Assembly (NCBI GenBank): GCA_947476875.1
Contig: CANJSG010000004.1
Location: 1 to 50,647 of the forward strand
Reading direction: 5' to 3'
Length of the DNA stretch: 50,647 nt
From: Verrucomicrobiota bacterium
GTDB taxonomy: Bacteria; Verrucomicrobiota; Verrucomicrobiia; Limisphaerales; CANJSG01
Shown here piece by piece: positions 1-50,647 of this stretch. Within the stretch, counting starts at the first letter, position 1. Each line of letters begins with the position of its first letter. The notes under the pieces were generated by a model. The model ran no database searches and was not told the DNA's origin. It worked only from the letters and a program-made list of their open reading frames with translations. The position numbers were made by a program, and so were the translations under genes.

Positions 1-900
<900 letters not shown>

Positions 901-975
901 TCACGGAATACGAAATACGAAGGACAGGCTCCTGCTGGTCCGCACGTAAGTCGTAAACCTGAAATCGGAAATCAA

Positions 976-1383
976 ATGGCCACGCTGAAACTCGAAATCG
1001 TCACCCCGGAAGCGAAGATCTACTCCGAGGACGTCGACATGGTCACGCTCCCCGGTGTCGAGGGTGAAATGGGCATCTACCCGATGCACATTGCGCTCAT
1101 GACCCAGGTCACCTCCGGCGAGATCGTCGCCCGCAAGGGTGGCCAGGACTACTATCTCGCCGTCGGCGAAGGCTTCGTCGAGATCACCGGCGACCGCGTC
1201 GCCGTGCTGACCGATATGGCCATCAAGGCCGACGACATCGACGAACAGAAGGCGGAGGAAGCCCGCAAGCGCGCCGAAGCCCGCCTCTCCGAGAAGCTGA
1301 GCGACGAGGAATCCGCGACCGTCCAAGCCGCGCTGCTCAATTCGCTGACCCAGCTCAACGTCAAACGCCGCCGCCGCAACTGA
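976..1383 (+). CDS. atpC: F0F1 ATP synthase subunit epsilon
   Basis: MATLKLEIVTPEAKIYSEDVDMVTLPGVEGEMGIYPMH...; directly downstream of atpD. Confidence 0.96.
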   Translation: MATLKLEIVTPEAKIYSEDVDMVTLPGVEGEMGIYPMHIALMTQVTSGEIVARKGGQDYYLAVGEGFVEITGDRVAVLTDMAIKADDIDEQKAEEARKRAEARLSEKLSDEESATVQAALLNSLTQLNVKRRRRN

Positions 1384-1412
1384 GCGCGCTTCCGCTTCCA
1401 AACCAATTCACG

Positions 1413-1442
1413 AAAGGGACGCTGACCGGCGTCCCTTTTTTT
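1413..1442 (+). terminator. Rho-independent terminator after atpDC
   Basis: 10-bp stem AAAGGGACGC / GCGTCCCTTT, 6-nt loop, followed by a T-run (ccctttttttg). Confidence 0.85.
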
Positions 1443-1536
1443 GTGGCCGCCGACGTGAGGAGGCGGATCGTTCTCCGCAGATTTCCCTCCCCGGCCGCGC
1501 CGCGCCTTGGTTCTCTTCCTGAAACCACCGCGCGCC

Positions 1537-1959
1537 ATGTCCGACGACCCGATCAAGTCCCGCCGCTTTGTCACCGCGTCCGAGTCCGTCACGGAACAAA
1601 CGCCGTTCACGCTCAACGCCTGGCTCAGCCGTCCCGACATCGTGCCCTGCGGCGAGCTGCTCATGGTCCGCGCCACGATGGCTCCGGGCGACAACCATCC
1701 ATTCCACCACCATCCCACGCGCGAGGAGATCATCTACATCGTCAGCGGACAGGCGGAGCAATGGTGCGGACGCGAGCAGCGCGTGTTGAAGCCCGGCGAA
1801 ATGGTCCTCATCCCCAAGGGCGAGGTCCACGGCACCTACAATCCCTTCCGCGAACCCGTTGTCTTTCTCGCCATCCTTTCCCCGGCGAATGCCGCCGAGC
1901 CGTCCGTCGTCGACGTGTCGATGGAGGCACCTTGGAACACCCTCCGTTCGGCGACATGA
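1537..1959 (+). CDS. Cupin domain-containing protein
   Basis: APGDNHPFHHHPTREEIIYIVSGQAEQW...LKPGEMVLIPKGEVHGTYNP is the cupin motif 1/2 pattern. Start chosen at MSDDPIK, inside ORF 1507..1959. Confidence 0.85.
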   Translation: MSDDPIKSRRFVTASESVTEQTPFTLNAWLSRPDIVPCGELLMVRATMAPGDNHPFHHHPTREEIIYIVSGQAEQWCGREQRVLKPGEMVLIPKGEVHGTYNPFREPVVFLAILSPANAAEPSVVDVSMEAPWNTLRSAT

Positions 1960-4043
1960 GATTGAACCTCCAACCGAATGATTCCGCCGCAGCTGAAGCA
2001 TCGGCCCAAATTGTTCTTCGGATTTGGAACTTCCTTCGGCCGCCATGGATTCGTCATTCGGCATTGGCCCTGTCCTTCACTTTGCTCTCCGCTTCGGGCG
2101 CCGACCTCGCTCCACTTCGCTACAACAATCCCGGCCTCGCCGTGGATCTCGGCGTCGGGCTCTGGTCCGTGCCCATTCCGTATGATGCCGATGGCGATGG
2201 CGACTTCGACCTAATCGTCGTCTGCCACGACAAGCCCTACCAAGGCACCTACCTGTTCGAGAACACCTCCGGCGACACGGCGACGAACAAGCTGCCCGTC
2301 TTCAAGGCCGCCCGGCGTCTTGGGAAAGGCTTGGAAAACGCCATGCCGTCCTACGTCGATGGCCGCCTTTGTGTGCTCACGCCGGGTTTCGAGCATCCGG
2401 ACTTCCTCAAGATCGGCCTCGATGCCGGCGTGAAACTGCCGACGGCGTTCAGCGCGCGGACCTCGGCCGAGAACACGAGCAAGAAGCCCTTCAAACTGCG
2501 CGGCTCCCAGTGGCGCTATGTCGATCTCGACGGCGACGGCCGGCTCGATCTCGTCAACGGCGTCGGCGACTGGTCGCAATACGGCTGGGACAACGCCTAC
2601 GACTCGCTTGGTCATTGGACCAACGGCCCGCTTCACGGCTTCGTCTATTGGCTGCGCAACACGAACTCCTCCGCGTCGCCTGCCTACGCCAAGGCCGCGA
2701 TGCTCCACACCACCGATGGCCGACCCATCGACGTCTTCGGAACGGTTTCTCCGAGCTTCGCCGACTTCGATGGCGACGGTGACCTGGACCTGCTTTGCGG
2801 CGAGTTCCTCGATGGCTTCACCTATTTCGAGAATATCGGTTCGCGCACCCAGCCACGATTCGCTCCCGGCCGTCGCGTCAAGATGGCCGATGGAAACCCC
2901 GTGGCGATGGACCTCTGCATGATCGTTCCCGTCGCCTTCGACTGGGACAAGGACGGCGACTTCGACCTCATCGTCGGTGACGAAGATGGCCGCGTCGCCT
3001 TCGTGGAAAACACGGGCAAGCTCGATGCCTCGCACACGCCGATCTTCAAGGCTCCCGTCTACTTCAAACAGGAAGCGGATCAGTTGAAGAGCGGTGCGCT
3101 CGCCACGCCGGTGGTCTTCGATTGGGATGGCGACGGCGACCTCGACATCCTCAGCGGCAATACCGCGGGCTACATCGAATTCTTCGAAAACGTAGGCCGG
3201 ACGTCCCCGCCCGGCCAGAATACCACCTTGCCGGGCGAGGACGCCCGGCCTACGCCGCGATGGGCCGCGCCGAAACGTCTCGAAGCGGGCGGAAAAGTCT
3301 TCCGTATCACGGCCGGAACGAACCGTTCCATCCAGGGACCGGCCGAAGCGAAGTGGGGCTACACCACGTTCACCATCGCCGACTGGGATGGCGACGGCCT
3401 GCCCGACATTGTTCTCAATTCCATCCTCGGCGAAGTGGTCTGGCTGAAGAACGTCGGCTCCCGGAAATCCCCGAGCCTCGCCGCCGCCCAACCGGTCGAG
3501 GTCGAATGGAACTCGCCGCAGCCGAAGCTGGAGTGGGGCTGGTGGACGCCGAGGGGCAAGGCGTTGCTCACCCAGTGGCGCACCACGCCGCTTGCGTATG
3601 ACTTCACCGGCGACGGGCTCGTCGATCTGGCGATGCTGGACCACGAGGGGTTTCTCGTCCTGTTCGAGCGCGCCAAACAGGACGGCAAGCTGATCCTGAA
3701 GCATCCCCAACGCGTCTTCCTGGATGAACAGGGCGCACCGCTTCGTTTGACCGAGAAGACCGCCGGTGGCAGCGGACGCCGCAAACTCGCCGTGACCGAT
3801 TGGGACGGCGACGGACGCTTCGACCTGCTGCTGAATTCCGCCAATGCCAACTTCCTCCGCCAAGTCGACCATCGCGACGGGAAGTGGGTCTTCCGCGACA
3901 TGGGCGCGCTCAGCCCGCGCAACATCGAGGGCCACGATGTCAGTCCCGGCACGGTCGACTTCGACGGAGACGGCGTGCCCGACTTCCTCGGCGGCGCCGA
4001 GGACGGCCGATTCTACCATCTGAAAAACCCGCGCTCAAAATGA
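1956..4043 (+). CDS. FG-GAP/VCBS repeat-containing secreted protein
   Basis: About nine D-x-D-x-D-G repeats (DADGDGDFDLIVV, DLDGDGRLDLVNG, DFDGDGDLDLLCG, DWDKDGDFDLIVG, DWDGDGDLDILSG and others). ATGA overlap with the upstream cupin gene and with the downstream sialidase gene. Confidence 0.88.
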   Translation: MRLNLQPNDSAAAEASAQIVLRIWNFLRPPWIRHSALALSFTLLSASGADLAPLRYNNPGLAVDLGVGLWSVPIPYDADGDGDFDLIVVCHDKPYQGTYLFENTSGDTATNKLPVFKAARRLGKGLENAMPSYVDGRLCVLTPGFEHPDFLKIGLDAGVKLPTAFSARTSAENTSKKPFKLRGSQWRYVDLDGDGRLDLVNGVGDWSQYGWDNAYDSLGHWTNGPLHGFVYWLRNTNSSASPAYAKAAMLHTTDGRPIDVFGTVSPSFADFDGDGDLDLLCGEFLDGFTYFENIGSRTQPRFAPGRRVKMADGNPVAMDLCMIVPVAFDWDKDGDFDLIVGDEDGRVAFVENTGKLDASHTPIFKAPVYFKQEADQLKSGALATPVVFDWDGDGDLDILSGNTAGYIEFFENVGRTSPPGQNTTLPGEDARPTPRWAAPKRLEAGGKVFRITAGTNRSIQGPAEAKWGYTTFTIADWDGDGLPDIVLNSILGEVVWLKNVGSRKSPSLAAAQPVEVEWNSPQPKLEWGWWTPRGKALLTQWRTTPLAYDFTGDGLVDLAMLDHEGFLVLFERAKQDGKLILKHPQRVFLDEQGAPLRLTEKTAGGSGRRKLAVTDWDGDGRFDLLLNSANANFLRQVDHRDGKWVFRDMGALSPRNIEGHDVSPGTVDFDGDGVPDFLGGAEDGRFYHLKNPRSK
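3191..3254. repeat. Inverted repeat embedded in-frame in the VCBS gene
   Basis: Arms CGTAGGCCGGACGTCCCCGCCCGGC (3191-3215) and GCCGGGCGAGGACGCCCGGCCTACG (3230-3254); 23/25 complementary. Confidence 0.85.
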
Positions 4044-5128
4044 AGCTCCCCATCGCCGTCCTGCTCGTCGCCAGTTCCCTTTCGCTCTTCGCCGCCGACC
4101 TCGCGTCGCAGCCCGGGCTGGTGAAGTCGGAGTTCATCTATGAGGCCGCGCCGTTTCCCGAGTGCCATGCGTCGACGATCGTGGAAACGAAAGCCGGCCT
4201 CGTCTCCGCCTGGTTTGGTGGAACGCGTGAAAAGAATCCCGACGTCGGCATCTGGGTGTCGCGGTTCATCGGTGGCAAATGGACCTCGCCCGTCGAGGTC
4301 GCCAACGGCGTGCAGTCGCCCACCAAACGCGTGCCGACGTGGAACCCCGTTCTCTTCCAGCCGAAACAGGGTCCGTTGCTCTTGTTCTTCAAAGTGGGGC
4401 CGAGCCCGCAGACTTGGTGGGGCGAAGTCGTCGAGTCCGACGACGGCGGCGTCACTTGGAAGAACCGCCGCCGCCTGCCGGACGGAATCTTGGGTCCGAT
4501 CAAGAACAAGCCCGTCCAGCTTTCTGACGGCACGATCCTTTCGCCCACGAGCAATGAGGATCCGGAGACCGACGCGTGGCGCGTCTACTTCGAGCGCAGC
4601 ACCGACAACGGCCGCACTTGGACGGCGACGCCTTTCGTGAATGACGGAAAAACCATCGGCGCGATCCAGCCGAGCATGCTGTTTCATCCGGATGGTCGAC
4701 TTCAGGCGATCGGCCGTTCGCGGCAGAATCGGATCTTCGACGTCAGCTCCTCCGACGGCGGCAAGACCTGGGGAACGATGACGCTCGGGGCGCTGCCGAA
4801 TCCGAACTCCGGCACCGACGCGCTCACGCTCAAGGACGGACGCCATCTCATCGTCTACAACCACGTCCCCGGCCTGCCCGGGCAATGGGGTGGAAAAAGG
4901 TCGCCGCTCAACGTCGCCGTCAGCCGTGATGGCAGGACATGGGATGCGGCCCTCGTGTTGGAAGAGGAGCCGAACATGGAGTTCAGCTATCCGGCCGTCA
5001 TCCAGTCGGCCGACGGGCTCGTGCAGATCACCTACACGTGGAAACGCCGGCGCGTGAAACATGCGGTGGTCGATCCGGGCAAGCTCGTCACGCATCCGAT
5101 GGCCGAAGGCGCGTGGCCTTCGAAGTAG
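4040..5128 (+). CDS. Exo-alpha-sialidase / BNR-repeat family protein
   Basis: Signal peptide MKLPIAVLLVASSLSLFAADL. Asp-box-like SxDxGxTW elements: ESDDGGVTWKN, STDNGRTWTA, SSDGGKTWGT, SRDGRTWDA. Confidence 0.88.
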   Translation: MKLPIAVLLVASSLSLFAADLASQPGLVKSEFIYEAAPFPECHASTIVETKAGLVSAWFGGTREKNPDVGIWVSRFIGGKWTSPVEVANGVQSPTKRVPTWNPVLFQPKQGPLLLFFKVGPSPQTWWGEVVESDDGGVTWKNRRRLPDGILGPIKNKPVQLSDGTILSPTSNEDPETDAWRVYFERSTDNGRTWTATPFVNDGKTIGAIQPSMLFHPDGRLQAIGRSRQNRIFDVSSSDGGKTWGTMTLGALPNPNSGTDALTLKDGRHLIVYNHVPGLPGQWGGKRSPLNVAVSRDGRTWDAALVLEEEPNMEFSYPAVIQSADGLVQITYTWKRRRVKHAVVDPGKLVTHPMAEGAWPSK

Positions 5129-5209
5129 CAGGGAGCAGACGGTGCACGGAACATGGCTCCGCCAGATTCTCAGTTCCCCTCGTTGGCTTCGTTCCCTAGT
5201 CTGGCGGCG

Positions 5210-7006
5210 ATGTCGCTTTGGCGTCGGATCTCCCAGTTCTACAAACCCGAAAGCCCCCGTTTGGCGGGTGTATTCCTGCTGCTCGTGGCCGGAATCGGCG
5301 CGAACCTCCTCAAGCCCTGGCCGGTCGCGCTGCTGATCGATTCCGTGCTCGATTCCAAGCCGCTGCCGGCTTGGTTGCACGCGGCCTCGGGGTGGACGCC
5401 CGCTGCGTCGGTATTCGCGCTGGCGGTCGCGGCCTTCTGCCTCTACGTGCTGCACGGGTCCATCGACGCGGCCCAGAACTACGCCGCCATCGGCATCGGC
5501 CTGCGCGGGCTCATGCGGGCCCGCAACGCCGTCTTTGCCTGCCTCCAGCGGCTCTCGATGAAGTTTCATCACGGAACAAAGACCGGAGACCTGATCTACC
5601 GCGCCTCGTGGGACACGTATTCGGTGCAGACGCTCTTCCAGCAGGGCGCGCTCACGATGCTGAAGGCCGGCCTGACGCTGGTGGGTATGACCGCCTTCAT
5701 GCTGGCGCTCAATTGGCGCCTGACGCTGGTAGCCTTGGCCATCGTTCCGCTCCTCGTCGCGGCCATCCGCTTCTTCGGCCGCAAGATGACCGAGCGCGGC
5801 CTGGCGGCGCAGCAGGCCGACAGCGCGGTGACGACGCACGTGCAGCAGACGGTGACGGCGCTGCCGTTGATCCAGAGCTACACACGGGAAGACTACGAGC
5901 TGGGCCAGTTCTCCGCACAGACGGAAGACGCCCAGCAGAAGCGCCTCAAACAGCACGCGTGGGAGTTGATCTACTGGCTTGTGATCGGCGGCATTTTTGG
6001 GCTGGGTGCGGCGCTGATCATCTGGGTCGGTGGCCTCGAAGTGCTCGCCGGCAAGCTGACCAAGGGCGACCTCTTCATCTTCCTCAGCTACCTCGGCCAG
6101 CTCTACGACCCGCTCAACCAGCTCTCGCATGTCGGTGCGACCGTCTCCAGCGCCACCGCCGCGGCTGGGCGCGTGCTCGAGCTTCTCGACGCCCCCGAAG
6201 ATGTGAAGGACGCGCCCAACGCACGCGCCGTGGTTCGTGGGTCGAAGTCGAGCATCGCCGGGTCGCTGGCTGTCACGGGTGCCATCACCTTCGACGACGT
6301 CCACTTCGGCTATTCCTCGGACCGCGAGATTCTCAAGGGCCTGACGTTCGAGCTGAAGGCCGGCGAATCCGCCGCGGTTATCGGCCCCAGCGGCGTCGGC
6401 AAGACGACGTTGATGAACCTGCTGCCGCGCTTCTACGATCCGGTATCAGGGACAGTGCGGCTGGATGGCGCGGATCTGAGGCAACTCAAGTTGCGGGATC
6501 TCCGTTCGCAGATCGCCGTCGTGTTGCAGGAGCCGATCCTTTTGCCGACGACCATCGCTGAAAACATCGCCTACGGCCGGCCCAACGCCTCGCGCGAGGA
6601 GATCGAGAACGCGGCGCGCTCCGCGAACGCCGACGTCTTCATCCGCCGCCTGCCGCAGGGTTACGACACGCAGGTGGGCGACGGGGCCGCGCGTCTTTCC
6701 GTCGGCGAACGGCAGCGGCTGAACCTCGCCCGCGCCTTTCTCAAGGATGCCCCGATCCTGTTGCTGGATGAGCCCACCAGCGCTCTCGACGCCGAGAGCG
6801 AGGAGCTCGTCGTGCGCAGCTTCCACGAACTCATGAAAGGCCGGACCGTGCTGATGGTGGCCCATCGCCTCAGCACGATTCGCCGCGTCGACAAGATCCT
6901 CGTCCTGAACGATGGCCGCCTCGCCGAATGTGGCAACCACGACGAACTCAGCCAGCGCGATGGCTACTACGCCCGGGTCACGCGCGGGCAGATCGCGCTG
7001 GAATAG
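5210..7006 (+). CDS. ABC transporter, fused permease/ATP-binding protein
   Basis: Walker A GPSGVGKTT, signature LSVGERQRLNLARAFL, Walker B ILLLDEPTSALD, H-loop MVAHRLSTI; N-terminal ABC membrane domain. Start chosen at MSLWRRISQF. Confidence 0.95.
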   Translation: MSLWRRISQFYKPESPRLAGVFLLLVAGIGANLLKPWPVALLIDSVLDSKPLPAWLHAASGWTPAASVFALAVAAFCLYVLHGSIDAAQNYAAIGIGLRGLMRARNAVFACLQRLSMKFHHGTKTGDLIYRASWDTYSVQTLFQQGALTMLKAGLTLVGMTAFMLALNWRLTLVALAIVPLLVAAIRFFGRKMTERGLAAQQADSAVTTHVQQTVTALPLIQSYTREDYELGQFSAQTEDAQQKRLKQHAWELIYWLVIGGIFGLGAALIIWVGGLEVLAGKLTKGDLFIFLSYLGQLYDPLNQLSHVGATVSSATAAAGRVLELLDAPEDVKDAPNARAVVRGSKSSIAGSLAVTGAITFDDVHFGYSSDREILKGLTFELKAGESAAVIGPSGVGKTTLMNLLPRFYDPVSGTVRLDGADLRQLKLRDLRSQIAVVLQEPILLPTTIAENIAYGRPNASREEIENAARSANADVFIRRLPQGYDTQVGDGAARLSVGERQRLNLARAFLKDAPILLLDEPTSALDAESEELVVRSFHELMKGRTVLMVAHRLSTIRRVDKILVLNDGRLAECGNHDELSQRDGYYARVTRGQIALE

Positions 7007-7050
7007 TCCGGCGAGTAGGCTTCGATGACCCGGCAGTCGGCTTGCAGCGT

Positions 7051-7092
7051 GCGGACGTGGCGAAATGGCAGACGCGCCGGGCCTAGGATTCC
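7051..7092 (+). pseudogene. tRNA-Leu-like 5'-half fragment (decayed)
   Basis: GCGGACGTGGCGAAATGGCAGACGCGCCGGGCCTAGGATT resembles the acceptor/D-arm/anticodon-loop half of tRNA-Leu(UAG). The D-loop is one base short, the anticodon stem is mispaired, and no matching acceptor 3' strand is found. Confidence 0.4.
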
Positions 7093-7625
7093 ATGCCTCC
7101 TCTTTTCACCGGGTTCCAAACGGAGGCGCTTTGAGTCGCAAAATGCCTGTCTCCATTGATCAAAAATAAGTTTTCACGCCGATTGGAAGGGTTCGGCTGA
7201 TGGACGCGCAAGTGTAGCAAAAGTGTCGCATCCAGAAGGAAGGGGAATCCCCGCCCGTTCGTTGTAAACGGCGGTCAAAAACACGGCCGTAACATGTATC
7301 GGCGGCGATACAGCCCCCGCTCGACAACGGCCTTTTTCAAAACCCCTGCCCAAGCGCACCACTTTCTGCGTTTAGCTGGTTGTGAAGACACAGGTTAGCC
7401 TCTGAAGAAACCAGGCACCGAAGCTCTTTGGGAAAAACTCTGCTCGGTTCAGCAACAGGAACAGAGCTTCAGGTTCCCTTTTGGAAGTTCCTCCTGCCTG
7501 CTGGATTCGATTACAGAAGGGCCTCCGTGAACCGCTGATGGCGGCCGTCGAACCGCAGCGACACGTTGCCCGCCTCGCCGTCTCGTTCGATCAATCCGGC
7601 GCAGGTCGGTCCGGGGCCGTTCGCG

Positions 7626-7706
7626 TTAGCGCGGCTTGGGGAGATGGGGAAGGATCGTCCTCCACTGGGCGTCGCCCAGGTCGGTCGGGAAGCAGGCGTT
7701 CTGCAT
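7626..7706 (-). pseudogene. IS5-family-like transposase N-terminal relic
   Basis: Minus-strand reading MQNACFPTDLGDAQWRTILPHLPKPR-stop, then RERPRTDLRRI after the stop; resembles the N-terminus of IS5-type transposases (xPSDLTDxQWxxLxPLLP). Confidence 0.6.
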
Positions 7707-7820
7707 CGCCCCAACTCCGCTGCCGCGCCGGATTCAAAGCCGTTTCCCGCCGGCCGTTGACAAGCATCCGGCCTCTCTTTACCGCTTGATTTAGAAACGG
7801 ACGGTCTCAAACAGGCTCTT

Positions 7821-8333
7821 ATGAAATGGCGGACGGCTCCAAATCCAATCGGGGAAAACGATGGCGCAGTCCTGCTTCGCCGCATCCGCTTCTGCGTGGC
7901 GGTGGTCATCGTCGGCCTCGTGCTCAGTGGCATCAGCGCGTTTCCGCTGGAGTGGCAGTTGGACGTGGCGGTGAAGCTGACCGGAACCGAAGGCCCGGTG
8001 GGCTCGTGGCTGGAACGCGCCCGGGTCGCCGTGGTTGAGACTAATGCCCGGCATCCGATCATCTTCTACGGAACCGACTGGCTGGCCTTCGGGCATTTCG
8101 CCATCGCCGTGCTTTTCTTCGGGGCGTGGATTGATCCAGTGAAGAACCAGTGGCTCTTCCTCGGCGGCCTGATTGTCTGCGCGTTGGTCATCCCCTTCGC
8201 GCTCATCGCCGGTGGCGTTCGTGGTATTCCCTTGGGGCATCGGCTGGTGGACTGCTCCTTCGGCGTCCTCGGCGCTGTTCCGATGTGGCTCGGCCTGGGT
8301 TGGACGCGACGGCTGGGCGCAGGAGGCTATTGA
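7821..8333 (+). CDS. Hypothetical membrane protein
   Basis: 170-aa ORF with several hydrophobic segments (FCVAVVIVGLVLSGISAF, WLFLGGLIVCALVIPFALIAGG). Confidence 0.6.
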   Translation: MKWRTAPNPIGENDGAVLLRRIRFCVAVVIVGLVLSGISAFPLEWQLDVAVKLTGTEGPVGSWLERARVAVVETNARHPIIFYGTDWLAFGHFAIAVLFFGAWIDPVKNQWLFLGGLIVCALVIPFALIAGGVRGIPLGHRLVDCSFGVLGAVPMWLGLGWTRRLGAGGY

Positions 8334-8345
8334 GCGCGGTGCCGA

Positions 8346-8717
8346 TCAGATTCCGATCGCCTTGGCGTTGCGGGTAAGGTGGCTTTGGATCGAACCGCAG
8401 ACGTGGTGGCAGAGTTCGAAGATGCCGGGATCGGCGATGAAGTAGATCACGCTCAATCCTTCCTTGCGGCGCCCTAAAACGCCCGCCTGGGTCAGGCTTT
8501 GGAGATGGCGCGAGGTGTTGGCCTGGGTCAGCCCCGTGGCGGCCATAAGCTCGGTCACGGATTTCTCACCCTGCTCCAGTGCACGGATCAGCTTCAGGCG
8601 GCTGGGTTCGCCCAGGACACGGAACCGGGCGGCGATCAGCTCCAGGGCCTCGTCCGTCATTTCAACCGGAACAGGTCCGGCCACTTTCTTCTTTGCCACG
8701 GGTCCAGCAGACATCAT
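8346..8717 (-). CDS. ArsR/SmtB-family winged-helix transcriptional regulator
   Basis: RFRVLGEPSRLKLIRALEQGEKSVTELMAATGLTQANTSRHLQSLTQAGVLGRRKEGLSVIYFIAD. Start placed at the internal MMSAG because the longer ORF (to 8753) overlaps the operator palindrome. Confidence 0.9.
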   Translation of the reverse strand: MMSAGPVAKKKVAGPVPVEMTDEALELIAARFRVLGEPSRLKLIRALEQGEKSVTELMAATGLTQANTSRHLQSLTQAGVLGRRKEGLSVIYFIADPGIFELCHHVCGSIQSHLTRNAKAIGI

Positions 8718-8734
8718 TTCGGCTTGCGTGTCTA

Positions 8735-8748
8735 TATATGCGCATATA
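8735..8748. promoter_or_regulatory. Putative ArsR-family operator palindrome
   Basis: Perfect 14-bp palindrome TATATGCGCATATA in the divergent gap between the ArsR gene and the DUF2892 gene. Confidence 0.7.
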
Positions 8749-8759
8749 CTCATTTAATT

Positions 8760-8981
8760 ATGCCTACTGAAAAAGCCATCCGCGTCCTCGCCGGTGCCAT
8801 GGTCCTCACCAGCCTCGTCCTCGCCCATTACGGTAGTCCGAAATGGCTCCTGCTGACGGCCTTTGTCGGACTAAACCTCATCCAATCCGCCTTCACCGGA
8901 TTCTGTCCGGCCGAGATCGTCCTCACGAAGCTTGGAATCACCCGGGGCGGTTGCTGCGCCCAGTCGAAGACCAGGGACTAA
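8760..8981 (+). CDS. DUF2892 (YgaP-like transmembrane) protein with Cys-rich tail
   Basis: MPTEKAIRVLAGAMVLTSLVLAHYGSPKWLLLTAFVGLNLIQSAFTGFCPAEIVLTKLGITRGGCCAQ. Confidence 0.88.
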   Translation: MPTEKAIRVLAGAMVLTSLVLAHYGSPKWLLLTAFVGLNLIQSAFTGFCPAEIVLTKLGITRGGCCAQSKTRD

Positions 8982-8997
8982 CGCCCGCCGCGCCGCC

Positions 8998-10047
8998 ATG
9001 AACTCCATCCGCTTCGCTCAAGTGTCATCCCGTCACGTTGCCTGGATCGCCATCCTCGTCTCGGCCTTCTTGACGGGGGCGGGATGCAAGCCGGCTTCAC
9101 CGGCGGCCACCGCGCCAGGATTGCCCCCAATGCTCGTCGAGCTGGCCGGCGTGGAGTCGCACGGCCTGACCGCGACCGAGGAGGTCGTCGGCACGGTGCG
9201 GGCGAAACTGCGCGCCGCGGTCGAAGCGAAGAGCGCGGGCCGCATCGAGGCGCTGCTGGTGGTGCCGGCGCAGTTGGTGAAACAGGGCCAGACCATCGCG
9301 TCGCTGGACGCCCGCGAGATCAAGGCGCGGTTGGATTCGGCCCAGGCCGTCCGCGACCAGGCCACCCGGGATCTGGAACGGATCAGCAAGCTGGTGAAGG
9401 ACGGCGCTTCGACCGCGTCCGAGTTGGACGCCGTGCAGGCCCGCCAGCGCGTGTCGGTCGCCGCCGTTTCCGAGGCGGAAACAATGCTGGGCCACGCCCG
9501 CATCGTGGCGCCGTTCGACGGGGTCATCACGCGCAAACTGGCCGATGTCGGCGATCTTGCGACACCTGGCCGGCCGCTGGTGGAAATCGAGGATCCTGCG
9601 CACTTGCGCTTCGAGGCGGATGTTCCCGAAGCGCTGCGGGACCGGCTGGAGCTCGGAGTGAAACTGCCCATCCGCATTTCCTCGCTGAAAGATTCGGTCG
9701 AAGGCGCCGTCAGCGAAATTGCGCCGGCGGCTGAAGCCGTGAGCCGCACCTATCTCGTGAAGCTCGATCTGCCGGTGATCGCAGGCTTGAGGGCCGGACA
9801 GTTCGGGCGTGTGTCCGTGCCGACGGGCGAGGCGGCCGTGCCCCATGTGCCGATGGGATCAGTCGTCCAGCGCGGCCAATTGGAATACGTCTACGTCGTC
9901 GACGCCGGGAAGGCGCATCTTCGTCTCATCCGCACCGGCAAACGATTTGGCGGCGATGTCGAAGTCGTTTCCGGCATCAACGCCGGCGAACACGTCGTGG
10001 CCGATCCGTCGAAGGTGCAGGACGGCCAACCCGTGGAGGCCAAATGA
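8998..10047 (+). CDS. Efflux RND transporter periplasmic adaptor (HlyD/MFP family) lipoprotein
   Basis: Lipobox LTGAGC; VEAKSAGRIEALLVVPAQLVKQGQTIASLD...RIVAPFDGVITRKLADVGDLATPGRPLVEIED. Confidence 0.92.
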   Translation: MNSIRFAQVSSRHVAWIAILVSAFLTGAGCKPASPAATAPGLPPMLVELAGVESHGLTATEEVVGTVRAKLRAAVEAKSAGRIEALLVVPAQLVKQGQTIASLDAREIKARLDSAQAVRDQATRDLERISKLVKDGASTASELDAVQARQRVSVAAVSEAETMLGHARIVAPFDGVITRKLADVGDLATPGRPLVEIEDPAHLRFEADVPEALRDRLELGVKLPIRISSLKDSVEGAVSEIAPAAEAVSRTYLVKLDLPVIAGLRAGQFGRVSVPTGEAAVPHVPMGSVVQRGQLEYVYVVDAGKAHLRLIRTGKRFGGDVEVVSGINAGEHVVADPSKVQDGQPVEAK

Positions 10048-10050
10048 GCA

Positions 10051-10137
10051 GCAGGTGGGAAAGTGGGAATGTGGGCGGGGGAGATGAGAGTCGCCGGCCG
10101 GCCTGCTCACTTTCCCGCCTGCCCACCCGCTCACTTG
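10051..10137. repeat. Interspersed G/C-asymmetric inverted-repeat element (copy 1, intergenic)
   Basis: Contains CTCACTTTCCCGCCTGCCCACCCGCT (10106-10131), 25/26 identical to 11811-11836. The G-rich left half is partly complementary. Confidence 0.75.
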
Positions 10138-10171
10138 CCGCGTCTCGCGCTCCGCAGGGAGGCCCACGCCC

Positions 10172-13100
10172 ATGACACCCGAACTACAGCCGCACGGCCT
10201 CGCCGGCCGGATCGCGCACGCGTTCATCGATTCGAAGCTCACCCCGCTGGTCGTCATCGCGTCAGTGCTGCTGGGCGCCTTCGCCCTGTTCATGCTGCCG
10301 CGCGAGGAGGAGCCGCAGATCAAGGTGCCGATGATCGACGTGATGGTCGCGATGCCCGGCTTCTCCGCCCAGGAGGTCGAGGAACGCGCCACCCGGCCGA
10401 TGGAGAAGCTGCTCTGGGAACTGCCCGGCGTGGAATACCTCTACTCGCAGTCGCACGAGGGTGAGGCCCTGACCATCGTGCGCTTCAAGGTCGGATCCGA
10501 TCCCGACGTGAGTCTCGTCAAGGTCTCCGAGAAACTCCGGGCCAATTTCGACCGCGTGCCGCACGGCGTCGCCTTCCCGCTAATCAAGCCGAAGTCCATC
10601 GACGATGTTCCCATCTTGGCGCTCACGTTCCACAGCACGCGCTACGATCACCTGACGCTGCGCAGACTCGCCGCCCAGGTGGACGATGCCGTGAAACAGG
10701 TCCCCTTGGTGGCAGAGACAACCGTGATCGGAGGAGCCCGCCGTGAACTGCGCGTGCTGCTCGATCCCGCCCGGCTGGCTTCCCGCGGACTCAGTCCGGT
10801 CGGCCTCATTCCGATGCTGCAGCAGGCCAACCGCCAGTTTCGCAGCGGCGAACTCATCTCGCACAATCAATCGGTCATCATCGAGACCGGCGCGTTTCTC
10901 CAGACGGCGGAAGATGTGAAGAACGTGGTGGTCGGGGTGATCAACGGCCGGCCGATCTATCTACGTGAAGTGGCCGACATCGTGGACGGCGCGGAGGAGC
11001 CGTCGAACTACGTGTTCTTTGGCAAAGGCGCCGGTGCCACTACGTCCGCCGAACCCGCCGTCACCCTTGCCATCGCCAAACGTCCCGGAGCAAACGCCAT
11101 CGCCGTCGCCGCCGACGTGCTGCGGAAAGTCGACGGGCTCAAGGGCACGATCATTCCGGCGGATGTGACCGTCTCCGTCACGCGGAACTACGGGGAAACG
11201 GCGGCGGAGAAATCCAACGAACTCCTGCTCCACATGGGCCTCGCCGTGGTCAGCGTTTCCATCCTGATCTGGCTGACGCTCGGCTGGCGCGAATCCGGCA
11301 TCGTCGCCGTCGCCATCCCGGCGACGCTCGCGCTGACGCTCCTCGTCTTCTACCTCTACGGTTTCACGCTGAACCGCATCACGCTCTTTGCGCTGATCTT
11401 CAGCATCGGCATCTTGGTCGATGACGCGATCGTGGTCGTCGAGAACATCGTCCGGCACTTCCACCTGCCACGGAACAAGGGCCGCCCGTGGAACACGATT
11501 GCCGTCGAAGCCGTCAGTGAAGTCGGCAATCCTACCATCCTCGCCACCTTCGCCGTGATCGCGGCCGTGCTGCCGATGGCGTTCGTCGGCGGGCTGATGG
11601 GGCCCTACATGCGGCCGATTCCCATCGGCGCGAGCGCGGCCATGTTCTGGTCGCTGCTGATCGCCTTCATCGTCACGCCGTGGGCGAGCATCCGGATGCT
11701 GCGGTGGAGCAACGGCGAGCGGCGACTGGCCGCACTTCACGCAGGTGAGCCGGTGGGCGGGGGTGGAAGTGAGAAGGCGAACGCCGAGCCGGCGGGTTCG
11801 CGCCCACCCGCTCACTCTCCCGCCTGCCCACCCGCTGCTGGTTCACATCACAGGCCCGAAGACGCACTCACCCGCCTCTATCGTCGTGTGATGAACCCGT
11901 TGCTCCACCACACCGGCTGGCAGTGGACATTCCTCGGCGTCATCACCGCGCTGCTGCTGGGAGCGATGGCCACCGTCGCCTTTGGTTGGGTGAAGGTGAA
12001 GATGCTTCCCTTCGACAACAAATCGGAGTTCCAGGTCATCCTCACCATGCCCGAAGGCAGCTCGTTGGAACGCACCGCGCAGGCCGCTTCGGAAATTGCG
12101 GCCGCGATCCGCATGGAGCCAGAGGTCACCGACTACCAGATCTACGTGGGCGTGGCGTCACCGTTCAACTTCAACGGCCTCGTCCGCCATTACTTCATGC
12201 GGCGCGGCGCCAACGTGGCCGACCTCCAGGTCAACCTCGTCGGCAAACACGAACGCAAAGCCCAGAGCCACGACATCGCCAAACGGGTTCGTCCGGCTGT
12301 CGCCGCGATCGCCGACAAGTTCGGCGCGCGTGTGGCTGTGGCCGAAGTGCCTCCTGGCCCGCCAGTGTTGCAGACGTTGGTCGCCGAACTCTACGGCCCG
12401 ACCGACGAAGCCCGGATGAAGCTGGCGCAACAGGTGAAGGACATTTTCAAAAGCACGCCCGGCGTGGTGGACGTGGATTCGTATGTCGAAGCCGACCAAC
12501 CGAAGACCCGCTTCGTTATCGACAAGGAAAAGGCCGCGCTCCACGGCATCAGCGCCGAGACGATTTCGCAGACGTTGAAGATCGCGGTCGGCGGCGAGTC
12601 GGTCGACCTGCTGCACATTCCCCGCGAGAAGGAGGACGTGAACCTCGTGCTCCAGCTCCCGCGTTCCGCCCGGGCGCGCCCCGAAGAATTGCTCGCCCTG
12701 CGCGTCCGCAGCGGCGACGCCAACGCCTTGCCCGAGCCCGGCGCCAACCTCTCCGGCCCACCCCTCGTGCCGCTGCGTGAACTGGTGAAGCTCGAAAACG
12801 GCATCGCCGACAAGAGCCGTCACCGAAAGAACCTCATGCCCGTGACCTACGTCATCGGCGACGTGGCCGGCGTGATTGAAAGCCCCGTCTACGCGATCGC
12901 GGAGATGAACAAGAAGATCATGGCCTTGCCCGGTGCGCCCAAGATCTACCACGCCGCCATGCCCTTCTCCGACGCGCAGCCCGCGATGAAGTGGGACGGC
13001 GAATGGCACATCACCATCGAAGTCTTCCGCGATCTCGGCACGGCCTTTGGCGCCGTCATCGTGCTCATCTTCATTCTCATGGTGGGCTGGTTCCGTTCCT

Positions 13101-13528
13101 TCATCACGCCGCTCGTCGTGATGATCGCGATCCCGTTCTCGCTCGTCGGCATCCTGCCGGCGCACGGCCTGATGGGCGCCTTTTTCAGCGCGACCTCGAT
13201 GATCGGCTTCATGGCCGGCGGCGGTATCGTGGTCCGCAATTCCATCATCCTCGTGGACTTCATCGAACAACGGCTCCGCGAAGGGATGCCGCTGGCCGAA
13301 GCCGTGGTGGACGCCGGGGCGGTGCGCTTCCGGCCGATGGTCCTGACCGCCGCTGCTGTCATCGTGGGCGCGGCTGTCATCCTTGCCGACCCGATCTTTC
13401 AGGGGCTCGCCATCGCGTTGATGGCCGGTGAAGTGGCCTCGCTCTTCATCAGCCGCATGGCGGTGCCGGTGCTCTACTTCATGGCCAACTCGTCGAAGCA
13501 CGCCAAAGCATCCAAACCAGAAGCGTGA
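10172..13528 (+). CDS. Efflux RND transporter permease subunit
   Basis: 1118 aa. Typical AcrB-family segments, including [19 protein letters not shown] and [12 protein letters not shown]; next to the MFP gene. Confidence 0.95.
11745..11836. repeat. Interspersed inverted-repeat element (copy 2, in-frame within the RND permease gene)
   Basis: Arms GTGAGCCGGTGGGCG (11745-11759) and CGCCCACCCGCTCAC (11801-11815), complementary at 14/15 positions; shares 25/26 nt with 10106-10131. Confidence 0.8.
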
Positions 13529-13628
13529 TTCATTGGCTGGCCCCATTTCTTTGCTTCCAACTCGGTCCGCATCGTTGACTTGGCGAAGCGGTAGGGTCTC
13601 TTCTCAACAAACAAACTTCCCGCGAACC

Positions 13629-14855
13629 ATGCGCTCGAACCAAACGCTCTCTCGTCGCCACTTCCTTGTCCGGGGAGCCGTCCTTGCTGCTGGATTGCCG
13701 GCGCTTTCCTCGCTGGCCGAGGACACGGTCACGCTGCCTTTCGAGAACGGCGAGCGCCCGCTGGTGACGTATCCGCAGAAGCGCCCCTTGATCCGCCTGA
13801 CGTCGCGGCCGCCACAGCTGGAGACGCCGTTCAGCGTCTTCAACGAAGGCGTCCTGACGCCCAACGACGCGTTCTTCGTCCGCTATCATCTCGCGGGCTC
13901 ACCGCCGTCGATGGAGCAACTCGGCGCCGACAAGTTTCGCCTGAACATCAAGGGCGCGGTCACGACACCGCTGACTCTGTCGCTCGACGAGTTGAAGAAG
14001 GACTTCGAACAAGCGGAGGTCGTCGCGGTCAACCAGTGCTCCGGAAACAGCCGGGGCTTCTTCAAGCCGCGCGTGCAAGGCGGCCAATCGGCCAACGGCG
14101 CGATGGGCAACGCGAAGTGGAAGGGCGTCCGACTGAAGGATGTGCTGGCGAAAGCCGGTCTTGCGGCGACGGCCAAGCAGGCGGTCTTCAACGGAATGGA
14201 CAAGCCGTTGCTGCCGGGCACGCCGGACTTTGTGAAAGCCATCGATGTCGATCAGGCAATCGAACCCGACCTGCTCCTGGCCTACGAGATGAACGGCGAG
14301 CCCTTGCCTTGGCTGAATGGGTTTCCGCTCCGCCTCGTCGTGCCGGGCCACTACGGCACCTATTGGATCAAGCACCTGAACGAGATCCAGATCACCGCCG
14401 ACCAGTTCAAGGGCTTCTGGATGGACCCGGCCTACCGCATTCCCGACGACGCGTGCGCCGCCATCGAGCCGGGCACCAAGCCGAAGCACACCATCCCGAT
14501 CACCCGGTTCAACGTCCGGTCTTTCCTCACCAGCGTGGTGGACGGGGCGACCTTGAAGAGCGGGCGGCCGGTGACGCTGCGCGGCATCGCCTTCGACGGG
14601 GGCTATGGCATCACCGAAGTCGCCGTCTCCGACGACAACGGGCGCACGTGGCGCGGCGCCGACCTGGGCAAGGACCTCGGCAAATACTCCTTCCGCGAAT
14701 GGACGCTGCCCTTCACTCCGACGCGCGCGGGACAGCTCTCGCTGCGGGTCCGGGCAACCAATCGCCTCGGCCAATCCCAGCCGATGGAGCCGCTATGGAA
14801 TCCCTCCGGCTACATGCGCAACGTCGTCGAAACCACCACCGTCACCGTCGCCTGA
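13629..14855 (+). CDS. Molybdopterin-dependent sulfite dehydrogenase-like oxidoreductase (SorA/SoxC type)
   Basis: Tat signal SRRHFLVRGAVLAAGLPALS; Mo-ligand Cys region VVAVNQCSGNSRGFF; Mo-co dimerisation-like C-terminus (GYGITEVAVSDDNGRTWRGADLG). Confidence 0.88.
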   Translation: MRSNQTLSRRHFLVRGAVLAAGLPALSSLAEDTVTLPFENGERPLVTYPQKRPLIRLTSRPPQLETPFSVFNEGVLTPNDAFFVRYHLAGSPPSMEQLGADKFRLNIKGAVTTPLTLSLDELKKDFEQAEVVAVNQCSGNSRGFFKPRVQGGQSANGAMGNAKWKGVRLKDVLAKAGLAATAKQAVFNGMDKPLLPGTPDFVKAIDVDQAIEPDLLLAYEMNGEPLPWLNGFPLRLVVPGHYGTYWIKHLNEIQITADQFKGFWMDPAYRIPDDACAAIEPGTKPKHTIPITRFNVRSFLTSVVDGATLKSGRPVTLRGIAFDGGYGITEVAVSDDNGRTWRGADLGKDLGKYSFREWTLPFTPTRAGQLSLRVRATNRLGQSQPMEPLWNPSGYMRNVVETTTVTVA

Positions 14856-14857
14856 CC

Positions 14858-15181
14858 ATGAAGACCCGCCACTCGATTCTCACCCTTGTCGCCGGTCTCG
14901 CGGCCGGTGGGGCGATCTGGACCAACGCGGCCGACAAGGCGTCGGACTCGTGGAAACTGCCCGCCGAAGAGACCCGCCTGAAGCCGGGTGCCGGAGCCGA
15001 ACTGGTGAAAGCCAACTGCCTGCTCTGCCATTCCACCGACTACATCTCCACCCAGCCGGCACTGACGCGCGACCAGTGGAAGGCGACCGTCCTCAAGATG
15101 CAGCAGAAGTTCGGCGCACCGTTCAACGCCGAGAAGATGGATCCGGTCGTTGATTATCTGGTGAAGAGCTACGGCAAGTAG
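14858..15181 (+). CDS. Small c-type cytochrome (sulfite dehydrogenase SorB-like subunit)
   Basis: Signal peptide plus one CxxCH (KANCLLCHSTDYISTQP); immediately follows the SorA-like gene. Confidence 0.85.
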   Translation: MKTRHSILTLVAGLAAGGAIWTNAADKASDSWKLPAEETRLKPGAGAELVKANCLLCHSTDYISTQPALTRDQWKATVLKMQQKFGAPFNAEKMDPVVDYLVKSYGK

Positions 15182-15360
15182 ACGGCCGGGAGGACGTGGG
15201 CACCACCCATTCCTTGCCGTCCCCCTCGGCAATTTCCGCTCAACAAGCCAAGCCGGTCCCTGGGCAATCGACGGGCAGCGCAGGCCCACCGGATCAGAAG
15301 GATGAGGCCGATTCATGAAAGCATCCTCATTGACCCTCCCGGTCGCCGGAGTTTCTTCCC

Positions 15361-15876
15361 GTTGATGCGGATCTGCGCCGCACCCTCCGCGAAGGCCTGG
15401 CCGGCACAGTCATGTCGATCTTCGACCAGCTGGAGGAACGAGACGTCGGCTCGCTGGTCGAGTTCATCAAGACCCTCTCGCCGGGTTGGCAACAGCGGAC
15501 CAACTACGTCCCGGCGGTCGCCATTGCCGATCGGCCGACATGGTTCGATGAGCCCGGGGTATTCAGGGGCCAGGCCGAGAAAGGCCGGCAGGCCTTCAAC
15601 CAGAGGGGCATCGCCTGCCACGGCGAGGCCGTGAGCCCGAGGAGATTGTCCGTATCCTCCTCACAGGAATGGACGGCACGCCGATGATCTCCTTCACCAA
15701 CCTGACGACTGAAGACCAACGCTGGCAGCTCGCCGCGCTCATCCTGCAGTTGCGCGAGAAGGCTTCGACGTCTCGCCAATAGCCGGAGCGCCGATTTTCC
15801 GCTCGACGATCGCAATCGCGTCATGGTTCCGGCGGTCCACGGCCAGAGCATCGCCTTCTACCTGATGACCCATTGA
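15361..15876 (+). pseudogene. Degraded cytochrome c-like gene remnants, frameshifted, heme motif damaged
   Basis: Frame 1: VDADLRRTLREGLAGTVMSIFDQLEERDVGSLVEFIKTLSPGW...GRQAFNQRGIACHG. Then a shifted frame: PEEIVRILLTGMDGTPMISFTNLTTEDQRWQLAALILQLREKASTSRQ-stop. Then a third piece: PLDDRNRVMVPAVHGQSIAFYLMTH-stop. Confidence 0.7.
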
Positions 15877-15930
15877 CGGTGGCTGCGCCGACGTCGCATC
15901 TCCCACTTCACTTCCGCCGCCGCAGCCCAC

Positions 15931-16827
15931 ATGCTCCATCTCATGCCGTGGCAGAAAATAACCCTCGTGGGCGTCGGCCTGCTCGGCGGGTCGCTCGGAC
16001 TCGCCGTCAAGCAGCGCAAGCTCGCCGCCCGCGTCGAGGGCTACGTCCGTCGTCCTGAAGCCGTCGCCGAAGCCGTCCAGCTCGGCGTCGTCGACGCGGC
16101 CACGTGCGACCTCGCGGCGGCTGTCAGCGGAGCGGATCTCGTCATCTTCTGCACGCCCATCGCCCAGATGCGTGCGTTGGCGGAACGGGTGGTAAAAGCC
16201 CTCAGCCCCGGTGCGATCGTGACCGATGTCGGCTCGGTCAAGGGCACGGTGGTGACGGAACTTGAACCCATCTTCGCCGCGGCCGGCGCCACCTTCATCG
16301 GCAGTCACCCCATGGCCGGTGGCGAACGCATGGGAGCCGGCGCGGCCCGGGCGGACCTGTTCAACAACGCCGTCTGCGTCGTCACGCCCACGCCGCAAAC
16401 GCCGAAGACGGCCGTCGTCCGGATGGAGCATTTCTGGCAGGAACTCGGCAGCCGCGTGCTCCGGCTCACGCCTGATCTCCACGACGAATTCGTCTCCCGC
16501 TCCAGCCACCTGCCGCACGTCATCGCCGCTGAACTGGCCAACTACGTCCTGAGTCCGGCGCTCCCCAAGGACCAGGCGCTCTTGTGCGCCTCCGGCTTCC
16601 GCGACACCACACGGATCGCATCGGGGTCGCCGGAAATGTGGCGTGACATCTCCATGGCCAACCGACGCCACCTCGCGCGCGTGCTCGGCGTGTTCATCGA
16701 GGATCTGCAGGAGTTCCAGCACGCGCTGGCGCACGAGGACGTTCGCGCCATTGAAGAATTCTTTACCAAGGCCAAACAGCGCCGCGACGCCTGGTGCGGC
16801 CAAGGCGCGTCGTCATCGCCGGAATGA
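15931..16827 (+). CDS. tyrA: Prephenate dehydrogenase
   Basis: ITLVGVGLLGGSLGLAVKQR, IVTDVGSVKGTVV, FIGSHPMAGGERMGAGAARADLFNNAVCVVTPT. Confidence 0.92.
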   Translation: MLHLMPWQKITLVGVGLLGGSLGLAVKQRKLAARVEGYVRRPEAVAEAVQLGVVDAATCDLAAAVSGADLVIFCTPIAQMRALAERVVKALSPGAIVTDVGSVKGTVVTELEPIFAAAGATFIGSHPMAGGERMGAGAARADLFNNAVCVVTPTPQTPKTAVVRMEHFWQELGSRVLRLTPDLHDEFVSRSSHLPHVIAAELANYVLSPALPKDQALLCASGFRDTTRIASGSPEMWRDISMANRRHLARVLGVFIEDLQEFQHALAHEDVRAIEEFFTKAKQRRDAWCGQGASSSPE

Positions 16828-16889
16828 GCGTGTCCAAAAGAAATCGGAGACCCGAATCCACTCTCAAGAATGAGCACGCCGGGCCTTTG

Positions 16890-17099
16890 GGTGGCGCAGG
16901 CCTCCGGCCTGCACTTTCCGGCGTCCTCGCCGGAAAGCGTGGAGCGGGATTGAGGCGGAGCGGATCTTCCAGCCAGCCGAGACGATGTTTGGTCCGCGAG
17001 GTGGACGCATCCGCTTTTTCTGAGGGGTGGTTCCAGACCGGATCCACAAACCGTTCCGGGCGCGACGCCCGGAACAGCGGGCCGGAGGCCCGCGCCACC
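16890..17099. repeat. Composite cluster of four perfect hairpins in the tyrA-aroA gap
   Basis: GCAGGCC-TCC-GGCCTGC (16896-16912); CTTTCCGGCG-TCCT-CGCCGGAAAG (16914-16937); GTTCCGGGCG-CGA-CGCCCGGAAC (17053-17075); GCGGGCC-GGA-GGCCCGC (17077-17093). Outer GGTGGC (16890-16895) pairs with GCCACC (17094-17099). Confidence 0.85.
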
Positions 17100-17139
17100 C
17101 TGCCGATGTGCGCCCGCCCATCATCTTTTTGAATCCGCC

Positions 17140-18462
17140 ATGCCCCTCCCCGACCTGATCGAAATCGTCCCGCTCACCGCGCCTGTCACGGCGGAGATCA
17201 CCGTGCCCGGCTCCAAGAGCATCACCAACCGCGCGCTCATCCTCGCGGCCTTGGCCGACGGCGTGACCACTCTGCGCGGCGCGCTCTGGAGCGAGGACAC
17301 GCAGGTCATGGCCGAATGCCTTGAGAAGCTCGGCTTCGAGGTGAAGGTCGAGGCCGATCCGGCTGAAGACTGCAACCGCACCATCACCGTCCACGGACTC
17401 GGCGGGCGCATTCCAAACGCCGGCACGCCGGAGAACCCGCTAGAACTCTTCGTCGGCAACGCCGGCACCGCCGCTCGCTTCCTCGCCGCCATGGTCTGCC
17501 TGGGCGAGGGCGTCTACCGCCTCAGCGGCATTCCCCGCATGCACGAGCGCCCGCAGGCCGCGCTCTTCGAGGCCCTGCGCGAACTCGGCTACCGCATCGA
17601 TTCCGCGAACAACAAACTTCCGGCCGTCTTTCACGGAGGGGAAAAACAGAAAGCTGAAAGCGGAAAGCGGAAATGCGTCGTCAGCGTGGAAGAGAGTTCC
17701 CAGTTCGCCTCCGCCTTGATCCTCAGCGCGGAACTTGGCGGCTGGGACATCGGCATCTGCGGAGGTGACGACGAAGAACTGCCGTATGTGGATATGACCC
17801 GCGAACTGGTGAAGGCGTTTCCGAAGAAAGGCGGTTCGTTCCAGATCGAGCCGGACGCGTCGAGTGGGAGCTACTTCTGGGCGGTTGGCCCAGTCCTCAG
17901 CCACTTGCTCAAAATGGACTCCCGGTTGGAGATGCCGGTCACGGTCAGGAACTGGCCTGAATCCAATTGGCAGATCGACGAAGAGTTTCCGCGTTTCGCC
18001 CCAGCCGTTGGCCTCCAAAACCCCACGCCGGTTTCGCGGGCGCGGCACTTGGGGGACAGCATCATGACGGCCATTGTCCTGTCTCCACTTTTGGAAGCTC
18101 CAACAGCCTTCACCGACCTCGGCCGTCTCCGCGTGCAGGAATGCGAACGCGTTGTCGCTTTGCGGACGGAGCTGACCAAGTGCGGCGCCAAGGTCATCGA
18201 GGAAGGCGACACGCTGACCGTGTATCCGTCCGAACTCCACAGCGCCGAGATCGAGACCTACAACGACCACCGCATGGCCATGTGCTTCGCCGTGCTTGGC
18301 CTGAAGGTTCCCGGCATCAAGCTCCGCAACCCCAGTTGCGTGAAGAAGACCTTCCCCAACTTCTTCCAGAAACTCGCCGCCCCCGCTCCCCACGGCCTCG
18401 GCGCCACCATCCTCGACGCCTCCGGCCGCAAACTCTCCGGCGACGAACTGTTCGCCGGCTGA
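17140..18462 (+). CDS. aroA: 3-phosphoshikimate 1-carboxyvinyltransferase (EPSP synthase)
   Basis: TVPGSKSITNRALILAALADG, ELFVGNAGTAARFLAAMV, EESSQFASALILSAEL, ETYNDHRMAMCFAVLGLK, VKKTFPNFF. Confidence 0.96.
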   Translation: MPLPDLIEIVPLTAPVTAEITVPGSKSITNRALILAALADGVTTLRGALWSEDTQVMAECLEKLGFEVKVEADPAEDCNRTITVHGLGGRIPNAGTPENPLELFVGNAGTAARFLAAMVCLGEGVYRLSGIPRMHERPQAALFEALRELGYRIDSANNKLPAVFHGGEKQKAESGKRKCVVSVEESSQFASALILSAELGGWDIGICGGDDEELPYVDMTRELVKAFPKKGGSFQIEPDASSGSYFWAVGPVLSHLLKMDSRLEMPVTVRNWPESNWQIDEEFPRFAPAVGLQNPTPVSRARHLGDSIMTAIVLSPLLEAPTAFTDLGRLRVQECERVVALRTELTKCGAKVIEEGDTLTVYPSELHSAEIETYNDHRMAMCFAVLGLKVPGIKLRNPSCVKKTFPNFFQKLAAPAPHGLGATILDASGRKLSGDELFAG

Positions 18463-18465
18463 GAG

Positions 18466-18756
18466 ACAAAGGAGTGTCTTCACACCGAGAACGATGGCTG
18501 ACTTGCCTGCGGCCTCGGACACAGACCTGGCGGTAAGGCGAAGGCTCCTGCCGAGCCGCCGCTGTGCGTCCTAAAATCCTCGCGGCCACAGCGGCCAAGC
18601 AATTGGCCTCGGTCGCCTTCGAGCTTCCCGCGAGAAGCGACCCTGTTGGTCGGAGGCCCCAAGGCGGCTCGGCGGGAGCCGTCGCCCTACCACGCGGGAC
18701 TTCACCCGACTCTGCGAGACTTCACCTCTCTTGCTCGGGTTGACGACACTCCTTGG
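18466..18756. repeat. About 290-bp inverted-repeat-bounded interspersed element (MITE/REP-like)
   Basis: Imperfect terminal inverted repeats ACAAAGGAGTGTCTTCACACCGAG (18466-18489) and CTCGGGTTGACGACACTCCTTGG (18734-18756). Internal inverted pair GGTAAGGCGAAGGCTCCTGCCGAGCCGCC (18532-18560) and GGCGGCTCGGCGGGAGCCGTCGCCCTACCA (18663-18692). Confidence 0.7.
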
Positions 18757-18840
18757 CTCCACCTCGCCGGGAAATCGGGTTGCGGGCGCTGCCCGCCAGG
18801 GTTCAGGTTCAAGGGCTCACAATCAGGGCCATTTAATTGC

Positions 18841-19671
18841 ATGAACACGTCACATCGCCTCGCGACACTTGCTCTTCTCGTGGTCGGCTTGCTCATTGGG
18901 CCGGTCCAAGTTCGAGCCGCTGACGAGGAAGTCATTGAAAAGGCAAAGGCGGATCCAAAAACGCTGTTCGCAGCCACGAAGGCGACGGCGGAGAAGGGAG
19001 ATGCGCAGGCGCAATACGACTTGGGAATGCTTTACGACAATGGTCAAGGCGTGGAGACGAACCGTATCGAAGCAATCGGGTGGTATCGTAAGGCTGCTGA
19101 ACAAGGCAATGACCCCGCTCAATTTCTATTGGGCGTGATCTATGACTTTGGCTTGGGCGCGCAGAAGGACTCCGCCGAAGGATTGAAGTGGATGCGCAGG
19201 GCGCTGGAAAAAGGCTACGCGCCCGCGCAAAACTACATGGGAGTGCTGTTCAACTATGGAGTGGGCCGGGAGAAGAAGGACCCTGCCGAAGCGGTGAAGT
19301 GGTATCGGAAGGCGGCAGACCAGGGAAACGCAACCGCGCAATACAATCTTGGTGAGCTCTACTACGATGGCAGGGGCGTGGAGAAAGACTACGTAGAGGC
19401 GGCGAAGTGGTATCGCGAGGCGGCCATGCAGAACGATGTTTTCGCACAAACCAGCCTGGGTTCGCTCTACGAATTTGGCCAAGGGGTGAAGAAGGACTAC
19501 GTGGAAGCCTATGCTTGGAGGAATATGGCGGCGAAAGACAATCGCGGACTGGGTGCTCTGCGCGATGTTCTCGAAAGCAGAATGTCGCCCACGCAGGTCG
19601 CCGAAGCCCAAAAGCGCACCAAGGAACTCCGCGCCATGATCGACGCGAAGACGAACGCCGCGAGCAAGTGA
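18841..19671 (+). CDS. Sel1-like (TPR/SLR) repeat protein with signal peptide
   Basis: Repeated A-Q-x-x-L-G-x-x-Y-x-x-G-x-G-V...A-x-x-W-Y-R-K-A-A units; N-terminal MNTSHRLATLALLVVGLLIGPVQVRA. Confidence 0.92.
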   Translation: MNTSHRLATLALLVVGLLIGPVQVRAADEEVIEKAKADPKTLFAATKATAEKGDAQAQYDLGMLYDNGQGVETNRIEAIGWYRKAAEQGNDPAQFLLGVIYDFGLGAQKDSAEGLKWMRRALEKGYAPAQNYMGVLFNYGVGREKKDPAEAVKWYRKAADQGNATAQYNLGELYYDGRGVEKDYVEAAKWYREAAMQNDVFAQTSLGSLYEFGQGVKKDYVEAYAWRNMAAKDNRGLGALRDVLESRMSPTQVAEAQKRTKELRAMIDAKTNAASK

Positions 19672-19713
19672 CCGCTCCGTTCCCCGCGTAGCTGGTTCCC
19701 CCGTCTTCCCGAC

Positions 19714-19992
19714 TCACGAATCTTCGGGCCGTCTTCTTCCCCGTGCTGGCGGAACCGGAGCAGCCACGCCTGCGGCATCGACTCTTGGTTGGGGCTTTTC
19801 GCCCGAAGATTGCACGACCCGCGTATCCGTCACGGGCGATTCCATGAACTGGGCCGACGCTTTCACCTTCTTCGAGTAGCCGTCATGCGGCATGGAGAAA
19901 CTCTCGATCCGAATCACTTTGTCATCCGGCGAGATGGTCAGGTTCTTCTTTTTGTAGCTCTTCAGCAGTTCCAGAAACAGCGTGCGCGGCAA
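19714..19992 (-). CDS. Hypothetical protein (start uncertain; TTG)
   Basis: 92-aa ORF on minus strand, LFLELLKSYKKKNLTISPDDKVIRIESFSMPHDGYSKKVKASAQF; protein-like composition but partner-less. Confidence 0.35.
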   Translation of the reverse strand: MPRTLFLELLKSYKKKNLTISPDDKVIRIESFSMPHDGYSKKVKASAQFMESPVTDTRVVQSSGEKPQPRVDAAGVAAPVPPARGRRRPEDS

Positions 19993-20007
19993 CCGGTAGG
20001 AGGTTCG

Positions 20008-21189
20008 TCAATTCCGTGATCCGGCTTTGGCCGCATCGTGCTTTTCGTGCAGCCGCTTCCAGAAGTCCTTCCAATACGTGTCGTAGTAGTCCTGCGCCGC
20101 GAGGTCGATGTGTTCGAGCTTGGAGACCTTGGGCGCGGTGGCCGGGTTGTAGCCGGCGAGATGCCCCTTGCCGGCGCGGACGCGGGGCGAAACGAAACGC
20201 CATTCGGAGGTGCCGAGCACTTCCTCGCACAGTTTCGCCAAATCGGGGTCGTAGGTCCTGAATTGGTCGCGGGTGTGAATGTGGTTGTGGTCATGGTCCA
20301 TGGTCCGATTGGTGTCGAACCAGTCCTGGAATCCCTCCGCCCAATACTCCGCCTGGCTCGCCATCGAGTAGGTTTGTTTCGGCCCGCCAAACACGATGAG
20401 GACCTTGTCGGTCCGCGTGACCATGACGTCCGCCCGGGCTGGACGGCCGTTGACGAGGATGTCTCCTCGGTCGAGGCATTTGCCGAAAAACTCCCGCGTT
20501 TCGGCCGGGAACGATTTCACCAGGGCATCCAGCAGACTGACCGGGGTTTCACTCTTCACCCGCCGGAACTTCTGGGCGGCGTAGCCATCGTTGTAGAGTC
20601 CCTTCGTCTTGGCGTTTTCGAACGCCGCCTTGACCCGGGCGTTCAGTTCCTTGTCGAAGCCGGCCCCTTGCACCACGTGGCCGAACTCGTGGATCAGAAT
20701 GCTCTCGAGCTGCATGCCTCCTTCGTATTCGAGCACGTCCTCCTCGGCGAAGAGCACCACCTGGCGGTTGTTCTTCGTGGTGAGAAATCCCCGCTGCCGC
20801 CAGTTGTAGAAGTCGAGCTCCTTGCCGGTCTTGTCCGACGCGAAGAGCGGCACGTCGGAGGTCAGTTCCTTGTGGCCTACCAGGACACACAACACCTTCC
20901 TCTCCCGGATTCTCTGGGCGATGTCGGGACGGATGCTCTTCATCACCATGTCGAACTGGTAGGCGGCTTCGAGGTGGGCGAAATCCGAAACGTTCGTCGA
21001 CGTGGCGATCAGGATGTCCTGAACCCAGGTGCCCTTCTTGAAGAAGTTCGGGTCGAGCTTGTATTCCGCAGCTTGCTCCACGGACACGGGTTTGACCTGA
21101 AGCAGCGCATCGGCCGCGGGGAGTTCGACGCAGGCAAGCGCCAAGACAGTCAGAGAGCGCAGGAACGTTTTCATGGCGGAGGCTTTCAT
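20008..21189 (-). CDS. Putative secreted zinc metallopeptidase-like protein
   Basis: Signal peptide (MKTFLRSLTVLALACVELPAADA) and HEXXH motif in SILIHEFGHVVQGAG. Confidence 0.7.
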   Translation of the reverse strand: MKASAMKTFLRSLTVLALACVELPAADALLQVKPVSVEQAAEYKLDPNFFKKGTWVQDILIATSTNVSDFAHLEAAYQFDMVMKSIRPDIAQRIRERKVLCVLVGHKELTSDVPLFASDKTGKELDFYNWRQRGFLTTKNNRQVVLFAEEDVLEYEGGMQLESILIHEFGHVVQGAGFDKELNARVKAAFENAKTKGLYNDGYAAQKFRRVKSETPVSLLDALVKSFPAETREFFGKCLDRGDILVNGRPARADVMVTRTDKVLIVFGGPKQTYSMASQAEYWAEGFQDWFDTNRTMDHDHNHIHTRDQFRTYDPDLAKLCEEVLGTSEWRFVSPRVRAGKGHLAGYNPATAPKVSKLEHIDLAAQDYYDTYWKDFWKRLHEKHDAAKAGSRN

Positions 21190-21240
21190 GGGTTGGAACG
21201 TTGTCGTTGCTGAGAGTTCACAGGCTGCATTTGGTCCATT

Positions 21241-24200
21241 CTACTCCACGACGAGCACGCCGCGCATCATGCGCCAGTGTCCGGGGAACGTGCAGATGAA
21301 CGGGTAGTCGCCGGGAGCGGCGGGAGCGGTGAAGACCAACTCGGCTTTCCGGCGGGGCTGCACGAGCGGCGTGGCGTGGAGAACTTTTGCCGACGCAGGA
21401 ATGTAGCCCCGCGCCATGCCGTCGGGCTGGGCGGCCAGCTTGTCGGCGAGTGCGCCGACTTCCTCCGCGGAGCCGGGCGCGAGGATGAGGAGGTTGTGCA
21501 GCATGAGGTCGGGATTCTCGAAAATCAGGCGGACCTTCGCGCCCGCTTTGACCCTCAGTTCCCTGGGGGCGAACTGCATCTTGTTCGGAACAGCCTGGAC
21601 CATGAGGGCGTCGCCCAGGCTGGCGTTGGCCTTGGCGAACTCCGCGGCCATGGCGTTGAGCTGGTTGGTATCGGCCGCGGGATGCGCCGTGGTGAGGCGT
21701 TGGCCGAGCGGGTCGTAGAGAAACACGGCTGGCGGGTTCTTCGCTTTGCGGAAAACGCAGTCGATCACGTTCAGGCCGGCGCGGAGATCGAGTTGGACCT
21801 GCTGGTCGTTGATCCACATGGAATCGGAGGAGAGCAGCTGCACACCGTTGACCAGGACATCGAGGTAACCGTGGCGGACGGAGAGGACGGCGGGCTGCGC
21901 GGCGTCCGCCTGGACGAACGTGCGGCGGGCGCCTTGGCCGACGTCGAGCCATTCGGCAAGGCGGGTTTCGGGGGCGATCTCCAGAACGGGAACGCTGCGG
22001 CCTTTGGCGGGTTTGGTGCCGTGCTTGAGGTCGGCGAGCATGTGCTGCACGTCGGCGTTGGTGGTGGTCAACCCATGAAGCGCATGCTCGACGGCGGGCA
22101 TCGCGGGGCGGAGATGGGCGATGGCGTCCACGACTTCCATCTGCACGCGCGGATGCGGATCGGCAGCCATCTGGTGGAGGAGGTCGGCGGTGTTCGGAAG
22201 TCGATCGGCTTGGAAACGGATCATGCGGACGGCGGCGGCACGATACTGGAACGACTCCGCCTTAAGGAGCTCGGCCAGCAGCAAAGGCCGGGTCTGTTCG
22301 AGTCCCTCAGCAACGAAGAGAGCCTCCAGTGCGGACTGGTTAAAGTCCGGCTTCGTGCGGTCGAGGCCGGTGACCCACTTGTCCAAAGCCGGGAGCATGG
22401 ACGTGCCCTTCTTTCGCAATTCGATCCGCGTGTGGTGGCGCACAATGTCCTGCGTGTTGCTTCCGAGGAGGGAGAGCAGCTCGGCAACGCCCGCTCCCTC
22501 GATGCGCGGGAACGTCTTCACCACCGGTTTCGCATTGTGAACGACGCGCCAGATCCGGCCGTGGTCATGGTCCCAGTGCGGGTCGCGCATCGGGTGCTGC
22601 GCGTGGCCGATGATCGGGCTGCAGAAGTCGGACACGTAGAGCGCGCCGTCGAATCCAAACTCGAGATCGGCCGGCCGGAACGCGGCGTTTGGCGAAGAGA
22701 CCACGTCCAGCCGTTTCGAACCGCGGACCATGCCCTTCTCGTAGTCGTAGTTCCAAAGGGAGACGGAGTAGTTGCCGAGCAGCGCGGCGCTGGCCATTCC
22801 CTGTTGGTATTCGTCGGGGAAGTTCGGGCTGGAAATGCTCGCGATGCCGGAGCCTTTGCCGTTGCTGCCCGTGTTGCCGTAGCTGAACGGATGATAGACG
22901 GCGAGCGGCGTCCACGTGAGGGCCAGCGTGTCGAGCGGCAGGCCGTCGCCATACATCTGGAAAATGTTGCCGGTGCGGTCGTGGGTGATCTTCCACGGAT
23001 TGGGCGTGTTGCTCTGCCACTCGGTCTCGACCCGTCCGGTGCGCGGATTCAACCGGTAGGTCGTGGCGTCAATGCCGCGCACGACCCCGAACGGCGTCTC
23101 CAGCGTGGAGCGGTGGAACACGCCGTCGCAGAACAGCACGTGTCCAATGGGATCGGTCGCGATCATTCCGCCGTGATGCGAGTCGGTCACGTCGATGCCG
23201 CGGAACAGTTCGCGCTTCGTGTCGGCCTTGCCGTCGCCGTTGGTGTCGGTCATCAGCCAGAGCTTCGGTTGTTCGGAAATGATGACGCCCCACTCGGTGA
23301 AGGCGACGCCATCAAGGGCGTCGAGGCCCTCGGCGAAGGTGGTGCACTTGTCGGCCTTGCCATCATGGTCGGTGTCTTCGAGGACGATGATTTTATCCTG
23401 CGGCGGCAGCCCCGGCACGGTGTGGGGAAAGGACGGCATGGTCACCACCCAGAGCCGTCCTCGAGCGTCGAAGGCGATCTGCACGGGATTCTTCAGCTCG
23501 GGAAACTCCGCTTCGGATGCGAAGAGATTCACGGTGTAGCCGTCGGCGACTTTGAACTCCGCCTGCGCTTCGGCCGGCGGTTTGATGATGCCGGTGTTCT
23601 TGCCGTCGTCATGGCCTTTGATCGGCGGCAGGGGCGGCAGCCACGGAAGCGGGATATCGGCGAACTTATTGGCCGGAGTCGCGGCCAGTTCATGGACGAC
23701 CGCTTCGGTCGCGGCGATCATCTCGTGGTAGCGCGGAATCTCGGCGCTGTTCTCCTCCTGGCGCTTGCGGATGCCGTAATAGAGGTCGGCGTTCTTCGGG
23801 CGAACAACCTCGGCGACATAGTAGTTCTTTCGCGCGACCGCCTTCACCACTTCAGCCATGCGTGCGGAATCCGCTTTGGCCACTGCCGGGGCGCCAAGCA
23901 GTGCCCGAGCGATGGTCCTGGTCATTGCATGATTGCCCGCTTCGTTGAGATGGAGGCCATTCGAAGTCAGCCGGGTTTTGCTTTTCGAATAGGCCTCCTT
24001 GCTTGACGCGAACAAGTCCACGAAGAGCGCCCCGCGCGCCTTCGCCGTATCGCTGATGGCCTTGGCGTAGGCCGCCACGTCGCTGTTGCGCTTCTCGACA
24101 TCCAGCACTTGGCCGCCTTTTTCCAATGCCGTCGGGGAAAGCAGGACCAGCTTCGCGCCGGGATGAAGCCGGACGATCTGGTCAAGGTATCCATCGAGCT

Positions 24201-24567
24201 GTTTGCGGAAGTCCGTGAGCCCGGCCGCGCCGCCAAACGCCTCGTTCATCCCGAAGCCCGCGATCACGACTTTCGCCGACCATTTGGCGAGCAGTTCCTT
24301 CATGTGGGCCTCGTAGCCCTCGGGTCGCAGGCGGTAGCCGACCTCATCACCGGTCCAGGCGAAGCTCCGGAAGCGCAGTTTCTTTTCGGGATGCGCGAGC
24401 TGGACCAGCGCCTCCAGTTCGCCGTGTTCGCCCAGGCGCTCAACCATCGAATTGCCGTAGGAGAGGATCGTGTCGTTGTTTTGGAACGCCACGGCCGCAT
24501 GCGCCCCAGTGGGTGCGAGGACGGTGCAGACGAAGAGGATCGAAAGGATGGCTAGGAATCTGGACAT
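21241..24567 (-). CDS. PVC-type multidomain protein: SGNH hydrolase, beta-propeller dehydrogenase, HEAT-like and azurin-like cupredoxin domains
   Basis: SGNH-like ILSYGNSMVERLG...AGFGMNEAFGG...SNGLHLNEAGNHAM; propeller FKVADGYTVNLFASEAEFPELKNPVQIAFDARGRLWV; C-terminal cupredoxin MLHNLLILAPGS...PGDYPFICTFPGHWRMMRGVLVVE. Start chosen at MSRFLAILS. Confidence 0.85.
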   Translation of the reverse strand: MSRFLAILSILFVCTVLAPTGAHAAVAFQNNDTILSYGNSMVERLGEHGELEALVQLAHPEKKLRFRSFAWTGDEVGYRLRPEGYEAHMKELLAKWSAKVVIAGFGMNEAFGGAAGLTDFRKQLDGYLDQIVRLHPGAKLVLLSPTALEKGGQVLDVEKRNSDVAAYAKAISDTAKARGALFVDLFASSKEAYSKSKTRLTSNGLHLNEAGNHAMTRTIARALLGAPAVAKADSARMAEVVKAVARKNYYVAEVVRPKNADLYYGIRKRQEENSAEIPRYHEMIAATEAVVHELAATPANKFADIPLPWLPPLPPIKGHDDGKNTGIIKPPAEAQAEFKVADGYTVNLFASEAEFPELKNPVQIAFDARGRLWVVTMPSFPHTVPGLPPQDKIIVLEDTDHDGKADKCTTFAEGLDALDGVAFTEWGVIISEQPKLWLMTDTNGDGKADTKRELFRGIDVTDSHHGGMIATDPIGHVLFCDGVFHRSTLETPFGVVRGIDATTYRLNPRTGRVETEWQSNTPNPWKITHDRTGNIFQMYGDGLPLDTLALTWTPLAVYHPFSYGNTGSNGKGSGIASISSPNFPDEYQQGMASAALLGNYSVSLWNYDYEKGMVRGSKRLDVVSSPNAAFRPADLEFGFDGALYVSDFCSPIIGHAQHPMRDPHWDHDHGRIWRVVHNAKPVVKTFPRIEGAGVAELLSLLGSNTQDIVRHHTRIELRKKGTSMLPALDKWVTGLDRTKPDFNQSALEALFVAEGLEQTRPLLLAELLKAESFQYRAAAVRMIRFQADRLPNTADLLHQMAADPHPRVQMEVVDAIAHLRPAMPAVEHALHGLTTTNADVQHMLADLKHGTKPAKGRSVPVLEIAPETRLAEWLDVGQGARRTFVQADAAQPAVLSVRHGYLDVLVNGVQLLSSDSMWINDQQVQLDLRAGLNVIDCVFRKAKNPPAVFLYDPLGQRLTTAHPAADTNQLNAMAAEFAKANASLGDALMVQAVPNKMQFAPRELRVKAGAKVRLIFENPDLMLHNLLILAPGSAEEVGALADKLAAQPDGMARGYIPASAKVLHATPLVQPRRKAELVFTAPAAPGDYPFICTFPGHWRMMRGVLVVE

Positions 24568-24654
24568 GGATTGGAAGTGTGAAGCGGGATTCTGCAATGT
24601 GGGCGGCGGGTGCCAAGGACGTTGTCCCTGCTCTCGCGAAGGTTCCGAGGGACG

Positions 24655-26064
24655 CTACGCGAAGATTTCATTCACCACCCGTCCATGCACATCGGTCAGG
24701 CGGAAGTCTCGGCCGGTGTGGCGGTAGGTGAGGCGTTCGTGGTCGATGCCCATCAATGCGAGGATCGTGGCGTGCAGGTCGTGGACATGGACCTTTTGGT
24801 CGACGCAGTAGAAGCCGTATTCGTCGGTCACGCCGTAGCTGAAGCCGGGTTTCACGCCGCCACCGGCCATCCACATCGTGAACGCGTGCGGATGATGGTC
24901 GCGCCCATCAGAGCCTTGCATGGTGGGAGTGCGGCCAAATTCGCCGCCCCAGATGACGAGCGTGTCCTTGAGTTGGCCGCGGGCCTTGAGGTCCTGGAGC
25001 AGTCCGGCGATGGGACGATCGACTTCGTGGGCCAGACGGCCGTGTTCCTTGGGCAGGTCGCCGTGGGAATCCCAGTAGGGATGGCTCACCTGCACGAAGC
25101 GGACCCCGCGCTCGCTGAAACGCCGGGCCAGCAGGCATTGCCGGGCGAAGGACGCCGTCTTCGGGTCATCCAGGCCGTAGAGCTTTTTCGTGGCTTCCGA
25201 CTCGCGGGAAACATCCATCGCCTCGGGCGCCTCGGTTTGCATGCGGAAGGCGAGTTCGAAGGATTCGATGCGCGCCTCCAGGGCCGGATCGGTTCCAGCG
25301 CGGGCGAGGTGCTTCTGGTTCATCTCGCCGAGCAGGTCCAGTTGGGCCCGTTGCAATGGGGTGTTCGCGTTGGGGTCGTGCAGGTAGTTGATCGTCGCTT
25401 TCTCCACCGGACCGCCGCCTCCGATGGGCGTGCCTTGATGAACGGCGGGAAGAAAGGCGCTGGACCAGTTGCCCACGCCGCCGTGTCCGAACGTGGGATT
25501 GATGGTGATGAAGCTGGGGAGGTTCTGATTTTCCGTGCCCAAGCCGTAGGAGAGCCACGAGCCCATGCTGGGCCGGACAAATGTGTCGGAACCCGTGTGC
25601 AGTTTCAGGAGCGCGCCGCCGTGCGCTTCATTGGTTCCATGGATGGACTTGATGAAACAGATGTCGTCCGCGCAGGCACCCACCAGCGGAAACAGATCGC
25701 TGATCATCGCGCCGGACTGGCCGTAGGGCCGGAATTCCCACGGCGACTTCCAGAGGTTCGACGTCTTGGCGAACTGGATGCGCGGCTTGTCGAAGGGCAG
25801 CGGCTTGCCCGAGTCGCGAATGAGCGCGGGCTTGTAGTCAAACGTGTCCACGTGCGACGGGCCGCCGTGCATGAAGAGGAAAATCACCCGCTTGGCCCGC
25901 GCCGGAAACATGGGCGGCTTGGCGGCCAGCGGATTGACGTTCGTGCCGGCGGAGGCGCGCTCAAGGGACGACATCAGGCCGAGCAGCGCGAGGTTGCCGA
26001 ACCCGGCGGAGCATTGGCGCAGCATCTGGCGGCGGGAAACGGGCGTGGGTAATTCGTGCGGCAT
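24655..26064 (-). CDS. DUF1501 domain-containing (sulfatase-like) protein, Tat-type N-terminus
   Basis: SRRQMLRQCSAGFGNLALLGLMSS; VIFLFMHGGPSHVDTFDYKP; LVIWGGEFGRTPTMQG...DGRDHHPHAFTMWMAGGGVKPG. Start at MPHELPTP rather than the longer ORF to 26574. Confidence 0.9.
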   Translation of the reverse strand: MPHELPTPVSRRQMLRQCSAGFGNLALLGLMSSLERASAGTNVNPLAAKPPMFPARAKRVIFLFMHGGPSHVDTFDYKPALIRDSGKPLPFDKPRIQFAKTSNLWKSPWEFRPYGQSGAMISDLFPLVGACADDICFIKSIHGTNEAHGGALLKLHTGSDTFVRPSMGSWLSYGLGTENQNLPSFITINPTFGHGGVGNWSSAFLPAVHQGTPIGGGGPVEKATINYLHDPNANTPLQRAQLDLLGEMNQKHLARAGTDPALEARIESFELAFRMQTEAPEAMDVSRESEATKKLYGLDDPKTASFARQCLLARRFSERGVRFVQVSHPYWDSHGDLPKEHGRLAHEVDRPIAGLLQDLKARGQLKDTLVIWGGEFGRTPTMQGSDGRDHHPHAFTMWMAGGGVKPGFSYGVTDEYGFYCVDQKVHVHDLHATILALMGIDHERLTYRHTGRDFRLTDVHGRVVNEIFA

Positions 26065-26068
26065 GGCG

Positions 26069-29000
26069 TTACTCCCGGTAGATGAATTCATTGGCGGCAA
26101 AGAGCATCTGGCACCACGCGGTCCAGGCGGCTTCGTCGTTCTTCGTCGGTTCCGTGCGTGGCAGCGACGCGATAAACCGTTCGGCCCGCTCCGTTTCAGT
26201 TTTTGTCGGTAAACGGCCGAACGCGCGTTCGTAAGCGAGCTGGATGCGGGTGGTCGAACTGTCCGCCGCCGCCGCTCCCAGATTCTTCGCAAAGGCGCGG
26301 GCGGATTCCTTGACCAGCGGGCTGTTGAGGAAGAACAGCGCCTGATGCGACACCACCGTCGGGATGCGCTTGGCGGTGCCGACGCTGGGATTGGCGAAAT
26401 CGAAGATGGTGAACACGTCGAAGACCCGGTCGCGCACCACGGGAAGATAAACTGAGCGGCGGACGGACGAGGCGGACACGGTGTCGGTCGGGGTGTATTC
26501 GTCGTTCTTCCACGACACGAGCGAACCGCCGGCGGTGGCATCCAGCCGGTCGGAGACGGCGAGCAACGCATCACGGATCATTTCGGCTTCGAGGCGTTGT
26601 CGCGGGAAATGCCAGAGAAGCCTGTTGTCCGGATCCACCGTCGATCCCTTGGCGATGGCAGCGGCGGTCAGGTGTGTCTCGTCCGTCTTCTTCGAGGCAG
26701 AAGCACTTTCGCGGTGGCCACCATTTCCCACCTGGCGCCAAGTCGCGCTCGTCAGGATCAACCGGTGGAGCCGCTTCACATCCCAGCCGGAGCGCATGAA
26801 TTCGCGGGCCAGCCAGTCGAGCAGCTCCGGATGCGACGGGGTTTCACCGCGGACGCCGAAATTGTCGGGCGAACGCACGAGGCCTTCACCGAAGTGGGCC
26901 TGCCAGATCCGATTCACGATGACGCGCGCCGTGAGCGGATTCTCCGGGCTGGTCAGCCACTGGGCGAGTTCGAGGCGGCCACTGCTCTTGACCGGCAGGG
27001 GCGAGGATCCCGGCTTGTAGGCGACCTGCACGAAGCCACGCGGAACGGGCTCCTTCGCCAGGTTCAGGTGGCTGCCGCGGATGTGCACCGGCAAATCCAC
27101 CGGCTTGTCCTCATCGACCGCGAGCGCGAAGGCCACCGGCGCGGGGCTGTTCGTCTTCGCCATGTCACGGGCGGCCTCCAGCGCGACGATGGCGTCGCGG
27201 GTCTGCTCCGGGTAAGAGGGCCGCGGATCCTTCGGCAACGCGAACACGCCGCCCGGCGCGAAGAGCGCGTCGTGCGTCTCCGCCACGGCGAGCAGTTCGC
27301 GGTCGGCATCGGCAAGGTCGTTGAACTCCCAACGCGCCACGACCTCGGTGCCGTCCACCTTGCCCGCGTTTTCAAAATGATCCTTCAACTGGGCAGCCGT
27401 CAGCGCGGAGCGATGGACGAAAACCTCGTCAAGCAACCCCTTGAAGTTCACATGGCCATCCGCCCGTCGACCCAGGACCAGCGGTCCTGTGCCGGCGACG
27501 CGGGTCCGTTTGATCTCCGTTTCACCCGCGGCCGCGCCGTCCACGAACAGGCGCAAGGTCACGCCGTCGTAGGTCATCGCGAGGTGGTGCCATTGGTTTG
27601 CCTTGAGCGGTTTCCCTTCGTTCCAGACCGCGAAGACGTTTTCCTTGCCGCCGCCTATGTTCAGGTAGGCGCCGGCGCGATTCCGATCGAGCATCAGCGC
27701 GTAGTGTCCTTCGGCCCATTCATTCGCGCCTTTGCTCACGAGCCACCGGCGTTGGTCTCCGTCCTTGGGAAACGGGCTGAAGCGAACCCAGGCCTCGACG
27801 GTGAGCTGCTTGGGTTCGAGTGCGACGGAATGGGGCAGCTCCAGATGATTGCGGCCATTGCCTTGAAAGGCCGCGCCGACTTTCCCGGGAGCCAGCCTCA
27901 GTCCTTTGGCGGTGTCGGAAAGTTTCTCTTCGTTGGCGAGAAACCCGGCGATGGTTGACGGATCAGAAGCCAGGCCCCGCAAGGTCCGGCTCACCGGATT
28001 GGTGGAAGGATCGGGGGCCATCAACTCGCGGAGCCGCGCCACCAGATTGGTCGGCTGCGAGGATTGGTTCGTCGACGGTGAGGAAGCTGCCGAGGCGAGA
28101 CAAGTCCCAAGGTTGGTTCTCCAACTGGATCGAAGCGCCTTGTCCGCATTCTCGATTGCCCGGGCCACTTCATTGCTCTTCGCCGCGAAGACCTTGTCGT
28201 GCGCTGCGATGGCGGCGAGCTGGGACGTGCTGGTGATGCGGCGTTCGTTGAACTTCGAGACGAACGCCAGGTTCTCCATCGTCTTCGTGCTCCGGAAAAT
28301 CCCGGCCAGCGCGTAATAGTCTCGCGCCGAGATCGGATCGAACTTGTGGTCGTGGCACCGCGCACAGCCGACGGTCAGCCCCAGAAAAGCCCGGCTCACC
28401 ACGTCGATCTGTTCATCGACGAGGTCCATGACGAGTTTGGGTTTGTCCTGCTCGGCCAGCATCTTCGGCCCCATCACCAGCAGACCCGTGGCGGTCCATC
28501 GATCGAAGACGGCCTGTTCGCCGACGCCGTTGGTCGGGAGGAGATCGCCTGCGAGCTGCTCGGTGATGAAGGCGGCGAAAGGCTGGTTGGCATTGAACGA
28601 CCGGATCACCCAGTCGCGATACCGCCAGGCGTTGGCCATGACCTTGTTCTCGTCCTGGCCGTTCGAGTCGGCGTAGCGCGCGACATCCAGCCACCATCGC
28701 CCCCAACGTTCGCCATAACGCGGCGATGCCAGCAGACGATCGATCATCCGCTCGAAGGCATCCTTCGCTGGATCCTTGAGGAAGGCGGCGATTTCTTCGG
28801 GCGTCGGTGGAAGCCCCGTCAAATCGTAGGCCGCGCGCCGGATCAACGTCCGCCGGTCCGCGATCGGAGCGGGCGACAGCTCCTTTTCCTTCAGCTTGGC
28901 CACGACGAACGAATCGATGGGATGAACGCGGCGCGAGAACAACGAAGACTTCTTCGGCGGTTCAGCGGTGCGGATCGATTGGAACGCCCAGTGGACCCGG

Positions 29001-29440
29001 CCGGTGGACACAAGCGCGGTGGTCTTGCTGGCCGACTTTTCATCGCGCGGGTCGATGGCGCCGTCGTTCACCCATTGCGTCAGGTCGGCGATGACCGCAT
29101 CGGGCAGGCGCGCCTTGGGCGGCATTTGCAGATCGCGGTTCGCATAGCCGACGGATTCGATGAGCAGGCTTCGGCTGGCGTCGCCCGGAACGAGCGCAGC
29201 CTTCGTATCGCCGCCCCGCAAGACACCCGACTTCGAGTCCAGGCGCAGTCCGCCCTTCAGCTTCTTGCTCTCGGCGCTGTGGCATTCGTAACAGTGCTCG
29301 ACGAGGACCGGCCGGATGCGCTGCTCGAAGAAAGCCAGCTTGGCGTCATCGACGCCGGCCGCCTGGGCCGAAACGCCGACGAGTCCGACCGCAAAGGCGG
29401 ACAGCAATTCGCTCAGGCGTGTTGAAAAGCGCGGTGACAT
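26069..29440 (-). CDS. DUF1549/DUF1553 planctomycete-type cytochrome protein with LamG-like insert
   Basis: PSCyt1-type heme site [25 protein letters not shown]; DUF1549 region [25 protein letters not shown]; LamG-like [17 protein letters not shown]...[21 protein letters not shown]; DUF1553-type C-terminus. Confidence 0.9.
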   Translation of the reverse strand: [1123 protein letters not shown]

Positions 29441-29536
29441 GTCTGGAAGGCTTTGTTGGACGCTGCCCTGCCCGAAGGCATTCGGAAAGTCTGGGCACTG
29501 CGAAATCTGGACTAGGAACGGCCGCTGCCGTCCGCG

Positions 29537-31147
29537 TCACACCCCGAACTTCGCTTCGCCCGGCGCACTGCTGCCAGCGTGTTTGATCCGGCTCTGCGGA
29601 TTGGCGGCCAGATGTTGCAGCGTCTTGAAGATCGTTTCCGTCTCCGCACTGCCGAGCGCGGTGGCGATCTGCGCGGCGGTGAAGCTCAGGCCGGGATGGG
29701 CCTTAAGGTGGGCTTCAACCTTGAGCTTCAGCGCGAGCACGACACCTGCCGCCTTCTTCCCCGCTTCGACGCCGGGCTGGTGGTAGGCATTGATGTTGAC
29801 GAGCGAGGCGTAGAGGCCGACCGCGCGTTCGAACAAGGCGATGAGGGCGCCGACGGTGAAGGCGCTGACCTCCGGCACGGTGATGGTGATGGATTGGCGT
29901 CCGCTTTCGTAGAGCGCCTCGCGGGTGCCGAGGAGGAAGCCATTGAGGAAGTCGCCCGACGTCACTCCGGGTTCGACCTCGATGCTCGCGGCAGCGCGGT
30001 CGCGCAGCACTTCCACGAAGACGACGAAAAAGTTGTTCACGCCGTCGCGCAACTGCTGGACGTAGGCGTGCTGGTCGGTGGAACCCTTGTTGCCATAGAC
30101 GGCGATTCCCTGGTTCACGACCTTGCCGGCGAGGTCGAGTTCCTTGCCGAGGGATTCCATCACGAGCTGCTGGAGATACTTGGCGAAGAGTTCGAGACGG
30201 TCCTTGTAGGGCAGGACGACCATGTCCTTGGACCCTTTTCCGTCACCGATGAAGTGCCAACAGAGCGCAAGCTGCGCGGCCGGGTTCGCCTCGGCGTCGG
30301 CCACACGGGTGACGGCGTCGGTCGCCTTGGCTCCGGCGAGCATGCCCCGGATGTCGAGGCCCTGGAGCGCGGCGGGCAGCAAACCGACGGCGGAGAGTTC
30401 GCTCGTGCGTCCGCCGACCCAGTCCCACATGGGGAAATTCTTCAACCAGTTCCCTGCGGTGGCGGTCTTGTGCAACGCGCTGCCCGTGCCGGTGACGGCG
30501 ACGGCGTGTCTGCCGAAATCGAGGCCGGCCTTGTCGTAGGCGGCCTTGGCTTCGAGCATGCCGTTGCGGGTCTCGGGGGTCCCGCCGGACTTGGAGATGA
30601 CAAGTGCCAAGGTGACGCCGAGCTGGCCGTCGAGGCGGGCGAGCGTCCTGTCGATTCCGTCGGGGTCTGTGTTGTCGAAGAAGTTGACCGCCATCTTGTC
30701 GGTCTTGGGATGGCCGAGGGCGTTGGCCACGAACTGCGGCCCGAGCGCGGATCCACCGATGCCGATGACGAGGACGTTTTTGAAGGGGCCGGCAGCCCCT
30801 TTCACTTGGGCCGAATGCACGGCGGCGGCGAAGGCTTCGATGTTCCTCAGGGTATTCTCGATTTCCGCGGCGATCTCCTTCGTGGGCGCGAGCGCGGCGT
30901 CACGCAGCCAGTAGTGGCCGACCATGCGTTTCTCGTCCGGATTGGCGATCGCGCCCGCTTCCAGCGCGGTCATGGCGGCGAAGGCCCTGTCGATCGCGGG
31001 CTTGGACTTGGCGAAGAAATCCTCGGGGAAGTTGACGCGGCTGATGTCCAGCGACAGGCCGGCGGAGGGGAACTCGCGGTAGAACTTTTGGAAACGGTCC
31101 CAGATCTGTGCCTTTGTCGCCTTCATGGTGGCGACAGCAGTAAACAT
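29537..31147 (-). CDS. pgi: Glucose-6-phosphate isomerase with C-terminal extension
   Basis: [78 protein letters not shown]. Confidence 0.93.
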
Positions 31148-31411
31148 CCCGGTCGGCTGGCGAAAGCCGAAACGCTCCCCGGCCTTCAGGCAGCAATCCG
31201 GCTGATGCTCCCGACATGCCCGCTGATAAGTCGATCACTACGCCGGATGCAGTCCTTGGATCGAATTTGCCCGCATTGCCGGTCGGGCTCAGGCGCTTCT
31301 CCGCCAGCGGGAGCCCCGGCGCGTCGGGATCCGCCGTGGCCACGATCATGCAATCAAGCGAGGCTGAATGGGGGTTGCACGGCAAATGGGATTCCATTAG
31401 AAACCCCGGGC

Positions 31412-32149
31412 ATGAAGCTCCTGAAACCCCTGCTCGCTTCCGCTTTGCTGGCATTGCCTGCCGCGCCAATGACTGTTCGGGCCGAAGATTCCGACGCCCA
31501 AAAGCAAGCCATTGAAGTCCTGCGCCGCGTCCAAGATTCCCGCTCCGGCAAGCCCGCCCCCAAAGCCACGGCTGCCCCGTCCAAGGCCGCCGCCGCACCT
31601 GCGAAGCCTGCGCCTATGGTCGCGAAGCCGGCCCCGGCTCCCAAGCCCGTCGAAGTGAAGAAGCCCGCCGCTGTGGCCGTTTCCGCCCCCGTCGCCAACC
31701 CCGCTTACGTCCCGTCCGGCGACAGTCCGGCGCAGAAACAGGCGCTGGAAGCTCTCCGTGCCCAACAGGCCGCCAAGCCAGTCCCCATCGTGGTCAGCGC
31801 CCCCAAACCGATGGCTCAGCCGAAGCCTAAGCCGGCTCCAGCTCCCGCAGCCAAGCCCGTCGAGATGAAGAAGGCCGCCCCCGTGGTCGTCTCCGCCCCG
31901 AAGCCCCCGGCGCCGAAACCTGCCGTGGCAGCTTCGACACCCAAGCCCGCAGCCACGGTCGCGGCTCCGAAGTCCGTCGCCAAGCCCGCCGCTCCGACGC
32001 AGGTCAGCAAAGCGGCTCCCGCTCCCATTCCCGCGATGGCGCCGACCACCAAGGAAGGCAAGCTGGCCGAGTTGACCCGCCGCTACCTCAACGACGAGGT
32101 CACCCCGCGCGAGTATCACACCCAGCGCGCCAAGATCCTCGCTGACTAA
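31412..32149 (+). CDS. Secreted Ala/Pro/Lys-rich low-complexity protein with SHOCT-like C-terminus
   Basis: Signal peptide MKLLKPLLASALLALPAAPMTVRAED; (A/P)K-rich middle; C-terminal KEGKLAELTRRYLNDEVTPREYHTQRAKILAD. Confidence 0.75.
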   Translation: MKLLKPLLASALLALPAAPMTVRAEDSDAQKQAIEVLRRVQDSRSGKPAPKATAAPSKAAAAPAKPAPMVAKPAPAPKPVEVKKPAAVAVSAPVANPAYVPSGDSPAQKQALEALRAQQAAKPVPIVVSAPKPMAQPKPKPAPAPAAKPVEMKKAAPVVVSAPKPPAPKPAVAASTPKPAATVAAPKSVAKPAAPTQVSKAAPAPIPAMAPTTKEGKLAELTRRYLNDEVTPREYHTQRAKILAD

Positions 32150-32167
32150 GCCGGTTCCGATTTCACC

Positions 32168-32199
32168 AACCCGCCGGAGCAACTCCGGCGGGTTTTTTG
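32168..32199 (+). terminator. Rho-independent terminator
   Basis: Perfect 12-bp stem AACCCGCCGGAG / CTCCGGCGGGTT, loop CAA, followed by TTTT. Confidence 0.88.
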
Positions 32200-32267
32200 T
32201 TTCCCGCGATCGGGGCCCTGAACTTGAAACTTGGAAGTCGCTTCCGCGCCCCCTTTACTCCCCGGCC

Positions 32268-33575
32268 ATGCACAGCTTCCGTTATGTCGGTGACAAACTG
32301 TTCTGCGAAGGCGCGTCGATCGAAGCGCTCGTGAAAGAGCACGGCTCGCCGCTCTACGTCTATTCGGCGGCCACGCTGACGGACCATTTCTCCAAGCTTG
32401 ATTCCGCCCTCGCGCCACTCGACCACCTCGTGTGCTACGCGATGAAGGCCAACTCGAACGCGGCCGTCATCCGCCTTTTCGCCAATCTCGGCGGCGGCTT
32501 CGACACCGTCAGCGCGGGCGAACTCCAGCGCGTCATCGCCGCGGGCGGCGATGCGAAGAAGTGCGTTTTCGCAGGTGTCGGCAAGACCGAGGAGGAGATC
32601 ACCTTCGCCCTCAAGAAAGGCATCTACAGCTTCAACGTCGAATCCGAGCCCGAGCTCCAGCGCATCAACCGCGTCGCGGCCAAGCTCAAGAAGGTCGCGC
32701 CCATCGCCGTGCGCGTTAACCCGAACATCGACGCCGGCACCCACGCCAAGATCACGACCGGCACCTACGAGAACAAGTTCGGCATCGCCTTCGAGGAGAT
32801 CGAGGGCGTCTATGCCCGCGCCTCTAAGCTGAAGAACATCAAGCTGCGCGGCCTCCAGATGCACATCGGGTCGCAGCTCACATCCGTGAAGCCCTTCGAG
32901 GCGGCGGTGAAGAAGGTCGTCCCGCTCGTCCAGAAACTTTCTGCCCGTTACGGCTTCGAGTTCTTCAGCATCGGCGGCGGCATTGGCATCGTCTACAACC
33001 CCGCGTTGGCCAGCGCTGATCCCGCGTGGTGGAACACTCCGGAAGGAAAGAAGATCCTCACCCCTGCGACCTACGCCGCCACGCTCGTGCCGCTGCTCCA
33101 GCCGCTCGGCCTGAAGATCCTGCTGGAACCCGGCCGCTTCCTCGTCGGCAACGCCGGTGCGCTTGTCACCCGCGTCGAATACGTCAAGAAGACGGGCAAG
33201 AAGAACTTCGTCATCGTGGACGCCGCGATGAACGACCTCATCCGCCCGGCGTTCTACGACAGCTACCACGAGATCGTTCCGCTCAAGCGCAACGCCAAGG
33301 CGCCCACGATCTCCTCCGATGTCGTCGGCCCCATCTGCGAATCCGGCGACTACTTCTGCAAGGACCGCCCGCTCCAAAAGGTCGGCGAAGGCGACACCCT
33401 CGCGCTGCTCAGCGCCGGCGCCTACGGCTCCGTCATGGGCTCGAACTACAACACCCGCGGGCTGGCCACCGAGGTGCTCGTCCATGGCAAGAAGGCCGAC
33501 GTGGTCCGCAAGCGCCAGAAGATCGCCGACATCTGGGAGAACGAAGTCGTGCCCGGTTGGCTGAAGAAGGGCTGA
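32268..33575 (+). CDS. lysA: Diaminopimelate decarboxylase
   Basis: PLYVYSAATL, VCYAMKANSNAAVIRLFANLGGGFDTVSAGEL, HIGSQL, SIGGGIGIVY, LLEPGRFLVGNAGALVTRVEYVK, GPICESGDYFCKDR, GAYGSVMGSNYNTR. Confidence 0.97.
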   Translation: MHSFRYVGDKLFCEGASIEALVKEHGSPLYVYSAATLTDHFSKLDSALAPLDHLVCYAMKANSNAAVIRLFANLGGGFDTVSAGELQRVIAAGGDAKKCVFAGVGKTEEEITFALKKGIYSFNVESEPELQRINRVAAKLKKVAPIAVRVNPNIDAGTHAKITTGTYENKFGIAFEEIEGVYARASKLKNIKLRGLQMHIGSQLTSVKPFEAAVKKVVPLVQKLSARYGFEFFSIGGGIGIVYNPALASADPAWWNTPEGKKILTPATYAATLVPLLQPLGLKILLEPGRFLVGNAGALVTRVEYVKKTGKKNFVIVDAAMNDLIRPAFYDSYHEIVPLKRNAKAPTISSDVVGPICESGDYFCKDRPLQKVGEGDTLALLSAGAYGSVMGSNYNTRGLATEVLVHGKKADVVRKRQKIADIWENEVVPGWLKKG

Positions 33576-33596
33576 GCCATTCGGTTGTAAACAGGA

Positions 33597-33622
33597 AAGG
33601 CCGGGCATCGCTGCCCGGCCTT
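33597..33622. terminator. Likely bidirectional terminator hairpin between convergent lysA and the rlmI-like gene
   Basis: 11-bp stem AAGGCCGGGCA / TGCCCGGCCTT with TCGC loop; no strong U-tract. Confidence 0.6.
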
Positions 33623-33644
33623 CGCAATTGGAGTTTTACCTCGC

Positions 33645-34847
33645 TCAGCGGACCAGCTCGAAGGCGAAGCCCTTGAGGTATTCCGTCTCGGGCATCGACG
33701 GGAGGACCGGGTGGTCCGGGCTCTGGGCGTAGATGTCGACGCGGCGGAGCAGTTTCCTCTGGTCGAACGCGGCCGAGAGGATGCAGTCGAGGAACATCTG
33801 TGTGCCCACATGGTGCGAGCAGCAGAACGTCGCGAGCACGCCGCCCGGCTTGAGCAGCTTGAGCCCGCGCACGTGGATTTCCTTGTAGCCGCGCATCGCG
33901 CCTTCGACGGCCGCGCGTGTCCGCGTGAACGACGGCGGATCGAGCACGACGACGTCGAACTGGGGAATCAGCTTCTCGTGCGGGCCGGTGTGCGTGCGGG
34001 CCTTCAGCCAATCGAAGGCGTTGGCCGTCTCGAAGGTGCACTGTGCGTCGAGCTTGTTGGCCTTCGCGTTGGCCCCGGCGAATCCCGTGGCTTCCGCGCT
34101 CTGGTCCACGCCCACGACGGTCTTGGCTCCGGCCCGGGCGGCATGGAGGGAGAAACCACCGAGGAACGAGAAGCAGTCGAGCACCGTGTCGCCCTTGCGG
34201 ACGAGGTTGGCGACCTTCTGGTAGTTCACCTGCTGGTCGAGGTAGAGGCCGGTCTTGTGGCCGCCGGCGATGTCGACGTCGAACTTCAGGCCGTTGAGCT
34301 TGATGCTCACGGGCCCTTCGATCGTGCCGTGGATGACGCCGTTGGATTCTTCCATGCCCTCGAACTTGCGGAACGAGCTTTCGCTGCGTTCGACGATGGC
34401 ACGGGGCGAGAAGACCCGTTTGATGGCCTCGACGATGTGGTGCTTCCGCTTCTCCATGCCGAGGGACGAGATCTGCATGACGAAGACATCCTCATACTTG
34501 TCGAGGATCAGGCCGGTGAGCAGGTCGGACTCGGCGTTGACCACGCGGAACGACGTCGCCGTGGGCATGTGCCGCTGGCGGACGGCGAGGGCGGAGCGGA
34601 GTCGTTCCTCGAAGAAATGGACGTCGATGTCGGTGCGTTCGGAGTCGATGACGCGCACCCGGATCTTCGAGCGGGAATTGTAGAAGCCGACGCCGAGAAG
34701 GCGCTGGCGGTGGTCCTTGATCTGGACGAGGTCGCCGTCGTTGGCGGGACCGGTGAGGCGCAGGATGGCGCCTTCATAGATCCAGAGGTGGCCGGCGACG
34801 ATCCGGTCGGCTTCGCCGGGTCGGAGGAGAACAGTTGTGAGGCTCAT
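33645..34847 (-). CDS. rlmI: Class I SAM-dependent 23S rRNA (cytosine) methyltransferase, RlmI-like
   Basis: PUA-like N-terminus (AGHLWIYEGAIL); DVDIAGGHKTGLYLDQQVNY; VLDCFSFLGGFSLHAARAGA; FDVVVLDPPSFTRTRAAVEGAMRGYKEI; LATFCCSHHVG. Confidence 0.92.
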   Translation of the reverse strand: MSLTTVLLRPGEADRIVAGHLWIYEGAILRLTGPANDGDLVQIKDHRQRLLGVGFYNSRSKIRVRVIDSERTDIDVHFFEERLRSALAVRQRHMPTATSFRVVNAESDLLTGLILDKYEDVFVMQISSLGMEKRKHHIVEAIKRVFSPRAIVERSESSFRKFEGMEESNGVIHGTIEGPVSIKLNGLKFDVDIAGGHKTGLYLDQQVNYQKVANLVRKGDTVLDCFSFLGGFSLHAARAGAKTVVGVDQSAEATGFAGANAKANKLDAQCTFETANAFDWLKARTHTGPHEKLIPQFDVVVLDPPSFTRTRAAVEGAMRGYKEIHVRGLKLLKPGGVLATFCCSHHVGTQMFLDCILSAAFDQRKLLRRVDIYAQSPDHPVLPSMPETEYLKGFAFELVR

Positions 34848-34984
34848 GGTTTGTAGACAAGCGGCCGGTTCGGCCGCAAAGATCGAGATTGATACAGAAC
34901 CCGGAGGGGGAAGGAAGCACGAAACCCAAAGGCCAAAGGCCGAACTCGGATTCCAGATAGCAGACTCCAGATGCCGGATGTTCT

Positions 34985-35071
34985 GTCGCGAAGTGACTCA
35001 GGAGGGTAGCCAGCCACAAGGTGGCTGGTTCTGGTCCCGATGAATCCTCCAAGTCCTGGAGGGACGGCGGG
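34985..35071. repeat. Tri-hairpin interspersed repeat (copy A)
   Basis: GTCGCgaaGTGAC, then GCCAGCCACaagGTGGCTGGT, then GTCCTggaGGGACGGCGG; aligns with 50528-50610. Confidence 0.75.
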
Positions 35072-35207
35072 CTCTTCTTGGGCTCCCTGCCCGTCGTCCT
35101 GCTTGCTTCGTCACCTTGGTTTTCATTTGGCCTTTGGCCTTTGCTCGTCGTCATTTTCTCCCGCAATCGGCCCTTGCCCCGACGGTTCGCGCGACTAGCT
35201 TCAGCCC

Positions 35208-36155
35208 ATGTCCCCCAGCCTCCAAGATGCGCGTCCCGCAGTCAGCGGGGGCTCGTTCCTTGATCCGGCGGCCTTGATGCGCATCCGCAACCTGGAACTG
35301 CGCGCGCAGGTCGTGGTGGAGGGATTCTGGTCGGGCATGCACCGCTCGCCCTTCCACGGCTTTTCCGTCGAGTTCACCGAATACCGGCCCTACGTCGTGG
35401 GCGACGACCTGCGTTACCTCGACTGGCGGCTCGTGGCCCGGAGCGACCGCTACTACATCAAGAAATTCGAGGACGAGACGAACCTCCCGTCGCACTTGCT
35501 GCTGGATCTCAGCCCGTCGATGAACTTCAAGTCGCTCGGCTGGTCCAAGCGCGACTACGCGGCGACGTTGGCCGCGACGTTCAGCCAGTTCCTCCACGAC
35601 CAGGGCGATGCGGTGGGGTTGCTGACGTTCGATGATCGGGTGCGGGACTATCTGCCTTCGAAACATCGGAAGGGTCATCTGCGGCAGATCATGCTGGCGT
35701 TGGAAAAGCAGTCTTCGGCCCGGACCACCAGTCTCGCGGAACCGCTGAAGCGCATCGTCGAAATCGTCCGTCGCCGCGGGATGATGCTGTTGATCTCCGA
35801 CCTTCTCGCGCCGCTGGAAGACCTGGAGAAGAACCTCGGCCATCTCGCCGCGTGCGGTCATGACGTCGTCGTTTTCCAGGTGCTCGATCCGGCCGAGACG
35901 ACGTTCCAGTTCCAGAAGGCGACGCGGTTCGAGGACATGGAATCCGGTCGTGATCTCTACCTGAACCCCGCCGCTGCGCGGGAGCGCTACCTCGAGGCTT
36001 TCGGCAAACACCAGTCCGCCGCGAAGTCCCTGTGTGAACGGCTCGGCATCGCCTTCCACGTGCTGACAACGGATGTGCCGTTGGACATTGCCTTGTTTGA
36101 ATTCCTCCGCGACCGCCTCGCCCGCGGCCGCAAGCCGGTGAAGACCCGCCGCTGA
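35208..36155 (+). CDS. DUF58 domain-containing protein
   Basis: FHGFSVEFTEYRPYVVGDDLRYLDWRLVARSDRYYIKKFEDETNLPSHLLLDLSPSM. Confidence 0.93.
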   Translation: MSPSLQDARPAVSGGSFLDPAALMRIRNLELRAQVVVEGFWSGMHRSPFHGFSVEFTEYRPYVVGDDLRYLDWRLVARSDRYYIKKFEDETNLPSHLLLDLSPSMNFKSLGWSKRDYAATLAATFSQFLHDQGDAVGLLTFDDRVRDYLPSKHRKGHLRQIMLALEKQSSARTTSLAEPLKRIVEIVRRRGMMLLISDLLAPLEDLEKNLGHLAACGHDVVVFQVLDPAETTFQFQKATRFEDMESGRDLYLNPAAARERYLEAFGKHQSAAKSLCERLGIAFHVLTTDVPLDIALFEFLRDRLARGRKPVKTRR

Positions 36156-38239
36156 TGAACTTCCTCGCCCCACTCTTTCTCGCCGGAGCCGCCGCGGTCG
36201 CGTTGCCGATCCTGCTGCATCTGATCCGGCGGACAGAACGGGAGAAGACGCCGTTCAGCTCGTTGATGTTCCTCCAGCCCACGCCGCCGCAGATGACCAA
36301 GCGCAGCCGGCTGGAGAATCTTTTTCTCCTTCTCCTGCGTTGCCTCGTGTTGGCGCTGGTCGCGTTCGCTTTCTCACGGCCCTATCTCCAGCAGGCCATC
36401 GCGCCGCCGGTCCAGAAGACCGAACGCATCCGCACCGTGGTGCTGGTCGATACGAGCGCGAGCCTCAGGCGCGATGATCTCTGGGCCCAGGCGAAGCAGC
36501 GGGCCGCGTCGGTGCTCCGCGCCGCGGGCGCGGCGGACGAAGTCGCGCTGGTCGTCTTCGACCGGCAGCCGCGCGTGCTCATCGACTTCACCCGCTGGAC
36601 CGGATCCGCGTCGACCGAGCGGGCCAACCTGGCGGTGAACCTGATCGAATCGGAAAGCCCCTCGTGGCTCCCGACCCATCTCGGCTCCGCGATGATGCGC
36701 GGGGTGGAATTGCTCGAGGAAAAAGCCGACGCCCAGCTCCGCAAGCGGCTCGTGGTCATCAGCGATTTCCAGGAAGGCGCGAAGCTCGACGGCCTGCAGG
36801 GCTACGAATGGCCGAAGGGAGTCGAAGTCCGGCTGGAACAGATCAACCCCCGCACTCCGGGCAACGCCGCGCTCCAACTCGGGGCGGAACTCGCCTCCGG
36901 CTCCGGCACGACCGACGGCAGCATCAAGGTCCGCGTCAATAATTCCACCGATGCCAAGCGCGACCAGTTCCGCATCCAGCGGAGCGACGCGGGTCCGGGT
37001 GCGGAAGCCTACGTGCCGGCCGGGCAAAGCCGTGTCATTACGCTCGCTGCCGGAACCAATTCACTCACGGCGACGAATGGCTTGAAGCTTTCGTTGGCCG
37101 GAGACGACCAGGCTTTCGACGACTCGCTTTTCATCCAGACGCGGCGTCAGGAAACGGTCCGTGTGCTGTTCCTTGGCAACGATGATCCCAAGGATTCGGC
37201 CGGTCTCGCCTACTACTTGGGCCGCGCGTTTCCCGAAACCCGGATGCGCAAGGTCGAGCTGCTGCTGCGGCCGGCTTCGGCGCCGCTTACGGCGGCCGAT
37301 CTCAAGGACGCCGCCTTGGTCATCGGCAGCACAAAGCTCACCGCGCCTCAGGCGGCATGGGCGAAGCAGGCGTTGGCGGCCGGGGTCACCGTGCTGTTGG
37401 CTTTGCCGGATTCCACGTCGACCGAAGCGATCGGAACTCTGCTGGGCCGGACCGCGCCGACTGCGGCCGATCTGACGAGCAACTACAGCCTGTTTGGACG
37501 GATTGATTTCCAGCATCCGCTGTTCGCTCCGTTTGCCGATCCACGCTTCAGCGACTTCACCCGGATCCACTTCTGGAAAGCGCGGCAGTTGTCGACCAAC
37601 GGTATTCCCGGTGCCCGTGTCGTCGCGGCCTACGACTCCGGCGATGCGGCGTTGATGGAGATTCCGGCGGGCCGCGCGTCGTTGTTCGTGCTGACGTCCA
37701 CCTGGATGCCGGCCGACAGCCAGTTGGCTTTGTCGTCGAAGTTCGTTCCGCTGTTGTCCGGCCTGCTTGATTACGGACGCGCGCGGCAGTCATTCGCCCG
37801 CCAGTTCTTCGTCGGGGATACGGTCCCGCTGCCGACCAATGGTGTGGCCGGCGCGTTGGTCGTGGTGCGGCCTGATGGCAAACGCGAGACCTTGGCGGCG
37901 GGTGCGCCGCTGTTTGTTGGCACGACGGAACCGGGCTTCTATCGTGTCGAAGGGTTGTCCGAGCCGCTGTCCTTCGCCGTGAACCTTTCACCCGACGAAT
38001 CGCGGACGGCCCCGATGGCGGCGGATGCGCTCTCGAACCTCGGTGTGCCGGTCAAACTGGCTCCCACAACTCTCGCGGCTGCTCCGAAAGTGGATCCGGC
38101 CGCGACCCTGATGACGGCGGCCAACGAGCTGGAAGGCCGTCAGAAACTCTGGCGCTGGGTGCTCCTGGCGGCGCTGGCCATCGTCCTCATCGAAACCTGG
38201 CTCGCCGGCCGGTTGAGCTTCGGAGCCAAGACTGCCTGA
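36155..38239 (+). CDS. BatA/VWA domain-containing membrane protein
   Basis: N-terminal BatA signature MNFLAPLFLAGAAAVALPILLHLIRRTEREKTPFSSLMFL; VWA-like VVLVDTSASLRRDD; ATGA overlap with the DUF58 gene. Confidence 0.9.
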   Translation: MNFLAPLFLAGAAAVALPILLHLIRRTEREKTPFSSLMFLQPTPPQMTKRSRLENLFLLLLRCLVLALVAFAFSRPYLQQAIAPPVQKTERIRTVVLVDTSASLRRDDLWAQAKQRAASVLRAAGAADEVALVVFDRQPRVLIDFTRWTGSASTERANLAVNLIESESPSWLPTHLGSAMMRGVELLEEKADAQLRKRLVVISDFQEGAKLDGLQGYEWPKGVEVRLEQINPRTPGNAALQLGAELASGSGTTDGSIKVRVNNSTDAKRDQFRIQRSDAGPGAEAYVPAGQSRVITLAAGTNSLTATNGLKLSLAGDDQAFDDSLFIQTRRQETVRVLFLGNDDPKDSAGLAYYLGRAFPETRMRKVELLLRPASAPLTAADLKDAALVIGSTKLTAPQAAWAKQALAAGVTVLLALPDSTSTEAIGTLLGRTAPTAADLTSNYSLFGRIDFQHPLFAPFADPRFSDFTRIHFWKARQLSTNGIPGARVVAAYDSGDAALMEIPAGRASLFVLTSTWMPADSQLALSSKFVPLLSGLLDYGRARQSFARQFFVGDTVPLPTNGVAGALVVVRPDGKRETLAAGAPLFVGTTEPGFYRVEGLSEPLSFAVNLSPDESRTAPMAADALSNLGVPVKLAPTTLAAAPKVDPAATLMTAANELEGRQKLWRWVLLAALAIVLIETWLAGRLSFGAKTA

Positions 38240-38303
38240 CAGCCATGAGCACCTGCTGGAAACCAACCCCCGTCGCCCGGCGTCATCCTTGGAGGCCTTT
38301 GTC

Positions 38304-41300
38304 ATGATCGAACCCTCACTTCGTCGGCAGTTGGAACCGGTCGCGCGCCGGCTCCGGATCGAACGCCTGCACCGGCGGCTCATCCGTTTGTGGCTCGTGC
38401 TGGGTGCGGTGTCGCTCGCCGCGATGGCTCTCCAGTTGGCCACGGGCGTCAGCTTTGCGGCGGTCGTTCCCTTCGTCCTGCTGGTCGGAGTTCTTGGCGG
38501 ACTTTTCATGGGGTTTGCCGGTGAGTTTTGGCAGCCGGACTACCGGGACGTCGCGCGCCGCCTTGAGGCCTTGGATCCCGGGTTCAAGTCCCTCCTGACG
38601 ACCGCCGTCGAGCAGCAACCCGATCCGGTGACGGGCAGATACTCGTTCCTCCAGGCCCGGGTGGTTCGCGAAGCCGTCGCCGCCTGCAGCGAGCGTGATT
38701 GGAACCGCTCCGTCGCTGGCTTCGGCCTTGCCGGAGTTCGCTTCGGCCAACTGGCTTCGTTCGCTTTCGCCGCGGCGATGACGTGGCTGCTCTATTCAAA
38801 CGGCTCCCTTCCCGGCGGTAGTTCCGTGGCGCTCATGCTCGAGGGCTATGAAGTGACTCCCGGCGACGCGCGTGTGGAAAAGGGATCGTCGCTCGTGGTG
38901 CTGGCCCGCTTCAGCGGCCGCGTTCCTGCGGACGCCGCGATGGTTCTGGAGCAGGCCGGAAACACCAATCGAATCGCCCTCAGCCGCAGTCTCAACGATC
39001 CCGTCTTCGGTGGAACCATCCGCGACCTCCAGGCGGATGGCGTCTACCGGATCGAGTTCGGTAGCAAAGTCAGCCGGAGCTACAAACTCGCGATCTTCGA
39101 ATTTCCGCGTCTGGAAAAATCCGACGCCGAGATCCAGTTCCCGGCCTACACCCAGTTGGATTCCAAGAAGGTTCCCGACACCCGCCGCGTCAGCGCCGTG
39201 GAAGGTTCAACCGTCCGGATGGAATTGCTCCTCAACAAGACCGTCCGCAGCGCAAGTCTGGTCGGCCCCGAGGGCACCATCGCGCTCGACCTCCCGGCCG
39301 GCCGGGCGGCTGCGCTGCTTCCGAGCATGGTCCTGACCCAGTCGCAGACGCTGCGTCTGGTGCTGGTCGATGCCGAAGGCCTGACCAACAAGATCCAGAC
39401 GCAGTTTGTCTTCGACGCGCTGCCGAACCGGCCTCCTGCATTGAAATGGATTTCTCCGAAGGGCGACCAGCGGGTTTCCGCCCTCCAGGAAATGGCCTTC
39501 CGCGCCGAGGCCAGCGACGACTTCGGCCTCGTTGGCTACGGCTTCAGCTTCATCATGCCGGATGGTTCCGAGAAGGAAGTCCGCGTGGCCGGAACCGGCG
39601 ACACGAACAATCTGAAGATCATCGTCCCGCCGAACGAGAAGAAGGCTTTCGACCATCTCTTCTCGCTCGAAGGCATCCCGGCCGCGGTCGACGACCTCCT
39701 CACCTATCACGTCTGGGCCGAAGACATCGGGCCTGACGGCAAGCTTCGGCGCACGCAGGGAGACCTCTTCCTCAGCGAGGTCCGTCCGTTCGAGGAGATC
39801 TTCCGCAAAGCCCCGCCTCAGGACGGCCAGAGCGAGCAGCAGCAACAGCAGCAGGAGCAACAACAGGGTAATGAGGCCACCAAGCTGGCGGATCTCCAGA
39901 AGCAGGTCCTGAACGCCACGTGGAAACTGCAGCGCCAGCTTTCCGGCACGCGGTTGCCGTCCGGCTTCAAGACCAACCTTTCGGTCGTCCTGGAATCGCA
40001 GAAGAAGGCGATCGAGCTGGCCGAAGCGATGAAGGAAAAGGTCCAGGACCCGCGCGGCCAGAGCTTCCTCGACACGGCCCTCAAGCAAATGGAACGAGCG
40101 GTGAAGGAACTTGGCGCGGCCAACAAGGATCCGTTCCGGCTGTCCGAGGCAACCAGCGCCGAGAACGCCGCCTACTCGGCCTTGCTGAAACTGTCCGCCC
40201 GCGAAACTCAGGTGACCCAGCGGAAACCCGGCCAGGGTGGCGGTGGTGGTGGCGGCGGCCAACAGCAGCAGCAGCTCGACCAGCTCGAGATGAACGAGAA
40301 GGAGAACCGCTACGAGACCAAGTCCCAGGCCCAGCAGGCCAAGGCGCAGTCGCCGGAACAGAAGGAGCAGCTCGACTTCCTCGCGCGCTTGAAGGAGCTG
40401 GCCCAGCGTCAGCAGGACATCAACGAACGTCTCAAGGAGATGCAGAACTCGCTCGAGGCCGCCAAGACCGAGAAGGAAAAGGAGGAGCTTCGCCGCGAAC
40501 TGAAGCGGCTCCGTGAAGAACAGCGCGAGCTGCTCGCCGATGCCGACGCCGCCCGCCAGAAGATGGAGAGGAACGACAAGAACGGCGAGCTGGCCGAGGA
40601 GCGCAAGAGCCTCGACGAAACCCGCAAGGACATGGAGAAGGCCTCGGAATCGCTCAACCAGGAGAAGGTTTCCGACGCGCTCGCGTCCGGCTCCCGCGTC
40701 GAGAAAGATCTCAAAAACCTCCAGGACGAGGTCCGCAAGAAAACCTCCAGCCAGTTCTCCGAGGCCATCCGCGACATGCGCGAGGAGGCCCGCAAGCTCG
40801 CCGAGAACCAGAAGGAACTTGGCGAGAAGCTGGCCGGCGAAAAGAAGCCCGAACGTCGGACGCTGAGCAGCGAGACCCCGACCGACAAGATCGCCGAGCA
40901 GCTCGGCCAGCAGAAGGCCGCGCTCACCAATCTGATCGGGTCCATGACCCAGGTTTCCCAGCAGGCCGAAGCCAGCGAACCGCTCCTTTCCAAGCGGCTT
41001 TACGACATGGTCCGCCAGCAGACGCTGAACAACACCGAGGACTCGCTCGACAAGGCCAAGCTCCTCGCCGAACGCAGCCTCAACCGCGAGGCGTCGCAGT
41101 TCGAGCAGCGCGCCCGCGAGGACATCAACAAGCTCCGCCAAGGCGTGGAGCAGGCGGCGGAAAGCGTTCTCGGCGACGAGGCCCAGGCGCTGGAACTCGC
41201 GCGTAAGGAACTCGACGAACTCTCCAATCAACTGAACCGCGAACTGGCGGCGCGCGGCGGCAACGGTCGTCAGGGAACGAACGGCAATGGCGGCTTCCTC

Positions 41301-42179
41301 CGCGACGGGTCATCGACCAACCGCGCCCGCGGCCTGGCCGGCGGCGGCTCCACCAATCGCGTGGGCGACATGGCTTCGAATTCTCGGGACGGCCAGCGGC
41401 AGCCGGGACAAGGCGAACCGCAGGAAGGCAATGATCCCCAGCAGGGCCAGCAACCCGGCGACCAGGGCAAGCAGGGGCAAAAGGGAAAACAAGGCCAAGG
41501 CAAACTGGGCGACCGGGCCCAGAAAGGCCAGCCCGGCCAAGGTCAGGGAGGGGAACAACCCGGCCAGGATGGTCAGAAGGGCAAGCAGGGACAGAAGGGG
41601 AAACAGGGCCAGGGCAAACAAGGTCAAGGCGGTCAGCAGCCTGGACAGGGACAGGAAGGCGAGCAGCCCGGTCAAGAGGGCCAGCCAGGTCAGGGCGGGC
41701 AAGGCGGCCAAGGAAACCAGCCCGGTGATCGGCAGAATTCCCAGCAGCAGCGCCAAGGCGGCCAGCAGCCACAGGCGCGCGATGGTTCGCCCGGATCATT
41801 CGATTTCGGCGGCGCCTTGGGCGGTGGTGGAGCAAACGGCGGGCCGTTGACCGGTGACAATTTCCGCGAATGGAACGAGCGGCTCAGCAACGTCGAAGAG
41901 ATGGTCGGCGACGCCCGCCTCCGCGGCGACCTCGCGCAGGTGCGCGACCGCGTCCGAGCCGTCCGGGCCGATTTCCGTCGCACCGGCCGGGAGCCGCAGT
42001 GGCAGATGGTCCAATCCCAGATTCTGCAGCCGTTGGCCGAGGTGCAGAACCGCATCGCCGAGGAATTGGCCAAGCGCGGTTCCCGCGAGGCTCTCGTTCC
42101 CATCGACCGCGACCCGGTTCCCGCGCAGTTCACCGAGCAGGTCCGCCGCTACTACGAGAAGCTCGGCCGCGACAACTGA
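38304..42179 (+). CDS. DUF4175-like large membrane protein with coiled-coil and collagen-like Gly/Gln-rich C-terminal region
   Basis: N-terminal TM helices, extracellular beta domains, long charged coiled coil, then G-Q-K-rich tract; third gene of the DUF58/BatA cluster. Confidence 0.8.
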   Translation: MIEPSLRRQLEPVARRLRIERLHRRLIRLWLVLGAVSLAAMALQLATGVSFAAVVPFVLLVGVLGGLFMGFAGEFWQPDYRDVARRLEALDPGFKSLLTTAVEQQPDPVTGRYSFLQARVVREAVAACSERDWNRSVAGFGLAGVRFGQLASFAFAAAMTWLLYSNGSLPGGSSVALMLEGYEVTPGDARVEKGSSLVVLARFSGRVPADAAMVLEQAGNTNRIALSRSLNDPVFGGTIRDLQADGVYRIEFGSKVSRSYKLAIFEFPRLEKSDAEIQFPAYTQLDSKKVPDTRRVSAVEGSTVRMELLLNKTVRSASLVGPEGTIALDLPAGRAAALLPSMVLTQSQTLRLVLVDAEGLTNKIQTQFVFDALPNRPPALKWISPKGDQRVSALQEMAFRAEASDDFGLVGYGFSFIMPDGSEKEVRVAGTGDTNNLKIIVPPNEKKAFDHLFSLEGIPAAVDDLLTYHVWAEDIGPDGKLRRTQGDLFLSEVRPFEEIFRKAPPQDGQSEQQQQQQEQQQGNEATKLADLQKQVLNATWKLQRQLSGTRLPSGFKTNLSVVLESQKKAIELAEAMKEKVQDPRGQSFLDTALKQMERAVKELGAANKDPFRLSEATSAENAAYSALLKLSARETQVTQRKPGQGGGGGGGGQQQQQLDQLEMNEKENRYETKSQAQQAKAQSPEQKEQLDFLARLKELAQRQQDINERLKEMQNSLEAAKTEKEKEELRRELKRLREEQRELLADADAARQKMERNDKNGELAEERKSLDETRKDMEKASESLNQEKVSDALASGSRVEKDLKNLQDEVRKKTSSQFSEAIRDMREEARKLAENQKELGEKLAGEKKPERRTLSSETPTDKIAEQLGQQKAALTNLIGSMTQVSQQAEASEPLLSKRLYDMVRQQTLNNTEDSLDKAKLLAERSLNREASQFEQRAREDINKLRQGVEQAAESVLGDEAQALELARKELDELSNQLNRELAARGGNGRQGTNGNGGFLRDGSSTNRARGLAGGGSTNRVGDMASNSRDGQRQPGQGEPQEGNDPQQGQQPGDQGKQGQKGKQGQGKLGDRAQKGQPGQGQGGEQPGQDGQKGKQGQKGKQGQGKQGQGGQQPGQGQEGEQPGQEGQPGQGGQGGQGNQPGDRQNSQQQRQGGQQPQARDGSPGSFDFGGALGGGGANGGPLTGDNFREWNERLSNVEEMVGDARLRGDLAQVRDRVRAVRADFRRTGREPQWQMVQSQILQPLAEVQNRIAEELAKRGSREALVPIDRDPVPAQFTEQVRRYYEKLGRDN

Positions 42180-42243
42180 TCGCCGTCGCGATTGGCTGCG
42201 AAAAGCTGTTGCCTCCGCGCGGACGCTGGCAACCTTCTCCGCC

Positions 42244-43884
42244 ATGAAGCCTTCGCTCCGGTTTCGATCCGCATTCCTTGTTCCGGCGTTCGCCGCCTTC
42301 CTCGCGCTGGTATCCGGCTGCGGCCCACGTGAGTTGGTCATCGACCGCGCCGCGCGCGAACAGACGCTCATGATGGGCAACCATTCCGAGCCGCGCGATC
42401 TGGATCCGCAGATCCTCACGTCGCAGCAGGAATACAACATCATGATGGCGCTCTTCGAGGGGCTCACGGCGCCGAATCCCAAGGATCTCAGTCCCGAACC
42501 GGGTGTCGCCGAACGCTGGGATGTCGCGCCCGATCTGATGTCCTACACGTTCCACCTGCGGAAGAACGCGAAGTGGCAGAACGGCGATCCCGTCACGGCG
42601 AAGGATTTTATCTACTCGTTCCAGCGGATGCTTTCGCCGAAACTCGGGTCGGAATACGCCTACATGCACTGGGTGGTGAAGGGCGCGAAGGAGTTCAACG
42701 AGGGCAAGCTGAAGGATTTCACCAAGACCGGTTACTCCGCGCCGGACGACTACACGTTGAAGGTCGAACTGACCGGTCCGACGCCCTATTTCCTGGCGAT
42801 GATGTATCACCAGTCGTGGTTTCCGATCCATCGCGCCACAATCGAGAAGTTCGGGCCCATCGATGAACGCTCGACCCAGTGGACCCGGCCGGGAAACCAC
42901 ATTGGGAACGGACCATTCCGTCTGAAGGAGTGGAAGCCCAACCAGGTCATCACTGTCGAGAAGAGCCCGACCTACTGGGATGCCGCAAAGGTCACGCTGA
43001 ACCGGATCCAGTTTTTCCCGATCGACAGCCAGGATTCCGAAGAGCGCACTTTCCGCGCCGGCCAGCTTCATATCACGCAGTCGTTGCCGCAGGCGAAGAT
43101 CGACGTCTACAAGGCCGAGCATCCCGAGTTCCTGACGATCCATCCCTTCTTCGGCACCTACTTCTTCCGCATGAACGTGACCAACGGAGTGTTGTCCGAT
43201 GTGCGCGTGCGGCAGGCGTTGGGAATGTCGATCGACCGTGAAGCCCTCGTGAAGACCGTGGCCCGGGGCGGTCAGCTTGCGGCCTACAGCATCGTGCCGC
43301 CCGGGACCGCCGGCTACAACGCGCGCACGCAGGTGAAGTTCGACATCCCGGCGGCGCAGGACCTGTTGGCGAAGGCCGGGTTCCCCCAAGGAAAGGGCTT
43401 CCCGAAGATCGAGGTGCTCTACAACACCGACGACGGACACAAGAGCATCTGCGAGGCGCTCCAGCGGATGTGGAAGCAGAACCTCGGCATCGACATCTCG
43501 ATCGTGAACCAGGAATCGAAGGTCTGGCAGGACACGATGATGCAGATGAACTACCAGATGGCCCGCTACGCCTGGATCGGCGACTACCTGGATCCGAACA
43601 GCTTCCTCGACATGTTCCTCACCGGCGGCGGCAACAACCAGACCGGCTGGTCGAACAAGGAGTTCGACCGCCTCATCGAGGAAGCGGGCCGGACCTCGGA
43701 TGCGTCCAAGCGCATCGGGCTCTTCCAGCAGGCCGAAACCATCCTGGTGAACGAAGCGCCGACGATCCCGATCTACTTCTACACCCGCGTCGCGCTCGTG
43801 CGTCCCGAGGTGAAGGGCTGGGAGCGCAACCTCCTCGACATCCATCCCTACAAATACGTGTCGCTGGAAATGCCGACGAAGTGA
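42244..43884 (+). CDS. Peptide ABC transporter substrate-binding lipoprotein (OppA/SBP_bac_5 family)
   Basis: Lipobox LVSGCG; SEPRDLDPQILTSQQEYNIMMALFEGL; YTFHLRKNAKWQNGDPVTAKDFIYSFQRML. Confidence 0.94.
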   Translation: MKPSLRFRSAFLVPAFAAFLALVSGCGPRELVIDRAAREQTLMMGNHSEPRDLDPQILTSQQEYNIMMALFEGLTAPNPKDLSPEPGVAERWDVAPDLMSYTFHLRKNAKWQNGDPVTAKDFIYSFQRMLSPKLGSEYAYMHWVVKGAKEFNEGKLKDFTKTGYSAPDDYTLKVELTGPTPYFLAMMYHQSWFPIHRATIEKFGPIDERSTQWTRPGNHIGNGPFRLKEWKPNQVITVEKSPTYWDAAKVTLNRIQFFPIDSQDSEERTFRAGQLHITQSLPQAKIDVYKAEHPEFLTIHPFFGTYFFRMNVTNGVLSDVRVRQALGMSIDREALVKTVARGGQLAAYSIVPPGTAGYNARTQVKFDIPAAQDLLAKAGFPQGKGFPKIEVLYNTDDGHKSICEALQRMWKQNLGIDISIVNQESKVWQDTMMQMNYQMARYAWIGDYLDPNSFLDMFLTGGGNNQTGWSNKEFDRLIEEAGRTSDASKRIGLFQQAETILVNEAPTIPIYFYTRVALVRPEVKGWERNLLDIHPYKYVSLEMPTK

Positions 43885-43891
43885 CAAAGCC

Positions 43892-45688
43892 ATGAATGTT
43901 TCTCCGATCCGCCAGCCGGTTGAAATGGTAGGGCGAAGGCTCCCGCCGAGCCGCCTCAACGCTTCTGAAAACCGACCGGTCGAACCGGCAACGCGCGAAC
44001 CCCAGGTGGGTCGAGCCGCGCTGCGACTCGACGGCCAGCCGCAGCGCGGCTGGCCCCACCTTCCCGCATTCTTGTCCCGCTCCCTCGCCGCCGTTCTCAC
44101 GTTCGCCCTCGTTCTTGTCGGCTGCGGATCGAAGGAGACCACCGTGCAGACCGGCGACCGCGACCAGGTCCTGCACAAGGGCAACGGAACCGAACCGCGC
44201 GACCTGGATCCGCACACCATGATCTCGGTCGAGGAGGACAACATCATGCAGGCGCTGTTCGAGCCGCTCGTGTGGCGGCATCCCGACACGATGGCTCCGA
44301 CGCCGGGCGTGGCGGAGAAGTGGGACATCTCAGCCGACGGCAAGGTCTTCACGTTCCACCTGCGCAAGAACGCCCGCTGGTCCAATGGCGATCCCGTGAC
44401 CGCGCGCGATTTCGCCTACTCCATGCGGCGGGCACTGACGCCGGAACTCGCCGCTGAATTCGCCTTCTACCTTTATCCCATCCGCGGCGCGGAAGCCTTC
44501 AACACGGGCAAGTCGAAGGACTTCACCACTGTCGGCGTCGAGGCCGTCGACGATCTCACGCTGAAGTTGACCCTTGCCGAGCCGACGCCCTACTTCATGT
44601 CGCTTCTGACCATTTCCACCTACATGCCCGTGCACAGCGCCACCGTCGAGAAGGCCGGCGGCGGTTCCCGCAAGGGAACCCTGTGGACGCGTCCCGGAAA
44701 CCACGTCAGCAACGGGCCCTTCACGCTCTCGGAATGGTCTCCCTCCAAGCACATCACGCTCCGGCGAAACACGAACTACTGGGACGCCGCCAACGTGAAG
44801 CTGGCCGAAGTGCGCTTCTACCCGATCGAGAATTCCGACACCGAGGAGCGCGCCTTCCGCGCCGGGCAGCTCCACCTCACCGCCGCGTTGCCGACTTCGA
44901 AGATCGCGGCATACAAGAAAGATGAGCCCCAGTTCCTTCGCACCGTCCCCTACCTCCGCGCGCAATACATCGGCTGCAACGTGACCAACGGCGTGCTCGC
45001 CAACCGTCTCGTCCGTCGTGCGCTCGGCCTCGCCATCGACCGCGAAGGCATCGTCAACACCGTCACCCGCGGCGGTGAAACCCCGGCGTGGTCGTTCGTC
45101 GCGCCGAAGATGGCCGGCTACGAATCCCGTGCGCGCCTTCCCTTCGATCCCGCCGCCGCGAAGAAGGCCCTGGCCGACGCGGGATTCGCCGACGGCAAAG
45201 GGTTCCCGAAACTGCAGATGGTCTTCGACAACGCCGAGATCACCAAGATCACCGCCGAAGCGATCCAACAGATGTGGCGCGCGACGCTCGGCATCGAAGT
45301 AGGGCTGCAGAACATGGAGAAGAAGGTCTACCTCGACCGCATCAACTCGAAGGACTACGAGCTCTATCTCGGCGGTTGGACGCCGGACTTCCCTGATCCC
45401 ATGGGCTTTCTCGAGATGTGGGGATCCAGCTCCACGGCGAACTACGCCGGTTTCCGCAATGCGGCCTACGACGACCTGCTCGCCAGGTCCGGCCGCGAAC
45501 TCGAAGTGCCCAAGCGCATGGAACTGATCCGTCAGGCGGAGGATCTGTTGACCGACGAAGCGCCGATCCTGTCGATCTACCACCACGCCCGCGTCTACCT
45601 CAGCCGTCCGTCGGTGAAGGGTTGGCATACCAATCCGCTCGACACGCACGCCTACAGCCGGGTGTTCCTCGAAGCCGGCGGCAAGTGA
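43892..45688 (+). CDS. Peptide ABC transporter substrate-binding lipoprotein (OppA family), paralogue; true start may be TTG at 44072
   Basis: TEPRDLDPHTMISVEEDNIMQALFEPL; FTFHLRKNARWSNGDPVTARDFAYSMRRAL. The first 60 codons are repeat-derived; a compact lipoprotein signal (L)SRSLAAVLTFALVLVGC begins at 44072. Confidence 0.88.
   Translation: MNVSPIRQPVEMVGRRLPPSRLNASENRPVEPATREPQVGRAALRLDGQPQRGWPHLPAFLSRSLAAVLTFALVLVGCGSKETTVQTGDRDQVLHKGNGTEPRDLDPHTMISVEEDNIMQALFEPLVWRHPDTMAPTPGVAEKWDISADGKVFTFHLRKNARWSNGDPVTARDFAYSMRRALTPELAAEFAFYLYPIRGAEAFNTGKSKDFTTVGVEAVDDLTLKLTLAEPTPYFMSLLTISTYMPVHSATVEKAGGGSRKGTLWTRPGNHVSNGPFTLSEWSPSKHITLRRNTNYWDAANVKLAEVRFYPIENSDTEERAFRAGQLHLTAALPTSKIAAYKKDEPQFLRTVPYLRAQYIGCNVTNGVLANRLVRRALGLAIDREGIVNTVTRGGETPAWSFVAPKMAGYESRARLPFDPAAAKKALADAGFADGKGFPKLQMVFDNAEITKITAEAIQQMWRATLGIEVGLQNMEKKVYLDRINSKDYELYLGGWTPDFPDPMGFLEMWGSSSTANYAGFRNAAYDDLLARSGRELEVPKRMELIRQAEDLLTDEAPILSIYHHARVYLSRPSVKGWHTNPLDTHAYSRVFLEAGGK
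43926..43955 (+). repeat. Copy of the 30-nt GGTAGGGCGAAGGCTCCCGCCGAGCCGCC repeat
   Basis: 29/30 identical to the reverse complement of 18663-18692 and 27/29 to 18532-18560. Confidence 0.85.
44004..44061. repeat. Paired-hairpin inverted repeat within the 5' part of the OppA-like ORF
   Basis: GTCGAGCCGC-GCT-GCGACTCGAC (one mispair) followed by GGCCAGCCGC-AGC-GCGGCTGGCC (perfect). The whole is bounded by AGGTGGG and CCCACCT. Confidence 0.82.
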
Positions 45689-45709
45689 TCCCATCACTGC
45701 TTCGCCGTT

Positions 45710-46510
45710 CTACCCGGCAAACGGATTCCCCGCCGCCTTGGCCGCTTTCTCCACCTTAGGCCGCTTGAAGAGTGCCCACGGCACATAGACCCAGCTCACG
45801 AGGAGGTGCAGCGCCATCACCCCGGCCAGCATGGGCAATTCGAGAGCCCGTAGCGCGTAGAGGACGACACCGGCCGTCAGGATGACCGATCCGGTCATCT
45901 GGGCTGCGCCGGACAATTTCCACGAGCCGATGATCGTCAGTTCGCGGTCGGCGAAAAATGCGAGGAGGCGCACGGGCAGGAAGTAGATCGTCGCCCAAGC
46001 CGCCCAGACGATCATCAGCCCGGTCATCACGGCCAACGCGGTCACGAGGTAGACGAGCGGTTTCCATGCGCCCCATTTCGGCTCCAGCTGGCCGCGTCCG
46101 ATGGCGAAGGTCCACGAGACGTCGTAGGGCCGTGTGACGCAGCCGAGGATTCCGCAGGCACTGAAGTTGGTCGCGCCCAGGCGGACATCGAGATCAGCCG
46201 GCCTGTCGGGCACCACGGCCGATGTGCCGGACAACGAAATGCTCAGGAAAGGCGCGGCTGCAGCGGGTTTGGCCGAGCCGAGTCCGATGACTTCACCCCG
46301 GCTCATCACGGCATCTTCTGGAATCTGCCGGATCAATTCGCTGATGACAGGAGACACGTTGGTCGTGACGAAGAACACCATTGCGACGGCCGTGCCGAAG
46401 GAGAACAGGAGCTGCACCACGAACAGGCGCGTCAGTGACGCGCCGGCAAAGGCCGCCGCTCCGCCGGGAGTCAGCGGTTGCAAGGGTTTGTTGAACAGGT
46501 CCCATTTCAC
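45710..46510 (-). CDS. Hypothetical multi-pass membrane protein
   Basis: LFVVQLLFSFGTAVAMVFFVTT, PLVYLVTALAVMTGLMIVWAAWATIYFLPV, LPMLAGVMALHLLVSWVYVPWALF. GTG start chosen at VKWDLFNKP; the ORF extends to another GTG at 46618. Confidence 0.65.
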   Translation of the reverse strand: MKWDLFNKPLQPLTPGGAAAFAGASLTRLFVVQLLFSFGTAVAMVFFVTTNVSPVISELIRQIPEDAVMSRGEVIGLGSAKPAAAAPFLSISLSGTSAVVPDRPADLDVRLGATNFSACGILGCVTRPYDVSWTFAIGRGQLEPKWGAWKPLVYLVTALAVMTGLMIVWAAWATIYFLPVRLLAFFADRELTIIGSWKLSGAAQMTGSVILTAGVVLYALRALELPMLAGVMALHLLVSWVYVPWALFKRPKVEKAAKAAGNPFAG

Positions 46511-46626
46511 CGTTCGGAATCGCCGCAGAATCGAAGCTCCGGGGCAAAGGAATTCTTGGAATGATGCTCCGCGAAGCCCGGAGTGATCTTCGGAATGCGT
46601 CGACAAACACGCCCGCACACCGCGGG

Positions 46627-47334
46627 CTACTTCGCCAGCAACGCATCCAGCTCGTTCAGCCCCGCGTGCGAGCCGATCTCGTAGAAGCGCGTCGTCACCT
46701 CATGGCCGGCGAGCCGGTCGCGGCTGAGGAGGTTCTGCAAAAGCTCGGCGAGATCGAAGGCTTCGCGGCCAGCGAACGGCTCGAAGGCGGCGGGTTTGAG
46801 CAGCTCCAATCCGTAGTCGATGTGGCGCATCTCGGGCTGCTTCGCCTTCTTGTCGTAGATGCGGATGCGCCCGTCGGCGAAGATCACGTTGCTCGTGTCG
46901 TAGCTGCCTTCGTTGCGGTAGACGGTCATCAATCCCTGCTTGCCGGACTTCAGGAACGTCTCGGCCACGGGCGCGAAGGGGATGGGCAGATACGAATCAC
47001 CGTAGAGGACGAAGAAGGTCTCGCCCAGCAGCGGCAACGCCTGGCGCAATGCGCCGCCGGTGCCGAGCAGCTTGGGGCCGTCGAACGAGTAGTCCACCCG
47101 CAGGCCGAAACTTGAGCCGTCGCCCACGACGTCGCGCACCATCTCGCCGAGGTAACCGACGCAGAGGACGACGCGGCGGATGCCCTCGCGCTGGAGCTGT
47201 TCAAGCTGGTGCTCGATGAACGGCCGCCCGGCCACGGCCACGAGCGACTTGGGAATCGTCTCCGTGATGGGCCGCAGCCGCGTGGCAAGACCGCCGGCGA
47301 GGATGGCGAGGGGAATGTCGGCGAGGCTATTCAT
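46627..47334 (-). CDS. Sugar-phosphate nucleotidyltransferase (HddC-like)
   Basis: IPLAILAGGLATRLRPITETIPKSLVAVAGRPFIEHQLEQL; FVLYGDSYLPIPF. Confidence 0.88.
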   Translation of the reverse strand: MNSLADIPLAILAGGLATRLRPITETIPKSLVAVAGRPFIEHQLEQLQREGIRRVVLCVGYLGEMVRDVVGDGSSFGLRVDYSFDGPKLLGTGGALRQALPLLGETFFVLYGDSYLPIPFAPVAETFLKSGKQGLMTVYRNEGSYDTSNVIFADGRIRIYDKKAKQPEMRHIDYGLELLKPAAFEPFAGREAFDLAELLQNLLSRDRLAGHEVTTRFYEIGSHAGLNELDALLAK

Positions 47335-47349
47335 GTCCTATCGTTAGCT

Positions 47350-47826
47350 TCAGTCATTCGGAACGGGCCTCAACAGGTTCAAGAACTGGGAGAATGATGA
47401 AGCGATCGTCATGAGAATCGAAGGTTCCTGTTCTCCGTCGTCCACTTCATGGTCCCAAAAAACGCACTGCCCACTGGCAGACATCAGTATTCTGTTTCCG
47501 AAGCCGTCGAGGGCGATGGGGAAAAATCCCGCCGGAATTCTTCCCTGAATGCACTCCCACTCATCCCAGAAGACCGAGGCAAGCTCCGACGACGGTTTCA
47601 TGGGTAGGATTTCGTCTATGATGATCGCAACGTGGTGAGGCTTGGCTGGAGTCCCGTTGATGGGAATCAAACCGAAATCCTTAAAGGTGACGCCGCCGGT
47701 CGTTTTCATGAACGCCACGTAGTCTTCAGGGAACGCAATCCCCACCGCTTCAGAAACGACCTCGATCTGGTTTCGAGACAGCGGAACATGATAGCTCCGA
47801 ACGAACTCGTCGCTGAAGTAGCGCAT
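47350..47826 (-). CDS. SMI1/KNR4 (SUKH) family protein
   Basis: LSRNQIEVVSEAVGIAFPEDYVAFMKTTGGVTFKDFGLIPIN...PAGFFPIALDGFGNRILMSASGQCVFWDHE. Confidence 0.8.
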   Translation of the reverse strand: MRYFSDEFVRSYHVPLSRNQIEVVSEAVGIAFPEDYVAFMKTTGGVTFKDFGLIPINGTPAKPHHVAIIIDEILPMKPSSELASVFWDEWECIQGRIPAGFFPIALDGFGNRILMSASGQCVFWDHEVDDGEQEPSILMTIASSFSQFLNLLRPVPND

Positions 47827-47912
47827 GAGTCAGCGATCCTGTGCGCCTGGCTTTCGAGGCATTTGTTCTTCGGTCCAGGTTTCAGGCCACTGCTAAGGCT
47901 CTATAGTGTGCC

Positions 47913-48896
47913 TCACCCCTCCAGCACCTTCGTGCCTTGGAAGTCGAAGCGGAAGCGGACTTCGGTGAGGCCGGCCTGGTGCATGGCGTGGCGGAGCTTC
48001 GCCTTGCCTTCGTCGGCGTAGAACATGAGGAAGCCGCCGCCGCCGGCGCCGATGAGCTTGCCGCCGAGCGCGCCGTTGGCCATGGCCGCGTCATACCATT
48101 CGTCGATCTGGCCGTTGCTCATGTTGCCGCTGCGTTCCTTCTTCCGTTTCCAGTGCACGTCCATGAGCCGGGCGAACTCGCGCAGGTCGCCCTTCTCCAT
48201 GGCGGCCGCGCTCTGGCGGCCGAGGTCCTTGATGAAATGCAGGTTCTCCAGCATCGCCTGGTCGTCCTGCTTCGACTTGTCGTGCTGTTCCTTGAGGATG
48301 GACGAGGCGGATCGGCTGTAGCCGGTGAAGAAGAGGAGGAGGTTGTCCTCGAGGTTGTAGAGCGTCTCCTCGGAGAGCTTGAGGGGCCAGGCCTTGACGT
48401 TGCCGTCGCGCTGGAACTCGAAGCAGGTGATGCCGCCGTAGGCCGCGATGTATTGGTCCTGCTTGCCGATGGGTTCGCGCAGGCGGTTCAGCTCGATGTA
48501 GCAGGCCTGGGCGGCGAGTTCGGCCGGGTGGACGAGGTTCTTCTTGTAGCCGTGGAGGGCCTTCAGCAGCGAGGTGGTGAAGCTGCCGGAGGAACCGAGC
48601 CCGGTGCCGGCCGGGATGTCGGCCATGCTGGTCATCTCCAGATACGGGCCTTCCACGCCCACGAGGTCGAAGGCCTCGCGGATGATGGGATGCTCGAGCT
48701 GCTTGGCGGTGGGAACGCGCTCGAGCTTGGAATATTTCACGATCAGATCCGGCACGAAGGTCTGGTGCAGGGTCGTGTAGATATACTTGTCGATGGCCGC
48801 GGCCACGAGGAAGCCGCCGTGGCGTTCGTAGTAGGAGGGAAGATCGGTGCCGCCGCCGCCGAGGCTGATGCGAAGAGGGGAGCGCGTGATGATCAT
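47913..48896 (-). CDS. GHMP-family sugar kinase (D-glycero-D-manno-heptose 7-phosphate kinase-like)
   Basis: MIITRSPLRISLGGGGTDLPSYYERHGGFLVAAAIDKYIY; MADIPAGTGLGSSGSFTTSLLKALH; GGKLIGAGGGGFLMFYADEGK. Confidence 0.9.
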   Translation of the reverse strand: MIITRSPLRISLGGGGTDLPSYYERHGGFLVAAAIDKYIYTTLHQTFVPDLIVKYSKLERVPTAKQLEHPIIREAFDLVGVEGPYLEMTSMADIPAGTGLGSSGSFTTSLLKALHGYKKNLVHPAELAAQACYIELNRLREPIGKQDQYIAAYGGITCFEFQRDGNVKAWPLKLSEETLYNLEDNLLLFFTGYSRSASSILKEQHDKSKQDDQAMLENLHFIKDLGRQSAAAMEKGDLREFARLMDVHWKRKKERSGNMSNGQIDEWYDAAMANGALGGKLIGAGGGGFLMFYADEGKAKLRHAMHQAGLTEVRFRFDFQGTKVLEG

Positions 48897-48963
48897 GGCT
48901 GGGCGGAAAGGTGCGAAGGACGGCGGGCGAAAGGCAAGTGCGGGAATGAGGCTTGGCCGCAAT

Positions 48964-49033
48964 CCTTCTCGTCCTCGTTATCCTTCTCGCTGGGTTTCCG
49001 AGAACGAGGACGAGAATGAGGACGAGAATGAGA
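48964..49033. repeat. Low-complexity inverted repeat (GAGAACGAGGACGAGAATGAG type)
   Basis: Left arm CTTCTCGTCCTCGTTATCCTTCTCG; right arm CGAGAACGAGGACGAGAATGAGGACGAGAATGAG; complementary with few mismatches. Confidence 0.75.
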
Positions 49034-49059
49034 TGCGGGCTGCAGCGACCGCCCTGCCA

Positions 49060-50505
49060 TCAGGCGAGGAGCTTCTTCACCAGTTCGCCGTGGATGTCGG
49101 TCAGCCGGAAGTCGCGGCCTTCGAAGCGGTGGGTGAAGCGGGTGTGCTCGATGCCGAGCAGGTGGAGCATCGTGGCGTGCAGGTCGTGCACTGAGACGGG
49201 ATCGGCCACGATGTTGTAGCCGAAATCGTCGGTCTCGCCGAGGACGAGTCCGGGCTTCACGCCGCCGCCGGCCATCCAGAGCGAGAAGCAGCGGGGATGA
49301 TGGTCGCGGCCGAAGCTGGTCTTGGAGATGTCGCCCTGGGAATAGGCCGTGCGTCCGAACTCGCCGCCCCAGATGACGAGCGTGTCGTCGAGCAGGCCGC
49401 GTTGTTTGAGATCCTTGACCAAGGCGGCGCTGGCTTTGTCCGTGTTCTTCGTCTGGTTCTTGATGCCGTCGGGCAAGCCGCCGTGGTGGTCCCAGTCGCG
49501 GTGGCAAAGCTGGACGAAGCGCACGCCGCGTTCCGCCAGGCGCCGCGCGAGCAGGCAGTTGTTGGCGAAGGATGCCTTGCCCGGTTCCGCGCCGTAGGCC
49601 TCGAGGACTTCCTTGGGCTCCTTCGCGAGATCCATCAGGTCCGGCACGCTCGTCTGCATGCGGAAGGCGAGTTCGTAGTTCTCGATGTGCGTGGCGATCG
49701 AGGGATCGCCGAGCGCGCCGAGCTGTTTGCGATTGAACTCCTGCATCGAGTCGAGCAACTGCCGGCGGGCGTTGCCGCTGAGGCCGGGCGGATTGGAGAC
49801 GTAGAGAACGGGATCGCCCTGGCTGCGGAGCTGCACGCCCTGGTAGTTGCCGGGGAGGAATCCATTTCCCCAGTAACGCGCCTGCAAGGATTGGCCGCCG
49901 CTGCCGCTGACGAGGACGACGTAGGCCGGGAGGTTCTGGTTCTCGCTGCCGAGACCGTAGGCCAGCCATGCGCCCATCGTCGGCCGGCCGGGCTGCTGGT
50001 TGCCGGTGCCGAAGAAGGTGACGGCCGGATCGTGGTTGATCGGGTCGGTGTGCATCGAGCGGATGAGCGCGATGTCGTCCACGATGCCGCCGATGTTCGG
50101 GAGCATGCTGCTCAGCTCGACGCCGGACTTGCCGTAGCGTTTGAACTCGAAGGCGGGCCCGACGCACTTCAGCACGGACTGGCCGGCGGTCATGCCGGTG
50201 ATGCGCTGGCCCATGCGGACGCTGGGCGGCAATTCCTCGCCGGTCATCTCCTTGAGCTTCGGCTTGTGGTCGAAGAGATCGAGGTGCGAGGGCGCGCCGG
50301 ATTGGAAGAGGTAGATGACGCGTTTGGCCTTGGGCGCGAAGTGGAGCGTTTTGAGCGCGCCTCCGATTCCGGATGGAGCCGCACCTGCGCCGAAGAGGGA
50401 AGGCTTGAGCAAGGTAGCGAGCGCCATCGCGCCAAGCCCGGTCGTGCTGCGGGTGAGGAAGGAGCGGCGGGTCAACGCGCGTTCGATGTCGGACTGGAAG
50501 ATCAT
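49060..50505 (-). CDS. DUF1501 domain-containing protein, Tat-type N-terminus (paralogue of 24655..26064)
   Basis: TRRSFLTRSTTGLGAMALATLLKPSLFGAG; VIYLFQSGAPSHLDLFDHKP; VIWGGEFGRTAYSQG; GRDHHPRCFSLWMAGGGVKPG. Confidence 0.93.
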   Translation of the reverse strand: MIFQSDIERALTRRSFLTRSTTGLGAMALATLLKPSLFGAGAAPSGIGGALKTLHFAPKAKRVIYLFQSGAPSHLDLFDHKPKLKEMTGEELPPSVRMGQRITGMTAGQSVLKCVGPAFEFKRYGKSGVELSSMLPNIGGIVDDIALIRSMHTDPINHDPAVTFFGTGNQQPGRPTMGAWLAYGLGSENQNLPAYVVLVSGSGGQSLQARYWGNGFLPGNYQGVQLRSQGDPVLYVSNPPGLSGNARRQLLDSMQEFNRKQLGALGDPSIATHIENYELAFRMQTSVPDLMDLAKEPKEVLEAYGAEPGKASFANNCLLARRLAERGVRFVQLCHRDWDHHGGLPDGIKNQTKNTDKASAALVKDLKQRGLLDDTLVIWGGEFGRTAYSQGDISKTSFGRDHHPRCFSLWMAGGGVKPGLVLGETDDFGYNIVADPVSVHDLHATMLHLLGIEHTRFTHRFEGRDFRLTDIHGELVKKLLA

Positions 50506-50527
50506 GGCGAGGGGATGGGATGCCCGA

Positions 50528-50610
50528 GTCGCGGAGCGACCATGGAGATTAGCCGGCCACGAAGCGGCTGGTATCCGGCCGGATGAAACTCGTCCCGGAG
50601 GGACGGCGGA
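50528..50610. repeat. Tri-hairpin interspersed repeat (copy B)
   Basis: GTCGCggaGCGAC, GCCGGCCACgaaGCGGCTGGT, CGTCCCggaGGGACGGCGG; same order and spacing as 34985-35071. Confidence 0.75.
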
Positions 50611-50647
50611 GTGACTGGAGGATTCCCGCGTCCCTTCAGGACGCAGA

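Follow-up and report, generated by a model that had tools for sequence, protein, structure and literature searches.

Tri-hairpin arrays in a Verrucomicrobiota genome as probable arms of a REPIN-like element family with a cognate HUH transposase

Two arrays of three small hairpins in a Verrucomicrobiota contig belong to a dispersed family of elements with inverted arms, one copy of which carries a transposase gene at its centre. We consider it very probable that the arrays are the arms of a REPIN-like, non-autonomous family which is, or formerly was, mobilised as folded single-stranded DNA by a cognate, single-copy HUH transposase. The window under study, i.e., the whole stretch of 50,647 nucleotides that was analysed, is the entire contig C4 of a 4.17-Mb draft genome in 317 contigs, and it holds two copies of the array, A and B. 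An earlier, sequence-only reading had reported this pair, 15 kb apart, and both copies are present where it placed them—with their stems, their loops of 3 nt and, in copy B, a single broken pair of the middle stem—and exceed chance when compared by BLAST with their own genome. What that reading missed is the unit, as the triple hairpin makes up just half of an inverted pair of arms.

Both copies contain one complete arm (Table 1). Copy A occupies the intergenic region from which a SAM-methyltransferase gene (minus strand, 33645-34847) and a DUF58 gene (plus strand, 35208-36155) diverge, and copy B is found just upstream of a DUF1501 gene (minus strand, 49060-50505; all assignments from Pfam). 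Judged from the alignment, the TAG foot of copy A appears to occupy the position of a REP-type guide motif. Copy A is a solo arm whose partner, if any, is decayed; minus-strand covariance-model matches across the weak candidate for this partner were limited to the antisense of copy A's own arm. The second arm of copy B retains H3, the contig end at 50647 cutting off the remainder. An inverted pair of sequences (AAAGGCCAAAGGCC and GGCCTTTGGCCTTT; window 34908-34944 and 35126-35162) also brackets copy A on both sides. Moreover, the window contains an unrelated dispersed repeat of ~160 bp with inverted ends (GGTAGGGCGACGGCTCCCGCCGAGCCGCC; window 18532-18691 and 43926-43971), represented by 101 BLAST pieces in the same genome.

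Table 1. Features of the two array copies (positions in the window; CM, covariance model).
Feature	Position	Strand	Basis
Copy A, one complete arm (H1-TAG-H2-H3)	34985..35070	+	CM R1, 87.0 bits, E 1.7e-16
Copy A H1, GTCGC-GAA-GTGAC	34985..34997	+	Sequence; covarying stem
Copy A TAG foot (GTAG with preceding G), 5' base of H2	35007..35009	+	Alignment; foot tally over homologues
Copy A H2, CCAGCCAC-AAG-GTGGCTGG	35010..35028	+	Sequence-conserved hairpin
Copy A H3, GTCCT-GGA-GGGAC	35053..35065	+	Covarying stem
Copy A second arm, decayed start, weak candidate (CCCGTCGTCC...)	35066..35110	+	Read from sequence
Copy B, one complete arm	50528..50609	+	CM R1, 80.1 bits, E 6.5e-15
Copy B H1, GTCGC-GGA-GCGAC	50528..50540	+	Sequence
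Copy B TAG foot of H2 (TTAG)	50550..50552	+	Sequence
Copy B H2, CCGGCCAC-GAA-GCGGCTGG, one mismatch	50553..50571	+	Sequence; alignment
Copy B H3, GTCCC-GGA-GGGAC	50592..50604	+	Sequence
Copy B inverted second arm, H3 only (GCGTCCCTTCAGGACGC)	50628..50644	-	Sequence; layout as in nine complete short pairs elsewhere

The alignment of copies A and B with 19 further arms of the same genome (n = 21) revealed a single family. Each arm, ~85 nt long, consists of a hairpin H1 (5 bp, triloop), a linker with TAG at its end, a second hairpin H2 (8 bp, triloop), a spacer, a third hairpin H3 (5 bp, triloop) and a CGGA-type tail; a full element comprises an arm, a centre and the same arm inverted, with both arms facing inward. 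The total length was 179-190 bp in seven measured pairs, and the centre of the short pairs spans 9-26 nt. A covariance model trained on these 21 sequences and run on their own genome detected 41 arms at E<0.01, so a result of two copies only, which the sequence-only reading had set against its own proposal, did not occur. Nine short pairs (on contigs C186, C3, C5, C99, C77, C149, C72, C196 and C27) and a further pair on C187 were among the strongest matches, all of them inward-facing. BLAST of copy A against the genome likewise gave matches outside the window down to E=3e-13, with copy B at E=2e-6; the identity of dispersed copies to copy A is mostly 73-80%, and recent activity is doubtful because the copies have diverged. 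The copies are intergenic, often beside gene ends, and the flanks of different copies are unrelated. As in REP/REPIN populations, short palindromes are scattered between genes and frequently stand in inverted pairs, and, as in MITEs, short gene-less copies share their inverted ends with a gene-bearing copy. No direct repeats indicative of target site duplication were found at the ends of eight elements—the expected outcome for HUH/Y1 enzymes—and the target-site consensus is weak, with T at -3 and A at -1.

The stems were then considered in the 21-arm alignment, which was made by sequence and not fitted to structure. Paired cells amounted to 97.1%, compared with 89.2% in shuffled alignments and 30-50% in the slid control, and two-sided changes affected 8 of the 10 pairs of H1 and H3 (four of five in each stem). 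None of 500 shuffles came up to any of these figures, a significance that the shuffles overstate because the copies are related; the slid control, together with one H1 pair that alternates between C-G and G-C (11/9), argues that the covariation signal is real. H2, which has a (G/T)TAG foot, displays only G-U wobbles or pairing losses, with no compensation, and is conserved in sequence. Of the proposed changes that keep pairing, the compensatory ones, whose absence among additional copies would have spoken against that reading, are carried by H1 and H3 and not by the middle stem. Mobilisation, and selection acting on structure, as that reading suggested, gain support from the dispersal, from the compensation in H1 and H3 and from a Y1 gene between the same hairpins, but its contrast with primary sequence does not apply to H2, whose sequence is conserved. 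Calculated DNA and RNA folding energies do not discriminate between the strands, as the DNA parameters assign the same energy to sense and antisense hairpins and include no GNA bonus.

That reading had proposed a search for a RAYT/Y1_Tnp (PF01797) gene flanked by the same hairpins, and a Y1 gene in this setting was found on contig C187. The genome contains six PF01797 matches, none of them on C4. The intact C187 gene (L028:1487-1933; 148 aa) sits at the very centre of a pair of family arms, forming a 637-bp version of the element with no room for tnpB, and it is single-copy, being 41-46% identical to the other two transposases of the genome. Its AlphaFold model (pLDDT 91.3, pTM 0.84) predicts an HUH fold, and in a fold search of the PDB the top 29 matches were IS200/IS605-type transposases (e.g., IS608 and ISDra2), the 30th being RAYT 4er8. 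The protein has the single HUH/Y1 domain of IS200/IS605 enzymes, clears the threshold of the NCBIfam IS200 model (65.5 bits against 55) and scores 21.7 bits with REP_Tyr_transpos (cut-off 80). Residues H55, H57, W94, Q95, Y114, Q118, H121 and H122 are invariant in forty homologues, and the tyrosine motif reads YIANQEEHH, accompanied by WQ. These features match the signatures of TnpA-Y1 subclass 1.2, an assignment made by motifs and not by a tree; the closest homologues belong to Verrucomicrobiota, including Limisphaerales. Two other identities were rejected: class 2 RAYT, as the motif is YIANQEEHH instead of Y...NP and REP_Tyr_transpos stays far below its cut-off, and class 3 (NHVH, YV[VI]xEQ), on motifs. 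We also observed that the C187 copy lies between an apparent MoxR-type ATPase gene and a DUF58-like gene, copy A being likewise just upstream of a DUF58 gene; this common neighbourhood is possibly a coincidence.

The same genome offers an internal comparison. The transposase on C27 has tri-hairpin arms of its own, which differ in sequence from those of the C187 family, and a search with such an arm detected a small population of its own, made up of pairs in inverted order on C36, C54, C73 and C122 plus a lone arm on C79. The transposase on C61 also has hairpin flanks, for which no dispersed population was found in the genome. The arms therefore follow their enzyme, with the C27 arms having their own element population and the C61 flanks none, and both the C187 and the C27 genes are flanked by their cognate palindromes, as in REP/REPIN systems. 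The start of the C27 gene (L030:1543-1560) reads ATG TCG TAA between well-kept arms, so that this gene looks inactivated.

To gain a broader view of this association, 80 homologues were collected from GTDB contigs. Their record labels cover Verrucomicrobiota, Planctomycetota, Kiritimatiellae, Lentisphaerae, Armatimonadetes, Acidobacteria, Sumerlaeota, Hydrogenedentota, Deltaproteobacteria/Desulfobacterota, Bacteroidetes and one Gammaproteobacterium. When the two flanks of a locus were compared as inverted repeats, 41 of 79 loci scored above 99% of the swapped controls. H1-(N)TAG-H2-H3 arms, sought automatically under strict rules of order and spacing and read in arm sense, were found in 40/77 upstream and 40/77 downstream flanks, compared with 2.7% and 3.0% of shuffled and 3.6% of distant flanks; about half of the homologous genes thus have no strict triple on a given side. 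The H2 foot is most often GTAG, TTAG or ATAG, with TAG conserved, and GNA triloops were counted in 41/67 H1 and 42/59 H3 hairpins. In a hand-cleaned set of 42 arms, 60 of 71 triloops were GNA and none (0/71) was of the reverse-strand type TNC. Additionally, in this set the tails that follow H1 and H3 within one arm are more alike than expected by chance (0/1000 permutations), which points to H1 and H3 being a single module in repeated form. A homologue on a Persicobacter plasmid has full arms on both sides, and some homologous genes contain internal stops.

Within the order, 86 of 146 genomes, the present one included, proved to have arms, with transposase genes inside paired arms in further genomes (e.g., G023, G081 and G129) and additional genes at loci of G050 and G144. 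Within one genus, elements present in G094 are missing from G147 at sites whose flanks are mostly 89-98% identical. These are presence/absence differences rather than exact empty sites: a base-exact empty site was not found in the orthologous spacers examined in the congener, and because the whole spacer differs, the comparison does not tell an insertion apart from a deletion or from turnover of the spacer. In these two congeners, near-identical genes enclose wholly different orthologous spacer contents (L185, L188 and L189 versus L240, L242 and L241), as if the intergenic spacers turned over as blocks; one such spacer of G147 (L241) holds sequence resembling the GGTAGGGCGACGGCTCCCGCCGAGCCGCC-ended repeat of the window. 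G094 also contains a second arm family (L190, L192; CCGGGGGCAACGCCCCCGG) that faces outward, H1 to H1, the opposite of the main family.

The closest parallels are REP/REPIN sequences with their TnpA-REP (RAYT, class 2) enzymes in E. coli, Pseudomonas and Stenotrophomonas, which share the intergenic palindromes dispersed as inverted pairs, a TAG-type foot 5' of the hairpin, and a single-copy HUH/Y1 gene between the same palindromes, with one enzyme per repeat family. However, the arms described here have three hairpins instead of one, the foot reads GTAG, TTAG, ATAG or another form, with TAG conserved, where REPs have GT[AG]G, and the enzyme is of class 1 (Y...Q..HH) rather than Y...NP. IS608 and ISDra2 (IS200/IS605, subclass 1.1) have in common with the present system the HUH/Y1 fold predicted for its enzyme, the catalytic residues, a compact single-domain protein and hairpin ends, but differ from its inverted three-hairpin arms, many gene-less copies and C-terminal F(Q/R)EE...DERY.W tail. 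Subclass 1.2 was defined by a length of 148 aa and the motifs DH[IV]H, WQ and Y...Q..HH, with REP association given as 'no' and Cyanobacteria and Bacteroidetes as the main hosts (Quentin et al. 2018, PMC6006769). The enzymes studied here agree in length (about 148 aa), in DH[VI]H, WQ and Y...Q..HH, in the C-terminal extension and in low copy number, and differ by their tri-hairpin arms and their occurrence in many other phyla. The automatic REP search of that study required GTAG or GTGG and, where hairpins were short, loops of 2-5 nt (Quentin et al. 2018, PMC6006769), and we infer that the negative entry arose because such settings would pass over feet of the TTAG or ATAG type as well as H2 hairpins with long loops. 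The text of Di Nocera et al. (2013, PMC3733652) already describes GTAG palindromes in the PVC group (Opitutus terrae, Rhodopirellula) and, as TIRYTs and TIRtrons, Y1 transposases within inverted repeats, some of them partly self-complementary; it does not describe a three-hairpin arm with GNA mini-hairpins. Most TIRYTs fall in subclass 2.1. Nor did we find a description of such an arm in the text, figures aside, of the open-access literature.

Hairpins of single-stranded DNA with GNA loops are known for their unusual stability. If the system works like TnpA-REP and IS608/ISDra2, an arm would fold once its strand becomes single-stranded, and the C187 transposase would read H2 and its TAG foot, the likely recognition core, sequence-specifically. 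H1 and H3, whose stems vary freely while the GNA loop is kept, may act mainly as structure. Cutting and joining of the element, in single-stranded form, would then fall to the presumed catalytic Y114 together with H55/H57, and the element would enter new intergenic sites without target duplication. Binding, cutting and movement of the arms by this enzyme, the strand used and any present-day activity are all part of this proposal. TnpA-REP enzymes act on one strand of folded hairpins, the foot being a possible guide (PMC8266576), and some DNA mini-hairpins (GCGAAGC type) are extraordinarily stable (PMC10527192), a property that may extend to the family arms, where GNA loops could fix strand choice. 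In a wider version, to which we give an even chance, subclass 1.2 and its relatives would constitute a distinct phylum-crossing REP system with, as substrate, an H2/TAG hairpin framed by two interchangeable mini-hairpins—GNA in arm sense—that label the strand or keep it in place for the enzyme.

Stem covariation, G-U wobbles and intergenic positions often beside gene ends would also fit cis-acting RNA elements kept by the host (mRNA stabilisers, attenuators or terminators), with the transposase gene a passenger between two of them. We regard this as very unlikely, given the inverted two-arm layout with a gene exactly in its centre, arms that track the transposase across phyla, two families each having its own enzyme, and an Rfam search of the arrays in which no family exceeded threshold; moreover, copies A and B are not 3' end terminators of the flanking genes seen here, because A is located between divergent genes and B on the upstream side of the adjacent gene. 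An ordinary IS200/IS605 insertion sequence of subclass 1.1 with miniature derivatives, to which the IS200 model and the closest folds point, is just as improbable: subclass 1.1 has Y[IV]ENQ with W[TS] and near-identical, high-copy genes, whereas the present system has YIANQEEHH with WQ, a divergent gene in one copy per family, inverted arms and an element too small for tnpB.

Divergence among the copies and internal stops in some homologous genes could instead indicate decayed relics of an extinct family, or a repeat spread by recombination, with a linked transposase that has no mobilising role. This reading, slightly less remote than the other two though still improbable, is at odds with the unrelated flanks of the copies, the intact C187 gene and the stems kept by compensation. 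A REPIN-like family mobilised, now or in the past, by its cognate transposase accordingly remains our preferred explanation.

On this basis, a likely DNA partner is now at hand for transposases that in 2018 were classed as a group without IS or REP features. REP-type systems, with a new arm architecture, would extend to many phyla, including Verrucomicrobiota, Planctomycetota, Armatimonadota, Acidobacteriota, Desulfobacterota and Bacteroidota, and both the way in which an HUH enzyme reads a multi-hairpin substrate and the possible role of GNA mini-hairpins in fixing strand choice in vivo become testable.

Follow-up and report, generated by a model that had tools for sequence, protein, structure and literature searches.

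REPs with a GTAG tag and the inverted dimers that they form (BIMEs) have been described by Di Nocera et al. (2013; PMC3733652), and among the Verrucomicrobia Opitutus terrae is rich in them. The same study describes the RPEs of Rickettsia and the intragenic REPs of O. terrae, so that palindromic repeats inside verrucomicrobial genes are already on record, and it presents genes of DNA repair and replication, including the one for DNA polymerase I, as frequent hosts. Besides, many N-terminal REPs were found to be in fact extragenic, their apparent position resulting from mis-annotation (PMC3733652). Since mis-annotated N-terminal REPs and hosts in DNA repair and replication are both covered by that work, the lipoprotein locus analysed here is ordinary in kind: two hairpin-forming repeat families have made a lipoprotein gene appear to extend 60 codons beyond its probable length. 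What is new is one of these families, referred to as family B, as a variant of known palindromic repeats. Its in-frame residence in genes is a more interesting result than the lipoprotein locus itself.

The window, i.e., the whole stretch of 50,647 nucleotides that was analysed, is contig C4 of a genome of 4.17 Mb in 317 contigs (85.5% complete), and the closest protein relatives belong to MAGs labelled Verrucomicrobia or Verrucomicrobiia, at 50–51% identity; the genome was accordingly treated as a Verrucomicrobiota MAG lacking near relatives. Repeats were inventoried through pattern, BLAST and covariance searches, while no Rfam family was matched within the window. The product of the ORF at 43892–45688 is a solute-binding protein of family 5 (PF00496, E 3.8e-99, 332.7 bits against a cut-off of 32.4). 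It shares with OppA and the SBP_bac_5 solute-binding lipoproteins the full-length family 5 domain and an LVGC lipobox. However, its score with the NCBI OppA equivalog model is far under the cut-off (342.7 vs 947 bits), and naming is therefore justified at the family level only; the OppA-like gene proper is taken as 44072–45688 on the forward strand, or 538 amino acids counted from TTG. Directly before the ORF, at 43884, ends a paralogous gene, the two products being about 47% identical. The longest ORF of this upstream SBP_bac_5 lipoprotein gene spans 41854–43884 on the same strand, and its true start is probably ATG 42244, judging by the putative signal peptide MKPSLRFRSAFLVPAFAAFLALVSGC. Both tandem genes are probably co-transcribed.

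An earlier note had proposed that the first 60 codons of ORF 43892–45688 are derived from repeats, and both of its components could be confirmed, namely an arm of family A at 43927–43955 and an element of family B at 44004–44061. They had been treated as one element; a composite mobile element made of A and B was rejected, the two families being unrelated and separate at nearly all of their sites. The core of family A, searched genome-wide with up to 3 mismatches allowed, gave 69 matches, mostly in inverted pairs, for zero matches genome-wide with the reversed control pattern. Among the loci read, 18 distinct dimers were found. As in the GTAG REPs and BIMEs (PMC3733652), a 5′ GTAG tag lies at one end, outside the stem, and is followed by a short, imperfect stem-loop (GGCTC-CCGCC-GAGCC), which is base-paired in the leader's minimum-energy fold; GGTAG opens most arms, with GTGG, GTAA and ATAG variants in the minority. 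The repeat is likewise dispersed in dozens of copies that are mostly extragenic (33 of 41 sites intergenic, 6 upstream and 2 intragenic), often form inverted pairs and mostly lie between co-directional or convergent genes. Family A differs from these elements in that its pairs, of about 139–160 bp and usually 157–160 bp, enclose a variable core of roughly 80–100 bp. Hence, family A has the descriptive features of GTAG REPs, and the forward-strand arm at 43927–43955 (GGTAGGGCGAAGGCTCCCGCCGAGCCGCC) is a truncated GTAG-type REP: the left arm stands alone, its likeness to the paired copies fades at about 43971, and a linker of no recognised similarity (43972–44003) leads to element B. The match of 29 out of 30 positions to 18663–18692 announced in the earlier note is real (97% between 43926–43956 and 18662–18692), but it had been given without stating that this copy is on the opposite strand, as a reverse complement; it is the right arm of a complete inverted pair of 158 bp at 18533–18690.

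Relatives of the REP-associated tyrosine transposases (RAYTs) also occur in the source genome, as RAYT-like genes on contigs C29 and C6, both under the NCBIfam cut-off. Neither an A nor a B copy was found in the approximately 3-kb loci of these genes, the nearest family A copy being about 1.4 kb from the one on C29, and mobilisation by a neighbouring RAYT was rejected on these grounds. In contrast to the described GTAG REPs, the assembled contigs show no REP immediately next to a transposase gene. Since some species may lack REPtrons (PMC3733652), this result is compatible with the membership of family A in the GTAG REPs; a REPtron could also be missing from the 85.5%-complete assembly. On contig C6 (positions 21722–21952), a long host-like ORF contains, in frame, a RAYT-like sequence (NCBIfam NF047646, 65.4 bits for a cut-off of 80). 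Peptides of the GAPAC and QAGAP types flank it and return further along this ORF, and the arrangement resembles the in-frame insertion of a transposase gene.

Family B is built differently. In the window, its 58 bp (44004–44061, forward strand) form an outer stem (44004–44009 with 44056–44061), where AGGTGG and CCACCT close two back-to-back hairpins, the first at 44010–44032 (GTCGAGCCGC-GCT-GCGACTCGAC, 9 of 10 pairs) and the second at 44033–44055 (GGCCAGCCGC-AGC-GCGGCTGGCC, 10 of 10 pairs). The double hairpin reported earlier is thus genuine, and it belongs to a family with 47 sites in the genome, each near-palindromic and most of them matched on both strands. The alignment of 21 copies shows an outer stem of 6 bp and two hairpins, each with a 10-bp stem and a 3-nt loop, with 96.1% of the cells paired and changes on both sides in 11 of the 26 pairs. 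Covariation for the two-hairpin fold was 0.224, vs 0.070 in shuffled alignments and at most 0.054 in slid versions, so that compensatory changes in the aligned copies support this fold. A single long hairpin, which is the minimum-energy RNA fold of the window copy alone, was rejected for the family, its covariation (0.037) being below that of its own shuffles. The stability of the leader as a whole is not unusual (folding z-score of only −1.2). The GTAG tag is absent in 20 of the 21 aligned copies, whose ends are AGGTGG/CCACCT, and family B therefore lacks the tag that defines either described REP super-family, GTAG or CGTC. Elements on the same plan with another stem sequence exist in other families of the order (genomes G017, G030, G023 and, by BLAST, G081), and those inspected in G017 and G030 seem to lie outside genes.

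Four in-frame start codons are available, namely ATG 43892 (43892–43894, the first codon of the longest ORF and probably unused), ATG 43925, GTG 44006 (44006–44008, inside element B) and TTG 44072 (44072–44074, 10 nt after B), of which ATG 43925 and GTG 44006 had escaped the earlier note. Translation most likely starts at TTG 44072, as indicated by orthologues, codon usage and the placement of B in other leaders. In orthologues of 44–51% identity, the ATG lies about 15–36 residues ahead of the lipobox cysteine, and neither the VEMVGRRLPPSRL nor the QVGRAALRL stretch was found in any of those compared; the comparison that had been suggested as a check thus gave no orthologue with the extension. 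The scan of relatives' genomes for a spacer devoid of repeats covered relatives of at most 51% identity, none from the same genus or family, and gave no empty site. In the related tandem pair of genome G027, gene 2 starts with an ATG 23 nt past the stop of gene 1 and 17 residues before the cysteine, i.e., with a signal peptide as long as the one predicted from TTG 44072. With a simple codon-usage score trained on the genes of the window, the sequence before the TTG scored −0.24, −0.69 and −0.38 per codon, and about 0 in B, vs +0.19 in the signal peptide and +0.47 in the mature part after it. B copies also occupy other 5′ leaders, where the distance to the likely start is 7 nt for a FolB-like gene and 8 nt for a QueA-like one (both with ATG, and both named from a reading of their N-termini), and 22, 25 and 61 nt in further cases. 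From TTG 44072, the predicted signal peptide would be of the ordinary 17-residue lipoprotein type (LSRSLAAVLTFALVLVG-C, 44072–44125, with the cysteine codon at 44123–44125); its hydrophobic core and its LVGC lipobox, 17 residues downstream of the TTG, were identified by eye and do lie after the repeats, as had been noticed.

From these data, it is quite probable that 43927–44061 is non-coding, consisting of a truncated GTAG REP and a 58-bp B element in the spacer between the tandem genes (43885–44071, 187 nt, or 52 nt without the repeat-bearing part), and that translation starts at TTG 44072. The intergenic location of 33 of 41 other family A sites was counted in favor of this reading. Given that the ATG of G027 gene 2 has the same position relative to the cysteine, the simplest history would be an insertion of the repeats ahead of a pre-existing start codon, A and B having presumably entered a short spacer between two lipoprotein genes. 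The earlier idea that the use of TTG was forced by a displaced start holds insofar as TTG is the best supported codon, but no observation points to an older start having been displaced. Both repeats being GC-rich and stop-free in frame, the ORF runs back to ATG 43892 by chance; indeed, 46% of the 180-nt frames in the window are stop-free, so that 60 open codons upstream of the TTG are not above chance expectation. The OppA-like lipoprotein would then be translated from a TTG 10 nt past B, which in the mRNA would fold into hairpins between the two genes. For REPs in general, influences on the stability of mRNA or on its translation have been proposed (PMC3733652), and the same could hold for hairpins transcribed between these co-directional genes. 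Against this reading count the weakness of TTG as a start and the lack of a Shine-Dalgarno motif before it, a motif that is recognisable at few predicted starts of the window and therefore uninformative, as well as the position of ATG 43892, which follows the stop of the upstream gene by only 7 nt, an arrangement typical of coupled genes in operons. The practical lesson is that repeats in leaders produce false N-terminal extensions and conceal signal peptides; the warning of a mis-called start was sound, and had already been published for REPs (PMC3733652).

Then, the placement of family B was considered genome-wide. According to the codon score, 21 of its 47 sites are intragenic (strong coding score on both sides and a single open frame), 9 are upstream, 2 at a 3′ end and 15 intergenic. 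The upstream sites, which include the window copy, lie just before a coding region with the frame open. The intragenic fraction exceeds that of family A (21/47 vs 2/41, Fisher p = 1.8e-5), a figure to be taken as a description rather than a clean test, since the copies are non-independent and the comparison is confounded by the greater length of A and by its amber codon in one frame. The intragenic sites are read in phase 1 (11 sites), phase 2 (6) or phase 0 (4), and the window copy is in phase 1, the commonest one. In-frame copies were found at L085, L080, L078, L163 (contig C48), L165 (C9), L066, L157 and other loci. Relative to PDB relatives, B adds 22 residues to IleS, about 16–19 to DnaE and about 15 at the polymerase-domain copy of polA, a gene with two B copies, and it coincides with alignment breaks in LpxB and MutL. 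Further hosts, named from sequence reading only, are an HrpA-like helicase, FtsX-like permeases (one of their genes with three in-frame copies), a ROK kinase, an acyl-ACP synthetase-like and a Gfo/Idh-like protein. These intragenic copies are presumably translated. In its behavior, family B thus acts like the RPEs and the intragenic REPs of O. terrae (PMC3733652), with which it shares in-frame presence of a palindrome in unrelated conserved and essential, apparently functional protein genes, DNA replication and repair genes being notable hosts in both cases. It differs from them in its GGTGG ends instead of a GTAG or CGTC tag and in its 58-bp back-to-back double hairpin.

The evident location of B within translated sequence at these 21 sites, in a phase that is also that of the window copy, counts against TTG 44072 as well. 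It could be that B is a mobile palindrome adapted to genes and that it also gives the lipoprotein its N-terminus, with the true start before 44072. Its GGTGG ends do not bring in the amber codon of the GTAG tag, so that B would be readable in every frame on both strands, and, if this were true, it would mean an in-frame build-up in genes for replication and repair and for translation (DnaE, MutL, IleS and, with two copies, PolA). We regard this combined proposal as unlikely. A selected stop-free design was rejected: all six frames of the window copy are free of stops, yet this also holds for 26% of its shuffled versions, and openness by itself is therefore no evidence. Also unlikely is a start at ATG 43892 or 43925 with A and B translated as an in-frame N-terminal extension behind the original start, the ancestral signal peptide being MNVSPIRQPVEIPAFLSRSLAAVLTFALVLVGC. 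The position of ATG 43892 relative to the upstream stop, the in-frame B copies of many proteins and the in vivo expression of Rickettsia proteins with an N-terminal RPE-1 (PMC3733652) would agree with it, as would the length of 43927–44061 (135 nt, exactly 45 codons), whose absence would keep the frame; however, a length divisible by three arises by chance one third of the time. Such a protein would carry 77 residues ahead of the lipobox cysteine vs about 15–36 in orthologues, none of which has related sequence there, and codon scores are negative across 43892–44003. Initiation at GTG 44006, from the conserved AGGTGGG end of B, appears improbable: this codon is in frame and would yield a signal peptide of 40 residues (VGRAALRLDGQPQRGWPHLPAFLSRSLAAVLTFALVLVGC), close to the longest seen in orthologues, with added arginines fit for an n-region, but it would sit within the outer stem of B, where the codon score is about zero, and most orthologues start nearer the cysteine. 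Lastly, it is hardly credible that the insertion broke expression of gene 2 and left a decaying paralogue of gene 1, as the identity of the tandem paralogues and the want of a strong start codon beside the signal peptide might suggest, when the 538-codon frame is intact, scores strongly as coding along its entire length and encodes a complete SBP_bac_5 domain.

More broadly, one verrucomicrobial genome is seen to harbor a palindromic family with nearly half of its copies in coding sequence, presumably translated. To the examples of Rickettsia and O. terrae, family B adds another in which one can study how DNA polymerases and other proteins tolerate about 20 inserted residues and whether in-protein insertions are neutral.

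A few minor observations concern individual carriers. The hrpA-like helicase gene on contig C45 (L010/L066) has an in-frame complete A pair in addition to its in-frame B copy. In the DnaE of L163, a B carrier, another peptide (ASGLSQEPTDGTEAQTGRQDARP) also resembles an insert and may represent a third repeat family. Outside the source genome, G081, which belongs to another family of the order, has a B-like element (L116) that sits in frame within a long ORF and encodes a similar peptide, QVDPVALRPDVESQRDSTHQ.
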